This document shows positions 1-36,893 of a stretch of DNA of 36,893 nucleotides, piece by piece. The notes beneath the pieces are model-generated. The model saw only the letters and a program-made list of their open reading frames with translations, did no database searches and had not been told where the DNA came from. The translations under genes were made by a program, and so were the position numbers. Origin of the DNA: Actinomycetota bacterium (lineage in GTDB: Bacteria > Actinomycetota > Acidimicrobiia > Spongiisociales > UBA5794); NCBI GenBank assembly GCA_030123765.1, contig JASJXX010000019.1:1-36893 (forward strand). The letters run 5' to 3'. How positions within the stretch are numbered: position 1 is the stretch's first letter; each line of letters opens with the position of its first letter.

Positions 1-34
1 CGATCCCCCTGCATCACTCGTACCTCACTCTGCC

Positions 35-54
35 GTCCCCCTTGAAAGGGGGAC
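35..54. repeat. Perfect inverted repeat (9-bp arms) near window start
   Basis: The arms GTCCCCCTT and AAGGGGGAC are separated by 2 bp and would form a strong hairpin. No T-run follows, so it is not a classic intrinsic terminator. It is followed by G-rich sequence and by a second imperfect hairpin at 74-107 (GAGTC and GAGC paired with GCTC and GACTC). It could be a REP-like intergenic repeat or the end of an upstream transcript. The rest of 1-272 shows no credible gene. Confidence 0.5.
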
Positions 55-234
55 AGGGGTTGGGGGGACGGGCGAGTCTTCGAGCCCGGAGGGTGTTGCT
101 CGGACTCAGATTCCAACGGTCCTCTACCGACCGGCACCGCGCACTGTGCTGGGTCGGAGAACCCAACGTGTACACACCCGGCACTATCACACCCATCGAG
201 GCGATGCCGGAGTCAGGTCGCAGATGATGCCTGG

Positions 235-240
235 TAACAT
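235..240 (+). promoter_or_regulatory. Candidate -10 box for purC (TAACAT)
   Basis: This TANNNT hexamer lies 32 nt before the purC ATG and would give a leader of about 25 nt. I see no good -35 box and no convincing ribosome binding site in the leader, so the assignment is weak. Confidence 0.25.
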
Positions 241-272
241 CCCCATTTCTGGCGACCAGAGAACACCCAAGC

Positions 273-1154
273 ATGGAACACGTTGGATCGGGCAAGGTTC
301 GGGAGATTTTCCGTGTCAGCAACGACCAGCTTCTCATCGTTGCGTCCGACCGCATCTCGGCCTTCGACGTGGTTCTCTCCGAGGAGATTCCGTACAAGGG
401 TCAGGTGCTCACCGCCGTGTCGCTCTACTGGTTCTCCATGCTCGACACACCGAACCATCTCATCTCGGGTGACACCTCAGCGATGGACTTCCTCACGCAG
501 GACCAGCAGCGTGCGTTCGCCGGCAGAGCGATGCTCGTTCACACCGCCGAGGTCGTCCCGATGGAGTGTGTCGTGCGGGGTTACCTGTACGGGTCGTCAT
601 GGAAGGAGTACGCCGCGGGCGGCGGACCGACAACCGAACACCTCCCTGAAGGTCTTGAGATGGCAAGCAGGCTCCCCCATCCGATCTTCACCCCGGCTAC
701 GAAGGCCGCGTCAGGTCACGACGAGAGTCTCACCGAAGCCGGAGCTCGTAACCTGGTGGGCGACGATCTTTATGAGGAGCTGCGGAGCAGATCGATCGCC
801 ATCTACCTGAAGGGTGCCGAGCACGCGGCCGAACGCGGGCTCATCCTCGCGGACACGAAGTTCGAGTTCGGCAGAGTCAACGGCGAGATCGTTCTCATCG
901 ATGAGCTCCTCACCCCGGACTCTTCACGCTACTGGCCCCGAGACGCCTGGACGCCGGGTGCTCCGATCCCTTCGTTCGACAAACAGCCCATCAGGGACTG
1001 GTTAGAAGGCCAGCACGGGTGGCGGAAGACACCGCCAGCGCCGACCGTGCCCGAGGAGATCATCCGGCGGACGTCGGACCGCTATATCGAGGCGTACGAA
1101 CGCATTACCTCAAGCCAATTTACGAAGTATCTCACCAGGATGGGAGCATCATGA
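273..1154 (+). CDS. purC: Phosphoribosylaminoimidazole-succinocarboxamide synthase (SAICAR synthetase)
   Basis: It ligates aspartate to CAIR with ATP to make SAICAR in de novo purine synthesis (cytosolic). The 293-residue product is a typical bacterial or yeast-type PurC length. Visible motifs are GSGKVREIF at the N-terminus (phosphate-binding lobe), VASDRISAFDV near residues 24-34, the block VVPMECVVRGYLYGSSWKEY near residues 92-111, and FTPATKA near 133-139. The ATG at 273 gives the expected N-terminus, although no clear Shine-Dalgarno sequence is visible. The stop overlaps the purS start (ATGA at 1151-1154), so this is the first gene of a translationally coupled purC-S-Q-L run. Family assignment is secure. 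Confidence 0.97.
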   Translation: MEHVGSGKVREIFRVSNDQLLIVASDRISAFDVVLSEEIPYKGQVLTAVSLYWFSMLDTPNHLISGDTSAMDFLTQDQQRAFAGRAMLVHTAEVVPMECVVRGYLYGSSWKEYAAGGGPTTEHLPEGLEMASRLPHPIFTPATKAASGHDESLTEAGARNLVGDDLYEELRSRSIAIYLKGAEHAAERGLILADTKFEFGRVNGEIVLIDELLTPDSSRYWPRDAWTPGAPIPSFDKQPIRDWLEGQHGWRKTPPAPTVPEEIIRRTSDRYIEAYERITSSQFTKYLTRMGAS

Positions 1155-1399
1155 CCTACTCGTTCGTGGTATCGATCGCGCGCAAGCCCGGCCTCTCTGA
1201 TCCTGAGGGGACCACCACCCACAAGGCTCTCAACGACCTCGGCTTCGCCGGAGTGACCCACGTCGCGTTCGGGCGGACCATATCGGTGAGCCTCGACGCG
1301 GTGAGCCTCGACGCGGCCCGCACACAGGTCGAAGCGATGTGCGAGAAACTCCTTGCAAACCCTGTGATGGAGACCTATGCGATCGAGGCGACGCCTTGA
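1151..1399 (+). CDS. purS: Phosphoribosylformylglycinamidine synthase, PurS subunit
   Basis: PurS is the small structural subunit that bridges PurQ and PurL in the three-subunit FGAM synthase of Gram-positive and many other bacteria. The product is 82 residues, the usual length. It has the N-terminal beta-strand (TYSFVVSIARKPGLSDPEG), the HKALNDLGF helix and the terminal ANPVMETYAIE segment typical of PurS. The open frame extends upstream to 1019, but the real start is the ATG at 1151, which overlaps the purC stop by 4 bp; the TGA overlaps the purQ TTG start. An exact 15-bp tandem duplication (1286-1315) repeats VSLDA inside the protein. Confidence 0.95.
   Translation: MTYSFVVSIARKPGLSDPEGTTTHKALNDLGFAGVTHVAFGRTISVSLDAVSLDAARTQVEAMCEKLLANPVMETYAIEATP
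1286..1315 (+). repeat. 15-bp exact tandem duplication inside purS
   Basis: The unit GTGAGCCTCGACGCG occurs twice head-to-tail and keeps the frame, duplicating five residues (VSLDA). It looks like a recent slippage or microduplication event in a small, otherwise conserved protein. Confidence 0.9.
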
Positions 1400-2088
1400 C
1401 GATCGCCGTCATCGTGTACCCGGGCACCAACTGTGAACACGACATCGTGCACGCCCTCGATCTAGCCGGGGCAGACTCCGAGCTCGTGTGGCACCGTGAT
1501 ACCGACCTTGCCGGAGCGGACGGCATCGTCCTGCCAGGTGGCTTCGCTCACGGCGACTATCTCCGCACCGGCGCCATTGCACGCTTCTCCCCGATCATGG
1601 AGGCGATCGCCCAACTTGCGCACGAAGGTGTTCCAACGATCGGAGTCTGCAACGGCTTCCAGATCCTCTGTGAGGCAGGCCTCCTCCCCGGCGCATTCGT
1701 CGCGAATCGCGGCCTCAAGTTCATCTGCGCACCGACTCATGTGCGAGTCGAGTCCATCGACAGCGTTCTGACGAGGGGTGCCTACATAGGCCAGGTTCTC
1801 CGCCTCCCGCTGAACTCATACGAGGGAAATTACGTCGCTGACGACATCAACAAGATCGAGTCTGAGGGTGATGTCACCCTCCGCTACTGTAATGCGGGCG
1901 GGTCAATCGACGTGTCCGCCAACCCGAACGGCTCGACGAATTCCATCGCCGCTGTCGCGAGCACTTCCCGCAATGTGGTCGGCATCATGCCGCACCCCGA
2001 ACGAGCTTGTGAGGAGATCCTCGGTTCATCAGACGGGATGGTCCTCCTCGAAGGCTTCATCGCCTCAACCGAGATGCCTCTCTCGTGA
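1396..2088 (+). CDS. purQ: Phosphoribosylformylglycinamidine synthase, PurQ glutaminase subunit
   Basis: This class I glutamine amidotransferase supplies ammonia to PurL for FGAR to FGAM conversion. The 230-residue product has the N-terminal IAVIVYPGTNCE strand, the oxyanion region LPGGFAHGDYLRTG, the nucleophile elbow GVCNGFQILCEAG (Cys85) and the His/Glu motif MPHPER near the C-terminus. The open frame extends back to 1339, but the TTG at 1396 fits better: it gives the canonical N-terminus and a TTGA overlap with the purS stop. The TGA stop overlaps the purL GTG (GTGA at 2085-2088). TTG starts at overlapping junctions recur in this window. Confidence 0.96.
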   Translation: MTIAVIVYPGTNCEHDIVHALDLAGADSELVWHRDTDLAGADGIVLPGGFAHGDYLRTGAIARFSPIMEAIAQLAHEGVPTIGVCNGFQILCEAGLLPGAFVANRGLKFICAPTHVRVESIDSVLTRGAYIGQVLRLPLNSYEGNYVADDINKIESEGDVTLRYCNAGGSIDVSANPNGSTNSIAAVASTSRNVVGIMPHPERACEEILGSSDGMVLLEGFIASTEMPLS

Positions 2089-4283
2089 CTACCCCGCGAG
2101 TTCCCGATCACATCAGACTCGGAATGACAGACGACGAGTACCAGATCATCGTCGAAATTCTTGGCCGTGAGCCGCTCGACGCTGAATTGGCCATGTACTC
2201 GGTGATGTGGTCAGAGCACTGCTCGTACAAGTCATCGCGCACGCACCTCGCCAGATTTACCTCGGATCAGCCGTGGGTCGTTGTGGGCCCGGGCGAGAAC
2301 GCGGGGGTCGTCGATCTCGGTGACGGCTGGCTCGCGGCACTCAGGATCGAGAGCCATAACCACCCCACATACGTCGAGCCGTACCAGGGCGCAGCCACGG
2401 GCGTGGGCGGCATCCTCAGGGACATCTTCACGATGGGTGCCCGTCCGGTCGCCCTGTGGGATCCGCTGAGGTTCGGTCCCCTCGACGAGCCACACAACCG
2501 CTACCTCTTCGAAGGTGCCGTGTCGGGCATCGCGGGCTACGGCAATGCGGTGGGCGTTCCGACACTCGGCGGGGAGGTCGAGTTCGCGGACCGCTTCTCG
2601 AAGAACCCGCTCGTCAACGTCATGGCGCTCGGCATTCTCAAACGAGAGCAGCTCGTTCTCTCGGCGGCGTCAGGAGAAGGCAATCTCGCGATCCTCCTCG
2701 GGAATGCCACGGGACGTGACGGCATTGGCGGTGCGTCGATCCTTGCGTCGGCCTCCTTCGAGGAGGGGGACGAGGAGAAACGGCCGAGCGTGCAGGTCGG
2801 GGATCCGTTCGAGGAGAAGAAGCTCATCGAAGCGTGCCTCGAGCTCTACGACCGGGGTCTCGTCGTAGCGATCCAGGACCTCGGCGCGGCGGGTATTTCG
2901 TGCGCCACGTCCGAGATCGCGGGCAACGGTGGGATGGGGATGGAGGTCGACCTCGACAAGGTGCATCTCCGCGAGGGGGACATGACCCCTGGCGAGATCC
3001 TGATGTCGGAGTCCCAGGAGCGCATGCTCGCCGTCGTGACCCCCGAGAACGAGGCGGACGTCCTCGCGGTTGCCAGGAAGTGGGAGATCGATGCTTCAAC
3101 GATCGGAGTCATCACCCGAGGTCCTGATCTCGTCGTGTACTCCAAAGGAGAGCTGGTCTGCGAAGTTCCCGCAGCGTCACTAGCCGACGATGCCCCCAGG
3201 TACGACCGCCCCTCGCAGCGCCCTGGCTACCTCGATGAGGCGTGGGCGGAGGAGCCACAGATCCCGATCGGACTCGACGCAGGCGACGTGCTCCGCACCC
3301 TGCTCGATGATCCTGCGATCGGCGACCGTTCATGGATCTTTCGCCAATACGATCACATGCTCTTTCTCAACACCGTCATCGCACCGGGTCACGACGGATC
3401 ACTGCTTCGCATCAAGGGCACGAAGAAGGGAGTGGCTGTCTCTACAGACGGCGACTCTCTCAGGATCTACCTCGATCCGAGGCGCGGATCGGCGCGGATC
3501 GTGTTCGAGTCGGCCCTCAACGTCGCCGTCACGGGTGCAGCGCCGTACGCGCTGGTAGACAACCTGAACTTCGGCAACCCCGAGGTGCCCGGAGTCATGT
3601 GGCAGTTCATCGAGTCGGTTGAGGGCCTCGCGTGGGCTTGCGAGGAGCTCGACGTGCCTGTCGTTGGGGGGAACGTCTCGTTCTACAACCAGACCGACGG
3701 TGTCGACATCTACCCGTCCCCCGTCGTGGGAATGTTGGGCTTCTGCGATCCGATGCCGGAGCACCCTCCCCGGCTCGATCGCGCGCGCGAGGACATGACG
3801 GTGTGGCTCGTCGGGGAGGATGCGCGCCACGATTTTGCTGCATCTGCCTACGACCGCATCATCAACAATAACCTCGGCGGCAGGCCGGTGGATGTCGATG
3901 GGGGCGAGGCCCGTAGGGTGATCGCCGCTGCGGTGATGCTCGCCTACGAGACCCCTCTCCTCCACGACATCTCAATCGGTGGCCTCGCCGTGGCCCTCGC
4001 CGAGATTTCGATCATCTCCGGCGTCGGGATGACGATCGAAGGCGTCTCTGGACGCGAGCTCTTCGATGAGACCCCGCTGCGGTTCATCGCAGTCACCCAC
4101 GCGGATCGGCTCGACACCGACGAGCCCCATCGCAGGATCGGAACCATCGGTGGGAACACCCTGGACTTCGGCGAAGCAGGGGTTCTCTCCGTCGCGGAGG
4201 CCACAGACATCTGGCGGAACGCCCTCTCCGGGAGAATGGCGGGTCGTTCGACAGAGAGCACACAACGGAGTCCCGATGCCTGA
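2085..4283 (+). CDS. purL: Phosphoribosylformylglycinamidine synthase, PurL synthetase subunit
   Basis: This ATP-dependent subunit of FGAM synthase is of the short PurL type (732 residues, the usual size), partnering PurS and PurQ. Motifs in order are MWSEHCSYKSSR near residue 45, ESHNHPTYVEPYQGAATGVGG near residues 86-106, VGDPFEEKKLIEA near residue 240, LGAAGISCATSE near residue 270, and the second AIRS-like half with VVGGNVSFYNQ near residue 525. The GTG start overlaps the purQ stop. The C-terminal motif usually read as HD(V/I)SDGGLAVALAE is HDISIGGLAVALAE here, with Ile631 (ATC at 3975-3977) in place of Asp. The last 20 residues are low-complexity. Confidence 0.96.
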   Translation: MTTPRVPDHIRLGMTDDEYQIIVEILGREPLDAELAMYSVMWSEHCSYKSSRTHLARFTSDQPWVVVGPGENAGVVDLGDGWLAALRIESHNHPTYVEPYQGAATGVGGILRDIFTMGARPVALWDPLRFGPLDEPHNRYLFEGAVSGIAGYGNAVGVPTLGGEVEFADRFSKNPLVNVMALGILKREQLVLSAASGEGNLAILLGNATGRDGIGGASILASASFEEGDEEKRPSVQVGDPFEEKKLIEACLELYDRGLVVAIQDLGAAGISCATSEIAGNGGMGMEVDLDKVHLREGDMTPGEILMSESQERMLAVVTPENEADVLAVARKWEIDASTIGVITRGPDLVVYSKGELVCEVPAASLADDAPRYDRPSQRPGYLDEAWAEEPQIPIGLDAGDVLRTLLDDPAIGDRSWIFRQYDHMLFLNTVIAPGHDGSLLRIKGTKKGVAVSTDGDSLRIYLDPRRGSARIVFESALNVAVTGAAPYALVDNLNFGNPEVPGVMWQFIESVEGLAWACEELDVPVVGGNVSFYNQTDGVDIYPSPVVGMLGFCDPMPEHPPRLDRAREDMTVWLVGEDARHDFAASAYDRIINNNLGGRPVDVDGGEARRVIAAAVMLAYETPLLHDISIGGLAVALAEISIISGVGMTIEGVSGRELFDETPLRFIAVTHADRLDTDEPHRRIGTIGGNTLDFGEAGVLSVAEATDIWRNALSGRMAGRSTESTQRSPDA

Positions 4284-4330
4284 GCGGGAGCGACGTGGCA
4301 TTGGAGGAGCCGGAACACCTCATTCCTGGT

Positions 4331-4336
4331 TAGCGT
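4331..4336 (+). promoter_or_regulatory. Candidate -10 box TAGCGT for the rhomboid gene
   Basis: A TANNNT hexamer ends 9 nt before the ATG at 4346, implying a leader of about 2 nt. No Shine-Dalgarno sequence is visible in the 60-bp gap after purL, which fits leaderless initiation. Confidence 0.35.
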
Positions 4337-4345
4337 TCCACCCAT

Positions 4346-5182
4346 ATGACTGAGCACTCCGTCCCGATCTGCTACCGACACCCGAACCGCATCACCGGGC
4401 TGAGCTGCACCTCGTGCGACAGGCCGATCTGCGTCGCATGCTCCCACGACGCTTCAGTCGGGCAGAGGTGCCCGGAGTGCGCCGCTCCCCAGGGACGGAC
4501 CAGAGTGGTGCACGCGCGTGACTCCCTCGCAAAGCCCTCGTTCCAGACCGCGCCCGCATCGTTCTCGATCATGACCGTCACCGCCGGGATCTTCGTGCTG
4601 AGCCTCCTGTCACCGGAGGTCAACCGGTGGTTCCTCGAGGCCTTTGCGCAGGTAAATGTCCTCGTCTCCGTCGGGGAGTGGTGGCGCATCTTCACCGCAG
4701 CACTTCTCCACGGCGGTCTCATGCACATCGCCTTCAACATGTACGCCCTCTACCTGTTCGGTCCGCGACTCGAACAGCAGGTCGGAACCCCCGCCTTCAC
4801 CGCGCTGTACATCGCCACAGCCGGAACAGGCGGGATGACCTCATTCATGTTTGGCTCAACATTTCAGATCTCGATCGGCGCGTCCGGGGCAATTTTCGGC
4901 CTCCTCGGCGCGTGGATCTTTGTTGCGTGGAAGATGCGCCACACACCCGGTGGACGAGCGATGTTCAACCAGCTCGGCGTCCTCCTCGCGATCAACCTCG
5001 CCCTCCCGCTCTTCGTTGCAAGGATCGACTGGCGGGCACACATCGGCGGTCTCGTTGGAGGGATCCTCATCGCGTGGCTCTGGTCGGTCCTCGCCGTCGG
5101 GAAGCCGAACGCGCGGACGGTCCGCACCATCATCGCGACTGCGGTGGCAGTCGCCGCCGTGGTCATCACCATGATGGTCTGA
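4346..5182 (+). CDS. Rhomboid family intramembrane serine protease with N-terminal zinc finger
   Basis: This is a predicted intramembrane protease of 278 residues. An N-terminal B-box-like cluster (C9, H12, C21, C24, C29, C32, H34, C42, C45) is followed by a rhomboid core of about six membrane helices. Core motifs are EWWRIFTAALLHGG, HIAFNMYALYLFGP, the catalytic Ser180 in GASGAIFG, and the catalytic His232 in RAHIGGLVGG. This architecture is common in Actinobacteria; substrates are unknown. It sits between purL and purF on the same strand with its own candidate promoter, so it is probably a neighbour of the purine genes rather than a pathway component. Confidence 0.92.
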   Translation: MTEHSVPICYRHPNRITGLSCTSCDRPICVACSHDASVGQRCPECAAPQGRTRVVHARDSLAKPSFQTAPASFSIMTVTAGIFVLSLLSPEVNRWFLEAFAQVNVLVSVGEWWRIFTAALLHGGLMHIAFNMYALYLFGPRLEQQVGTPAFTALYIATAGTGGMTSFMFGSTFQISIGASGAIFGLLGAWIFVAWKMRHTPGGRAMFNQLGVLLAINLALPLFVARIDWRAHIGGLVGGILIAWLWSVLAVGKPNARTVRTIIATAVAVAAVVITMMV

Positions 5183-5203
5183 GTGACCGGGGCCTACCGG
5201 GGG

Positions 5204-5209
5204 TACACT
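5204..5209 (+). promoter_or_regulatory. -10 box TACACT, leaderless promoter of purF
   Basis: TACACT ends 7 nt before the GTG at 5217, placing the transcription start at the start codon. The hexamer is flanked by GGGG and CCCC, a short dyad centred on the -10 box. Confidence 0.6.
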
Positions 5210-5216
5210 CCCCACC

Positions 5217-6638
5217 GTGAGCGATCATCCAGTTGATGACCCAACGTTGGATCGCCCGGGTGAAGCCTGCGGCGTATTCGGCATACTCGGCCAGGACATC
5301 GACGCAGCACGACTGACCTACTTCGGGCTCTTCACCCTCCAGCACCGGGGCCAGGAGAGTGCGGGCATCTCGGTGAGCGACGGGGAGAACATCACCGTCT
5401 ACAAGGACCTTGGCCTCGTCGCCCAGGTGTTCAGCGAGACGGTCCTTGCCGGCCTCCCGGGAAGCCTCGCGATCGGCCACACCCGGTACTCGACCACCGG
5501 ATCGACCTCCTGGGAGAACTCCCAACCTGTGTTCAGGCATGTCGGAGAGAACGCCCTCGCCCTGGCCCACAACGGAAACCTGACCAATACCGCACAGCTC
5601 GCGAAGGAACTCGGGCCTCTCGCCGCCACGACCGACTCTGAACTCATGACCGAGGCGTTCGCTCAGGCGATGACCGACGACATTGCGCTCCCCGACGCCG
5701 TGAGCATGACACTGCCACGGTTCCAGGGAGCTTTCACGCTCACTATCATGGACGCCACGACACTCATCGGCGTTCGCGACCCCCACGGATTCAGGCCCTT
5801 GTGCCTCGGCAAACTCGGTGAGAGCTGGGTCATAGCGAGCGAGACAGCGGCTCTCGACATCCTCGGTGCAGAGTTCGTGCGCCAGATCCAGCCAGGCGAG
5901 ATGGTCGTCATCACGAAGACGGGGGTAACAACCCGGTTCCCGTTCGAGCCGGCCGAGTCGAGGCTCTGCGTGTTCGAGTTCGTGTACTTCGCCCGACCAG
6001 ACTCCATCCTCCTCGGCGAGACCATTCACAAGGCAAGACAGCGCATGGGGCGCAGACTCGCGGAACAGGCGCCGGTCGACGCTGACATCACCGTTCCTGT
6101 ACCCGAGTCGGGGATCCCGGCCGCTCAGGGCTTCTCTGAGGTCTCCGGCATCCCGTACGTCGACGGGCTCGTGAAGAACCGGTACGTGGGGAGGACATTC
6201 ATCCAACCCGCCCAGTCGATGCGGGAGCACGGCGTACGGATGAAGCTCAACGCGATGCCCGGCGTCATCGGCGGCAGACGGGTCGTCCTCGTTGATGACT
6301 CCATCGTTCGCGGGTCCACGACGAAGCAACTCGTCGCGATGGTCCGGGAAGCCGGCGCATCCGAAGTGCACCTCCGCATCTCGTCCCCTCCCTACAGGTG
6401 GCCCTGCTTCTACGGCATGGACACAGGGGATCGCTCGACGCTCCTTGCTGCGGATCTCTCGATCGACGAGATCGCTGTCGAACTCGACGTGGAGTCACTC
6501 GCGTACCTCGAGCTCGACGGCCTCATCGAAGCGACGGGTGCGGACGCCGACACATTCTGCACGGCATGTCTGTCTGGCGAGTACCCGACAGAGGTGCCCA
6601 TAGCCGACAGCAAATTTCTCCTGGAGAGGTCGACATGA
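5217..6638 (+). CDS. purF: Amidophosphoribosyltransferase (glutamine PRPP amidotransferase)
   Basis: It makes phosphoribosylamine from PRPP and glutamine, the committed step of purine synthesis. The product is 473 residues. A 17-residue N-terminal extension precedes the catalytic Cys18 (GEACGVFGILG), consistent with a cleaved propeptide. The N-terminal Ntn-glutaminase has LQHRGQESAGI, IGHTRYSTTG and AHNGNL; the PRT domain has VVLVDDSIVRGSTTKQ near residues 360-375. Cysteines in LCVFEF, RWPCFYG and FCTACLSGEYP match the ligands of the B. subtilis-type 4Fe-4S enzyme, so it is probably oxygen-sensitive. The GTG start follows a leaderless promoter; the stop overlaps the purM ATG by 4 bp. Confidence 0.97.
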   Translation: MSDHPVDDPTLDRPGEACGVFGILGQDIDAARLTYFGLFTLQHRGQESAGISVSDGENITVYKDLGLVAQVFSETVLAGLPGSLAIGHTRYSTTGSTSWENSQPVFRHVGENALALAHNGNLTNTAQLAKELGPLAATTDSELMTEAFAQAMTDDIALPDAVSMTLPRFQGAFTLTIMDATTLIGVRDPHGFRPLCLGKLGESWVIASETAALDILGAEFVRQIQPGEMVVITKTGVTTRFPFEPAESRLCVFEFVYFARPDSILLGETIHKARQRMGRRLAEQAPVDADITVPVPESGIPAAQGFSEVSGIPYVDGLVKNRYVGRTFIQPAQSMREHGVRMKLNAMPGVIGGRRVVLVDDSIVRGSTTKQLVAMVREAGASEVHLRISSPPYRWPCFYGMDTGDRSTLLAADLSIDEIAVELDVESLAYLELDGLIEATGADADTFCTACLSGEYPTEVPIADSKFLLERST

Positions 6639-7651
6639 CGAGCTACAAGGACTCGGGAGTGAACCTCAACGTCGCCGACGAACTCGTCGACCGCATCGCG
6701 TGGAGGGTGACGTCCACCTGGACCGAGGATGTCGTCGGCAATTTCGGTGGATTCGCCGCCGGAATCCGGATCCCGGCGGGGTTTGAACATCCGGTGCTCA
6801 TGATGTCCACGGACGGTGTCGGCACGAAGGCGGAGGTCGCTCGCCAGACGGGGCTGCTTGAGGGTCTTGGCTACGACCTCCTCGCAATGGTTGCCGACGA
6901 TCTCGCGGCAGCAGGGGCCCAGCCGATCGCGATGACGGACTACATCGCTGTCGGGAAGCTCGACGTCGACCGTGTCGAGACCCTCATCACGTCGATCACC
7001 GATGCCTGCAACGATGCTGACGTTGCGCTGCTCGGTGGCGAGACCGCGGAGCATCCGGGTGTGATGCCACCCGACCAGTTCGACATCTCGGCGACCGCAC
7101 TCGGTATCGTCGAGTTCGGTGAAGAGATCGACACATCCCTCGTCGCGCCAGGAGATGTGATCGTCGGCGTCAAAAGTCCGAACCTCCGGTCGAACGGCTT
7201 CAGCCTTGTCAGAGCGATCGCTGCGAAGAGCCTCCCCCTTGACGGCACTTTCCCCGACACGGATACCCCGACCGCAGAGGTACTCCTTGAGCCGAGCATC
7301 ATCTACTCGCCCGCGGTCGTGAATCTGCTCGCCCGCGTCCGACCACACGGTCTCGCCCACATCACAGGGGGTGGCCTGCCTGGCAACGTCATACGAGTTC
7401 TCCCTGAGGGGACGCGTGCCGTGATCGAGCGCTCGCGCTGGGAGGTCCCGCATGTGTTCAAGGTAATCCAACGGCTCGGCGACGTGCCCCTCGAAGACAT
7501 GTTCCGCACCTTCAACATGGGTATCGGATTCACGTGCATCGTCAGCGACGGGGACACCGACGCAACTCTCGCGGCATTCGAGGTGTGCGACATCGAAGCT
7601 GCGGTCATCGGCCGGATCGTGGAGGGTGGCCGGGGCGTAGAGATCCGCTAG
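6635..7651 (+). CDS. purM: Phosphoribosylformylglycinamidine cyclo-ligase (AIR synthetase)
   Basis: It converts FGAM to AIR with ATP, directly downstream of the PurSQL step. The 338-residue product starts with YKDSGVNLNVADE and shows MSTDGVGTKAEVA near residues 58-70, the block GGETAEHPGVMPP, SNGFSLVR and HITGGGLPGN, all typical of PurM. The open frame extends upstream to 6398 inside purF in another frame; the correct start is the ATG at 6635, overlapping the purF TGA and preceded by a GGAGAGG Shine-Dalgarno sequence at 6623-6629. Translational coupling to purF is likely. Confidence 0.96.
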   Translation: MTSYKDSGVNLNVADELVDRIAWRVTSTWTEDVVGNFGGFAAGIRIPAGFEHPVLMMSTDGVGTKAEVARQTGLLEGLGYDLLAMVADDLAAAGAQPIAMTDYIAVGKLDVDRVETLITSITDACNDADVALLGGETAEHPGVMPPDQFDISATALGIVEFGEEIDTSLVAPGDVIVGVKSPNLRSNGFSLVRAIAAKSLPLDGTFPDTDTPTAEVLLEPSIIYSPAVVNLLARVRPHGLAHITGGGLPGNVIRVLPEGTRAVIERSRWEVPHVFKVIQRLGDVPLEDMFRTFNMGIGFTCIVSDGDTDATLAAFEVCDIEAAVIGRIVEGGRGVEIR

Positions 7652-7704
7652 CGGGGCCGAGAAGTACGAGTCTCTCCTCACATAGGGCAGACTCAACGAG
7701 GAGA

Positions 7705-7752
7705 ATGAGAAGTAACAGGTTCAGCAAGTGCGACCGATCGAGGTGGAGATGA
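7705..7752 (+). CDS. Possible 15-codon upstream ORF before the DUF4389 gene
   Basis: The ATG at 7705 opens a 15-residue frame (MRSNRFSKCDRSRWR) whose TGA overlaps the ATG at 7749 by 4 bp. GAGGAGA sits immediately before it and is complementary to TCTCCTC at 7673-7679, so the ribosome site could be hairpinned. It could be a coupling leader peptide or chance; no conservation can be judged from one sequence. Confidence 0.2.
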   Translation: MRSNRFSKCDRSRWR

Positions 7753-8360
7753 CCGAGCCCGCATACCCCGTTGACTTCCTCGTTCCGGTGGGCGACGGGT
7801 ACCGCAACCGGGGGCTCGCCACGCTCGGCGTCGTGATGTTCGCAAAGACTCTGCTGCTCATCCCCCACATCTTCCTACTCACGGCCTACTTCATAGCGGT
7901 GCAATTCATCGTATGGATCGGCTACTGGTACATCCTCATTCAGGGAGGCAAACCGTTCTGGGTGGAGAATCTCGAGATCATCTTCCTTGAGTGGACAAGC
8001 AGGGTCTTCGCGTGGTTCACGAGCACCACGGACGTGTACCCGACGTTCGGGACAGACGAGAACCACCCGGCGCAGGTGACTGTCGTCGAAGCGCCGGCGC
8101 CCCAGAGCCGCCTCCTGGCACTCCTCGGCATCCTGCTCATCAGACCGATGCTTGCGTTTCCACACATCCTCATCCTGGGATGGCTCACTCTCGGCACGCT
8201 CGCCGCGGCCTGGCTCGGGTACGTCCTGATCCTCCTCAACGGAACCCTCCCGCTGGCGCTGCACTTCTACTTTGTCGGGTTCCACCGGTGGTGGGCGCGC
8301 ACCTGGGCGTGGATCGCCGCCCTAACAGACGAGTACCCCCCCTTCACCCTTAAACCTTGA
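7749..8360 (+). CDS. DUF4389 family membrane protein (two tandem DUF4389 units)
   Basis: An integral membrane protein of about 203 residues and unknown function. Two similar units are visible. The first has a hydrophobic pair of helices from FAKTLLLIPHIF to WYILIQGG followed by FAWFTSTTDVYPTFG. The second runs from IRPMLAFPHIL to YVLILLNG followed by WARTWAWIAALTDEYPPF. The repeated aromatic tail (W-W ... T-D-Y-P-F) is characteristic of DUF4389. The start is uncertain: GTG 7728 adds seven residues, but ATG 7749 has an upstream GAGGTGG and an ATGA overlap with a short upstream ORF. The TGA overlaps a TTG in frame with the next gene, although that gene probably starts further downstream. Confidence 0.8.
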   Translation: MTEPAYPVDFLVPVGDGYRNRGLATLGVVMFAKTLLLIPHIFLLTAYFIAVQFIVWIGYWYILIQGGKPFWVENLEIIFLEWTSRVFAWFTSTTDVYPTFGTDENHPAQVTVVEAPAPQSRLLALLGILLIRPMLAFPHILILGWLTLGTLAAAWLGYVLILLNGTLPLALHFYFVGFHRWWARTWAWIAALTDEYPPFTLKP

Positions 8361-8388
8361 CCCCCACACACCGGACAGGTATGGGCGC

Positions 8389-8394
8389 TACTCT
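8389..8394 (+). promoter_or_regulatory. -10 box TACTCT, leaderless promoter of the crotonase gene
   Basis: TACTCT ends 7 nt before the GTG at 8402, the same geometry as purF. This argues for the GTG start over the upstream TTG 8357 or ATG 8381. Confidence 0.5.
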
Positions 8395-8401
8395 CGCGGC
8401 T

Positions 8402-9259
8402 GTGAAGCGCGGCGATATCCCCTCATCTGACGTCATCTCGATCGAGTTCGACGGGCACGTCGCGACGCTGTGGCTTGACAGGCCGGAGAGACGGAACGCG
8501 TTCGCTCAGAATTTCTGGACCGACCTTCCCCTTGTCATGGACGCCCTCGGCGCTGACGACGAGACAAGAGCAATAGTTATCGCTGCGAAGGGAGAGGCCT
8601 TCACGGTCGGGATCGACCTCAAGGCATTCGGACCGATGTTCATGAACGGTGGCGTCGACCCCGAAGTGGAACACCAGCCGGTCTCAGAGGTCGGTAGGCG
8701 GAAGGCGCTCTACCTGGCCATCAAGGCGATGCAGCGCACGTTCTCCTCCATCCAAGACTGCCCGAAGCCCGTTATCGCCGCAATCCACGGCTACTGCCTC
8801 GGAGCGGGTATCGACCTCATCACCGCATGTGACATACGCTACGCATCACGCGACGCCGTCTTCTCTGTCCGCGAGACGAAGATTGCGATGGTGGCCGACG
8901 TGGGCACGCTCCAGCGGCTTCCTCGCATCGTCGACCCGGGCCGCGTCGCTGAGATCGTCTACACCGGCAGAGACTTCGGAGCTGACGAGGCCCTCGAGAT
9001 GGGCCTGGTGTCTCGCGTGTCCCCCGACGGGGCAACACTGCGCAGGAGAGCTCACGAAACGGCCGTCGCCATCGCAGAGAACTCACCCCTTGCGGTGCAG
9101 GGCGCCAAGGCTGTGCTCGCAGCAGGTGAAGGCAGCACCGTCGCAGAGAACCTCGACTACACCGCTCTGTGGAACGCGGCGTTCATCCAGTCGAACGACT
9201 TCATCGAAGCAACGATGGCCTTCCTCCAGAAACGGCCACCCGAGTTCACCGGTGACTGA
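8402..9259 (+). CDS. Enoyl-CoA hydratase/isomerase family protein, delta(3,5)-delta(2,4)-dienoyl-CoA isomerase-like
   Basis: A crotonase-fold acyl-CoA enzyme of 285 residues. The sequence HGYCLGAGIDLITACDIRYA followed by FSVRETKIAMVADVGTLQRLP resembles dienoyl-CoA isomerase (ECH1) more than classical enoyl-CoA hydratase. Asp138, Glu158 and Asp166 have the same 20- and 8-residue spacing as the acidic residues reported for rat ECH1. The oxyanion-hole region is GIDLKAF near residues 70-76. It would isomerise dienoyl-CoA intermediates when unsaturated fatty acids are beta-oxidised. The frame extends to TTG 8357 and ATG 8381; the GTG is preferred because of the leaderless promoter. Substrate specificity is inferred. 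Confidence 0.88.
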   Translation: MKRGDIPSSDVISIEFDGHVATLWLDRPERRNAFAQNFWTDLPLVMDALGADDETRAIVIAAKGEAFTVGIDLKAFGPMFMNGGVDPEVEHQPVSEVGRRKALYLAIKAMQRTFSSIQDCPKPVIAAIHGYCLGAGIDLITACDIRYASRDAVFSVRETKIAMVADVGTLQRLPRIVDPGRVAEIVYTGRDFGADEALEMGLVSRVSPDGATLRRRAHETAVAIAENSPLAVQGAKAVLAAGEGSTVAENLDYTALWNAAFIQSNDFIEATMAFLQKRPPEFTGD

Positions 9260-9303
9260 CCCGCTCAGCCCCTCTGCGTGAAGGAACGTGGGTCAACAGC
9301 GGC

Positions 9304-9309
9304 TACCCT
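9304..9309 (+). promoter_or_regulatory. -10 box TACCCT upstream of a short ORF and the aminotransferase
   Basis: TACCCT ends 7 nt before the ATG at 9317, the spacing used by other leaderless genes here. The transcript would run into the aminotransferase with a leader of about 100 nt. Confidence 0.45.
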
Positions 9310-9316
9310 TGGTGCG

Positions 9317-9367
9317 ATGATGAAGACTCCCCGGCACGCACGACGCCACCTCTTCGCCGCCCCGTAG
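9317..9367 (+). CDS. Putative 16-residue leaderless leader peptide upstream of the aminotransferase
   Basis: The ATG at the predicted transcription start opens a 16-codon ORF, MMKTPRHARRHLFAAP, ending with TAG at 9365-9367. The Arg/His-rich middle (RHARRH) is reminiscent of leader peptides, but no clear terminator/antiterminator pair lies between it and the gene 53 nt downstream. It may be a regulatory leader, a small protein or a chance ORF. Confidence 0.3.
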   Translation: MMKTPRHARRHLFAAP

Positions 9368-9419
9368 CCCACGACCTCTCCCCGCGTCCTGATCATCTCT
9401 ACACCCCTAGGAGCAATGC

Positions 9420-10691
9420 ATGACCGACCTCCACGGAAGATTCCGCAACATCATCGCCCCCGTGATCGAGTTCGCCTACAAAACCGAGATCGTCGAGGGC
9501 AAGGGCAGCTGGGTAACCGACACCCACGGAAAGCGCTACCTCGATTTCGCGTGCGGTATCGCCACGTCGAACATGGGTCACAGACCCGACTCCGTTCTGG
9601 CTGCCGCCCAAGCGCAACTCAACAAGCTCTGGCACGCGGGGGGTGCCTTCCTGTACGAGCCGATCGTCACCGCAGCCGAGAAGATCGTAGAGATCACGCC
9701 CGACGGCATCGACAAGGTGCTCTTCATGAACTCCGGGGCCGAAGCCGTGGAGGCATCGGTGAAGCTCGCGCGCAAGGTCTCCGGCAGGCAGGGCATCATC
9801 ACCTTTCGGGGGGGATTCCATGGCCGGACGATGGGCTCAGTCACCTACACGACATCGAAAGCGAAGTACCGCCAGGGGTACCACCCACTCCTGCCCTCGA
9901 CGTTCGTGACACCATTCCCACATCCATTCGGTTGGGGGATGACCCAGGAAGAAGCAAACGATTACGCGCTGCGAGAGCTGGAGTTCAAATTCGAGTTCGA
10001 GGTGACACCGGAGGAGATCGCGGCGTTCCTCGTCGAGCCGATGCAGGGTGAAGGCGGTTACTACCCCGCGAGCCATGCGTTCATCCACGAGCTTCGCTCG
10101 ATCGCAGATACCCACGGCATCCTCCTCATTGTCGATGAAGTGCAGACCGGGTTCGGCCGTACCGGTGACTGGTTCACGAGCCAGGTGTACGACCTTCGCC
10201 CGGACATTCTCGTCATGGGGAAAGCAATCGCGAACGGGCTCCCACTCTCCGCTGTCGGCGCGTCCGCTGAAGTCTTTGACGCATGGCCCTCCGGGTCGCA
10301 CGGTACGACGTTCGGCGGCAACCCTGTGTCGTGCGCCGCATCGGCAGCGAACGTCGACGCGATTCGTGAGATCCTTCCCGGCGTGCAGCATCTCTCAGAT
10401 CACGCGTTCTCGCGCTGGAACGAGATCAAGGAAGAGCACCACATAGTCGGTGACGTCCGCGGTCTCGGACTCATGATCGGTATCGAACTCGTCACGGAGG
10501 GCAACGAGCCTGACACCGAGGCGTTCACATCGATCGGCGGGTATGCGCACGAGGCAGGCATGTTCATCCTGCGGTGTGGCCCGTCAGGGAACGTGATCCG
10601 GTTCATCCCGCCCCTCAACGTCTCTCAGGACGACCTCGACACGGGCATCGACATTCTCCATGACGCGATCAGAGCGTACGAGGCTCGATAG
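9420..10691 (+). CDS. Class III PLP-dependent aminotransferase (4-aminobutyrate/ornithine-type)
   Basis: It transfers an omega-amino group to an oxo-acid. The 423-residue product has GSWVTDTHGKRYLDFACGIA at 29-48, NSGAEAVEASVKLAR at 104-118, FHGRTMGS near residue 133, VDEVQTGFGRTG with the PLP-N1 Asp239, Lys268 in DILVMGKAIANGLP as the Schiff-base lysine, and HGTTFGGNPVSCAA. The overall pattern fits GABA aminotransferase-like enzymes, but acetylornithine or other omega-amino substrates cannot be excluded. The ATG at 9420 has AGGAG at 9409-9413, 6 nt upstream. It stands alone, followed by a terminator. Confidence 0.92.
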   Translation: MTDLHGRFRNIIAPVIEFAYKTEIVEGKGSWVTDTHGKRYLDFACGIATSNMGHRPDSVLAAAQAQLNKLWHAGGAFLYEPIVTAAEKIVEITPDGIDKVLFMNSGAEAVEASVKLARKVSGRQGIITFRGGFHGRTMGSVTYTTSKAKYRQGYHPLLPSTFVTPFPHPFGWGMTQEEANDYALRELEFKFEFEVTPEEIAAFLVEPMQGEGGYYPASHAFIHELRSIADTHGILLIVDEVQTGFGRTGDWFTSQVYDLRPDILVMGKAIANGLPLSAVGASAEVFDAWPSGSHGTTFGGNPVSCAASAANVDAIREILPGVQHLSDHAFSRWNEIKEEHHIVGDVRGLGLMIGIELVTEGNEPDTEAFTSIGGYAHEAGMFILRCGPSGNVIRFIPPLNVSQDDLDTGIDILHDAIRAYEAR

Positions 10692-10710
10692 CAAGCCCTG
10701 GATACGAGCG

Positions 10711-10745
10711 GAGAGGCCCTGGTAGTAACCGGGGCCTCTTCATCT
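10711..10745 (+). terminator. Rho-independent-type terminator after the aminotransferase
   Basis: The arms AGAGGCCCTGG (10712-10722) and CCGGGGCCTCT (10729-10739) pair with one G-T wobble around a TAGTAA loop, followed by the pyrimidine-rich tail TTCATCTTC. It lies 20 bp after the stop codon. Confidence 0.75.
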
Positions 10746-10793
10746 TCTTCACCATCGATCCGGGTTGGAGCCCGACACTCTCCGAACGTCGAC

Positions 10794-10985
10794 CTACTCC
10801 TCGGTCGTCAGGACGCCGCGGAGCCTCGGATATCGCACGGGACGGTGGGTGTGGCAGAACTCTGCACGGTTGTACTTCGAGAGCTGGGTGGAGCAGTCTG
10901 AGACTGCACAAGTGCGCTCCTCGTCGTACGTCTTCGGTCTACGCGACCGACCCTTCGGCCGCGATGCCTTGAGGATGTCAGACAT
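10794..10985 (-). CDS. Small zinc-ribbon-like protein, actinobacterial hypothetical
   Basis: A 63-residue basic protein. Its first half is Lys/Arg-rich (KASRPKGRSRRPK); its second half holds a probable metal site, CAVSDCSTQLSKYN followed by CHTH. The Cys/His spacing suggests a zinc-binding fold; function unknown. The open frame extends to 11105, but the ATG at 10985 is preferred because AAGAAAGG lies about 10 nt upstream and the extra residues look non-coding. It lies downstream of lnt on the same strand, with a candidate promoter in the 127-bp gap. Confidence 0.65.
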   Translation of the reverse strand: MSDILKASRPKGRSRRPKTYDEERTCAVSDCSTQLSKYNRAEFCHTHRPVRYPRLRGVLTTEE

Positions 10986-11075
10986 AGTGTGGGTGCCTTT
11001 CTTGGTTCTTGCGATGTGGCGCCACCCGGTGGCTAAAGCACGCGGGGGGCGTCGGAGGGATCTGTAGAACCCGTC

Positions 11076-11105
11076 AGTGTAGTTAGCACTATCGGGAACG
11101 TGCAA
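11076..11105 (-). promoter_or_regulatory. Candidate -35/-10 promoter for the small zinc-ribbon gene
   Basis: Read on the minus strand, TTGCAC (11105-11100) and TACACT (11081-11076) are 18 nt apart. They precede the ATG at 10985 with a leader of about 85 nt. This is one of the few promoters here with a recognisable -35 element. Confidence 0.4.
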
Positions 11106-11112
11106 AACTTAT

Positions 11113-12600
11113 TCACTTTTTGCGCCCATGAACTTCCACCGAGTCGCTGCTGCGCACACCAGGTACAGCTAATGCGGCCAAGGCCACCACCGCTGCCAGG
11201 GCAGCAAGCCAGTCGCCGAAACGCACCCATACGGTCGGTATGTCGGCATTGAATTGCACCGACCCGTACAGAACGACGGTCTCGAGAAGGTCAGTCTCAT
11301 GGCCGACCTGGCCCGCTCCCGTCACAAACGTCGACTTCCCCGTGATTGCCGCGTGAGCGGTATCGAGACCAACCCCTGCGGCGTTGACCTTAACGAGCCC
11401 GATCAGCTGATCCGCAGCCGGTGAGTTGCCGTAGCTGCTCTCATTCGTGGCAATGACCATCGCCTGGGCACCTGCCCTGGCGATCGAGCGAATCGAGCGG
11501 GCGAATGCCCCTTCGAAGGAGATCAGTGAGCCGACGACGCCCTGCTCTGTCTGGAACACGACAGCCTGCGTTCCCGAGATCATATCTCTCGGCACCCGGT
11601 CGAGCTGAGGGATGAATTCGAGCAGGTCACGCAGAGGGACGTACTCACCGAAAGGTACCGGATGGCGCTTCCAATACTCGCCGATCTTCACACCCTCAGG
11701 GGAGTACATCGCGTTGTAATTGAGGAACCGATCATCGCCAACCTGCCGCGTTCCCGAGATCAATATGTATGCGTCAAGGCGCCTCGCCTCTTCGATGATC
11801 TCATTGCGGACCTCGTCATTGCCGTCGGGCTCGTAGGGGGTGGCAACCGAGTTTTCCGGCCATACCACGAACTCGACGGTCCCCGCGGGGATAGTGCGGG
11901 TGAGCTCGATGTGCCGTTGGTAGATGCGTTGGGCCTCATTCTGGCAACGCGTCTGGGGGCAGGGAGAGCCTCCCTGAACAATGGCGGTGCGCCACACCTG
12001 TGCAGCGGGAGAGGGTGCAAGGAGAGCCCCCGCGATCATCACGAGCATCACTACCGCTGCCGCGTCCACAGCGAACTTCCACTCCTTGTGATTCTCTATC
12101 AGGAGCGTGATCCCGGCCGCAACCGCAACCGTGAGAACCGTCCATCCCGATGGTCCTATCCACTGCACCGAACCGAGCGCTCCGGGCAAGCCCGCAGTCG
12201 GGTAGCCGACGTCGCCCCAGGGGAAGCCACCGAACGGGAAACGGCCTCTGAGGTACTCGAGGCCGACCCAGCCCCCGATGGCAATGTAGAACCACCTCCA
12301 GGGAGTCCACAGCCTGAACGTCCATATCCAGAACGCATACAACGCGGTGAAGGTCCCCATCAGTATCGAGAGTGGGAACAGGGCGACAAAACCGAGCACC
12401 GCGAGCCAGCTGAGCATCATCCCGAAGAATGCTGCGCCCCAGACGAACCCCAACATGATTGCCCAGAGAGGCCGCTCAACAGACCGGATAGCGAGAAAGA
12501 AGGGGACGGGCGCCACGAAAGCGAGGGGTGCCAGCCCGAGAGGGGGGAACGCCGCCCACATCAGAAGCGCGCTCAATCCGACGAGTACTAAAGGCAACAT
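11113..12600 (-). CDS. lnt: Apolipoprotein N-acyltransferase-like protein with Ser at the catalytic Cys position
   Basis: Lnt adds the third acyl chain to lipoprotein N-termini at the membrane. The 495-residue product has an N-terminal set of membrane helices (about residues 1-190), a nitrilase domain (about 200-440) and a C-terminal membrane helix near residues 465-485. The nitrilase Glu is E249 (VVWPENS) and the Lys is K311 (EYWKRHPVPFGEYVP). The third residue, normally Cys in a motif like ICYE/ICFE, is Ser361 (SLISFEGAF, codon at 11518-11520). The spacing E-62-K-50-S resembles the E. coli E267-K335-C387 triad, so the alignment is credible. It may be inactive, altered or a second paralogue. 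A leaderless TATCCT box precedes the ATG. Confidence 0.88.
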   Translation of the reverse strand: MLPLVLVGLSALLMWAAFPPLGLAPLAFVAPVPFFLAIRSVERPLWAIMLGFVWGAAFFGMMLSWLAVLGFVALFPLSILMGTFTALYAFWIWTFRLWTPWRWFYIAIGGWVGLEYLRGRFPFGGFPWGDVGYPTAGLPGALGSVQWIGPSGWTVLTVAVAAGITLLIENHKEWKFAVDAAAVVMLVMIAGALLAPSPAAQVWRTAIVQGGSPCPQTRCQNEAQRIYQRHIELTRTIPAGTVEFVVWPENSVATPYEPDGNDEVRNEIIEEARRLDAYILISGTRQVGDDRFLNYNAMYSPEGVKIGEYWKRHPVPFGEYVPLRDLLEFIPQLDRVPRDMISGTQAVVFQTEQGVVGSLISFEGAFARSIRSIARAGAQAMVIATNESSYGNSPAADQLIGLVKVNAAGVGLDTAHAAITGKSTFVTGAGQVGHETDLLETVVLYGSVQFNADIPTVWVRFGDWLAALAAVVALAALAVPGVRSSDSVEVHGRKK

Positions 12601-12608
12601 TCTGGGGG

Positions 12609-12614
12609 AGGATA
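12609..12614 (-). promoter_or_regulatory. -10 box TATCCT for lnt
   Basis: On the minus strand TATCCT ends 8 nt before the ATG at 12600. It shares the 96-bp divergent region with the inositol monophosphatase promoter. Confidence 0.45.
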
Positions 12615-12658
12615 TCGGAGTCGAGAGCAGAGAGCACCAGGCGCGAATCGGCGAGAGA

Positions 12659-12688
12659 CGCCGGCGACCGGCGCTTCACCGATACCAT
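12659..12688 (+). promoter_or_regulatory. -10 box TACCAT and upstream dyad for the inositol monophosphatase gene
   Basis: TACCAT (12683-12688) ends 8 nt before the ATG at 12697. The inverted repeat CGCCGG-CGA-CCGGCG (12659-12673) covers the -35 position, and a wider ATCGG/CCGAT pair (12648-12652, 12679-12683) encloses it. It could be an operator; no regulator is identified. Confidence 0.4.
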
Positions 12689-12696
12689 CAGAACCT

Positions 12697-13488
12697 ATGG
12701 ATGATCTTCATGTAGCGATCGAGTCGGCCAGAGCAGGTGGAGCCATCGTTGCGGAGCATTTCGGCGCACCAACGAATCCTCAGTACAAGGGAAAGTTCGA
12801 CCCGGTGACCGCCGTCGACCTCGCCTCCGAAGAGGCCGTGCTCTCCGTCATCAATGCGCACCGGCCCGAAGATGCCGTCATGGCCGAGGAGTCAGGGGGC
12901 ACGCGACACGAAGGGAGACATTGGATCGTCGACCCGCTCGATGGCACAGTGAATTTCGTGCATGGAATCCCCCACATCTCGGTCTCTGTCGCCCTCTACG
13001 ACGGAGACAGGGGACTCGTCGGTGTCGTCTATGACCCGCTGCGTAACGAGCTGTTCACCGCATCTGCCGGTGGCGGAGCCGAGCTGAACGGCCGCACGAT
13101 CGGTGTGTCCACGACGGACGTCCTCAGCCGCGCCGTCGTCGCGACCGGATTTCCGTACGATCACGACGTCAAAGCAGAGGGACTCTCGATCGTACTGCGC
13201 GAGGTGCTGCGCGAGGTCGCCGGGCTGAGACGGTTCGGTTCGGCCGCCCTCGACCTGGCGTGGGTAGCAGCCGGCAGATATGACGGCTACTGGGAGCTGG
13301 GGATCGCGCCGTGGGACGGCGCTGCAGGCCACATACTTGTTCGAGAAGCCGGAGGCCTCGTCACCGATCCCTCCGGCCACAGCTCGACGCCCTCGATGGG
13401 TCTCGTCGTAGCATCGAACGGAACCCTGCACGACGGGTTGCGTGCAATCATCGAATCCTGGTCACCTACGGACCTGACCACTCCGTGA
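12697..13488 (+). CDS. Inositol monophosphatase family protein (SuhB-like)
   Basis: A Mg-dependent sugar-phosphate phosphatase of 263 residues. Metal and substrate motifs are the AEES acidic pair (E64, E65), WIVDPLDGTVNFVHG at 76-90 (D79 and D82) and ELGIAPWDGAAGHILVREAGG near the C-terminus. Likely substrates are myo-inositol-1-phosphate or related phosphates; histidinol-phosphate phosphatase activity is possible in actinobacterial relatives. The start follows a leaderless-type promoter. The stop overlaps the amidohydrolase GTG (GTGA at 13485-13488), so the two genes are co-translated, though their metabolic link is unclear. Confidence 0.93.
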   Translation: MDDLHVAIESARAGGAIVAEHFGAPTNPQYKGKFDPVTAVDLASEEAVLSVINAHRPEDAVMAEESGGTRHEGRHWIVDPLDGTVNFVHGIPHISVSVALYDGDRGLVGVVYDPLRNELFTASAGGGAELNGRTIGVSTTDVLSRAVVATGFPYDHDVKAEGLSIVLREVLREVAGLRRFGSAALDLAWVAAGRYDGYWELGIAPWDGAAGHILVREAGGLVTDPSGHSSTPSMGLVVASNGTLHDGLRAIIESWSPTDLTTP

Positions 13489-15053
13489 GGAAGCTGATCA
13501 CCGCAGAGGCGGTGGTGACAGGCCTCGGCACCGTTGGAGACTCCGTGCTGATCGACCACGGCAGGGTGGTCGCTGTCGGCAACAGGGGGGATCTCACCTC
13601 CACAGCGATCTTCGAGGAGCGGTACCCGGGCGCGTTCATCATCCCCGGGCTCCGCGATGCGCACCTGCACGCGGTCCCTTACGCCAGCGTCCTCTGGGGC
13701 TACTCGCTCAAGGCGGCGACAGACATTGCGGACCTCCAGGACCGTCTCGCCTCGCAGGCAGGGTCACTCGGCGAAGGCCTACCGCTTGTGGCGACGCGTC
13801 TTGATGATGAAAGCCTTGCCGAAGGCCGCCTCCCGACGAGGGGTGACCTCGACGCCGCGGTATCCGACCGACCGGTCGTCGTGTACCGCTACTGCGGCCA
13901 CGTCGCAGTGGCCAACTCTGCTGCCCTGTCGGCGTCTGGCATCGACATGTCGACCCGGGATCCTGAGGGGGGAACTATCGATAGAGACAGTGCGGGCATC
14001 CCGACGGGTGTGCTGCGCGAGACAGCAATGGGTCTGGTAGCGCCGGCGCTCGAACACGATGTCGGGGTGAGTGACGACCAGCTAGTGGAAGCACTCCGCG
14101 GGCTCGCAGGGTTGGGTGTCACCTCGATCGGAGCGATGATCGGGTACGGGGAGCGGCCATTCGAGCAACTCGAAGCAGAAGTCGACCTCTGGTGTCGAGT
14201 CGCCAGACGCCTTCCCATCAAGGTGCACGCGTTCGTGATCGCGGAGACGCCCACGCAGCTCGAACGCGCAGCAGAAGCACTCACGGCCGCCGGCCCGAGG
14301 CTCCGTTGGCTTGGCGTGAAACGCTTCGCCGACGGAAGCCTGGGCGGTCACACCGCGGCGATGAACGCCCCGTTCCACGATGTAGCGACAACAGGGACGT
14401 ACCGCCTCACCGAGGCAGACGCTGTGGTCGCCCGTGCAAGCCTTGCGATCGGTGGCATGGTCGCAGTGCACGCCATCGGCGATCGGGCCGTCAACGGGGT
14501 GCTCGACATGTTCGAGGAACTCATCCGTGGCGGCGCCGACCCCGCAGACCTTCGTATGGAGCACGTCTCCGTGATCGCCCCATCGCAGATCCGAAGAATC
14601 AGCGATCTGGGTGTGACCGCCTGCGTTCAGCCGGCATTTCTCGCTTCGGAATCCACATGGCTGGCAGACCGGTTGGGTCCGGATCGGAGAGAGTGGGTGT
14701 ACCCATTCCGATCGCTCCTCCACGCAGATGTACCCGTCGCAGGATCGTCCGACTGCCCTGTTGAGCCGCCGCACCCGCTGTGGGGAATCGCCGCGGCGAT
14801 GGACCGGTACGGAGTCAATCCTCATGAGAGGCTCAGCGGCCTCGAAGCACTCGCAATGTTCACGTCCGGTGCGGCGAGGGCGCTCCGAGAGCCTGAGCCT
14901 CTCTCTTCCGGCGCACCGGCAGATCTCGTGATCGTCGATGTCGATCCGTCAACCGCAACGCCGCAACAGGTGCGCAGCGCCCGGATCCTTGACACCTACA
15001 TCGATGGTCGCTCCGTGGACGTCGACAGATCTCTCGAAGTCTGGCCCGACTAA
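13485..15053 (+). CDS. Amidohydrolase family 3 protein (YtcJ-like metal-dependent hydrolase)
   Basis: A predicted metal-dependent amidohydrolase of 522 residues. It has the N-terminal composite beta-domain, the metal motif DAHLH in IIPGLRDAHLHAV, GVKRFADGSLGGHTAAM in mid-protein, VHAIGDRAVNGVLDMFEE, MEHVSVI and GSSDCPVEPPHPLWGI, followed by GAPADLVIVDVDP, which returns to the beta-domain. This set is typical of the Amidohydro_3/YtcJ group, whose natural substrates are mostly unknown. The open frame reaches 13311, but the GTG at 13485 overlaps the upstream TGA and gives the expected N-terminus (RKLITAEAVVTG). The stop overlaps by 4 bp the stop of the convergent minus-strand gene. Confidence 0.9.
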   Translation: MRKLITAEAVVTGLGTVGDSVLIDHGRVVAVGNRGDLTSTAIFEERYPGAFIIPGLRDAHLHAVPYASVLWGYSLKAATDIADLQDRLASQAGSLGEGLPLVATRLDDESLAEGRLPTRGDLDAAVSDRPVVVYRYCGHVAVANSAALSASGIDMSTRDPEGGTIDRDSAGIPTGVLRETAMGLVAPALEHDVGVSDDQLVEALRGLAGLGVTSIGAMIGYGERPFEQLEAEVDLWCRVARRLPIKVHAFVIAETPTQLERAAEALTAAGPRLRWLGVKRFADGSLGGHTAAMNAPFHDVATTGTYRLTEADAVVARASLAIGGMVAVHAIGDRAVNGVLDMFEELIRGGADPADLRMEHVSVIAPSQIRRISDLGVTACVQPAFLASESTWLADRLGPDRREWVYPFRSLLHADVPVAGSSDCPVEPPHPLWGIAAAMDRYGVNPHERLSGLEALAMFTSGAARALREPEPLSSGAPADLVIVDVDPSTATPQQVRSARILDTYIDGRSVDVDRSLEVWPD

Positions 15054-15241
15054 GCGGTCTGGGACTCCACCCAGCAGTTCGAGCAGTACGCGCCCCACTC
15101 GCCGTAGCGCGGGTCGTGGGCGAGCTGTGTACTGCAGCGAGCGCAACGGGCAGCAACGAAGTCGTCGGCGACCCGTCCGAACGGACCGTCCATCGAGAGA
15201 AGGTCTGCAACGAGGACAGCGTTCGAGTAGCCGGTCGACAT
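15050..15241 (-). CDS. Small double-CxxC protein of unknown function
   Basis: A 63-residue protein with two CxxC knuckles (CARC near residue 33 and CSNC near 53) and the aromatic stretch WGAYCSNCW, suggesting a zinc ribbon or a redox thiol protein. I do not recognise the family with confidence. The ATG at 15241 is preceded on the minus strand by TACCTT ending 6 nt upstream, a leaderless promoter. It lies directly downstream of the SelW-like gene, also minus-strand, with 41 bp between, so a shared thiol-related role is conceivable but unproven. Its stop overlaps that of the amidohydrolase. Confidence 0.65.
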   Translation of the reverse strand: MSTGYSNAVLVADLLSMDGPFGRVADDFVAARCARCSTQLAHDPRYGEWGAYCSNCWVESQTA

Positions 15242-15247
15242 GGTCGA

Positions 15248-15253
15248 AAGGTA
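15248..15253 (-). promoter_or_regulatory. -10 box TACCTT for the small CxxC gene
   Basis: On the minus strand it ends 6 nt before the ATG at 15241, matching the leaderless geometry. Confidence 0.45.
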
Positions 15254-15282
15254 TCGCCCGAGTCCCGATACTGCAGCGCCCG

Positions 15283-15540
15283 TCAGTTCTCCTGGTCGGG
15301 GATCGGACCGATGATCTGCTCGAGCGACTCCATGACCTCTTCGATCGAGGCATGACGTCCGAGCTCCTTCTTGGAGAAGATGAGGTCATCGCCGACAACG
15401 ACCTCGAATACGCCGCCACTCGAGGGGATGACCGTGATGTCACCGATGTAATGCTCGTACCTGCCGAGGATCGCCTGAACCATGCTCACGGCACGGTCGG
15501 TGTAGTTTCAGGCGGCGCAGTATTCGATGGATAGGTGCAT
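15283..15540 (-). CDS. SelW/Rdx-family selenoprotein with CxxU motif (in-frame TGA)
   Basis: A predicted thiol/selenol oxidoreductase of 85 residues with a thioredoxin-like fold. Reading from the ATG at 15540 gives MHLSIEYCAA, then TGA (15510-15508), then NYTDRA, and continues in frame through IPSSGGVFEVVVGDDLIF and SKKELGRHAS, hallmarks of SelT/SelW/SelH (Rdx) proteins. With Sec at residue 11 the active site is C8-A-A-U11, the position of CxxC or CxxU in this family, and the NY that follows is also typical. A SECIS-like hairpin lies just downstream and a leaderless promoter (TAGATT, 7 nt) points at this ATG. A plain caller would start at the internal GTG 15489, losing the active site. Sec machinery genes are not in this window. 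Confidence 0.85.
15479..15497 (-). other. Candidate bacterial SECIS hairpin
   Basis: Starting 11 nt after the TGA on the minus strand, ACCGTGC pairs with GCATGGT (7 bp, one G-U) around the loop CGTGA. The apical loop begins 18 nt after the TGA and contains GU, as expected for SelB-bound bacterial SECIS elements. Lower pairing (CC with GG across an internal loop) may extend the stem. Confidence 0.6.
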
Positions 15541-15547
15541 GGGGCGA

Positions 15548-15553
15548 AATCTA
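15548..15553 (-). promoter_or_regulatory. -10 box TAGATT, leaderless promoter of the SelW-like gene
   Basis: On the minus strand TAGATT ends 7 nt before the ATG at 15540. It supports that ATG, rather than the internal GTG 15489, as the true start, and so supports reading through the TGA. Confidence 0.6.
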
Positions 15554-15601
15554 GTACACAGCCGGACCGAACACGACGCTCGCACGTCGTGCGCAGCACG
15601 C

Positions 15602-17269
15602 TCAGCTCAGAACTGCTCCGGACTCTGCGGAACCGACCAGCTTCGCATACTTCCCTAACGCACCCGTGGTGTACCTCGGCGCTGGTGGCTCAAAGGCTCT
15701 CCGACGCTCCTCAAGCTCCGCTTCGTCCACGAGAAGGTCAAGTCTCCTCTCTCCGACGTCGACTCGAATTCTGTCCCCGTCCTCAACCAGCCCGATCGGT
15801 CCACCGCTCGCTGCCTCAGGGGAGACGTGTCCGATGCACAGACCGGTCGTCCCTCCTGAGAATCTCCCGTCCGTGATGAGGAGCACATCCCTGCCGAGAC
15901 CGGCGCCTTTGATCGCAGCAGTGATCGCGAGCATCTCTCGCATCCCCGGACCACCCTTCGGGCCCTCGAACCGGGTAATGACGACGTCGCCCGGCCTGAA
16001 CTCGTGGTTCCACAACGCTTCGAGCGCGTGCTGCTCGTCGTCAAATACCCTGGCGGTGCCCTCGAACACGTCCAGTTCGATGCCTGCGACCTTGACGACC
16101 GCTCCACCCGGCGCCAGCGAACCACGCAGGATGACGATGCCGCCGTCGGCAGCGAGCGGAGCGTCGATCGGTAGGACCACATCCTGATCCTCCGGCACAA
16201 CGATGTCGGCGAGATTCTCAGCCATCGTCCTGCCGGTGACGGTAATGACGTCGCCGTGGATCAAGCCACCATCCAGGAGCACCTTCAGCACGACAGGCAC
16301 ACCACCGATCAGATCGAGGTCAGCCATGTGATACTTCCCGAACGGCTTCATGTCACCGATCTGAGGCGTCCTGCGAGATATCTCGTCGAAATCTTCCAGT
16401 GTGAGAGCAACACCTGCCTCAGAGGCCATCGCCATGAGGTGGAGGACGGCGTTGGTCGACCCACCGAGCGCCATCACGATCGTGATGGCATTCTCGAACG
16501 CCTCGCGAGTCATTATGTCCCTCGGTCGAATGTCGGCCTCAAGGAGCGCTACCACGGCCTCACCTGATCTGCGAGCGTACTCCTCGAGGCGGGAATCCAC
16601 TGCGGGAACGGACGCTGACCCGGGGAGAGAGAGACCGATCGCCTCTCCGATCGAGGCCATGGTATTCGCGGTGAACATCCCCGCGCACGAACCGGCTCCC
16701 GGACACGCGCTCTGCTCAAAGCGCAGTAGCTCCTCGTCTGAGATGGTCCCTTCAGAGTGCGCGCCAACAGCTTCGAACACGTCGACGACGGAGATGTCCC
16801 TGCCGTCGAGAACTCCTGGAAACGATGAGCCCCCATAGAGGAAGACAGATGGCAGGTTGTGTCGTGCTGCAGCCATCAACATGCCGGGGAGCGACTTGTC
16901 GCATCCCGCGATCGCAACCATCCCGTCAAACCGTTCAGCGTGCATCATGAGCTCGACGGAGTCCGCGATCACCTCCCTCGATACGAGCGACGCTCGCATC
17001 CCCTCGTGACCCATCGCTATGCCGTCCGACACGGCGATCGTCGTGAACTCAAGACCGATCGCACCGGCATCGCGCACGCCAACCTTGGCGAACCCGGCCA
17101 GCATCTGGCCGGTGAGGTTGCACGGGGTGACCTCGTTCCCTGCCGAAACGACCCCGATCTGGGATCGGGCGAAGTCTTCTTCTCCGAACCCGACAGCGCG
17201 CAGCATGGCACGGGCGCCAGCCTTCGCCGGACCGATGGTCACGTCCTGAGAATGGATCTTTCTCGGCAC
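15602..17269 (-). CDS. ilvD: Dihydroxy-acid dehydratase
   Basis: It dehydrates 2,3-dihydroxy-acids to 2-oxo-acids in valine, leucine and isoleucine synthesis and uses an Fe-S cluster. The 555-residue product has the cluster cysteines in [18 protein letters not shown] and [17 protein letters not shown], and the C-terminal block [20 protein letters not shown]. The open frame extends to 17323, but the GTG at 17269 gives a normal N-terminus (PRKIHSQDV) and is preceded by a leaderless -10 box TACGAT ending 6 nt upstream. It stands alone, with no other ilv gene in the window. Confidence 0.96.
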
Positions 17270-17275
17270 GGAGCC

Positions 17276-17281
17276 ATCGTA
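17276..17281 (-). promoter_or_regulatory. -10 box TACGAT, leaderless promoter of ilvD
   Basis: On the minus strand it ends 6 nt before the GTG at 17269, which decides that start over upstream in-frame codons. Confidence 0.5.
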
Positions 17282-17344
17282 CCTGTTCCCGGCGAAGTGC
17301 CATCTCCCACCGCCAGCTCTCATCGAGTACCGGGATCGACTCTC

Positions 17345-17350
17345 TACCCT
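17345..17350 (+). promoter_or_regulatory. -10 box TACCCT for the LCP gene
   Basis: It ends 9 nt before the ATG at 17360, implying a leader of about 2 nt; no Shine-Dalgarno sequence is visible. Confidence 0.4.
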
Positions 17351-17359
17351 GTCGCCAGT

Positions 17360-18412
17360 ATGCCCTCCACTACTGAGACCTTCCCCGAGATTCCGCGCGT
17401 ACCCGCGCAGGATTCGTCCGACCAGCGACCTCCGAAGCGCCGGTGGAGCCTTCCCCAGAGACTGGTACTCGGTGTGCTCGCCATCATGGTGCTGACGGTC
17501 TTCGCCGGGTACGGATACCTCCAGTTCACGGAGGGCAAGATCGACCGCATCGCGGCGAGCGACCTGACATCGCTCAACACACTCCCTGTCGGCTCAAACG
17601 GCATCGTCAATGTCCTTCTCGTCGGAGTCGATGACCGCTCGACGCTCCCGGACGACTGGGAGGACTACTTCGGCGTTGCGCCGGGCCGCCGAAGCGACGT
17701 GCTGATCATCGCCCACCTCGTTCCCGGTGAACGCATCCAGATGCTGAGTATCCCCCGGGATCTCAGGGTCAACATCCCCGGACACGGCACGAACCGGATC
17801 AACGCCTCGTATGTGCTTGGTGGCCCCGACCTGCTCGTCCAGACGATCCAGGCCGAGACGGGTATCCCTATCCATCACTACGTCGAGATCGACTTCGCCG
17901 GAGTCGGCGCTGTCGTCGACTCACTTGGTGGCGTCACTCTCGACTTCACCTACCCCGGGCGGGACACCGTATCCGGGTTTATGATCGAGGCCGGTCGGCA
18001 CACGCTCGGCGGCGAGCAGGCCGTCGCCTACGCCCGGTCCCGCCAGTATCAGATCTTGAAGAACGGTCAGTGGACAGACGCGCACGGCGGCGACATCGCG
18101 CGTACCGGCCGCCAGCAGGAGATCCTCATCGCCTTGTTCAATCAGGTGACATCGCCCTCGAACGCCTTCAACCTGCCGCTCTTCCTCCCCACATTCGCGG
18201 ACCAGATCACTGCTGACGAAGGCTTGACCTTCGCGCTGATGGCTGATCTCGCCAGGGACGCCCTCACACTCACGTCTGCGAATATCGACAACGCAACCCT
18301 CCCTGTCAGGAATATCAGGGGGGACGACGGACGGGCGTACGTTGTGCCGACAGACGCTGCACGCGCCGTGCTCGACGCCTTCCTCGCCGGGGAGCCGTTC
18401 CCGGGCCCGTAG
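17360..18412 (+). CDS. LytR-CpsA-Psr (LCP) family glycopolymer transferase
   Basis: LCP enzymes attach teichoic-acid-like or arabinogalactan-type polymers to peptidoglycan outside the membrane. The 350-residue product has a short cytosolic tail with basic residues (RPPKRRW), one membrane helix near residues 34-54 ([20 protein letters not shown]), then an extracellular LCP domain with [46 protein letters not shown] and YARSRQ. The conserved Arg and Asp residues that bind the pyrophosphate lipid are visible. The frame extends upstream over ilvD to 16859, but the ATG at 17360 fits the promoter. The gene ends 6 bp from the convergent PLP enzyme. Confidence 0.92.
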
Positions 18413-18418
18413 TACGTG

Positions 18419-19591
18419 CTACGCGATCGCTCGCATCGCCCGGACGAACTCTTCGATCTCTTCCTCTGTGTTGAACGCATGGAAGGACGCCCGCACAAGG
18501 TTATCGATCCGACGCTCATGCATGTCAACGGGAGCGGATAACGGTGTCACGGTCGACACGTTGATCGAGCGCTCCGAAAGCAGGTCGCGTATCTCCACGG
18601 CGGGGAGGCCCTCGACCTCGAAGGTCACGATGCCGCCCTTGACAGCACCGAGGTCGCGCACCGTCACGCCACCGATCTCATCAAGCATCCCGCGGGCTGT
18701 TGCGGCAAGGCCCCGGATGCGAGCCCAGATAGCGTCTATGCCGATCCCCATGGCGTAACCAGCTGCGGCTCCCAGCCCCAGCACATTGGCATAGCTCTTC
18801 TCCCACGTCTCGAAGCGCCGTGCGTCGTCGCGCAGCTCGTAACGGTTCGGAAGAACCACCGGCGCGGTGCGCAGCTCGACGAATACCGGGTCGAGCCGCT
18901 CGAGAAACTCGGACCGCACATAGAGAAAGCCCACGCCACGTGGTCCCCTGAGGAACTTCCGGGAAGTCGTCGTCAACATGTCGCACCCGATCTCGTCGAC
19001 GTTGACCGGTAACTGACCCACGGACTGACACGCGTCGAGGAGATACGGTATTCCATGGTCGCGAGCAACCCTTCCGACTTCCTGCGCGGGGTTCACGACG
19101 GCGCTATTCGTGGGCACATGGTTGAGCGTTATGAGCTTCACCGACGGGTCAACCATCGATTCGAGCGCTTCGACGTCGATCTCACCCGTCGCAGAGTTCG
19201 GGACTACATCGACGATGATCCCTCTCCGCTCTCTCAGGTGGAGATAGGCGACCCAGTTCGACACGTACTCGGTCGTCGTCGTGAGGATCCGATCTCCCTC
19301 GTGCAACGGCATCGAGTAAAACACCATGTCCCAGGCGCGCGTCGCAGAGTCACTCAACGCGACCTCACGCGCCCTGGCACCGATCAGATCCGCGAGCGTC
19401 CCGTAGACGCCGTCGATTTCGCTCGCGAAGGCTCGGTGCGTCTCGTCTCCGCCATATCCGATCTCATGATCGATGTACCTGCTCATCGCGTCGATCACGG
19501 GCTGGGGCATGAGGGAGGCGCCTGCATTATCGAGATGGATGACATTCTGTGTACCGGGCGTGTCGGCCCGGAGACTCGCCACATCAATCAT
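18419..19591 (-). CDS. Class V aminotransferase / cysteine desulfurase-like PLP enzyme
   Basis: A fold-type I PLP enzyme of 390 residues. Visible motifs are HLDNAGASLMPQPVIDAM at the N-terminus, LNHVPTNSAVVNPAQEVG, LLDACQSVGQLPVNVDEIG (PLP-binding Asp) and LTTTSRKFLRGPRGVGFLYV with the Schiff-base Lys. The C-terminal region (PLSAPVDMHERRIDNLVRASFHAFN) shows no Cys in the loop used by IscS/SufS desulfurases, so a desulfurase role is doubtful; a C-S lyase, epimerase or EgtE-like role is possible. A GTG at 19633 would add 14 residues, but the ATG at 19591 has CTCGAGGAGG-like Shine-Dalgarno sequence (GAGGAGG, 19606-19600) 8 nt upstream. Confidence 0.87.
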   Translation of the reverse strand: MIDVASLRADTPGTQNVIHLDNAGASLMPQPVIDAMSRYIDHEIGYGGDETHRAFASEIDGVYGTLADLIGARAREVALSDSATRAWDMVFYSMPLHEGDRILTTTTEYVSNWVAYLHLRERRGIIVDVVPNSATGEIDVEALESMVDPSVKLITLNHVPTNSAVVNPAQEVGRVARDHGIPYLLDACQSVGQLPVNVDEIGCDMLTTTSRKFLRGPRGVGFLYVRSEFLERLDPVFVELRTAPVVLPNRYELRDDARRFETWEKSYANVLGLGAAAGYAMGIGIDAIWARIRGLAATARGMLDEIGGVTVRDLGAVKGGIVTFEVEGLPAVEIRDLLSERSINVSTVTPLSAPVDMHERRIDNLVRASFHAFNTEEEIEEFVRAMRAIA

Positions 19592-19696
19592 CTTCTCATC
19601 CTCCTCGGGGGCTGACGCTGGCCTGCTACTCACCGTAGACGGAGAGTGACATAATCTCGACAGCCTATGGTGGCGTTCCTACAAGGAAGGACCCGC

Positions 19697-20086
19697 ATGA
19701 AGCTCCCCGATGAAATCAGAGCTGCTCTTGACGACAAGGTGTATGTGCACATCGCGACGTTGAACCCCGATGGCTCCCCCCAGGTCTCCGTCGTGTGGAT
19801 CTCTCGACGGGAGGACGCCGTTCTGTTCTCGACCGCTGAAGGCCGGGTGAAACCTCGCAATATCGCGAACGATCCCCGGGTCGCGCTCTCGTTCACCCCG
19901 CCGGACAAGCCGTACAACAACATCGTGATGCAGGGCAGGGTCACCCGCACCACAACCGACGGGACATGGCTCATCGACGAACTCGCAGACAAGTACCTCG
20001 GGCACGATGCCTACCAGCACGCGGCACCAGGCGAGGTACGGGTCAACTACGAGATCGAGATCGACAAGATCGGGGTCTGGGGATAG
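19697..20086 (+). CDS. PPOX-class, probably F420-dependent, flavin-fold protein
   Basis: A 129-residue split-barrel protein. HIATLNPDGSPQVSVVWIS, VLFSTAEGRVKPRNIANDP and RVALSF are typical of the FDOR-B/PPOX class, where the Lys/Arg residues bind F420 or FMN phosphates. Members reduce diverse quinones or biliverdin-like substrates; the substrate here is unknown. An in-frame ATG lies at 19667, but the ATG at 19697 has AAGGAAGG (19683-19690) 6 nt upstream, and TATGGT (19666-19671), a plausible -10 box, overlaps the earlier ATG. It ends 15 bp from the convergent rsgA. Confidence 0.87.
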   Translation: MKLPDEIRAALDDKVYVHIATLNPDGSPQVSVVWISRREDAVLFSTAEGRVKPRNIANDPRVALSFTPPDKPYNNIVMQGRVTRTTTDGTWLIDELADKYLGHDAYQHAAPGEVRVNYEIEIDKIGVWG

Positions 20087-20101
20087 GCCGCGGGCTGCGG
20101 A

Positions 20102-21124
20102 TCAGTTCTCAGGGGGGTTGCGAGTCCGTCCTTCGCGAGCCTCGCGAGCAGCAGCGGCTTCACGCCGGAAATGTGCTTGTAGCTCCTTGTCGTCTGCCCG
20201 ACGCTGCGCTGCGCGCTGTTCGGCGACGAAACGTAGATAAGCCCTCCAGCGGTCCTCCTGTATCAGGCCTTCCTCCACTGCTTCCTGCACCCCGCAGCCC
20301 GGCTCGGCCTCGTGAGCGCAGTCGCGGAACCGACAGCGACCAGCCAATTCCTCGATGTCGCTGAAGAAAGACTCGACTCCCTCGCCATCCGCAGTAAGGC
20401 CCAGAGCTCGTACACCCGGATTGTCGATGATCATTCCCCCGCCGGGGAGGAGATGCAGCTCTCGGTGGGACGTGATGTGCCGACCCTTCGCGTCCTTCTC
20501 GCGCACCTCGCCGACCCATGCGACCTCTTCCTGCATCAGGGTGTTCACCAGTGACGACTTCCCCGCGCCAGACTCGCCGATGAACGTACCGGTCCTGCCC
20601 TTGAGCGCCCGGAACACCGCATCAACACCTTCACCCGTATTGACCGACGTAGTCAGAATGTCGACGTTCGGAGCCCACCCCTCAACCATCGCGACAGCAG
20701 CATCCACGTCATCCAGCAGATCCACCTTCGAGATAATCACGACCGGTCTCGCACCGATGTCCCATGCAAACGTGACGAACCGCATGACTTTGTTCCGTCG
20801 AAGCTCCCTGTCAGCACCGAACATGACGAGCACTACGTCCACATTGGCTGCGATTAGCTGCCTTCCGCGCTCCTCGTGATCACGCTCAAGCACGGTCCGC
20901 CGGGTGCACATTGCCTGGACGGCCTCGTTCTGAACGATCACCCAGTCGCCGACAGCGAGGGAGAGCGACCGTGGGAACGACACGTGCTGTACGGACTCAC
21001 CGTCCGACACGAGCACCTTGACGCCGTCGTGTCGGACGACTCTCCTCGGGTCACCTGGAACTCCGGATTCGTCGCGTTCTCGTTGCCAGGTATCATCCCA
21101 CCCGAGCCTGCTCAACTCGCTCAA
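20102..21124 (-). CDS. rsgA: Ribosome small subunit-dependent GTPase A (circularly permuted)
   Basis: RsgA checks late 30S subunit maturation. The 340-residue product has an OB-fold region (about 30-90), the permuted G-motif order with ISKVDLL (G4) near 131-137 before the P-loop GESGAGKS at 183-190, DNPGV (G3) near 234, and a C-terminal zinc site C264, C269, H271, C277. The TTG start at 21124 overlaps the TGA of the upstream cystathionine gene (TTGA), so it is co-translated with metabolic genes. The C-terminal tail is Ala/Arg/Glu-rich and likely helical. Confidence 0.95.
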   Translation of the reverse strand: MSELSRLGWDDTWQRERDESGVPGDPRRVVRHDGVKVLVSDGESVQHVSFPRSLSLAVGDWVIVQNEAVQAMCTRRTVLERDHEERGRQLIAANVDVVLVMFGADRELRRNKVMRFVTFAWDIGARPVVIISKVDLLDDVDAAVAMVEGWAPNVDILTTSVNTGEGVDAVFRALKGRTGTFIGESGAGKSSLVNTLMQEEVAWVGEVREKDAKGRHITSHRELHLLPGGGMIIDNPGVRALGLTADGEGVESFFSDIEELAGRCRFRDCAHEAEPGCGVQEAVEEGLIQEDRWRAYLRFVAEQRAAQRRADDKELQAHFRREAAAAREAREGRTRNPPEN

Positions 21125-22272
21125 CCAAGCGCCCGATCGAGGTCAGCCAGCAAGTCGTCGACGTGCTCCACACCTACCGAGAGACGGACAAGGCCCTGCG
21201 GAACCTCGAGCTCGGTTCCTTCAACGGAGAGATGCGTCATCAGAGCGGGGAGCTCGATGAGAGACTCGACTCCACCGAGAGACTCGGCAAGGAAGAAGAG
21301 CCTCGTCCTCGTGACGATCGAGTGTGCCGCTTCGAGGCCGGCCGTCGGTACGAACGAGATCACCCCCCCGAATCCGGTCATCTGTCTCCGGGCGATCTCG
21401 TGCCCCGGATCCGAGGGGAGTCCCGGATACCAGACCCGAGCAACGCGGGGGTCGCCCTCGAGGAAGTTCGCGATGATCGAAGCGTTCTGGTTGTGCCGCT
21501 CCATGCGCAGTGCGAGGGTCTTGATGCCCCTCAGAACTAGGTACGCGTCGAACGGGCCAGGAATCGGGCCGGTAGAGTTCTGGAGAAATCGAAGCCGCTC
21601 GTAGAGGTCGGCGTCGTTGGTGATGATCGCTCCACCCACCGTGTCAGAGTGTCCACCGAGGTATTTCGTGGAGCTGTGGAGCACCATGTCCCCTCCCAGC
21701 GACAAGGGCTGCTGGAGATAAGGGGTCGCGAAGGTGTTGTCGACGACGAGCCATGCTCCTGTCTCACGTGCTATATCTGCCGCGAGAGCGATGTCAATGA
21801 TGCGCAGGAGAGGGTTCGTGGGTGTCTCTACCCAGATGAGCTTCGTCGTCTCTCGGACTGCCTCCCGTATCCCTTCTTCGGTTGTGAGGTCTCCGGCGGT
21901 CCATGTGATGCCGTGCTTGGCGAACACCTGTGTGATGAGCCGGAAGGTTCCACCGTAGGCGTCGTTCGGAAGGACGATGTGATCACCCGGGCTGAGGAGA
22001 TACCCGATCAGCGCCGTGGCGGCAAGGCCAGAGGAGGTAGCCACGCAACCTCCGTCGTCGTGTTCATCGACACCTTCAAGCGCGGCGAGCTGGGTTTGGA
22101 GTGCCGTTCGGGTGGGATTGTCCGTGCGAGAGTACTCGTACCCCTTGTGAACCCCGGGCGCCTCCTGCACATAAGTCGAGGTAGCGTAGATGGGCACAAC
22201 GACTGCACCGGTCGCAGGATCAGGCTGCTGCCCAGCGTGGATCGCGATTGTCTCGAACTGGTCTTCGGTCAT
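21121..22272 (-). CDS. metB: Cystathionine gamma-synthase or gamma-lyase (Cys/Met metabolism PLP enzyme)
   Basis: A Cys/Met-metabolism PLP enzyme of 383 residues, the usual size. It shows IHAGQQPDPATGAVVVPIYATSTY, YEYSRTDNPTR, TSSGLAATA, VETPTNPLLRIIDI, VDNTFATPYLQQPL, Lys203 in HSSTKYLGGHSD and SLGGVESLIELPALMTH. It could act as gamma-synthase (methionine direction) or gamma-lyase (reverse transsulfuration). The adjacent upstream cystathionine beta-synthase favours gamma-lyase, but sequence alone does not decide, so the symbol is tentative. The ATG at 22272 follows a TAAGAT box by 9 nt; the stop overlaps the rsgA TTG. Confidence 0.92.
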   Translation of the reverse strand: MTEDQFETIAIHAGQQPDPATGAVVVPIYATSTYVQEAPGVHKGYEYSRTDNPTRTALQTQLAALEGVDEHDDGGCVATSSGLAATALIGYLLSPGDHIVLPNDAYGGTFRLITQVFAKHGITWTAGDLTTEEGIREAVRETTKLIWVETPTNPLLRIIDIALAADIARETGAWLVVDNTFATPYLQQPLSLGGDMVLHSSTKYLGGHSDTVGGAIITNDADLYERLRFLQNSTGPIPGPFDAYLVLRGIKTLALRMERHNQNASIIANFLEGDPRVARVWYPGLPSDPGHEIARRQMTGFGGVISFVPTAGLEAAHSIVTRTRLFFLAESLGGVESLIELPALMTHLSVEGTELEVPQGLVRLSVGVEHVDDLLADLDRALG

Positions 22273-22281
22273 GGTGTCGTC

Positions 22282-22287
22282 ATCTTA
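22282..22287 (-). promoter_or_regulatory. -10 box TAAGAT for the cystathionine gamma-synthase/lyase gene
   Basis: On the minus strand it ends 9 nt before the ATG at 22272, within the 42-bp gap after the beta-synthase gene. It suggests the gene can be transcribed on its own. Confidence 0.4.
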
Positions 22288-22314
22288 CGGCCACCCGCGC
22301 GTCCGACAGATCGC

Positions 22315-23295
22315 TCAGGCAGGCAGATGCCCGGAGACGCTTGACGCGGTATCGAATCCGTGTTCCGCCATCCACTCGTCGTTGAAGATCTTCGAGAGGT
22401 AGCTGCGACCGGAGTCAGGGATGATGACGACGGTCAGCTTCTCCGGGTACTCCTCAGCGACACGCAGAGCCCCAACGACGGCCATGCCCCCGGAGCCTCC
22501 CACGAGCACACCCTCTTCGACAGCGAGGCGTCTGGCCATGACGAATGCTTCAGCGTCCGTGACCATCTCGTAGCGGTCGGTGAGTTCACGGTCGTACACC
22601 TCGGGCCAGAAGTCCTCTCCTACACCTTCGATGAGATAGGTCGTCACGTCGTCGTCGGATGGAGCTGTGTAGATCGAACCTTCAGGGTCGACACCGACCA
22701 CCATCAACTCAGGGCGCCGCTCCTTGAGGTACGCCGCACACCCCGAGATCGTTCCACCGGTTCCCACGCCGGCGACGAAGATCTCGATCGTTCCGTCGGT
22801 CTGCTCCCAGATCTCGGGTCCCGTCGTGAGCAGATGCGCCCGTGGGTTGGCAGGGTTGGAGTACTGGTCCGGGCGGTAATGGCCCGGTCGCTGCGACAAC
22901 TCGTTCGCTACCGAGTAGTAGGAGCGGGGATCCTGCGGCGCGACATCGGTCGGACACAACACCACCTCCACCCCGTACGCAGCGAGAAGGGCCTGCTTCT
23001 CCTTCGCCTGCTTGTCCTGCATCACACAGACGAGCTTGTACCCTTTGATCACAGCAGCCATTGCGAGCCCGACTCCGGTGTTTCCCGACGTCGGCTCAAC
23101 GATCGTGTCCCCCGGCGTGAGCCATCCATTCTCCTCGGCCCGTTCAATCATGCCGAGGCCTATGCGGTCCTTGATCGAGCCGCCGGGGTTCATGGACTCA
23201 ACCTTCGCCACGAGATTGCCCCGAGGGTGGACACGTGCCAGACGTACCAGGGGGGTATCGCCGATCGCGTCGACGATTGATTCATGAATCTGCAT
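22315..23295 (-). CDS. Cystathionine beta-synthase / cysteine synthase family, catalytic domain only
   Basis: A PLP beta-synthase of 326 residues. Lys42 (SMNPGGSIKDRIG) is the Schiff-base residue; PTSGNTGVGLAMAA and GVGTGGTISGCAAYLKE bind substrate and PLP phosphate; PDSGRSYLSKIFNDEWM at the end is typical of cystathionine beta-synthases rather than CysK. The C-terminal CBS-domain pair found in many actinobacterial homologues is absent, so regulation through it would be missing. With the neighbouring gamma-enzyme it suggests homocysteine-to-cysteine transsulfuration. The ATG follows a TACCCT box by 6 nt. Confidence 0.92.
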   Translation of the reverse strand: MQIHESIVDAIGDTPLVRLARVHPRGNLVAKVESMNPGGSIKDRIGLGMIERAEENGWLTPGDTIVEPTSGNTGVGLAMAAVIKGYKLVCVMQDKQAKEKQALLAAYGVEVVLCPTDVAPQDPRSYYSVANELSQRPGHYRPDQYSNPANPRAHLLTTGPEIWEQTDGTIEIFVAGVGTGGTISGCAAYLKERRPELMVVGVDPEGSIYTAPSDDDVTTYLIEGVGEDFWPEVYDRELTDRYEMVTDAEAFVMARRLAVEEGVLVGGSGGMAVVGALRVAEEYPEKLTVVIIPDSGRSYLSKIFNDEWMAEHGFDTASSVSGHLPA

Positions 23296-23301
23296 GACCC
23301 C

Positions 23302-23307
23302 AGGGTA
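23302..23307 (-). promoter_or_regulatory. -10 box TACCCT, leaderless promoter of the beta-synthase gene
   Basis: On the minus strand it ends 6 nt before the ATG at 23295. It is divergent from the ABC transporter promoter about 50 bp away. Confidence 0.5.
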
Positions 23308-23354
23308 CCCAACGTACAGCCGCGAACCGGAACCCGTCGTGTCCCTCCCACGGG

Positions 23355-23360
23355 TATCGT
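23355..23360 (+). promoter_or_regulatory. -10 box TATCGT, leaderless promoter of the ABC exporter operon
   Basis: It ends 7 nt before the GTG at 23368 and fixes that GTG as the start. Confidence 0.5.
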
Positions 23361-23367
23361 TGCCCGC

Positions 23368-24294
23368 GTGTCAGCAATAGCAATCCATGCACACGCTCTC
23401 TCCAAGCGCTTCGGCGATCTCATCGCCGTTGACGCGATCAGCTTCGATGTGAAGAAGGGTGAGTCCTTCGGCTTCCTCGGTCCCAACGGCGCAGGGAAGA
23501 CCTCAACGATGCGGATGATCGGCGCGACGAGCCCGATCTCAGGGGGCGAACTCATCGTTCTCGGCCTCAACCCGGACACGGACGGCCCGACACTGCGCTC
23601 CCAACTCGGGGTAGTGCCCCAGGAGAACAACCTCGACGAGGAGCTGACCGTCCACGACAATCTGATGATGTACGGCAGATATTTCGACATGTCACGTGCC
23701 GAAATCAGGGAACGCATCGACGAGTTGCTCGACTTCGTCCAGCTCACCGAGAAGCGTGACTCAAAGATCCAGGCCCTCTCCGGCGGCATGAAGCGCCGCG
23801 TCGTGATCGCGAGAGGCCTCATCAACGATCCAGACCTCTTCATCCTCGACGAACCGACCACGGGCCTCGATCCCCAGGCTCGTCACGTCCTGTGGGATCG
23901 CCTCTACCGGCTCAAGCAGCGCGGCGTCACCCTCATCATCACGACCCATTACATGGATGAAGCAGAGCAGCTCTGTGACCGGGTCGTCGTGATGGATAAG
24001 GGCAGAATCGTCGCAGAAGGATCGCCACGAGCCCTGATCGACGAGTACGCGCCTGGTGAGGTCGTTGAACTCCGATTCCCCATTGGCGTCCTCGAAGAAA
24101 TTGGTGGTCAGATCCAGGACCTCGCGTCACGCACGGAGGTGCTCGCTGATCGAGCGCTTGTCTACACCGGAGATGCCGAACAGACCATCAACACGATCCG
24201 AGAGAGCAGCCTCGAGCCAGAGACAGTGCTCGCCCGCCGGTCAACCCTTGAGGACGTGTTTCTCCGTCTCACCGGCCGTTCACTCGTCGAGTAA
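23368..24294 (+). CDS. ABC-2 type exporter, ATP-binding protein (NodI/DrrA-like)
   Basis: A 308-residue ATPase. Walker A is GPNGAGKTS, the signature is LSGGMKRRV, Walker B is LFILDEPTTGLDP, followed by the TTHYMDEAEQLCDRV switch region and a C-terminal extension ending EDVFLRLTGRSL, as in DrrA/NodI proteins. It would power the two permeases that follow (TAATG overlap at 24292-24296). The cargo is unknown; relatives export polysaccharides, lipids or drugs. The frame extends to 23284, but the GTG at 23368 is supported by the leaderless promoter. Confidence 0.93.
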   Translation: MSAIAIHAHALSKRFGDLIAVDAISFDVKKGESFGFLGPNGAGKTSTMRMIGATSPISGGELIVLGLNPDTDGPTLRSQLGVVPQENNLDEELTVHDNLMMYGRYFDMSRAEIRERIDELLDFVQLTEKRDSKIQALSGGMKRRVVIARGLINDPDLFILDEPTTGLDPQARHVLWDRLYRLKQRGVTLIITTHYMDEAEQLCDRVVVMDKGRIVAEGSPRALIDEYAPGEVVELRFPIGVLEEIGGQIQDLASRTEVLADRALVYTGDAEQTINTIRESSLEPETVLARRSTLEDVFLRLTGRSLVE

Positions 24295-25070
24295 TGGCCA
24301 CTCCGCTCTCTCTCCGCGTCGTTGAGGCAGAAGCGAGAGTGTACCGCCGGACATGGCGCGGCTCGGTGGCGTCGAGCTTCCTCAACCCGGTCCTCTACAT
24401 GCTCGCGATGGGTCTCGGTCTTGGCGCCCTCGTGGACGCGAACATGCCCGGAGGGATCGATGGCGTCTCCTATCTGACGTTCCTCGCCCCGGGAATCCTT
24501 GCCGCGAACGCTATGCAGACGGGTGCAACCGAGGGTGCATGGAAGGTCATGGGGGGGATATTCTGGGCGAAGACGTGGCACGCGCGCCTCGCGTCGCCCA
24601 TCAGCATCGAGGGGCTCGTTCTCGGACACCTTCTCTGGTCGACAGGCCGGGTGGTCATGGTGTCCGTGATCTTTGCTGTGGTGATCGCTGCCTTCCAGGT
24701 CGCTCCTCTCTTTGAGTCGTTGCTCGCTGTCGGGCCCGCGGTACTCCTCGGGGCAGCGATGGTGTCTGCCACTACAGCGTTCACCGTTCGGCTGAAAGAA
24801 CAAGCAGGGCTCCCCATGTTCTTCCGCTTCGTGGTACTCCCCATGTTCCTGTTCTCCGGTGCCTTCTTCCCCATCAGCCAGCTACCGAACTGGCTTCAGC
24901 CTGTTGCACTGATCACCCCGGTGTACCACGGCGTCGAGCTCGCCCGCAGCATCGTCATCGGCGCTCCACCTGCGGTCACCTGGTGGATCAGTACCGCGTA
25001 CCTCGCCGCGTGGATCGTCGGGTTCGGCCTGCTCTGCGTGAAACCCCTGCGCAAGAGACTGATGCCATGA
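24294..25070 (+). CDS. ABC-2 type exporter permease (first of two)
   Basis: A 258-residue membrane protein with about six helices. It begins with SLRVVEAEARVYRRTWRGS, and contains FLNPVLYMLAMGLGLGALVD, a LTFLAPGILAANAM segment and MFLFSGAFFPISQLPNWLQ, all typical of ABC-2/NodJ permeases. Its ATG overlaps the ATPase stop and its TGA overlaps the ATG of the second permease, so the three genes form a tight operon and the two permeases probably heterodimerise. Confidence 0.9.
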   Translation: MATPLSLRVVEAEARVYRRTWRGSVASSFLNPVLYMLAMGLGLGALVDANMPGGIDGVSYLTFLAPGILAANAMQTGATEGAWKVMGGIFWAKTWHARLASPISIEGLVLGHLLWSTGRVVMVSVIFAVVIAAFQVAPLFESLLAVGPAVLLGAAMVSATTAFTVRLKEQAGLPMFFRFVVLPMFLFSGAFFPISQLPNWLQPVALITPVYHGVELARSIVIGAPPAVTWWISTAYLAAWIVGFGLLCVKPLRKRLMP

Positions 25071-25870
25071 CCGCATCACCGCTCACGTCCCGGCGGATCC
25101 CGCCGCTGCCGCGGCGGTGGCGCGGCCGGTATCTCGTTGAGCGCAACATCCTGGGAACCAAATCGTTCTGGCCCGTCCTGCTCTCTGGATTCTTCGAGCC
25201 CGTCTTCTATCTGCTCGCGATCGGCGTCGGAATCGGCCAGCTCGTCGGAGACGTCCATGTCGGTGGTATCCCCGTTGCCTACGAGGCGTTCGTCGCCCCC
25301 GCGATGCTCGCCGCATCCGCGATGAACGGCGCGGTCTTCGAGGCGACGAACATGTTCTTCAAGCTCCGATACGGGAAGGTGTATGAAGCCATCCTCGCAA
25401 CTCCGGTCGAACCGAGAGAGGTAGCGTCCGGTGAGATCGCGTGGACCCTCGCTCGAGGGGCGATGTACTCGGCAGCTTTCCTGATCGTTATGGCGGTGAT
25501 GGGTCTCATCACTTCCCCGCTCGGCCTCCTCGCCTTCCCCGCTGCACTCCTCGTCGGGTTCGCCTTCGGTGCGCTCGGGACAGCAGCAGTCACCTGGATG
25601 CGCACCTGGCAGGACCTCGATCTCATCACTCTCATCATCATGCCTCTCTTCCTGTTCTCTGCCACGTTCTACCCGATCGACGTGTACCCCGACTTCATCC
25701 AGGTTGTGACGTGGGTCTCACCGCTCTACCACGGAGTCGTGCTCATCCGGGGGCTCACCCTGGGCATCCTCGAGTGGACGATGCTCATCAATATTGGCTA
25801 CCTCGCAGCGCTCGGGGCGGTTGGGTCGATGATCACCGCGAGACGTGTCAGACAGGTTCTTCTCAAATAA
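25067..25870 (+). CDS. ABC-2 type exporter permease (second of two)
   Basis: A 267-residue NodJ-like permease with a basic N-terminus (RRIPPLPRRWRGRYLVERN) and about six helices. FFEPVFYLLAIGVGIGQLV, the EAFVAPAMLAASAMNGAVFE segment and MPLFLFSATFYPIDVYPDF align in layout with the first permease, so they are paralogues. The ATG at 25067 overlaps the previous stop (ATGA); the longer frame from 24983 is rejected. The operon ends here, 37 bp before csoR. Confidence 0.9.
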   Translation: MTASPLTSRRIPPLPRRWRGRYLVERNILGTKSFWPVLLSGFFEPVFYLLAIGVGIGQLVGDVHVGGIPVAYEAFVAPAMLAASAMNGAVFEATNMFFKLRYGKVYEAILATPVEPREVASGEIAWTLARGAMYSAAFLIVMAVMGLITSPLGLLAFPAALLVGFAFGALGTAAVTWMRTWQDLDLITLIIMPLFLFSATFYPIDVYPDFIQVVTWVSPLYHGVVLIRGLTLGILEWTMLINIGYLAALGAVGSMITARRVRQVLLK

Positions 25871-25877
25871 CGCCCCC

Positions 25878-25901
25878 ACCCCACCCCGGGTGGGGTATAG
25901 T
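25878..25901 (+). promoter_or_regulatory. CsoR-type operator overlapping a leaderless csoR promoter
   Basis: The 19-bp palindrome 25878-25896 has the arms ACCCCACCC and GGGTGGGGT around one C. Its last base is the first base of the -10 box TATAGT (25896-25901), which ends 6 nt before the csoR ATG. G/C-rich palindromes of this kind followed by TA are the known form of CsoR sites; in such systems copper release from DNA derepresses the operon. Confidence 0.75.
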
Positions 25902-25907
25902 CCCGGT

Positions 25908-26186
25908 ATGAAACCAGAACACAAGACGTCTGCGGTCAATCGGCTCAAGACGATCCGCGGCCACATCGATGCCGTACTCGGCATGGTCGAAGAGGAGCGC
26001 TACTGCCCCGACATCATGAAACAGGTGTCGGCGCTTCAGGGCTCGCTCGAAGGCGTCAACCGTGTACTGCTCCAGAACCACGTCGAGACGTGCGTAGTGA
26101 AGCATGTGAAAGCGGGCCGCTCATCCCAGGTCGTCGACGAGCTGATGGAGACCCTCCGATACGCACCCCGCCTCCCAATCAAGTAA
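25908..26186 (+). CDS. csoR: Copper-sensing transcriptional repressor, CsoR family
   Basis: A helical DNA-binding copper(I) sensor of 92 residues. The ligand set Cys33, His58, Cys62 (YCPDI; NHVETC) keeps the 25- and 4-residue spacing of M. tuberculosis CsoR C36-H61-C65. RLKTIRGHIDAVLGMVEEERYC and QVSALQGSLEGVNRVLLQNH are family hallmarks. The frame reaches back to 25845, but the ATG at 25908 lies 6 nt after TATAGT and gives the canonical length. It is the first gene of csoR-copZ-copA and likely represses itself through the palindrome upstream. Confidence 0.95.
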   Translation: MKPEHKTSAVNRLKTIRGHIDAVLGMVEEERYCPDIMKQVSALQGSLEGVNRVLLQNHVETCVVKHVKAGRSSQVVDELMETLRYAPRLPIK

Positions 26187-26196
26187 GGACTGAACT

Positions 26197-26406
26197 ATGA
26201 CCCAGATCACACTCTCCGTTCCGGACATCTCGTGCGGCCACTGCAAAGCGTCGATAGAGGACGCCGTGACCCCGCTCGAAGGTGTCGAGAGCGCCGTTGT
26301 CGCCATCGATGACCGCAACGTCTCTATCACTTACGATGGAACCGATTCAACGATGACCGCGATCGTCGCCGCGATCGATGAGCAGGGCTACGAAGTCGCC
26401 CCCTGA
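26197..26406 (+). CDS. copZ: Copper chaperone, CopZ-like heavy-metal-associated domain protein
   Basis: A 69-residue HMA-domain protein that binds Cu(I) and hands it to CopA. The metal loop is C13-G-H-C16 in PDISCGHCKASIE; the ferredoxin-like beta-alpha-beta-beta-alpha-beta pattern ends with EQGYEVAP. AAGGA lies 7 nt before the ATG, so unlike csoR it uses a Shine-Dalgarno sequence within the operon. It lies 10 bp after csoR and 83 bp before copA. Confidence 0.93.
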   Translation: MTQITLSVPDISCGHCKASIEDAVTPLEGVESAVVAIDDRNVSITYDGTDSTMTAIVAAIDEQGYEVAP

Positions 26407-26489
26407 CCTCACCCAACCTCCCCTCCCCTCTCGCTTGCCTGCGTCCCTCCTAGCGGGACCCGGCTCAGCAAGAAGCAGAAAGATGAAGC

Positions 26490-28646
26490 ATGCCTGATAC
26501 TGAGATCCGTTTTGATGTCCAAGGGATGACCTGCGCCTCATGCGCGATTCGCATTGAGCGCGTCCTTGGGAAGCAGGACGGTGTCGAGACAGCGATCGTC
26601 AACTTCGCAGGCCAGGAGGCCAGAGCGACGATCGGAGAAGAGACCGACATCGAAGCGCTCCGGGCTGCCGTCGCGAAGATCGGCTACAACATCTCCGAGA
26701 TCGACCCTGATGACGACCGGCGCTCCATTACCGAGCGTTACAGCGAAGAGGCCAGGTATCAGTTGCGCAACGTCATCGGATCAGCCGCGCTGGCGCTGCC
26801 ACTCATGGCGATCGCGATGCTCGGGCCAGAGGCCGCATGGAACGACATTCTGCAGTTCGTGCTCGCGACGATCGTGGTGTTCTTCTTCGGGTCACAGTTC
26901 CACAGAGCGACGTGGAAGCAAGTGAAGTCGCTCTCACCTGCCATGGACACCCTCATATCGGTCGGCACTCTCTCCGCGTGGATCTACTCGACCGTGGTGC
27001 TGCTCACTGATGGGCACCTCTTCTTCGAGACGGCGGGAATGATCATCACGTTGATCCTCCTGGGACGGTACTTCGAGGCCAGGGCCAAGGGTCAAGCCTC
27101 CAACGCGATAGCGAAACTCGCTGAGCTCGGAGCGAAGCAAGCACGTCTGCTCCGCGGCGGGGAGGAGGTCCTCGTCGACCCGCTCGAGCTCGCACCAGGC
27201 GACGTCGTCATCGTGTTGCCAGGGGAGAAGGTTCCCGCCGACGGCGTCGTTCTCGCTGGACGCTCGACCATTGACGAGTCGATGCTGACGGGGGAGAGTG
27301 TCGCGGTCACGAAAGAACCGGGTTCGAAGGTGTTCGGCGCGACCGTCAACCAGCACGGCCGACTCGAGATAGAGGTCGACGCGGTCGGCCCGCGCACAGC
27401 GCTCGCTCAGATCATGAAACTCGTCGCAGATGCGCAAGCTACGAAAGCACCCGTTCAGAAGCTGGCCGACCGCATATCGGGCGTCTTCGTTCCGATTGTC
27501 ATCGTGATCGCCATCGTCGTCGCCATCGTCTGGATGCTTGTCTCGGGTGATGTCGCGATGGCGGTCCGCAGCGCCGTGGCCGTGCTGATCATCGCATGTC
27601 CCTGCGCTCTCGGGCTCGCGACCCCGACCGCGATCATGGTCGGATCCGGACGTGGCGCCGAGATGGGGGTGCTGTTCAAGAACGCTGCGGTCTTTGAGAG
27701 AGCCAAGAATGTCGACACGGTGGTCTTCGACAAGACGGGCACGCTCACCCGCGGCGCGATGACACTCGTCGATGTGATCACAGACGGTGATCATGACGAG
27801 TTCCTCAAGCTTGCAGGGTCTCTCGAATCCGGATCCGAACATCCCATCGGTAAGGCCGTCGCTCTGGGAGCCGAGGAGCGGGACATCGAGCTCGAGCCCG
27901 TGGAAGACTTCGCATCGATCCAGGGCAAGGGTGCTCGGGGCAGAGTTGCCGACAAGACGGTGCTCGTCGGAAAGGCCCTGTTGTTCACCGAAGCCGGGTT
28001 CACCGGCATCGCAGCCTGGCAGGATCGCTTCAATGTGATCGCGGCGAAGGGCAACACGACATTCCTCGTCGGCTGGGACGATGAGGTTCGGGGTGTGGTG
28101 AGCGTCGCAGATACGGTCCGTCCCACATCCGCAGAGGCGATCAACGATCTCCACCGGCAAGGCATCTCGACGGTGATGCTTACCGGCGATTCTCGCCAGA
28201 CGGCCGACGCGATCGCGTCGGTGATCGGCATCGACGAAGTCGTCGCCGAGATGCTTCCCGGCGAGAAGTCTGAAGCTGTTGCAAAGATGCAGGCCAACGG
28301 ACAGGTTGTCGCCTTCGTGGGTGACGGCATAAATGACGCGCCGGCACTCACCATGGCTGATCTCGGCATGGCGGTTGGCTCAGGTACGGATGTTGCTATC
28401 GAAGCTGGCGACGTCGTGCTGATGTCGGGGGACCCGCTCACATCGGTGACCGCGATAAAGCTCGCTCGCAAGACGTTCACAACGATCAGGCAGAACCTGT
28501 TCTGGGCATTTGCATACAACACCGCGGCGATCCCGCTCGCAGCGTTCGGGCTCCTGGACCCGATGATCGCTGCGGCTGCGATGGCATTCTCCTCCGTGTC
28601 AGTGGTCGCGAACTCGGTCAGGCTCCGTCGGTACGACCCCCGTTAG
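26490..28646 (+). CDS. copA: Copper-exporting P1B-type ATPase
   Basis: A membrane pump for Cu(I) of 718 residues. It has one N-terminal HMA domain (C15 and C18 in GMTCASC), a TGES actuator loop at 267-270, the CPC metal site C370-P-C372 in the sixth helix, the phosphorylation site D414 in DKTGTLTRG, SEHPIGKA in the nucleotide domain, and GDGINDAPAL in the hinge. The final helices carry YNTAAIPLAAFG and MAFSSVSVVANSVRL, matching copper-specific members (NxxxxxP-type and MxxSS). The ribosome site is weak. The 83-bp gap after copZ holds only a short hairpin. Confidence 0.96.
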   Translation: MPDTEIRFDVQGMTCASCAIRIERVLGKQDGVETAIVNFAGQEARATIGEETDIEALRAAVAKIGYNISEIDPDDDRRSITERYSEEARYQLRNVIGSAALALPLMAIAMLGPEAAWNDILQFVLATIVVFFFGSQFHRATWKQVKSLSPAMDTLISVGTLSAWIYSTVVLLTDGHLFFETAGMIITLILLGRYFEARAKGQASNAIAKLAELGAKQARLLRGGEEVLVDPLELAPGDVVIVLPGEKVPADGVVLAGRSTIDESMLTGESVAVTKEPGSKVFGATVNQHGRLEIEVDAVGPRTALAQIMKLVADAQATKAPVQKLADRISGVFVPIVIVIAIVVAIVWMLVSGDVAMAVRSAVAVLIIACPCALGLATPTAIMVGSGRGAEMGVLFKNAAVFERAKNVDTVVFDKTGTLTRGAMTLVDVITDGDHDEFLKLAGSLESGSEHPIGKAVALGAEERDIELEPVEDFASIQGKGARGRVADKTVLVGKALLFTEAGFTGIAAWQDRFNVIAAKGNTTFLVGWDDEVRGVVSVADTVRPTSAEAINDLHRQGISTVMLTGDSRQTADAIASVIGIDEVVAEMLPGEKSEAVAKMQANGQVVAFVGDGINDAPALTMADLGMAVGSGTDVAIEAGDVVLMSGDPLTSVTAIKLARKTFTTIRQNLFWAFAYNTAAIPLAAFGLLDPMIAAAAMAFSSVSVVANSVRLRRYDPR

Positions 28647-28737
28647 ACGGGGCTGCAGATCCGCTTGCTGCTCCTCAACGGAGAGCAGAGCGCGAAACCC
28701 GACACTGGTCGGTGGTACAGCAAGTTCCCGGCTTGAG

Positions 28738-28743
28738 TACCCT
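28738..28743 (+). promoter_or_regulatory. -10 box TACCCT, leaderless promoter of the PAC2 gene
   Basis: It ends 7 nt before the ATG at 28751 and selects that start over the codon at 28712. Confidence 0.5.
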
Positions 28744-28750
28744 GCCGCGT

Positions 28751-29653
28751 ATGGAAGTCATCAGACGACACCATCTTCCCTCACTCAGAAGTCCGATCGC
28801 GATCATCGCCTTCGGCGGATGGAACGACGCGTGTGACGTTGCGTCCACTTCTGTCGAGTTCGTCATCGACGCACATGACGACAGCGATGTGTTCGCTGAG
28901 GCCGACCCGGACACGCTCTACGACTTCCAGCAACAGCGCCCGACCATCACGATTGATGACGGAGTGACTCGTTCGATCAGGTGGCCCACGATTCGGTTTA
29001 CCGCGCTGGAACGGCCGAACGACGCACGAGATCTCGTCATCGTCTCGGGTCCTGAACCGAACTTCCATTGGAGAAGCATCGCACGAGGCATCGCCGAACT
29101 CCTCCGGGAGATCGGCGTCGAGGAGGCACTCCTGGTTGGCGCATACACGAGCGCGGTGAGTCACCGTGACACCGTGCGACTCTCCGGCGTCGGCTGGGAC
29201 GCGGTGAGCGTGATTCGTAGCGGCCTCGATGCCACGACCTATAGAGGGCCTACAGGCATCGTCGGCGTAGTCCAGCAAGCTTGCAAGGAGTCCGGAGTCA
29301 GATCGCTCAGCATGTGGGCGCCGACACCCCCGTACCTTGGTGGAAACCCGTTCCCGAAGGCCGTTCTCGCGGTCGTTGAGAAGATCTCCGACATCACCAA
29401 CCTGCACATTGACACAGCCGAGCTCATCGCCGTCGATGCGGAGTACACCGATCGAGTGGACGAGGCGCTCGAAGACTCCGGCTCGGACATTGTGGAATTC
29501 CTCGAGGAGCTCGACTCCTACGACGAGCCATTTCTCGGATCTCTCCTCGACCCGCGAAGTGACTCCGGGGATCCGGTCATCCCGAGCCTCGACCCGGAGG
29601 GGACAGACATACTTGTCGACGAGATCATTGAGTTCCTCAACGGCGACTCGTAA
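28751..29653 (+). CDS. PAC2 family protein (proteasome assembly chaperone-like)
   Basis: A 300-residue cytosolic protein of the PAC2 fold. SPIAIIAFGGWNDACDVASTSVEFV at the start, VIVSGPEPNFHWRSIARGIAELL, VEEALLVGAYTSAVSHRDTVRLSG and SLSMWAPTPPYLGGNPFPKAVLAVV are family hallmarks. Actinobacterial PAC2 proteins are widespread; a proteasome link is inferred only from the eukaryotic relatives, and no proteasome genes are in this window. The C-terminus is acidic (DEALEDSGSDIVEFLEELD). Confidence 0.88.
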   Translation: MEVIRRHHLPSLRSPIAIIAFGGWNDACDVASTSVEFVIDAHDDSDVFAEADPDTLYDFQQQRPTITIDDGVTRSIRWPTIRFTALERPNDARDLVIVSGPEPNFHWRSIARGIAELLREIGVEEALLVGAYTSAVSHRDTVRLSGVGWDAVSVIRSGLDATTYRGPTGIVGVVQQACKESGVRSLSMWAPTPPYLGGNPFPKAVLAVVEKISDITNLHIDTAELIAVDAEYTDRVDEALEDSGSDIVEFLEELDSYDEPFLGSLLDPRSDSGDPVIPSLDPEGTDILVDEIIEFLNGDS

Positions 29654-29655
29654 CC

Positions 29656-30045
29656 GTGGAACCGATTGAGATCATCAAGTGGATCCACCTCCTCGCCGCT
29701 GCGGTGTGGACCGGCGGGCTACTCGTACTTGGCTTCCTCGTGACGGCGATCCGCGCCGTGACTGACGACGTTGAGGTGCTGCGAGCGGCAGCAAGACGAT
29801 TCGGCCTCGTGTCGTGGATCGCCTTCGGGACCTCTCTGATCACCGGGACGTGGATATACACCGAATTCTCACTGCCCTGGGACATCTTCCTCCTAAAGGG
29901 GACACTGATCGCGACCGCGGGTGGGCTCGTCTTCATCCATCAACTCACCGCGAAACGGACAGGTCCGGCGATGCGCGGCATCGGCCAGCTCGTGATCATG
30001 ATCGTGAGCATCGGCATCTTCGGTGCAGCAGTCACCCTGATCTGA
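29656..30045 (+). CDS. Small four-helix membrane protein, CopD-like
   Basis: A 129-residue protein with about four hydrophobic segments: IIKWIHLLAAAVWTGGLLVLG, WIAFGTSLITGTWIY, LLKGTLIATAGGLVFIH and LVIMIVSIGIFGAAV. The opening KWIHLLAAAVWTGG pattern resembles CopD/YcnJ-type copper membrane proteins, where the His may bind metal or heme. It begins with GTG 2 bp after the PAC2 stop, and the csoR-copA operon lies just upstream, which is consistent with but does not prove a copper role. Confidence 0.7.
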   Translation: MEPIEIIKWIHLLAAAVWTGGLLVLGFLVTAIRAVTDDVEVLRAAARRFGLVSWIAFGTSLITGTWIYTEFSLPWDIFLLKGTLIATAGGLVFIHQLTAKRTGPAMRGIGQLVIMIVSIGIFGAAVTLI

Positions 30046-30111
30046 CAAGAAGGTGAAGCCCCGCGTCGTTGCCGAGCGACGTCGCTCAATAGCGGGCAGC
30101 GACGCCTCGCT

Positions 30112-31242
30112 TCATGACGCCGAGTCGAGAGCCGCAAGCAGGCGATCCACGTCCTGTGCTGTCGTGTGCAGATGTGGGGCGATCCTGACAGAGTCGCCCC
30201 GGACACTCACCGAGACCCTCGCCTCTGCCAGAGCTCCCGAGAGGTCGACTGGTAAGCCGCCAGGGCGACGAATCCCGATCAAGTGTGGCGCTCTCTCACT
30301 CGCCGGGGCTGCCTGCCATCCTCGCTCTGCTGCGCCGTCTGCAATCGCCGACGTCACCTCGCCCAGCGCCTCCGCGATGGACGGAACACCCCAGGCCGCG
30401 ATCTGGTCCATTGCTGCGTTGCCCATCGCGACTCCGATGAAGTTCGACCGCTCCCCCATGTCGAAACGTCGCGCCCCTGGCTCGTAGGTGTCGGTGTACT
30501 CAACGAGGCCTGCAAAGTTGGACGCCCCCTCTCGGGCAATCCAGCCCTCCTCAACGGGAGTCCCACCGCGATGCTGCTCTGCTACCCACAGGTACCCGAG
30601 TCCGTAGCCCCCGAGCTGCCACTTGTACCCGACGGTCACGACGAAGTCAGGTCGTACCTCTGCAACGTCGAGCGGAAGGGCGCCGAAAGACTGGCTCGCG
30701 TCGATGACGAGTGCCGCTCCCACGGAGCGTGCCGCTCTACCGATCACAGTGAGATCGACCCAGCTTCCATCCGTCCAATGACAGTGGGGGATCGCAACGA
30801 TCGCTGTCCGCTCGTCGATCGCGCCCAGGATCGCCTGTGTCCACCCCTCGGGAGACCGGTTCACCGTGACGATGTCGCCCCCATGGCGAGCAACCTTCGT
30901 GCGCCACGGATAGACATTCGACGGGAACTGCTCCGCCAGCACGATGACCGTCCTACCACTGCCAACGGTGAGATTCGCTGCGGCGACGCCGATGCCGTAC
31001 GAGATCGAGGAGACGATCGCGACACCCTCGCTGTCGTCGCCGAGAATCGATCCGACCGTGGACCTGAGCCTCTCGACTGGATCGAAGAAGTGCGAGGGTG
31101 ACACGGACCAGGGAGCTGCCGTGAGGTCGATTGCCTCGATTCCCGCTGCAGTCACCGACTTCAGGCGGGGTCCGAAGAAGGCGGTGTTGAGGTACGCGAC
31201 ATCATCTGGGACATCGAAGAGATGGCGCTGATCTTTCAACAT
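30112..31242 (-). CDS. Class V aminotransferase-like PLP enzyme (second in window)
   Basis: A 376-residue PLP enzyme. It has VAYLNTAFFGPRLKSV at the start, SSISYGIGVAAANL (phosphate-binding loop), VAIPHCHWTDGSWVDL, LVIDASQSFGALPLDVAEV (Asp) and VTVGYKWQLGGYGLGYLWV with the Schiff-base Lys. It resembles kynureninase/cysteine-desulfurase-like class V proteins, but no desulfurase Cys loop is visible. Distant from the gene at 18419, it shares only the fold. The ATG follows TAGGCT by 6 nt, with an inverted repeat spanning the -35 region. Confidence 0.85.
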   Translation of the reverse strand: MLKDQRHLFDVPDDVAYLNTAFFGPRLKSVTAAGIEAIDLTAAPWSVSPSHFFDPVERLRSTVGSILGDDSEGVAIVSSISYGIGVAAANLTVGSGRTVIVLAEQFPSNVYPWRTKVARHGGDIVTVNRSPEGWTQAILGAIDERTAIVAIPHCHWTDGSWVDLTVIGRAARSVGAALVIDASQSFGALPLDVAEVRPDFVVTVGYKWQLGGYGLGYLWVAEQHRGGTPVEEGWIAREGASNFAGLVEYTDTYEPGARRFDMGERSNFIGVAMGNAAMDQIAAWGVPSIAEALGEVTSAIADGAAERGWQAAPASERAPHLIGIRRPGGLPVDLSGALAEARVSVSVRGDSVRIAPHLHTTAQDVDRLLAALDSAS

Positions 31243-31248
31243 GCGTTG

Positions 31249-31288
31249 AGCCTAGGTGTGAGGTGACGCGTGTTCTCTGATCACACCT
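31249..31288 (-). promoter_or_regulatory. -10 box TAGGCT and operator-like inverted repeat of the class V gene
   Basis: On the minus strand TAGGCT (31254-31249) ends 6 nt before the ATG at 31242. AGGTGTGA (31254-31261) and TCACACCT (31281-31288) form an 8-bp perfect inverted repeat with a 19-bp spacer that encloses the -35 position. No regulator gene is adjacent. Confidence 0.4.
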
Positions 31289-31298
31289 GCGCACATGG

Positions 31299-31327
31299 AA
31301 GATGCCCCAGGAATCCTGGGGCATCTT
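31299..31327. terminator. Perfect 14-bp-arm palindrome, bidirectional terminator candidate
   Basis: The arms AAGATGCCCCAGGA and TCCTGGGGCATCTT are separated by one base. It lies 10 bp beyond the bS22 stop on the minus strand; the tails are short (TTTC one way, TTCC the other). It most likely ends the bS22 transcript. Confidence 0.75.
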
Positions 31328-31337
31328 TCGTGCACTA

Positions 31338-31430
31338 CTAGCTCTTGCGCTTGTGGCGGTTGGCTTTGAGGCGTTTGCGGTATTTGTGCTTGCTCATCTT
31401 CTTGCGACGCTTCTTGATGACAGAGCCCAT
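31338..31430 (-). CDS. 30S ribosomal protein bS22-type / AURKAIP1 (COX24) domain peptide
   Basis: A 30-residue highly basic peptide starting MGSVIKKRRKKMSKHK and ending KANRHKRKS. It matches the very short actinobacterial small-subunit peptide (GSVIKKRRKRM-KKKHRK pattern), known as bS22 from mycobacterial ribosome structures and as the AURKAIP1/COX24 domain. The ATG at 31430 has GAGG about 10 nt upstream; TAG at 31338-31340 ends it, followed by a terminator. It is below usual ORF length limits and easily missed. Confidence 0.93.
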   Translation of the reverse strand: MGSVIKKRRKKMSKHKYRKRLKANRHKRKS

Positions 31431-31557
31431 CCAGGTAATCCTCGTTCGTGAAATCGGGGTGTGGTGATGCGTCACGTCTGACGACGAGACTGCAACAGTG
31501 CCGAAGCATAGGAGGATTGCAGGGCTGATGGCGGTCGCCCAAGCGTACTTGCCTCCC

Positions 31558-31563
31558 TATCCT
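31558..31563 (+). promoter_or_regulatory. -10 box TATCCT, leaderless promoter of the amidotransferase gene
   Basis: It ends 7 nt before the ATG at 31571, in the 140-bp region divergent from bS22. Confidence 0.55.
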
Positions 31564-31570
31564 TCTTCGG

Positions 31571-32311
31571 ATGCGCCCCATCATCGGAATAACCGCTCGC
31601 TCACAGACCGTCCCGTCTGCCGGAAACGACATCCTCGGGTACCTGGTGACACACACCTACACCGACTCTGTACTGCGTGGCGGAGGTACGCCGGTCCTCC
31701 TCCCCCCGGTCGAGCCGCTGCACATCGACGGCATCCTCGATCGGTTCGACGGAATCCTCCTCACTGGAGGGGGGGACATCGCACCGGAACGCTACGGAGC
31801 AGAGAGGGACGAAGCGGTTCGAATGATCTGCCATGAACGCGACTCGTTCGAGCTCAGTCTCGTTCGAGCAGCCTACGAGCGGAAAATGCCGACCATGGCG
31901 ATCTGCCGGGGCAACCAGGTCGTCAATGTCGCATTCGGCGGAACATTGATTCAAGATCTCCCCTCCCACAGCGGAGCACCCGACCATGACATCTCGGGCG
32001 AGGGGGCGTACCTGCCGCACTCGATCGTCGTAGTGGAGGAGGGGAGCCGGCTCGCATCCATCATCGGCGCAGGGCTTCACAGAATCAACTCCATCCATCA
32101 CCAGGCCGCCGAAGAGATCGGAGAAGGGCTCCGGGTCGTGGCTTCGGCCCCGGACGGAACCGTCGAAGCACTCGAGCACGAGGACACGGATTGGGACCTG
32201 CTCTCCGTGCAGTGGCATCCCGAGTATCTCGGTGTCCACGGCGATGGCGACTCTGACGACCTGTTCGCCGCTTTCATCGAGTCCGCAGCGAAGTACGCGG
32301 CAAACTCCTAG
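31571..32311 (+). CDS. Class I glutamine amidotransferase-like hydrolase (peptidase C26, PuuD-like)
   Basis: A gamma-glutamyl hydrolase-like protein of 246 residues. It shows RPIIGITAR at the start, LTGGGDIAPERYG, the nucleophile Cys112 in MAICRGNQVVNVAFGG, and INSIHHQAAEEIG then QWHPEYLG with the catalytic His and Glu. Members cleave gamma-glutamyl-GABA (PuuD) or related amides. The window also has a GABA-type aminotransferase, but the genes are 21 kb apart, so a shared pathway is only a possibility. Confidence 0.9.
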   Translation: MRPIIGITARSQTVPSAGNDILGYLVTHTYTDSVLRGGGTPVLLPPVEPLHIDGILDRFDGILLTGGGDIAPERYGAERDEAVRMICHERDSFELSLVRAAYERKMPTMAICRGNQVVNVAFGGTLIQDLPSHSGAPDHDISGEGAYLPHSIVVVEEGSRLASIIGAGLHRINSIHHQAAEEIGEGLRVVASAPDGTVEALEHEDTDWDLLSVQWHPEYLGVHGDGDSDDLFAAFIESAAKYAANS

Positions 32312-32320
32312 GTACAGCCC

Positions 32321-32776
32321 ATGGACGACTTCAACCGACGAGTGCCAGGCCCCACCCGCGTTCTCTTCGTGTGTACCGGCAACATCTGTCGGTCGCCCTT
32401 CGCCGAGGTCGTGGGACGATCGGTGTTCGCGGATACACCCTATTCGTTCTCGAGCGCAGGGACCCACGCGATTCTCGGCAACGAAGCCACCCGGGACATG
32501 CAGCTCGTCGCTCGGGAGCGTGGCCTGGACCTCGCCGGGCACGGCGCAACGCTCCTCGCTGCGTGCGAGCAGCCCGACATCGTCCTCGGCATGGAGCATC
32601 ACCACCTCGTCGCAGCGAAGAACCGGTTCCCCGATCTGGAGGCAACAATGATTCGCCTCCTGGATCATCCGGTCGCTATCGCTGATCCGTACCAGAGCAA
32701 CCTCGACGTCTACCAGAATGCGGCTGCACACATAGAACGGGCGCTGAGGTCCATCGACCTCGACTCGATCAGATGA
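32321..32776 (+). CDS. Low-molecular-weight protein-tyrosine phosphatase
   Basis: A 151-residue phosphatase of the arsenate-reductase-like LMW-PTP fold. The P-loop VLFVCTGNICRSP contains Cys18 and Arg24 (CX5R); the general acid is Asp in AIADPYQSNLDVY. SSAGTHAILGNEA and GHGATLL are also typical. Targets are unknown. It starts 9 bp after the amidotransferase stop, probably in one transcript. Its stop overlaps the convergent thrB stop by 8 bp. Confidence 0.93.
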   Translation: MDDFNRRVPGPTRVLFVCTGNICRSPFAEVVGRSVFADTPYSFSSAGTHAILGNEATRDMQLVARERGLDLAGHGATLLAACEQPDIVLGMEHHHLVAAKNRFPDLEATMIRLLDHPVAIADPYQSNLDVYQNAAAHIERALRSIDLDSIR

Positions 32777-33611
32777 GTCCCTCGTAGTCCGGCCGCAACG
32801 CGAGCACTTCCCCTGCCGCTCCGAGAACACCGGACATTGCACCGATCACCCGCCCTCTCGTGGCGCTCGTCGTGAAAGCAAGCACGCTCGGCCCCGCTCC
32901 AGACCAGCATGCGTGCGCCGCACCCGCGCGACGTGCGGCCTCCATCAACTCGCCTGTTATCGGCGAGAGCCCGGCGCGTGGCAGCTCGTGGATCTCGTCG
33001 CCGCCCGCGTGACCGAGGGCCTCGACATCTCCGTCTGCCAGGCCGGCCAGGAGGAACGAGACACGAGCAACAGTTCGGGCAACTCCACCCAGCGATATCT
33101 CGGGCCGCAAAACCTCCCGTGCAAGTGTCGTCTTCAGCGTGGCGTTCGGTATCGCCAGAACCGGTCCGAGAGATTCGTGGAGCACGAGTTGCTTGCAACC
33201 GCTCGGCGTCGCGGCGACGAGGCCCCCGAACACAGCAGCAGCAGCGTTGTCTGCATGGCCTTCGATCTCTGTGACGATCTCGAACACACGTCGCCGACCG
33301 CCCTGAACGCCGAGGCACTTCATCGCCGCGGCAGCGACAGATCCGGTCACGGCTGAAGAAGAACCGAGCCCCCGTGCCCGGGGAATCTCATTGTGCAACG
33401 AGAGATGCATCGGTCGGCCGACGGCCGCATCGACGGCGCGATAGATCATGTCGGAAGAGTCAAGGCGGCTCGTCGACCCGTCCTCGGTGATCGTCATGGA
33501 CTCCGCAGGTTCAGCCGTTGCCGTGCACCTCAGAGAGAGGGCGAGCGCCAGCGTGTCGAAACCGGGACCCAGATTCCCCGACGAGGCTGGCGCCGATGCT
33601 TCGCCGATCAT
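32769..33611 (-). CDS. thrB: Homoserine kinase (GHMP family)
   Basis: It phosphorylates homoserine in threonine synthesis. The 280-residue product has APASSGNLGPGFDTLALAL at the N-terminus, the ATP motif IPRARGLGSSSAVTGSVAAA near residues 76-95, GHADNAAAAVFGGL and a C-terminal AHACWSGAGPSVLAF. These are ThrB features within the GHMP family. The ATG at 33611 has GAGGGTGA just upstream and overlaps by 4 bp the stop of a short upstream ORF. No thrA or thrC is visible in the window. Confidence 0.93.
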   Translation of the reverse strand: MIGEASAPASSGNLGPGFDTLALALSLRCTATAEPAESMTITEDGSTSRLDSSDMIYRAVDAAVGRPMHLSLHNEIPRARGLGSSSAVTGSVAAAAMKCLGVQGGRRRVFEIVTEIEGHADNAAAAVFGGLVAATPSGCKQLVLHESLGPVLAIPNATLKTTLAREVLRPEISLGGVARTVARVSFLLAGLADGDVEALGHAGGDEIHELPRAGLSPITGELMEAARRAGAAHACWSGAGPSVLAFTTSATRGRVIGAMSGVLGAAGEVLALRPDYEGLI

Positions 33612-33694
33612 CGTCGTTCACCCTCGATCGCGACGTCGTGTCCGAGAGCACTCGCACCTGCCGTGAAAATGATCTGCTTCGATTCATGGGCCAT
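33608..33694 (-). CDS. Putative 28-residue leaderless small ORF coupled to thrB
   Basis: The ATG at 33694 lies 8 nt after TACACT (33708-33703). The 28-codon frame (MAHESKQIIFTAGASALG, then HDVAIEGERR) ends in a TGA overlapping the thrB ATG (ATGA). The promoter and the coupling junction both argue that it is translated. It contains an IIFT run but is not Thr/Ile-rich enough to be a classical attenuator peptide. Function unknown. Confidence 0.5.
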   Translation of the reverse strand: MAHESKQIIFTAGASALGHDVAIEGERR

Positions 33695-33702
33695 CGCGAG
33701 AG

Positions 33703-33708
33703 AGTGTA
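33703..33708 (-). promoter_or_regulatory. -10 box TACACT for the thrB leader ORF
   Basis: Read on the minus strand within CTATACACTC, it ends 8 nt before the ATG at 33694. It is the only plausible promoter I see for thrB. Confidence 0.5.
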
Positions 33709-33795
33709 TAGGGGGCCGACGAACGTCAAGCAGCCACGCTCGTCACATCCTCCGTGAGTCCGGGAAGCCTCCGCCGGCCGCCTGCCTACCCGGGC

Positions 33796-33801
33796 TACCA
33801 T
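33796..33801 (+). promoter_or_regulatory. -10 box TACCAT of the second ABC operon
   Basis: The transcription start would fall near 33808, giving a 20-nt leader containing AGGAGG (33814-33819), 9 nt before the GTG at 33829. This is a conventional led gene, in contrast to its neighbours. Confidence 0.45.
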
Positions 33802-33828
33802 TCTGAGAAAAGCAGGAGGATCGGCTTC

Positions 33829-34728
33829 GTGATGGTTATTGAAACTTCCGGACTAACCAAGTTCTACGGCACTGCACCGGGAATCATCGACCTCGACCTG
33901 GAGGTCAGAGAGGGCGAGATCTTCGGACTCCTGGGACCGAACGGTGCGGGCAAATCGACAACGATTCGCACACTTCTCAACTTCCTGCTTCCGACCCGAG
34001 GATCCGGAACCATCTTCGGTCTCGATATCCACAAGGAGACGGTGGCGATCAAACGCAGAACGGGCTACCTACCCGGTGACCTTGCACTGTATGACCGGAT
34101 GACGGGCCGCGAGTTCCTGCTCTACTTCGCGAACCTTCGCAAGATCGATACTCGTACCCGGGTCAGGGAACTCGCGGACCGATTCGACCTCGACCTCGAC
34201 CGTCCCATCAAGGCCTATTCGTCAGGGAATCGCCAGAAGGTCGGCCTCGTCAACGCCTTCATGCATGACCCCGAGCTCCTCATCCTCGACGAGCCGACCG
34301 GCGGACTCGATCCGCTCATGCAGCAGGAATTCCAGGATCTCCTCAACGAAGTTCGAGACGACGGCAGGACGGTGTTCTTGTCCTCACACATCCTTCCGGA
34401 AGTGGAACGAATCGCAGACCGGGTCGGCATCGTACGCGACCAGCGCCTCGTCACCGTCGACTCCGTCGAAGCCTTCAAGGATCTGGGCCGAGCGACCGTC
34501 ACCATCAGATTCGCATCGATCCCCGATCCTTCCGCGTTCGCTTCTCTCGAGTCGGTACTCGAAGTCGACGTCCGCAACGGCGGCGACACACTCGTCCTTT
34601 CGATCGAAGGCACCGTCGACGCTGTGCTCAAGATGGCCGCCGCACAAGAGGTGCTGTCGATCTCGACCAGGGCGAACGAGCTCGAGGACGTGTTCCTCTC
34701 CTACTACACGGACGCCGATGCTTCATAA
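33829..34728 (+). CDS. ABC transporter ATP-binding protein
   Basis: A 299-residue ATPase with Walker [10 protein letters not shown], signature [11 protein letters not shown], Walker [14 protein letters not shown] and [15 protein letters not shown]. The C-terminal region ends in [11 protein letters not shown], as in exporters of the CcmA/YhaQ type. The start is GTG 33829 or the adjacent ATG 33832, with AGGAGG upstream; the frame to 33754 is not supported. Its stop overlaps the permease gene by 11 bp. Cargo unknown; the pairing resembles antibiotic-resistance-type exporters such as the tetronasin system. Confidence 0.92.
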
Positions 34729-36391
34729 CGTCTTCGCCAAGGCCATCCGGGACAATCTGCGTTCCGCGATCGCATGGATGACGGGTGCTGGCGTCCTCAC
34801 GGCGTGGCTGATCTCGATGTACCCCTACATACGGGGTTCCGAGGAGATCAAGGAACTCCTTGAGCAGCTGCCACCCGAGATGATTGCCACATTCGGTGTG
34901 GACCCGGCCACATTCCTCACCGGGGCGGGCTACGTGTCGGGGCAGATGTACTCCTTCATCGGGCCGATCATCATGATCGGGTTCGCTGTCGCGCTCGGCG
35001 CGGCACTCACCGCGACCGAGGAGAGAGACGGCACACTCGACATGCTGCTCTCTGCCCCGATCTCCCGGAGACGGATCGTCGTGTCGAGAATTGCCGCCGG
35101 TGCGCTGCTCTCGGCCCTTGTCCCTGGCGCCATGGCTGTGGTCCTCCTCATCGGGAACGGCCCATTCGGATTGCAGCTCTCGATCCAGGGAATTCTCGCG
35201 GTCAACGTCGGGCTCTGGCTCCTTGGCCTGGTGTTCGCAGGTCTCGCCGGAGCAGCTGGAGCCTTCACCGGGCGGCCCGGGGTTGCGCGGGGCGTCGCGT
35301 TCTCTGCTGCTGTGCCAGCATGGCTCGTCACTACGTTCGCTCCCGTCTTGGAGTGGCTCGATGTCGCAAGCAGGATGAGTCCCTTCACCTGGTACATGGA
35401 GAAGAACCCCCTGCTCGACCTCTGGTCGACCGGCCTGGCCTGGCTCGTCATGTCATCGGTCACCCTCGGCGTAGCCACTCTCTGGGTATTTGCAAGAAGG
35501 GACATCGCCACCGAACTCACCGTTCTGCCCCAGACACGCATCACCACGAAGCGGTCCAGGCACGTCAAGCCGAGATCGGTGTACCTCCTCAGATCGGTCG
35601 CCACCAAGACCGTGTGGGATAGACGCAGAACGACCGTCCTGTGGGCGGCAGGTATCTCCTCTGTGTTGCTCGCCTCCTTCTCAGCGTGGCCGGCGCTAGC
35701 GGCAAACCCTGACGCGCTCGCGGCCGTGATCGGCGCCATGCCACCTGAGATGTTCATTATCTTCGGCACGACGGATCCCGCTGCAATGGCAACGCCTGCG
35801 GGATTCATCTCCTCGGACGCCTACCTCAGCACCGGACCGCTCGTCATGATCATCTTCTGCGTCAGCGGGGTGTCAGCGCTCGTAGCGAAGGAGGAGCGGT
35901 CTGGAACACTGGACATTCTTCTGTCAAACCCGATCCGTCGGAGTGCCGTCCTTGGAGGAAAGGCCGTCGGCCTCGCCTTCCTCGCCGGCGTGATCGCTGT
36001 GATTCTGACGGTCGTCGGATTCGTTGGAAACGCTGTCTGGAATGCAGGGCTCGAGCCGATGCACATCATCGGCGCGAACGTCGGACTCATGCTGCTCGGC
36101 ATCTTCTTCGGAGGCATGTCGCTGGCACTTTGGTCGTTCCTCGGATCTGGCGGTGCCGCCGTCGGCATCACTTCGGTTGTGGCCATCGTCACGTTCTTCC
36201 TCAATGGCCTCGCCACCCTCGTCGACCCCATCGCCCCGCTGCGCGTGCTCTCTCCCTTCTTCTGGTATCTCGGCGACACGGCGGCCCTCGCGAAGGGGAT
36301 CGAACCGGCATACCTCCTGCTGCTCCTCGGTGGCGTGCTCGGAACAGCCGTCGCTGTGTGGAGGGTTGAGAAGCGGGATCTGGGTACATGA
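34718..36391 (+). CDS. Double-length ABC-2 type exporter permease (tandem internal repeat)
   Basis: A 557-residue membrane protein with about 12 helices. Two homologous halves are visible: PPEMIATFG at residue 52 and PPEMFIIFG at 342; EERDGTLDMLLSAPISRRR at 101 and EERSGTLDILLSNPIRRSA at 393; SPFTWYM at 221 and SPFFWYLGD at 512. It is therefore a fused permease pair served by one ATPase gene. The ATG at 34718 overlaps the end of the ATPase; the longer frame from 34265 is a shadow. Confidence 0.9.
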   Translation: MLHNVFAKAIRDNLRSAIAWMTGAGVLTAWLISMYPYIRGSEEIKELLEQLPPEMIATFGVDPATFLTGAGYVSGQMYSFIGPIIMIGFAVALGAALTATEERDGTLDMLLSAPISRRRIVVSRIAAGALLSALVPGAMAVVLLIGNGPFGLQLSIQGILAVNVGLWLLGLVFAGLAGAAGAFTGRPGVARGVAFSAAVPAWLVTTFAPVLEWLDVASRMSPFTWYMEKNPLLDLWSTGLAWLVMSSVTLGVATLWVFARRDIATELTVLPQTRITTKRSRHVKPRSVYLLRSVATKTVWDRRRTTVLWAAGISSVLLASFSAWPALAANPDALAAVIGAMPPEMFIIFGTTDPAAMATPAGFISSDAYLSTGPLVMIIFCVSGVSALVAKEERSGTLDILLSNPIRRSAVLGGKAVGLAFLAGVIAVILTVVGFVGNAVWNAGLEPMHIIGANVGLMLLGIFFGGMSLALWSFLGSGGAAVGITSVVAIVTFFLNGLATLVDPIAPLRVLSPFFWYLGDTAALAKGIEPAYLLLLLGGVLGTAVAVWRVEKRDLGT

Positions 36392-36415
36392 CGCGTGTCA
36401 GGTGATGATCCGAGT

Positions 36416-36736
36416 TCAGCGTCTGGTTGCTGGTCCGATCACCAACGCGTAGATTTCAGTCATCTCGGCGATGAAGGGGCAGTCGTTGAATCCAACGCAG
36501 GACGCTCCACACGCAGCCCCTTCATCGGTCAACTCCTCCGCGCCCCCCGTCAGCTTCCCTTCTGCCACGAGCACCGCAACCATACCTGCCAGAGCTGCCT
36601 GCGATGTGCGGAGTCGTGCAGCAAGGTCGGTGGACCGCACCGGACCCTTGGACCTGCGGAGCTCCTCGAGAGTGCGGTCAAGGATCGTCATCCGAGACCG
36701 AGGAGTAGGCCGCCCTGGAACACGGCGAAGAGTCAT
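36416..36736 (-). CDS. FeoC-like winged-helix protein
   Basis: A 106-residue protein whose middle (TILDRTLEELRRSKGPVRST, then AARLRTSQAALAGMVAVLVAEGKL) reads as a small winged helix, followed by a Cys cluster (C76, C80, C86 in CGASCVGFNDCPF). FeoC proteins have this order and may bind an Fe-S cluster while controlling FeoB. The ATG at 36736 overlaps the FeoB stop (ATGA); Met16 is an alternative start. The longer frame from 36820 lies within feoB. Confidence 0.75.
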   Translation of the reverse strand: MTLRRVPGRPTPRSRMTILDRTLEELRRSKGPVRSTDLAARLRTSQAALAGMVAVLVAEGKLTGGAEELTDEGAACGASCVGFNDCPFIAEMTEIYALVIGPATRR

Positions 36737-36893
36737 GCAGTCAGCAACGTCCCGATGATGCTGGTCCACATCGAGCGGGTGCCCACTTCGTGGCGGATCG
36801 CTCCCACCGCAGCCACACACGGCGTGTTCAGGAGCATGAAGACGACGAATGAGCGCGCGGCCAGGGCGCCGTGTCCACCGCTGCTCTCCTCGA
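36733..36893 (-). CDS. feoB: Ferrous iron transporter FeoB, C-terminal fragment (cut by window edge)
   Basis: Only the last 53 codons are present. The segment SFVVFMLLNTPCVAAVGAIR followed by HEVGTRSMWTSIIGTLLTA matches the final helices of FeoB, where LL-YTPC-A is a conserved pattern. It runs off the 3' end of the window on the plus-strand scale, so the GTPase and gate regions are not visible. It is coupled to the FeoC-like gene by a 4-bp overlap, consistent with a feo operon for Fe(II) uptake. Confidence 0.85.
   Translation of the reverse strand, partial: EESSGGHGALAARSFVVFMLLNTPCVAAVGAIRHEVGTRSMWTSIIGTLLTA

Follow-up and report, generated by a model that had tools for sequence, protein, structure and literature searches.

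The window analysed here, a stretch of 36,893 nucleotides from an actinobacterial genome, carries a gene that, judging from its sequence and that of its relatives, is almost certainly a bacterial SelW-like selenoprotein gene in which UGA would be read as selenocysteine (Sec) at codon 11. In each feature open to computational testing, the gene belongs to the Rdx/SelW family. Its in-frame TGA is conserved among relatives, it is followed by a covarying hairpin, and the genome of origin encodes the Sec machinery.

Reading frame and protein family

The gene and its TGA codon are located as follows:

15283..15540, minus strand: predicted SelW-like (Rdx family) selenoprotein gene; 85 codons, Sec at codon 11, TGA stop
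15508..15510, minus strand: putative Sec-coding TGA, second position of CxxU (C8-A-A-U11); TGA in 80/81 assessable homologues

Read from ATG 15540 on the minus strand, the frame gives MHLSIEYCAA-TGA-NYTDRAVSMVQAILGRYEHYIGDITVIPSSGGVFEVVVGDDLIFSKKELGRHASIEEVMESLEQIIGPIPDQEN, with the TGA as codon 11, and terminates with TGA 15285-15283, so that the read-through product has 85 residues with U at position 11. Re-reading the sequence confirmed the frame given in the preliminary description (ATG 15540, in-frame TGA, end at 15283), and its prediction that an ordinary call would be left with 68 residues and no active site was borne out: under table 11 the ORF caller returned a 68-aa remnant, 15283-15489, starting at GTG 15489, from which the active site is absent.

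The read-through product scored above the cut-offs of Pfam Rdx PF10262 (E 2.8e-19, 69.5 bits, cut-off 22.6) and TIGR02174 CXXU_selWTH (57.3 vs 34.2) and under that of the Campylobacter-type NF041051 (76.7, cut-off 88); by sequence it matched the Rdx protein 2fa8 in the PDB (E 1e-11). A structure model built from only 6 close sequences was of low quality (pLDDT 63.8), and a model built from 41 sequences was used in its stead (pLDDT 89.4, pTM 0.78). In this model the CxxU site is the loop that joins the first strand (residues 2-8) to the first helix (14-31), after which come three further strands and a closing helix. The best 21 matches of a fold search in the PDB were all Rdx/SelW-related (2fa8 with TM 0.87), with mouse SelW next, and the product is accordingly modelled with the thioredoxin-like fold common to solved Rdx proteins. 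The TGA falls exactly at the second active-site position of this Rdx-family product (C8-A-A-U11), as had been claimed.

Conservation of the TGA and co-occurrence with selA

We searched 149 related genomes and found the gene in 81 of them. Reading of the DNA placed a TGA at the CxxU position in 80 of these 81 assessable homologues, across many genera and families; in seven of the 80 the codon lies one place later, with one extra N-terminal residue. The lone Cys form among these relatives (CTQC) belongs to genome G140, in which a search for selA gave no match. The conservation upstream of the TGA on which the preliminary description had made its reading depend was found, with C8 invariant in 41 aligned sequences. 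The dN/dS ratio was 0.12 for the codons before the TGA and 0.16 after the SECIS, indicating purifying selection on both sides. Since the codon is kept in nearly all homologues between two regions under such selection, the in-frame TGA is not a chance occurrence, and because independent assemblies share the same TGA, a sequencing error is excluded.

Genomes with the gene more often had selA, which was present in 75/81 relatives with the gene vs 44/68 without it (Fisher p 2.7e-5, optimistic because related genomes were treated as independent). The six gene-bearing relatives without a selA match comprised five UGA-form drafts, 69-90% complete, and the Cys-form genome. Across the phylum, 56 of 396 sampled genomes had the gene; among those 56 that had not been tested before, selA occurred in 28/32 UGA-form vs 4/15 Cys-form genomes (p 6.8e-5, optimistic for the same reason), the Cys form thus being found mostly in genomes without selA. 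Four UGA-form genomes of this sample gave no selA match, two of them being 94-98% complete.

Some individual homologues deserve mention. Genome G094 holds two SelW selenoprotein paralogues, of the YCAVU and YCVPU types (L067 and L102); the latter lacks the leaderless -10 element described below and has an SD-like sequence upstream. Two close Cys-form homologues with CASC (L111 in G277 and L112 in G299) occur in genomes that still have selA, and are candidates for Sec-to-Cys replacement. We set aside a hit in a Pseudomonas MAG (L024), which is only partial and lacks the active site.

The bSECIS hairpin

The TGA is directly followed by a predicted bSECIS hairpin with these parts:

15480..15496, minus strand: predicted bSECIS core; stem and loop covariation over 77 distinct sequences
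15496-15491, minus strand: 5' arm, CCGTGC
15490-15486, minus strand: loop, CGTGA
15485-15480, minus strand: 3' arm, GCATGG

With the U of UGA numbered 0, positions +14 to +19 would form a stem with +25 to +30, enclosing a loop of five bases. All six stem pairs were intact in 73 of the 77 distinct sequences, vs a mean of 4.5 and a maximum of 13 over 2000 draws that replaced codons by synonymous ones taken from these genes and left the protein unchanged. The pair +17/+27 alternates between U-A (64 sequences) and C-G (13). The loop has the form N-G-U-N-N with invariant G and U, and its positions +20 and +23 (N1-N2) were complementary in 77/77 sequences (C-G 59, G-C 7, A-U 7, G-U 4), whereas permutation yielded 48.8 on average and never more than 60. 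Both are third codon positions (of Ala17 and Val18) at which changes are silent, so that N1-N2 varies by synonymous changes only. The SECIS stretch has undergone roughly half the synonymous change seen elsewhere in the gene (pS 0.29 vs 0.52-0.60), as expected where RNA structure limits silent sites.

A published bSECIS model (PMC13188914) describes a loop of 3-9 nt, an upper stem of 4-16 bp, a G in the first two loop positions, a distance of 16-37 nt from the UGA and an MFE of at most -7.5. The hairpin agrees with this model, with a loop of 5 nt, a stem of 6-8 bp, a G as the second loop base and a loop that starts 17 nt past the UGA; for the stretches whose predicted fold is the hairpin, the MFE was -11.5 to -11.9 kcal/mol. 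When the 50 nt downstream of the UGA were folded with RNAfold for the window copy alone, a competing structure was preferred, and the single-sequence z-score of the window copy was only -1.9. None of the Rfam families matched the window at the gathering score and the SECIS was therefore judged by comparison; we accept it because of the comparative evidence and not of single-sequence energy.

Sec machinery and other genes with in-frame TGA

The source genome (2.2 Mb, 98.6% complete) was found to contain selA, selB, selD and tRNA-Sec, the four components that the preliminary description had proposed to look for. The selA gene (C65:43859-45181) adjoins selB (C65:45204-46958), selD lies on another contig (L018, G000:C82:17237-18163), and the tRNA-Sec, with anticodon TCA (UCA), scored 77.1 bits for a gathering score of 47. 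The selD gene has an in-frame TGA at the classic Sec position (GSG-TGA-ACK) with a hairpin behind it, and is itself a selenoprotein gene. An in-frame TGA at the classic Sec position was also found in the gene for the formate dehydrogenase alpha subunit FdhA (CNRT-TGA-HAPS; L106, G000:C58:31886-33145). Since both the SelW-like gene and the upstream ilvD end with TGA, this codon is otherwise a normal stop in this organism.

Start of the mRNA and gene neighbourhood

The following features flank the gene:

15548..15553, minus strand: putative -10 element TAGATT, 13 nt before the ATG; TANNNT in 30/30 closest homologues
15602..17323, minus strand: ilvD (dihydroxy-acid dehydratase), conserved upstream neighbour, identified by Pfam/NCBIfam and synteny
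15050..15241, minus strand: gene for a 63-aa CxxC...CxxC protein, downstream neighbour; conserved, own -10 element

The leaderless promoter that had been claimed for the upstream ATG does exist at the level of sequence, as TAGATT at 15553-15548, 13 nt upstream of the start codon. A TANNNT motif begins 12-14 nt before the ATG in all 30 closest homologues, as compared with 1.2 expected and a maximum of 8 in 2000 shuffles; five loose SD-like matches among these 30 overlap with the -10 sequence itself (e.g., TAGGAT). Because of this spacing, the SelW-like mRNA is probably leaderless, with the UGA at nt 31-33. The more distant homologues L054, L058, L061 and L063 have a Shine-Dalgarno leader, and the leaderless form would therefore be confined to closer relatives. 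In around one third of the other likely genes of the window, a plausible start codon is preceded by TANNNT at 12-14 nt; leaderless genes thus appear to be common in this organism and the pattern is not specific to selenoproteins. We consider it likely that throughout this actinobacterial clade a selenoprotein is translated from an mRNA that has no leader, with Sec at nt 31-33 and the SECIS core at nt 45-61.

The locus order (ilvD, SelW-like gene, 63-aa gene, then a convergent amidohydrolase) recurs in many relatives. The 63-aa protein had no family match in Pfam and NCBIfam and shows the pattern NG.S.AVLV.DLL..DGPF...A.DF...RC..C...C..C; both its gene and the homologues of this gene are preceded by a -10 element at leaderless spacing. 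A shared neighbourhood alone does not tie this protein to SelW function.

Alternative readings of the locus

A nonsense mutation that turned a Cys or Trp codon into TGA in a decaying gene would look like the early in-frame stop seen here, all the more as ORF calling shows only the 68-aa remnant. Such a pseudogene would have to share its TGA with nearly all homologues over many genera and families, while keeping purifying selection on both sides of this codon and a covarying SECIS; we regard this reading as refuted by the conservation of the TGA across independent genomes, and its probability as negligible. The true product might instead be the 68-aa protein from GTG 15489, the upstream part being a mere leader, given that a GTG and an ATG are available within the frame at codons 18 and 20. 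Codons 1-10, however, are conserved at the protein level (invariant C8, the low dN/dS before the TGA), the -10 element points to the upstream ATG in 30/30 homologues, and the Rdx fold includes the first strand together with the CxxU loop. This reading is thus highly improbable, and a functional role for the internal GTG and ATG was considered and rejected.

The open frame alone would also be compatible with a reassigned UGA, or with its decoding by a near-cognate tRNA for Trp or Cys in place of Sec. We give very little credence to this possibility either: TGA serves as the normal stop of the SelW-like gene and ilvD, the genome has the full Sec machinery and the gene a specific bSECIS, and SelD and FdhA have TGA at classic Sec sites. 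The claim that the gene is a real selenoprotein is thus supported by the conserved TGA, the Sec machinery and the covarying bSECIS, from which we infer Sec insertion itself.

Discussion

In the scenario that we favour for this selenoprotein gene, RNA polymerase would probably start at or beside the A of the ATG, as suggested by the conserved -10 element. The ribosome would then meet the UGA at codon 11, where SelB with Sec-tRNA-Sec would bind the hairpin 17 nt downstream, and Sec would be inserted in place of termination, as the SECIS and the complete machinery suggest. The resulting 85-residue product would be a thioredoxin-fold protein with the redox site C8-A-A-U11 in the loop that connects strand 1 to helix 1. 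By analogy with the family, its selenol would most likely attack a disulfide, a peroxide or a mixed disulfide and then form a Se-S bond with C8, to be reset by thioredoxin or by a low-molecular-weight thiol, in actinobacteria probably mycothiol.

The corrected gene model matters since ordinary annotation would drop this gene or leave a remnant without active site. The SelW-like selenoprotein appears as a stable trait of this actinobacterial order that is also present elsewhere in the phylum, and not as a sporadic acquisition; a description of the family in this order was not found in the literature searched, which covered few subscription papers. The 77 distinct SECIS that we aligned, with their purely synonymous covariation of the loop pair, support the bSECIS loop model well on comparative grounds. 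Leaderless decoding, if real, is the only less usual point of the gene: SelB would have to be recruited within the first steps of translation, by a ribosome started without a Shine-Dalgarno leader, making the gene a natural system for Sec insertion right after leaderless initiation. In the same literature, with its few subscription papers, we found no bacterial selenoprotein mRNA described as leaderless.

Bacterial SelW-like selenoproteins (PF10262/TIGR02174) have been described from the Sargasso Sea and Global Ocean Sampling sets (PMC1088965, PMC2398784), and Sec has been proposed as the original form of SelW-like proteins (PMC1794560). The present gene, which we consider a well-supported, ordinary new member of this common family, shares with them the small thioredoxin fold, the N-terminal CxxU and a bacterial SECIS after the UGA. 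Unlike those of the marine sets, it belongs to an actinobacterial lineage (its relatives being labelled Acidimicrobiia or Actinomycetota), has an apparently leaderless mRNA and is adjoined by ilvD and the gene for the 63-aa Zn-ribbon-like protein. The Cys-form Rdx structures 2fa8 (Atu0228) and 3dex (SAV_2001) represent the same family and fold (TM 0.85-0.87) but carry CxxC where the present protein has CxxU. Mammalian selenoprotein W (2npb) has, like the present protein, a CxxU site and a related fold (TM 0.65), although its SECIS is of the eukaryotic type and located in the 3' UTR, whereas the hairpin of the present gene lies within the coding region.
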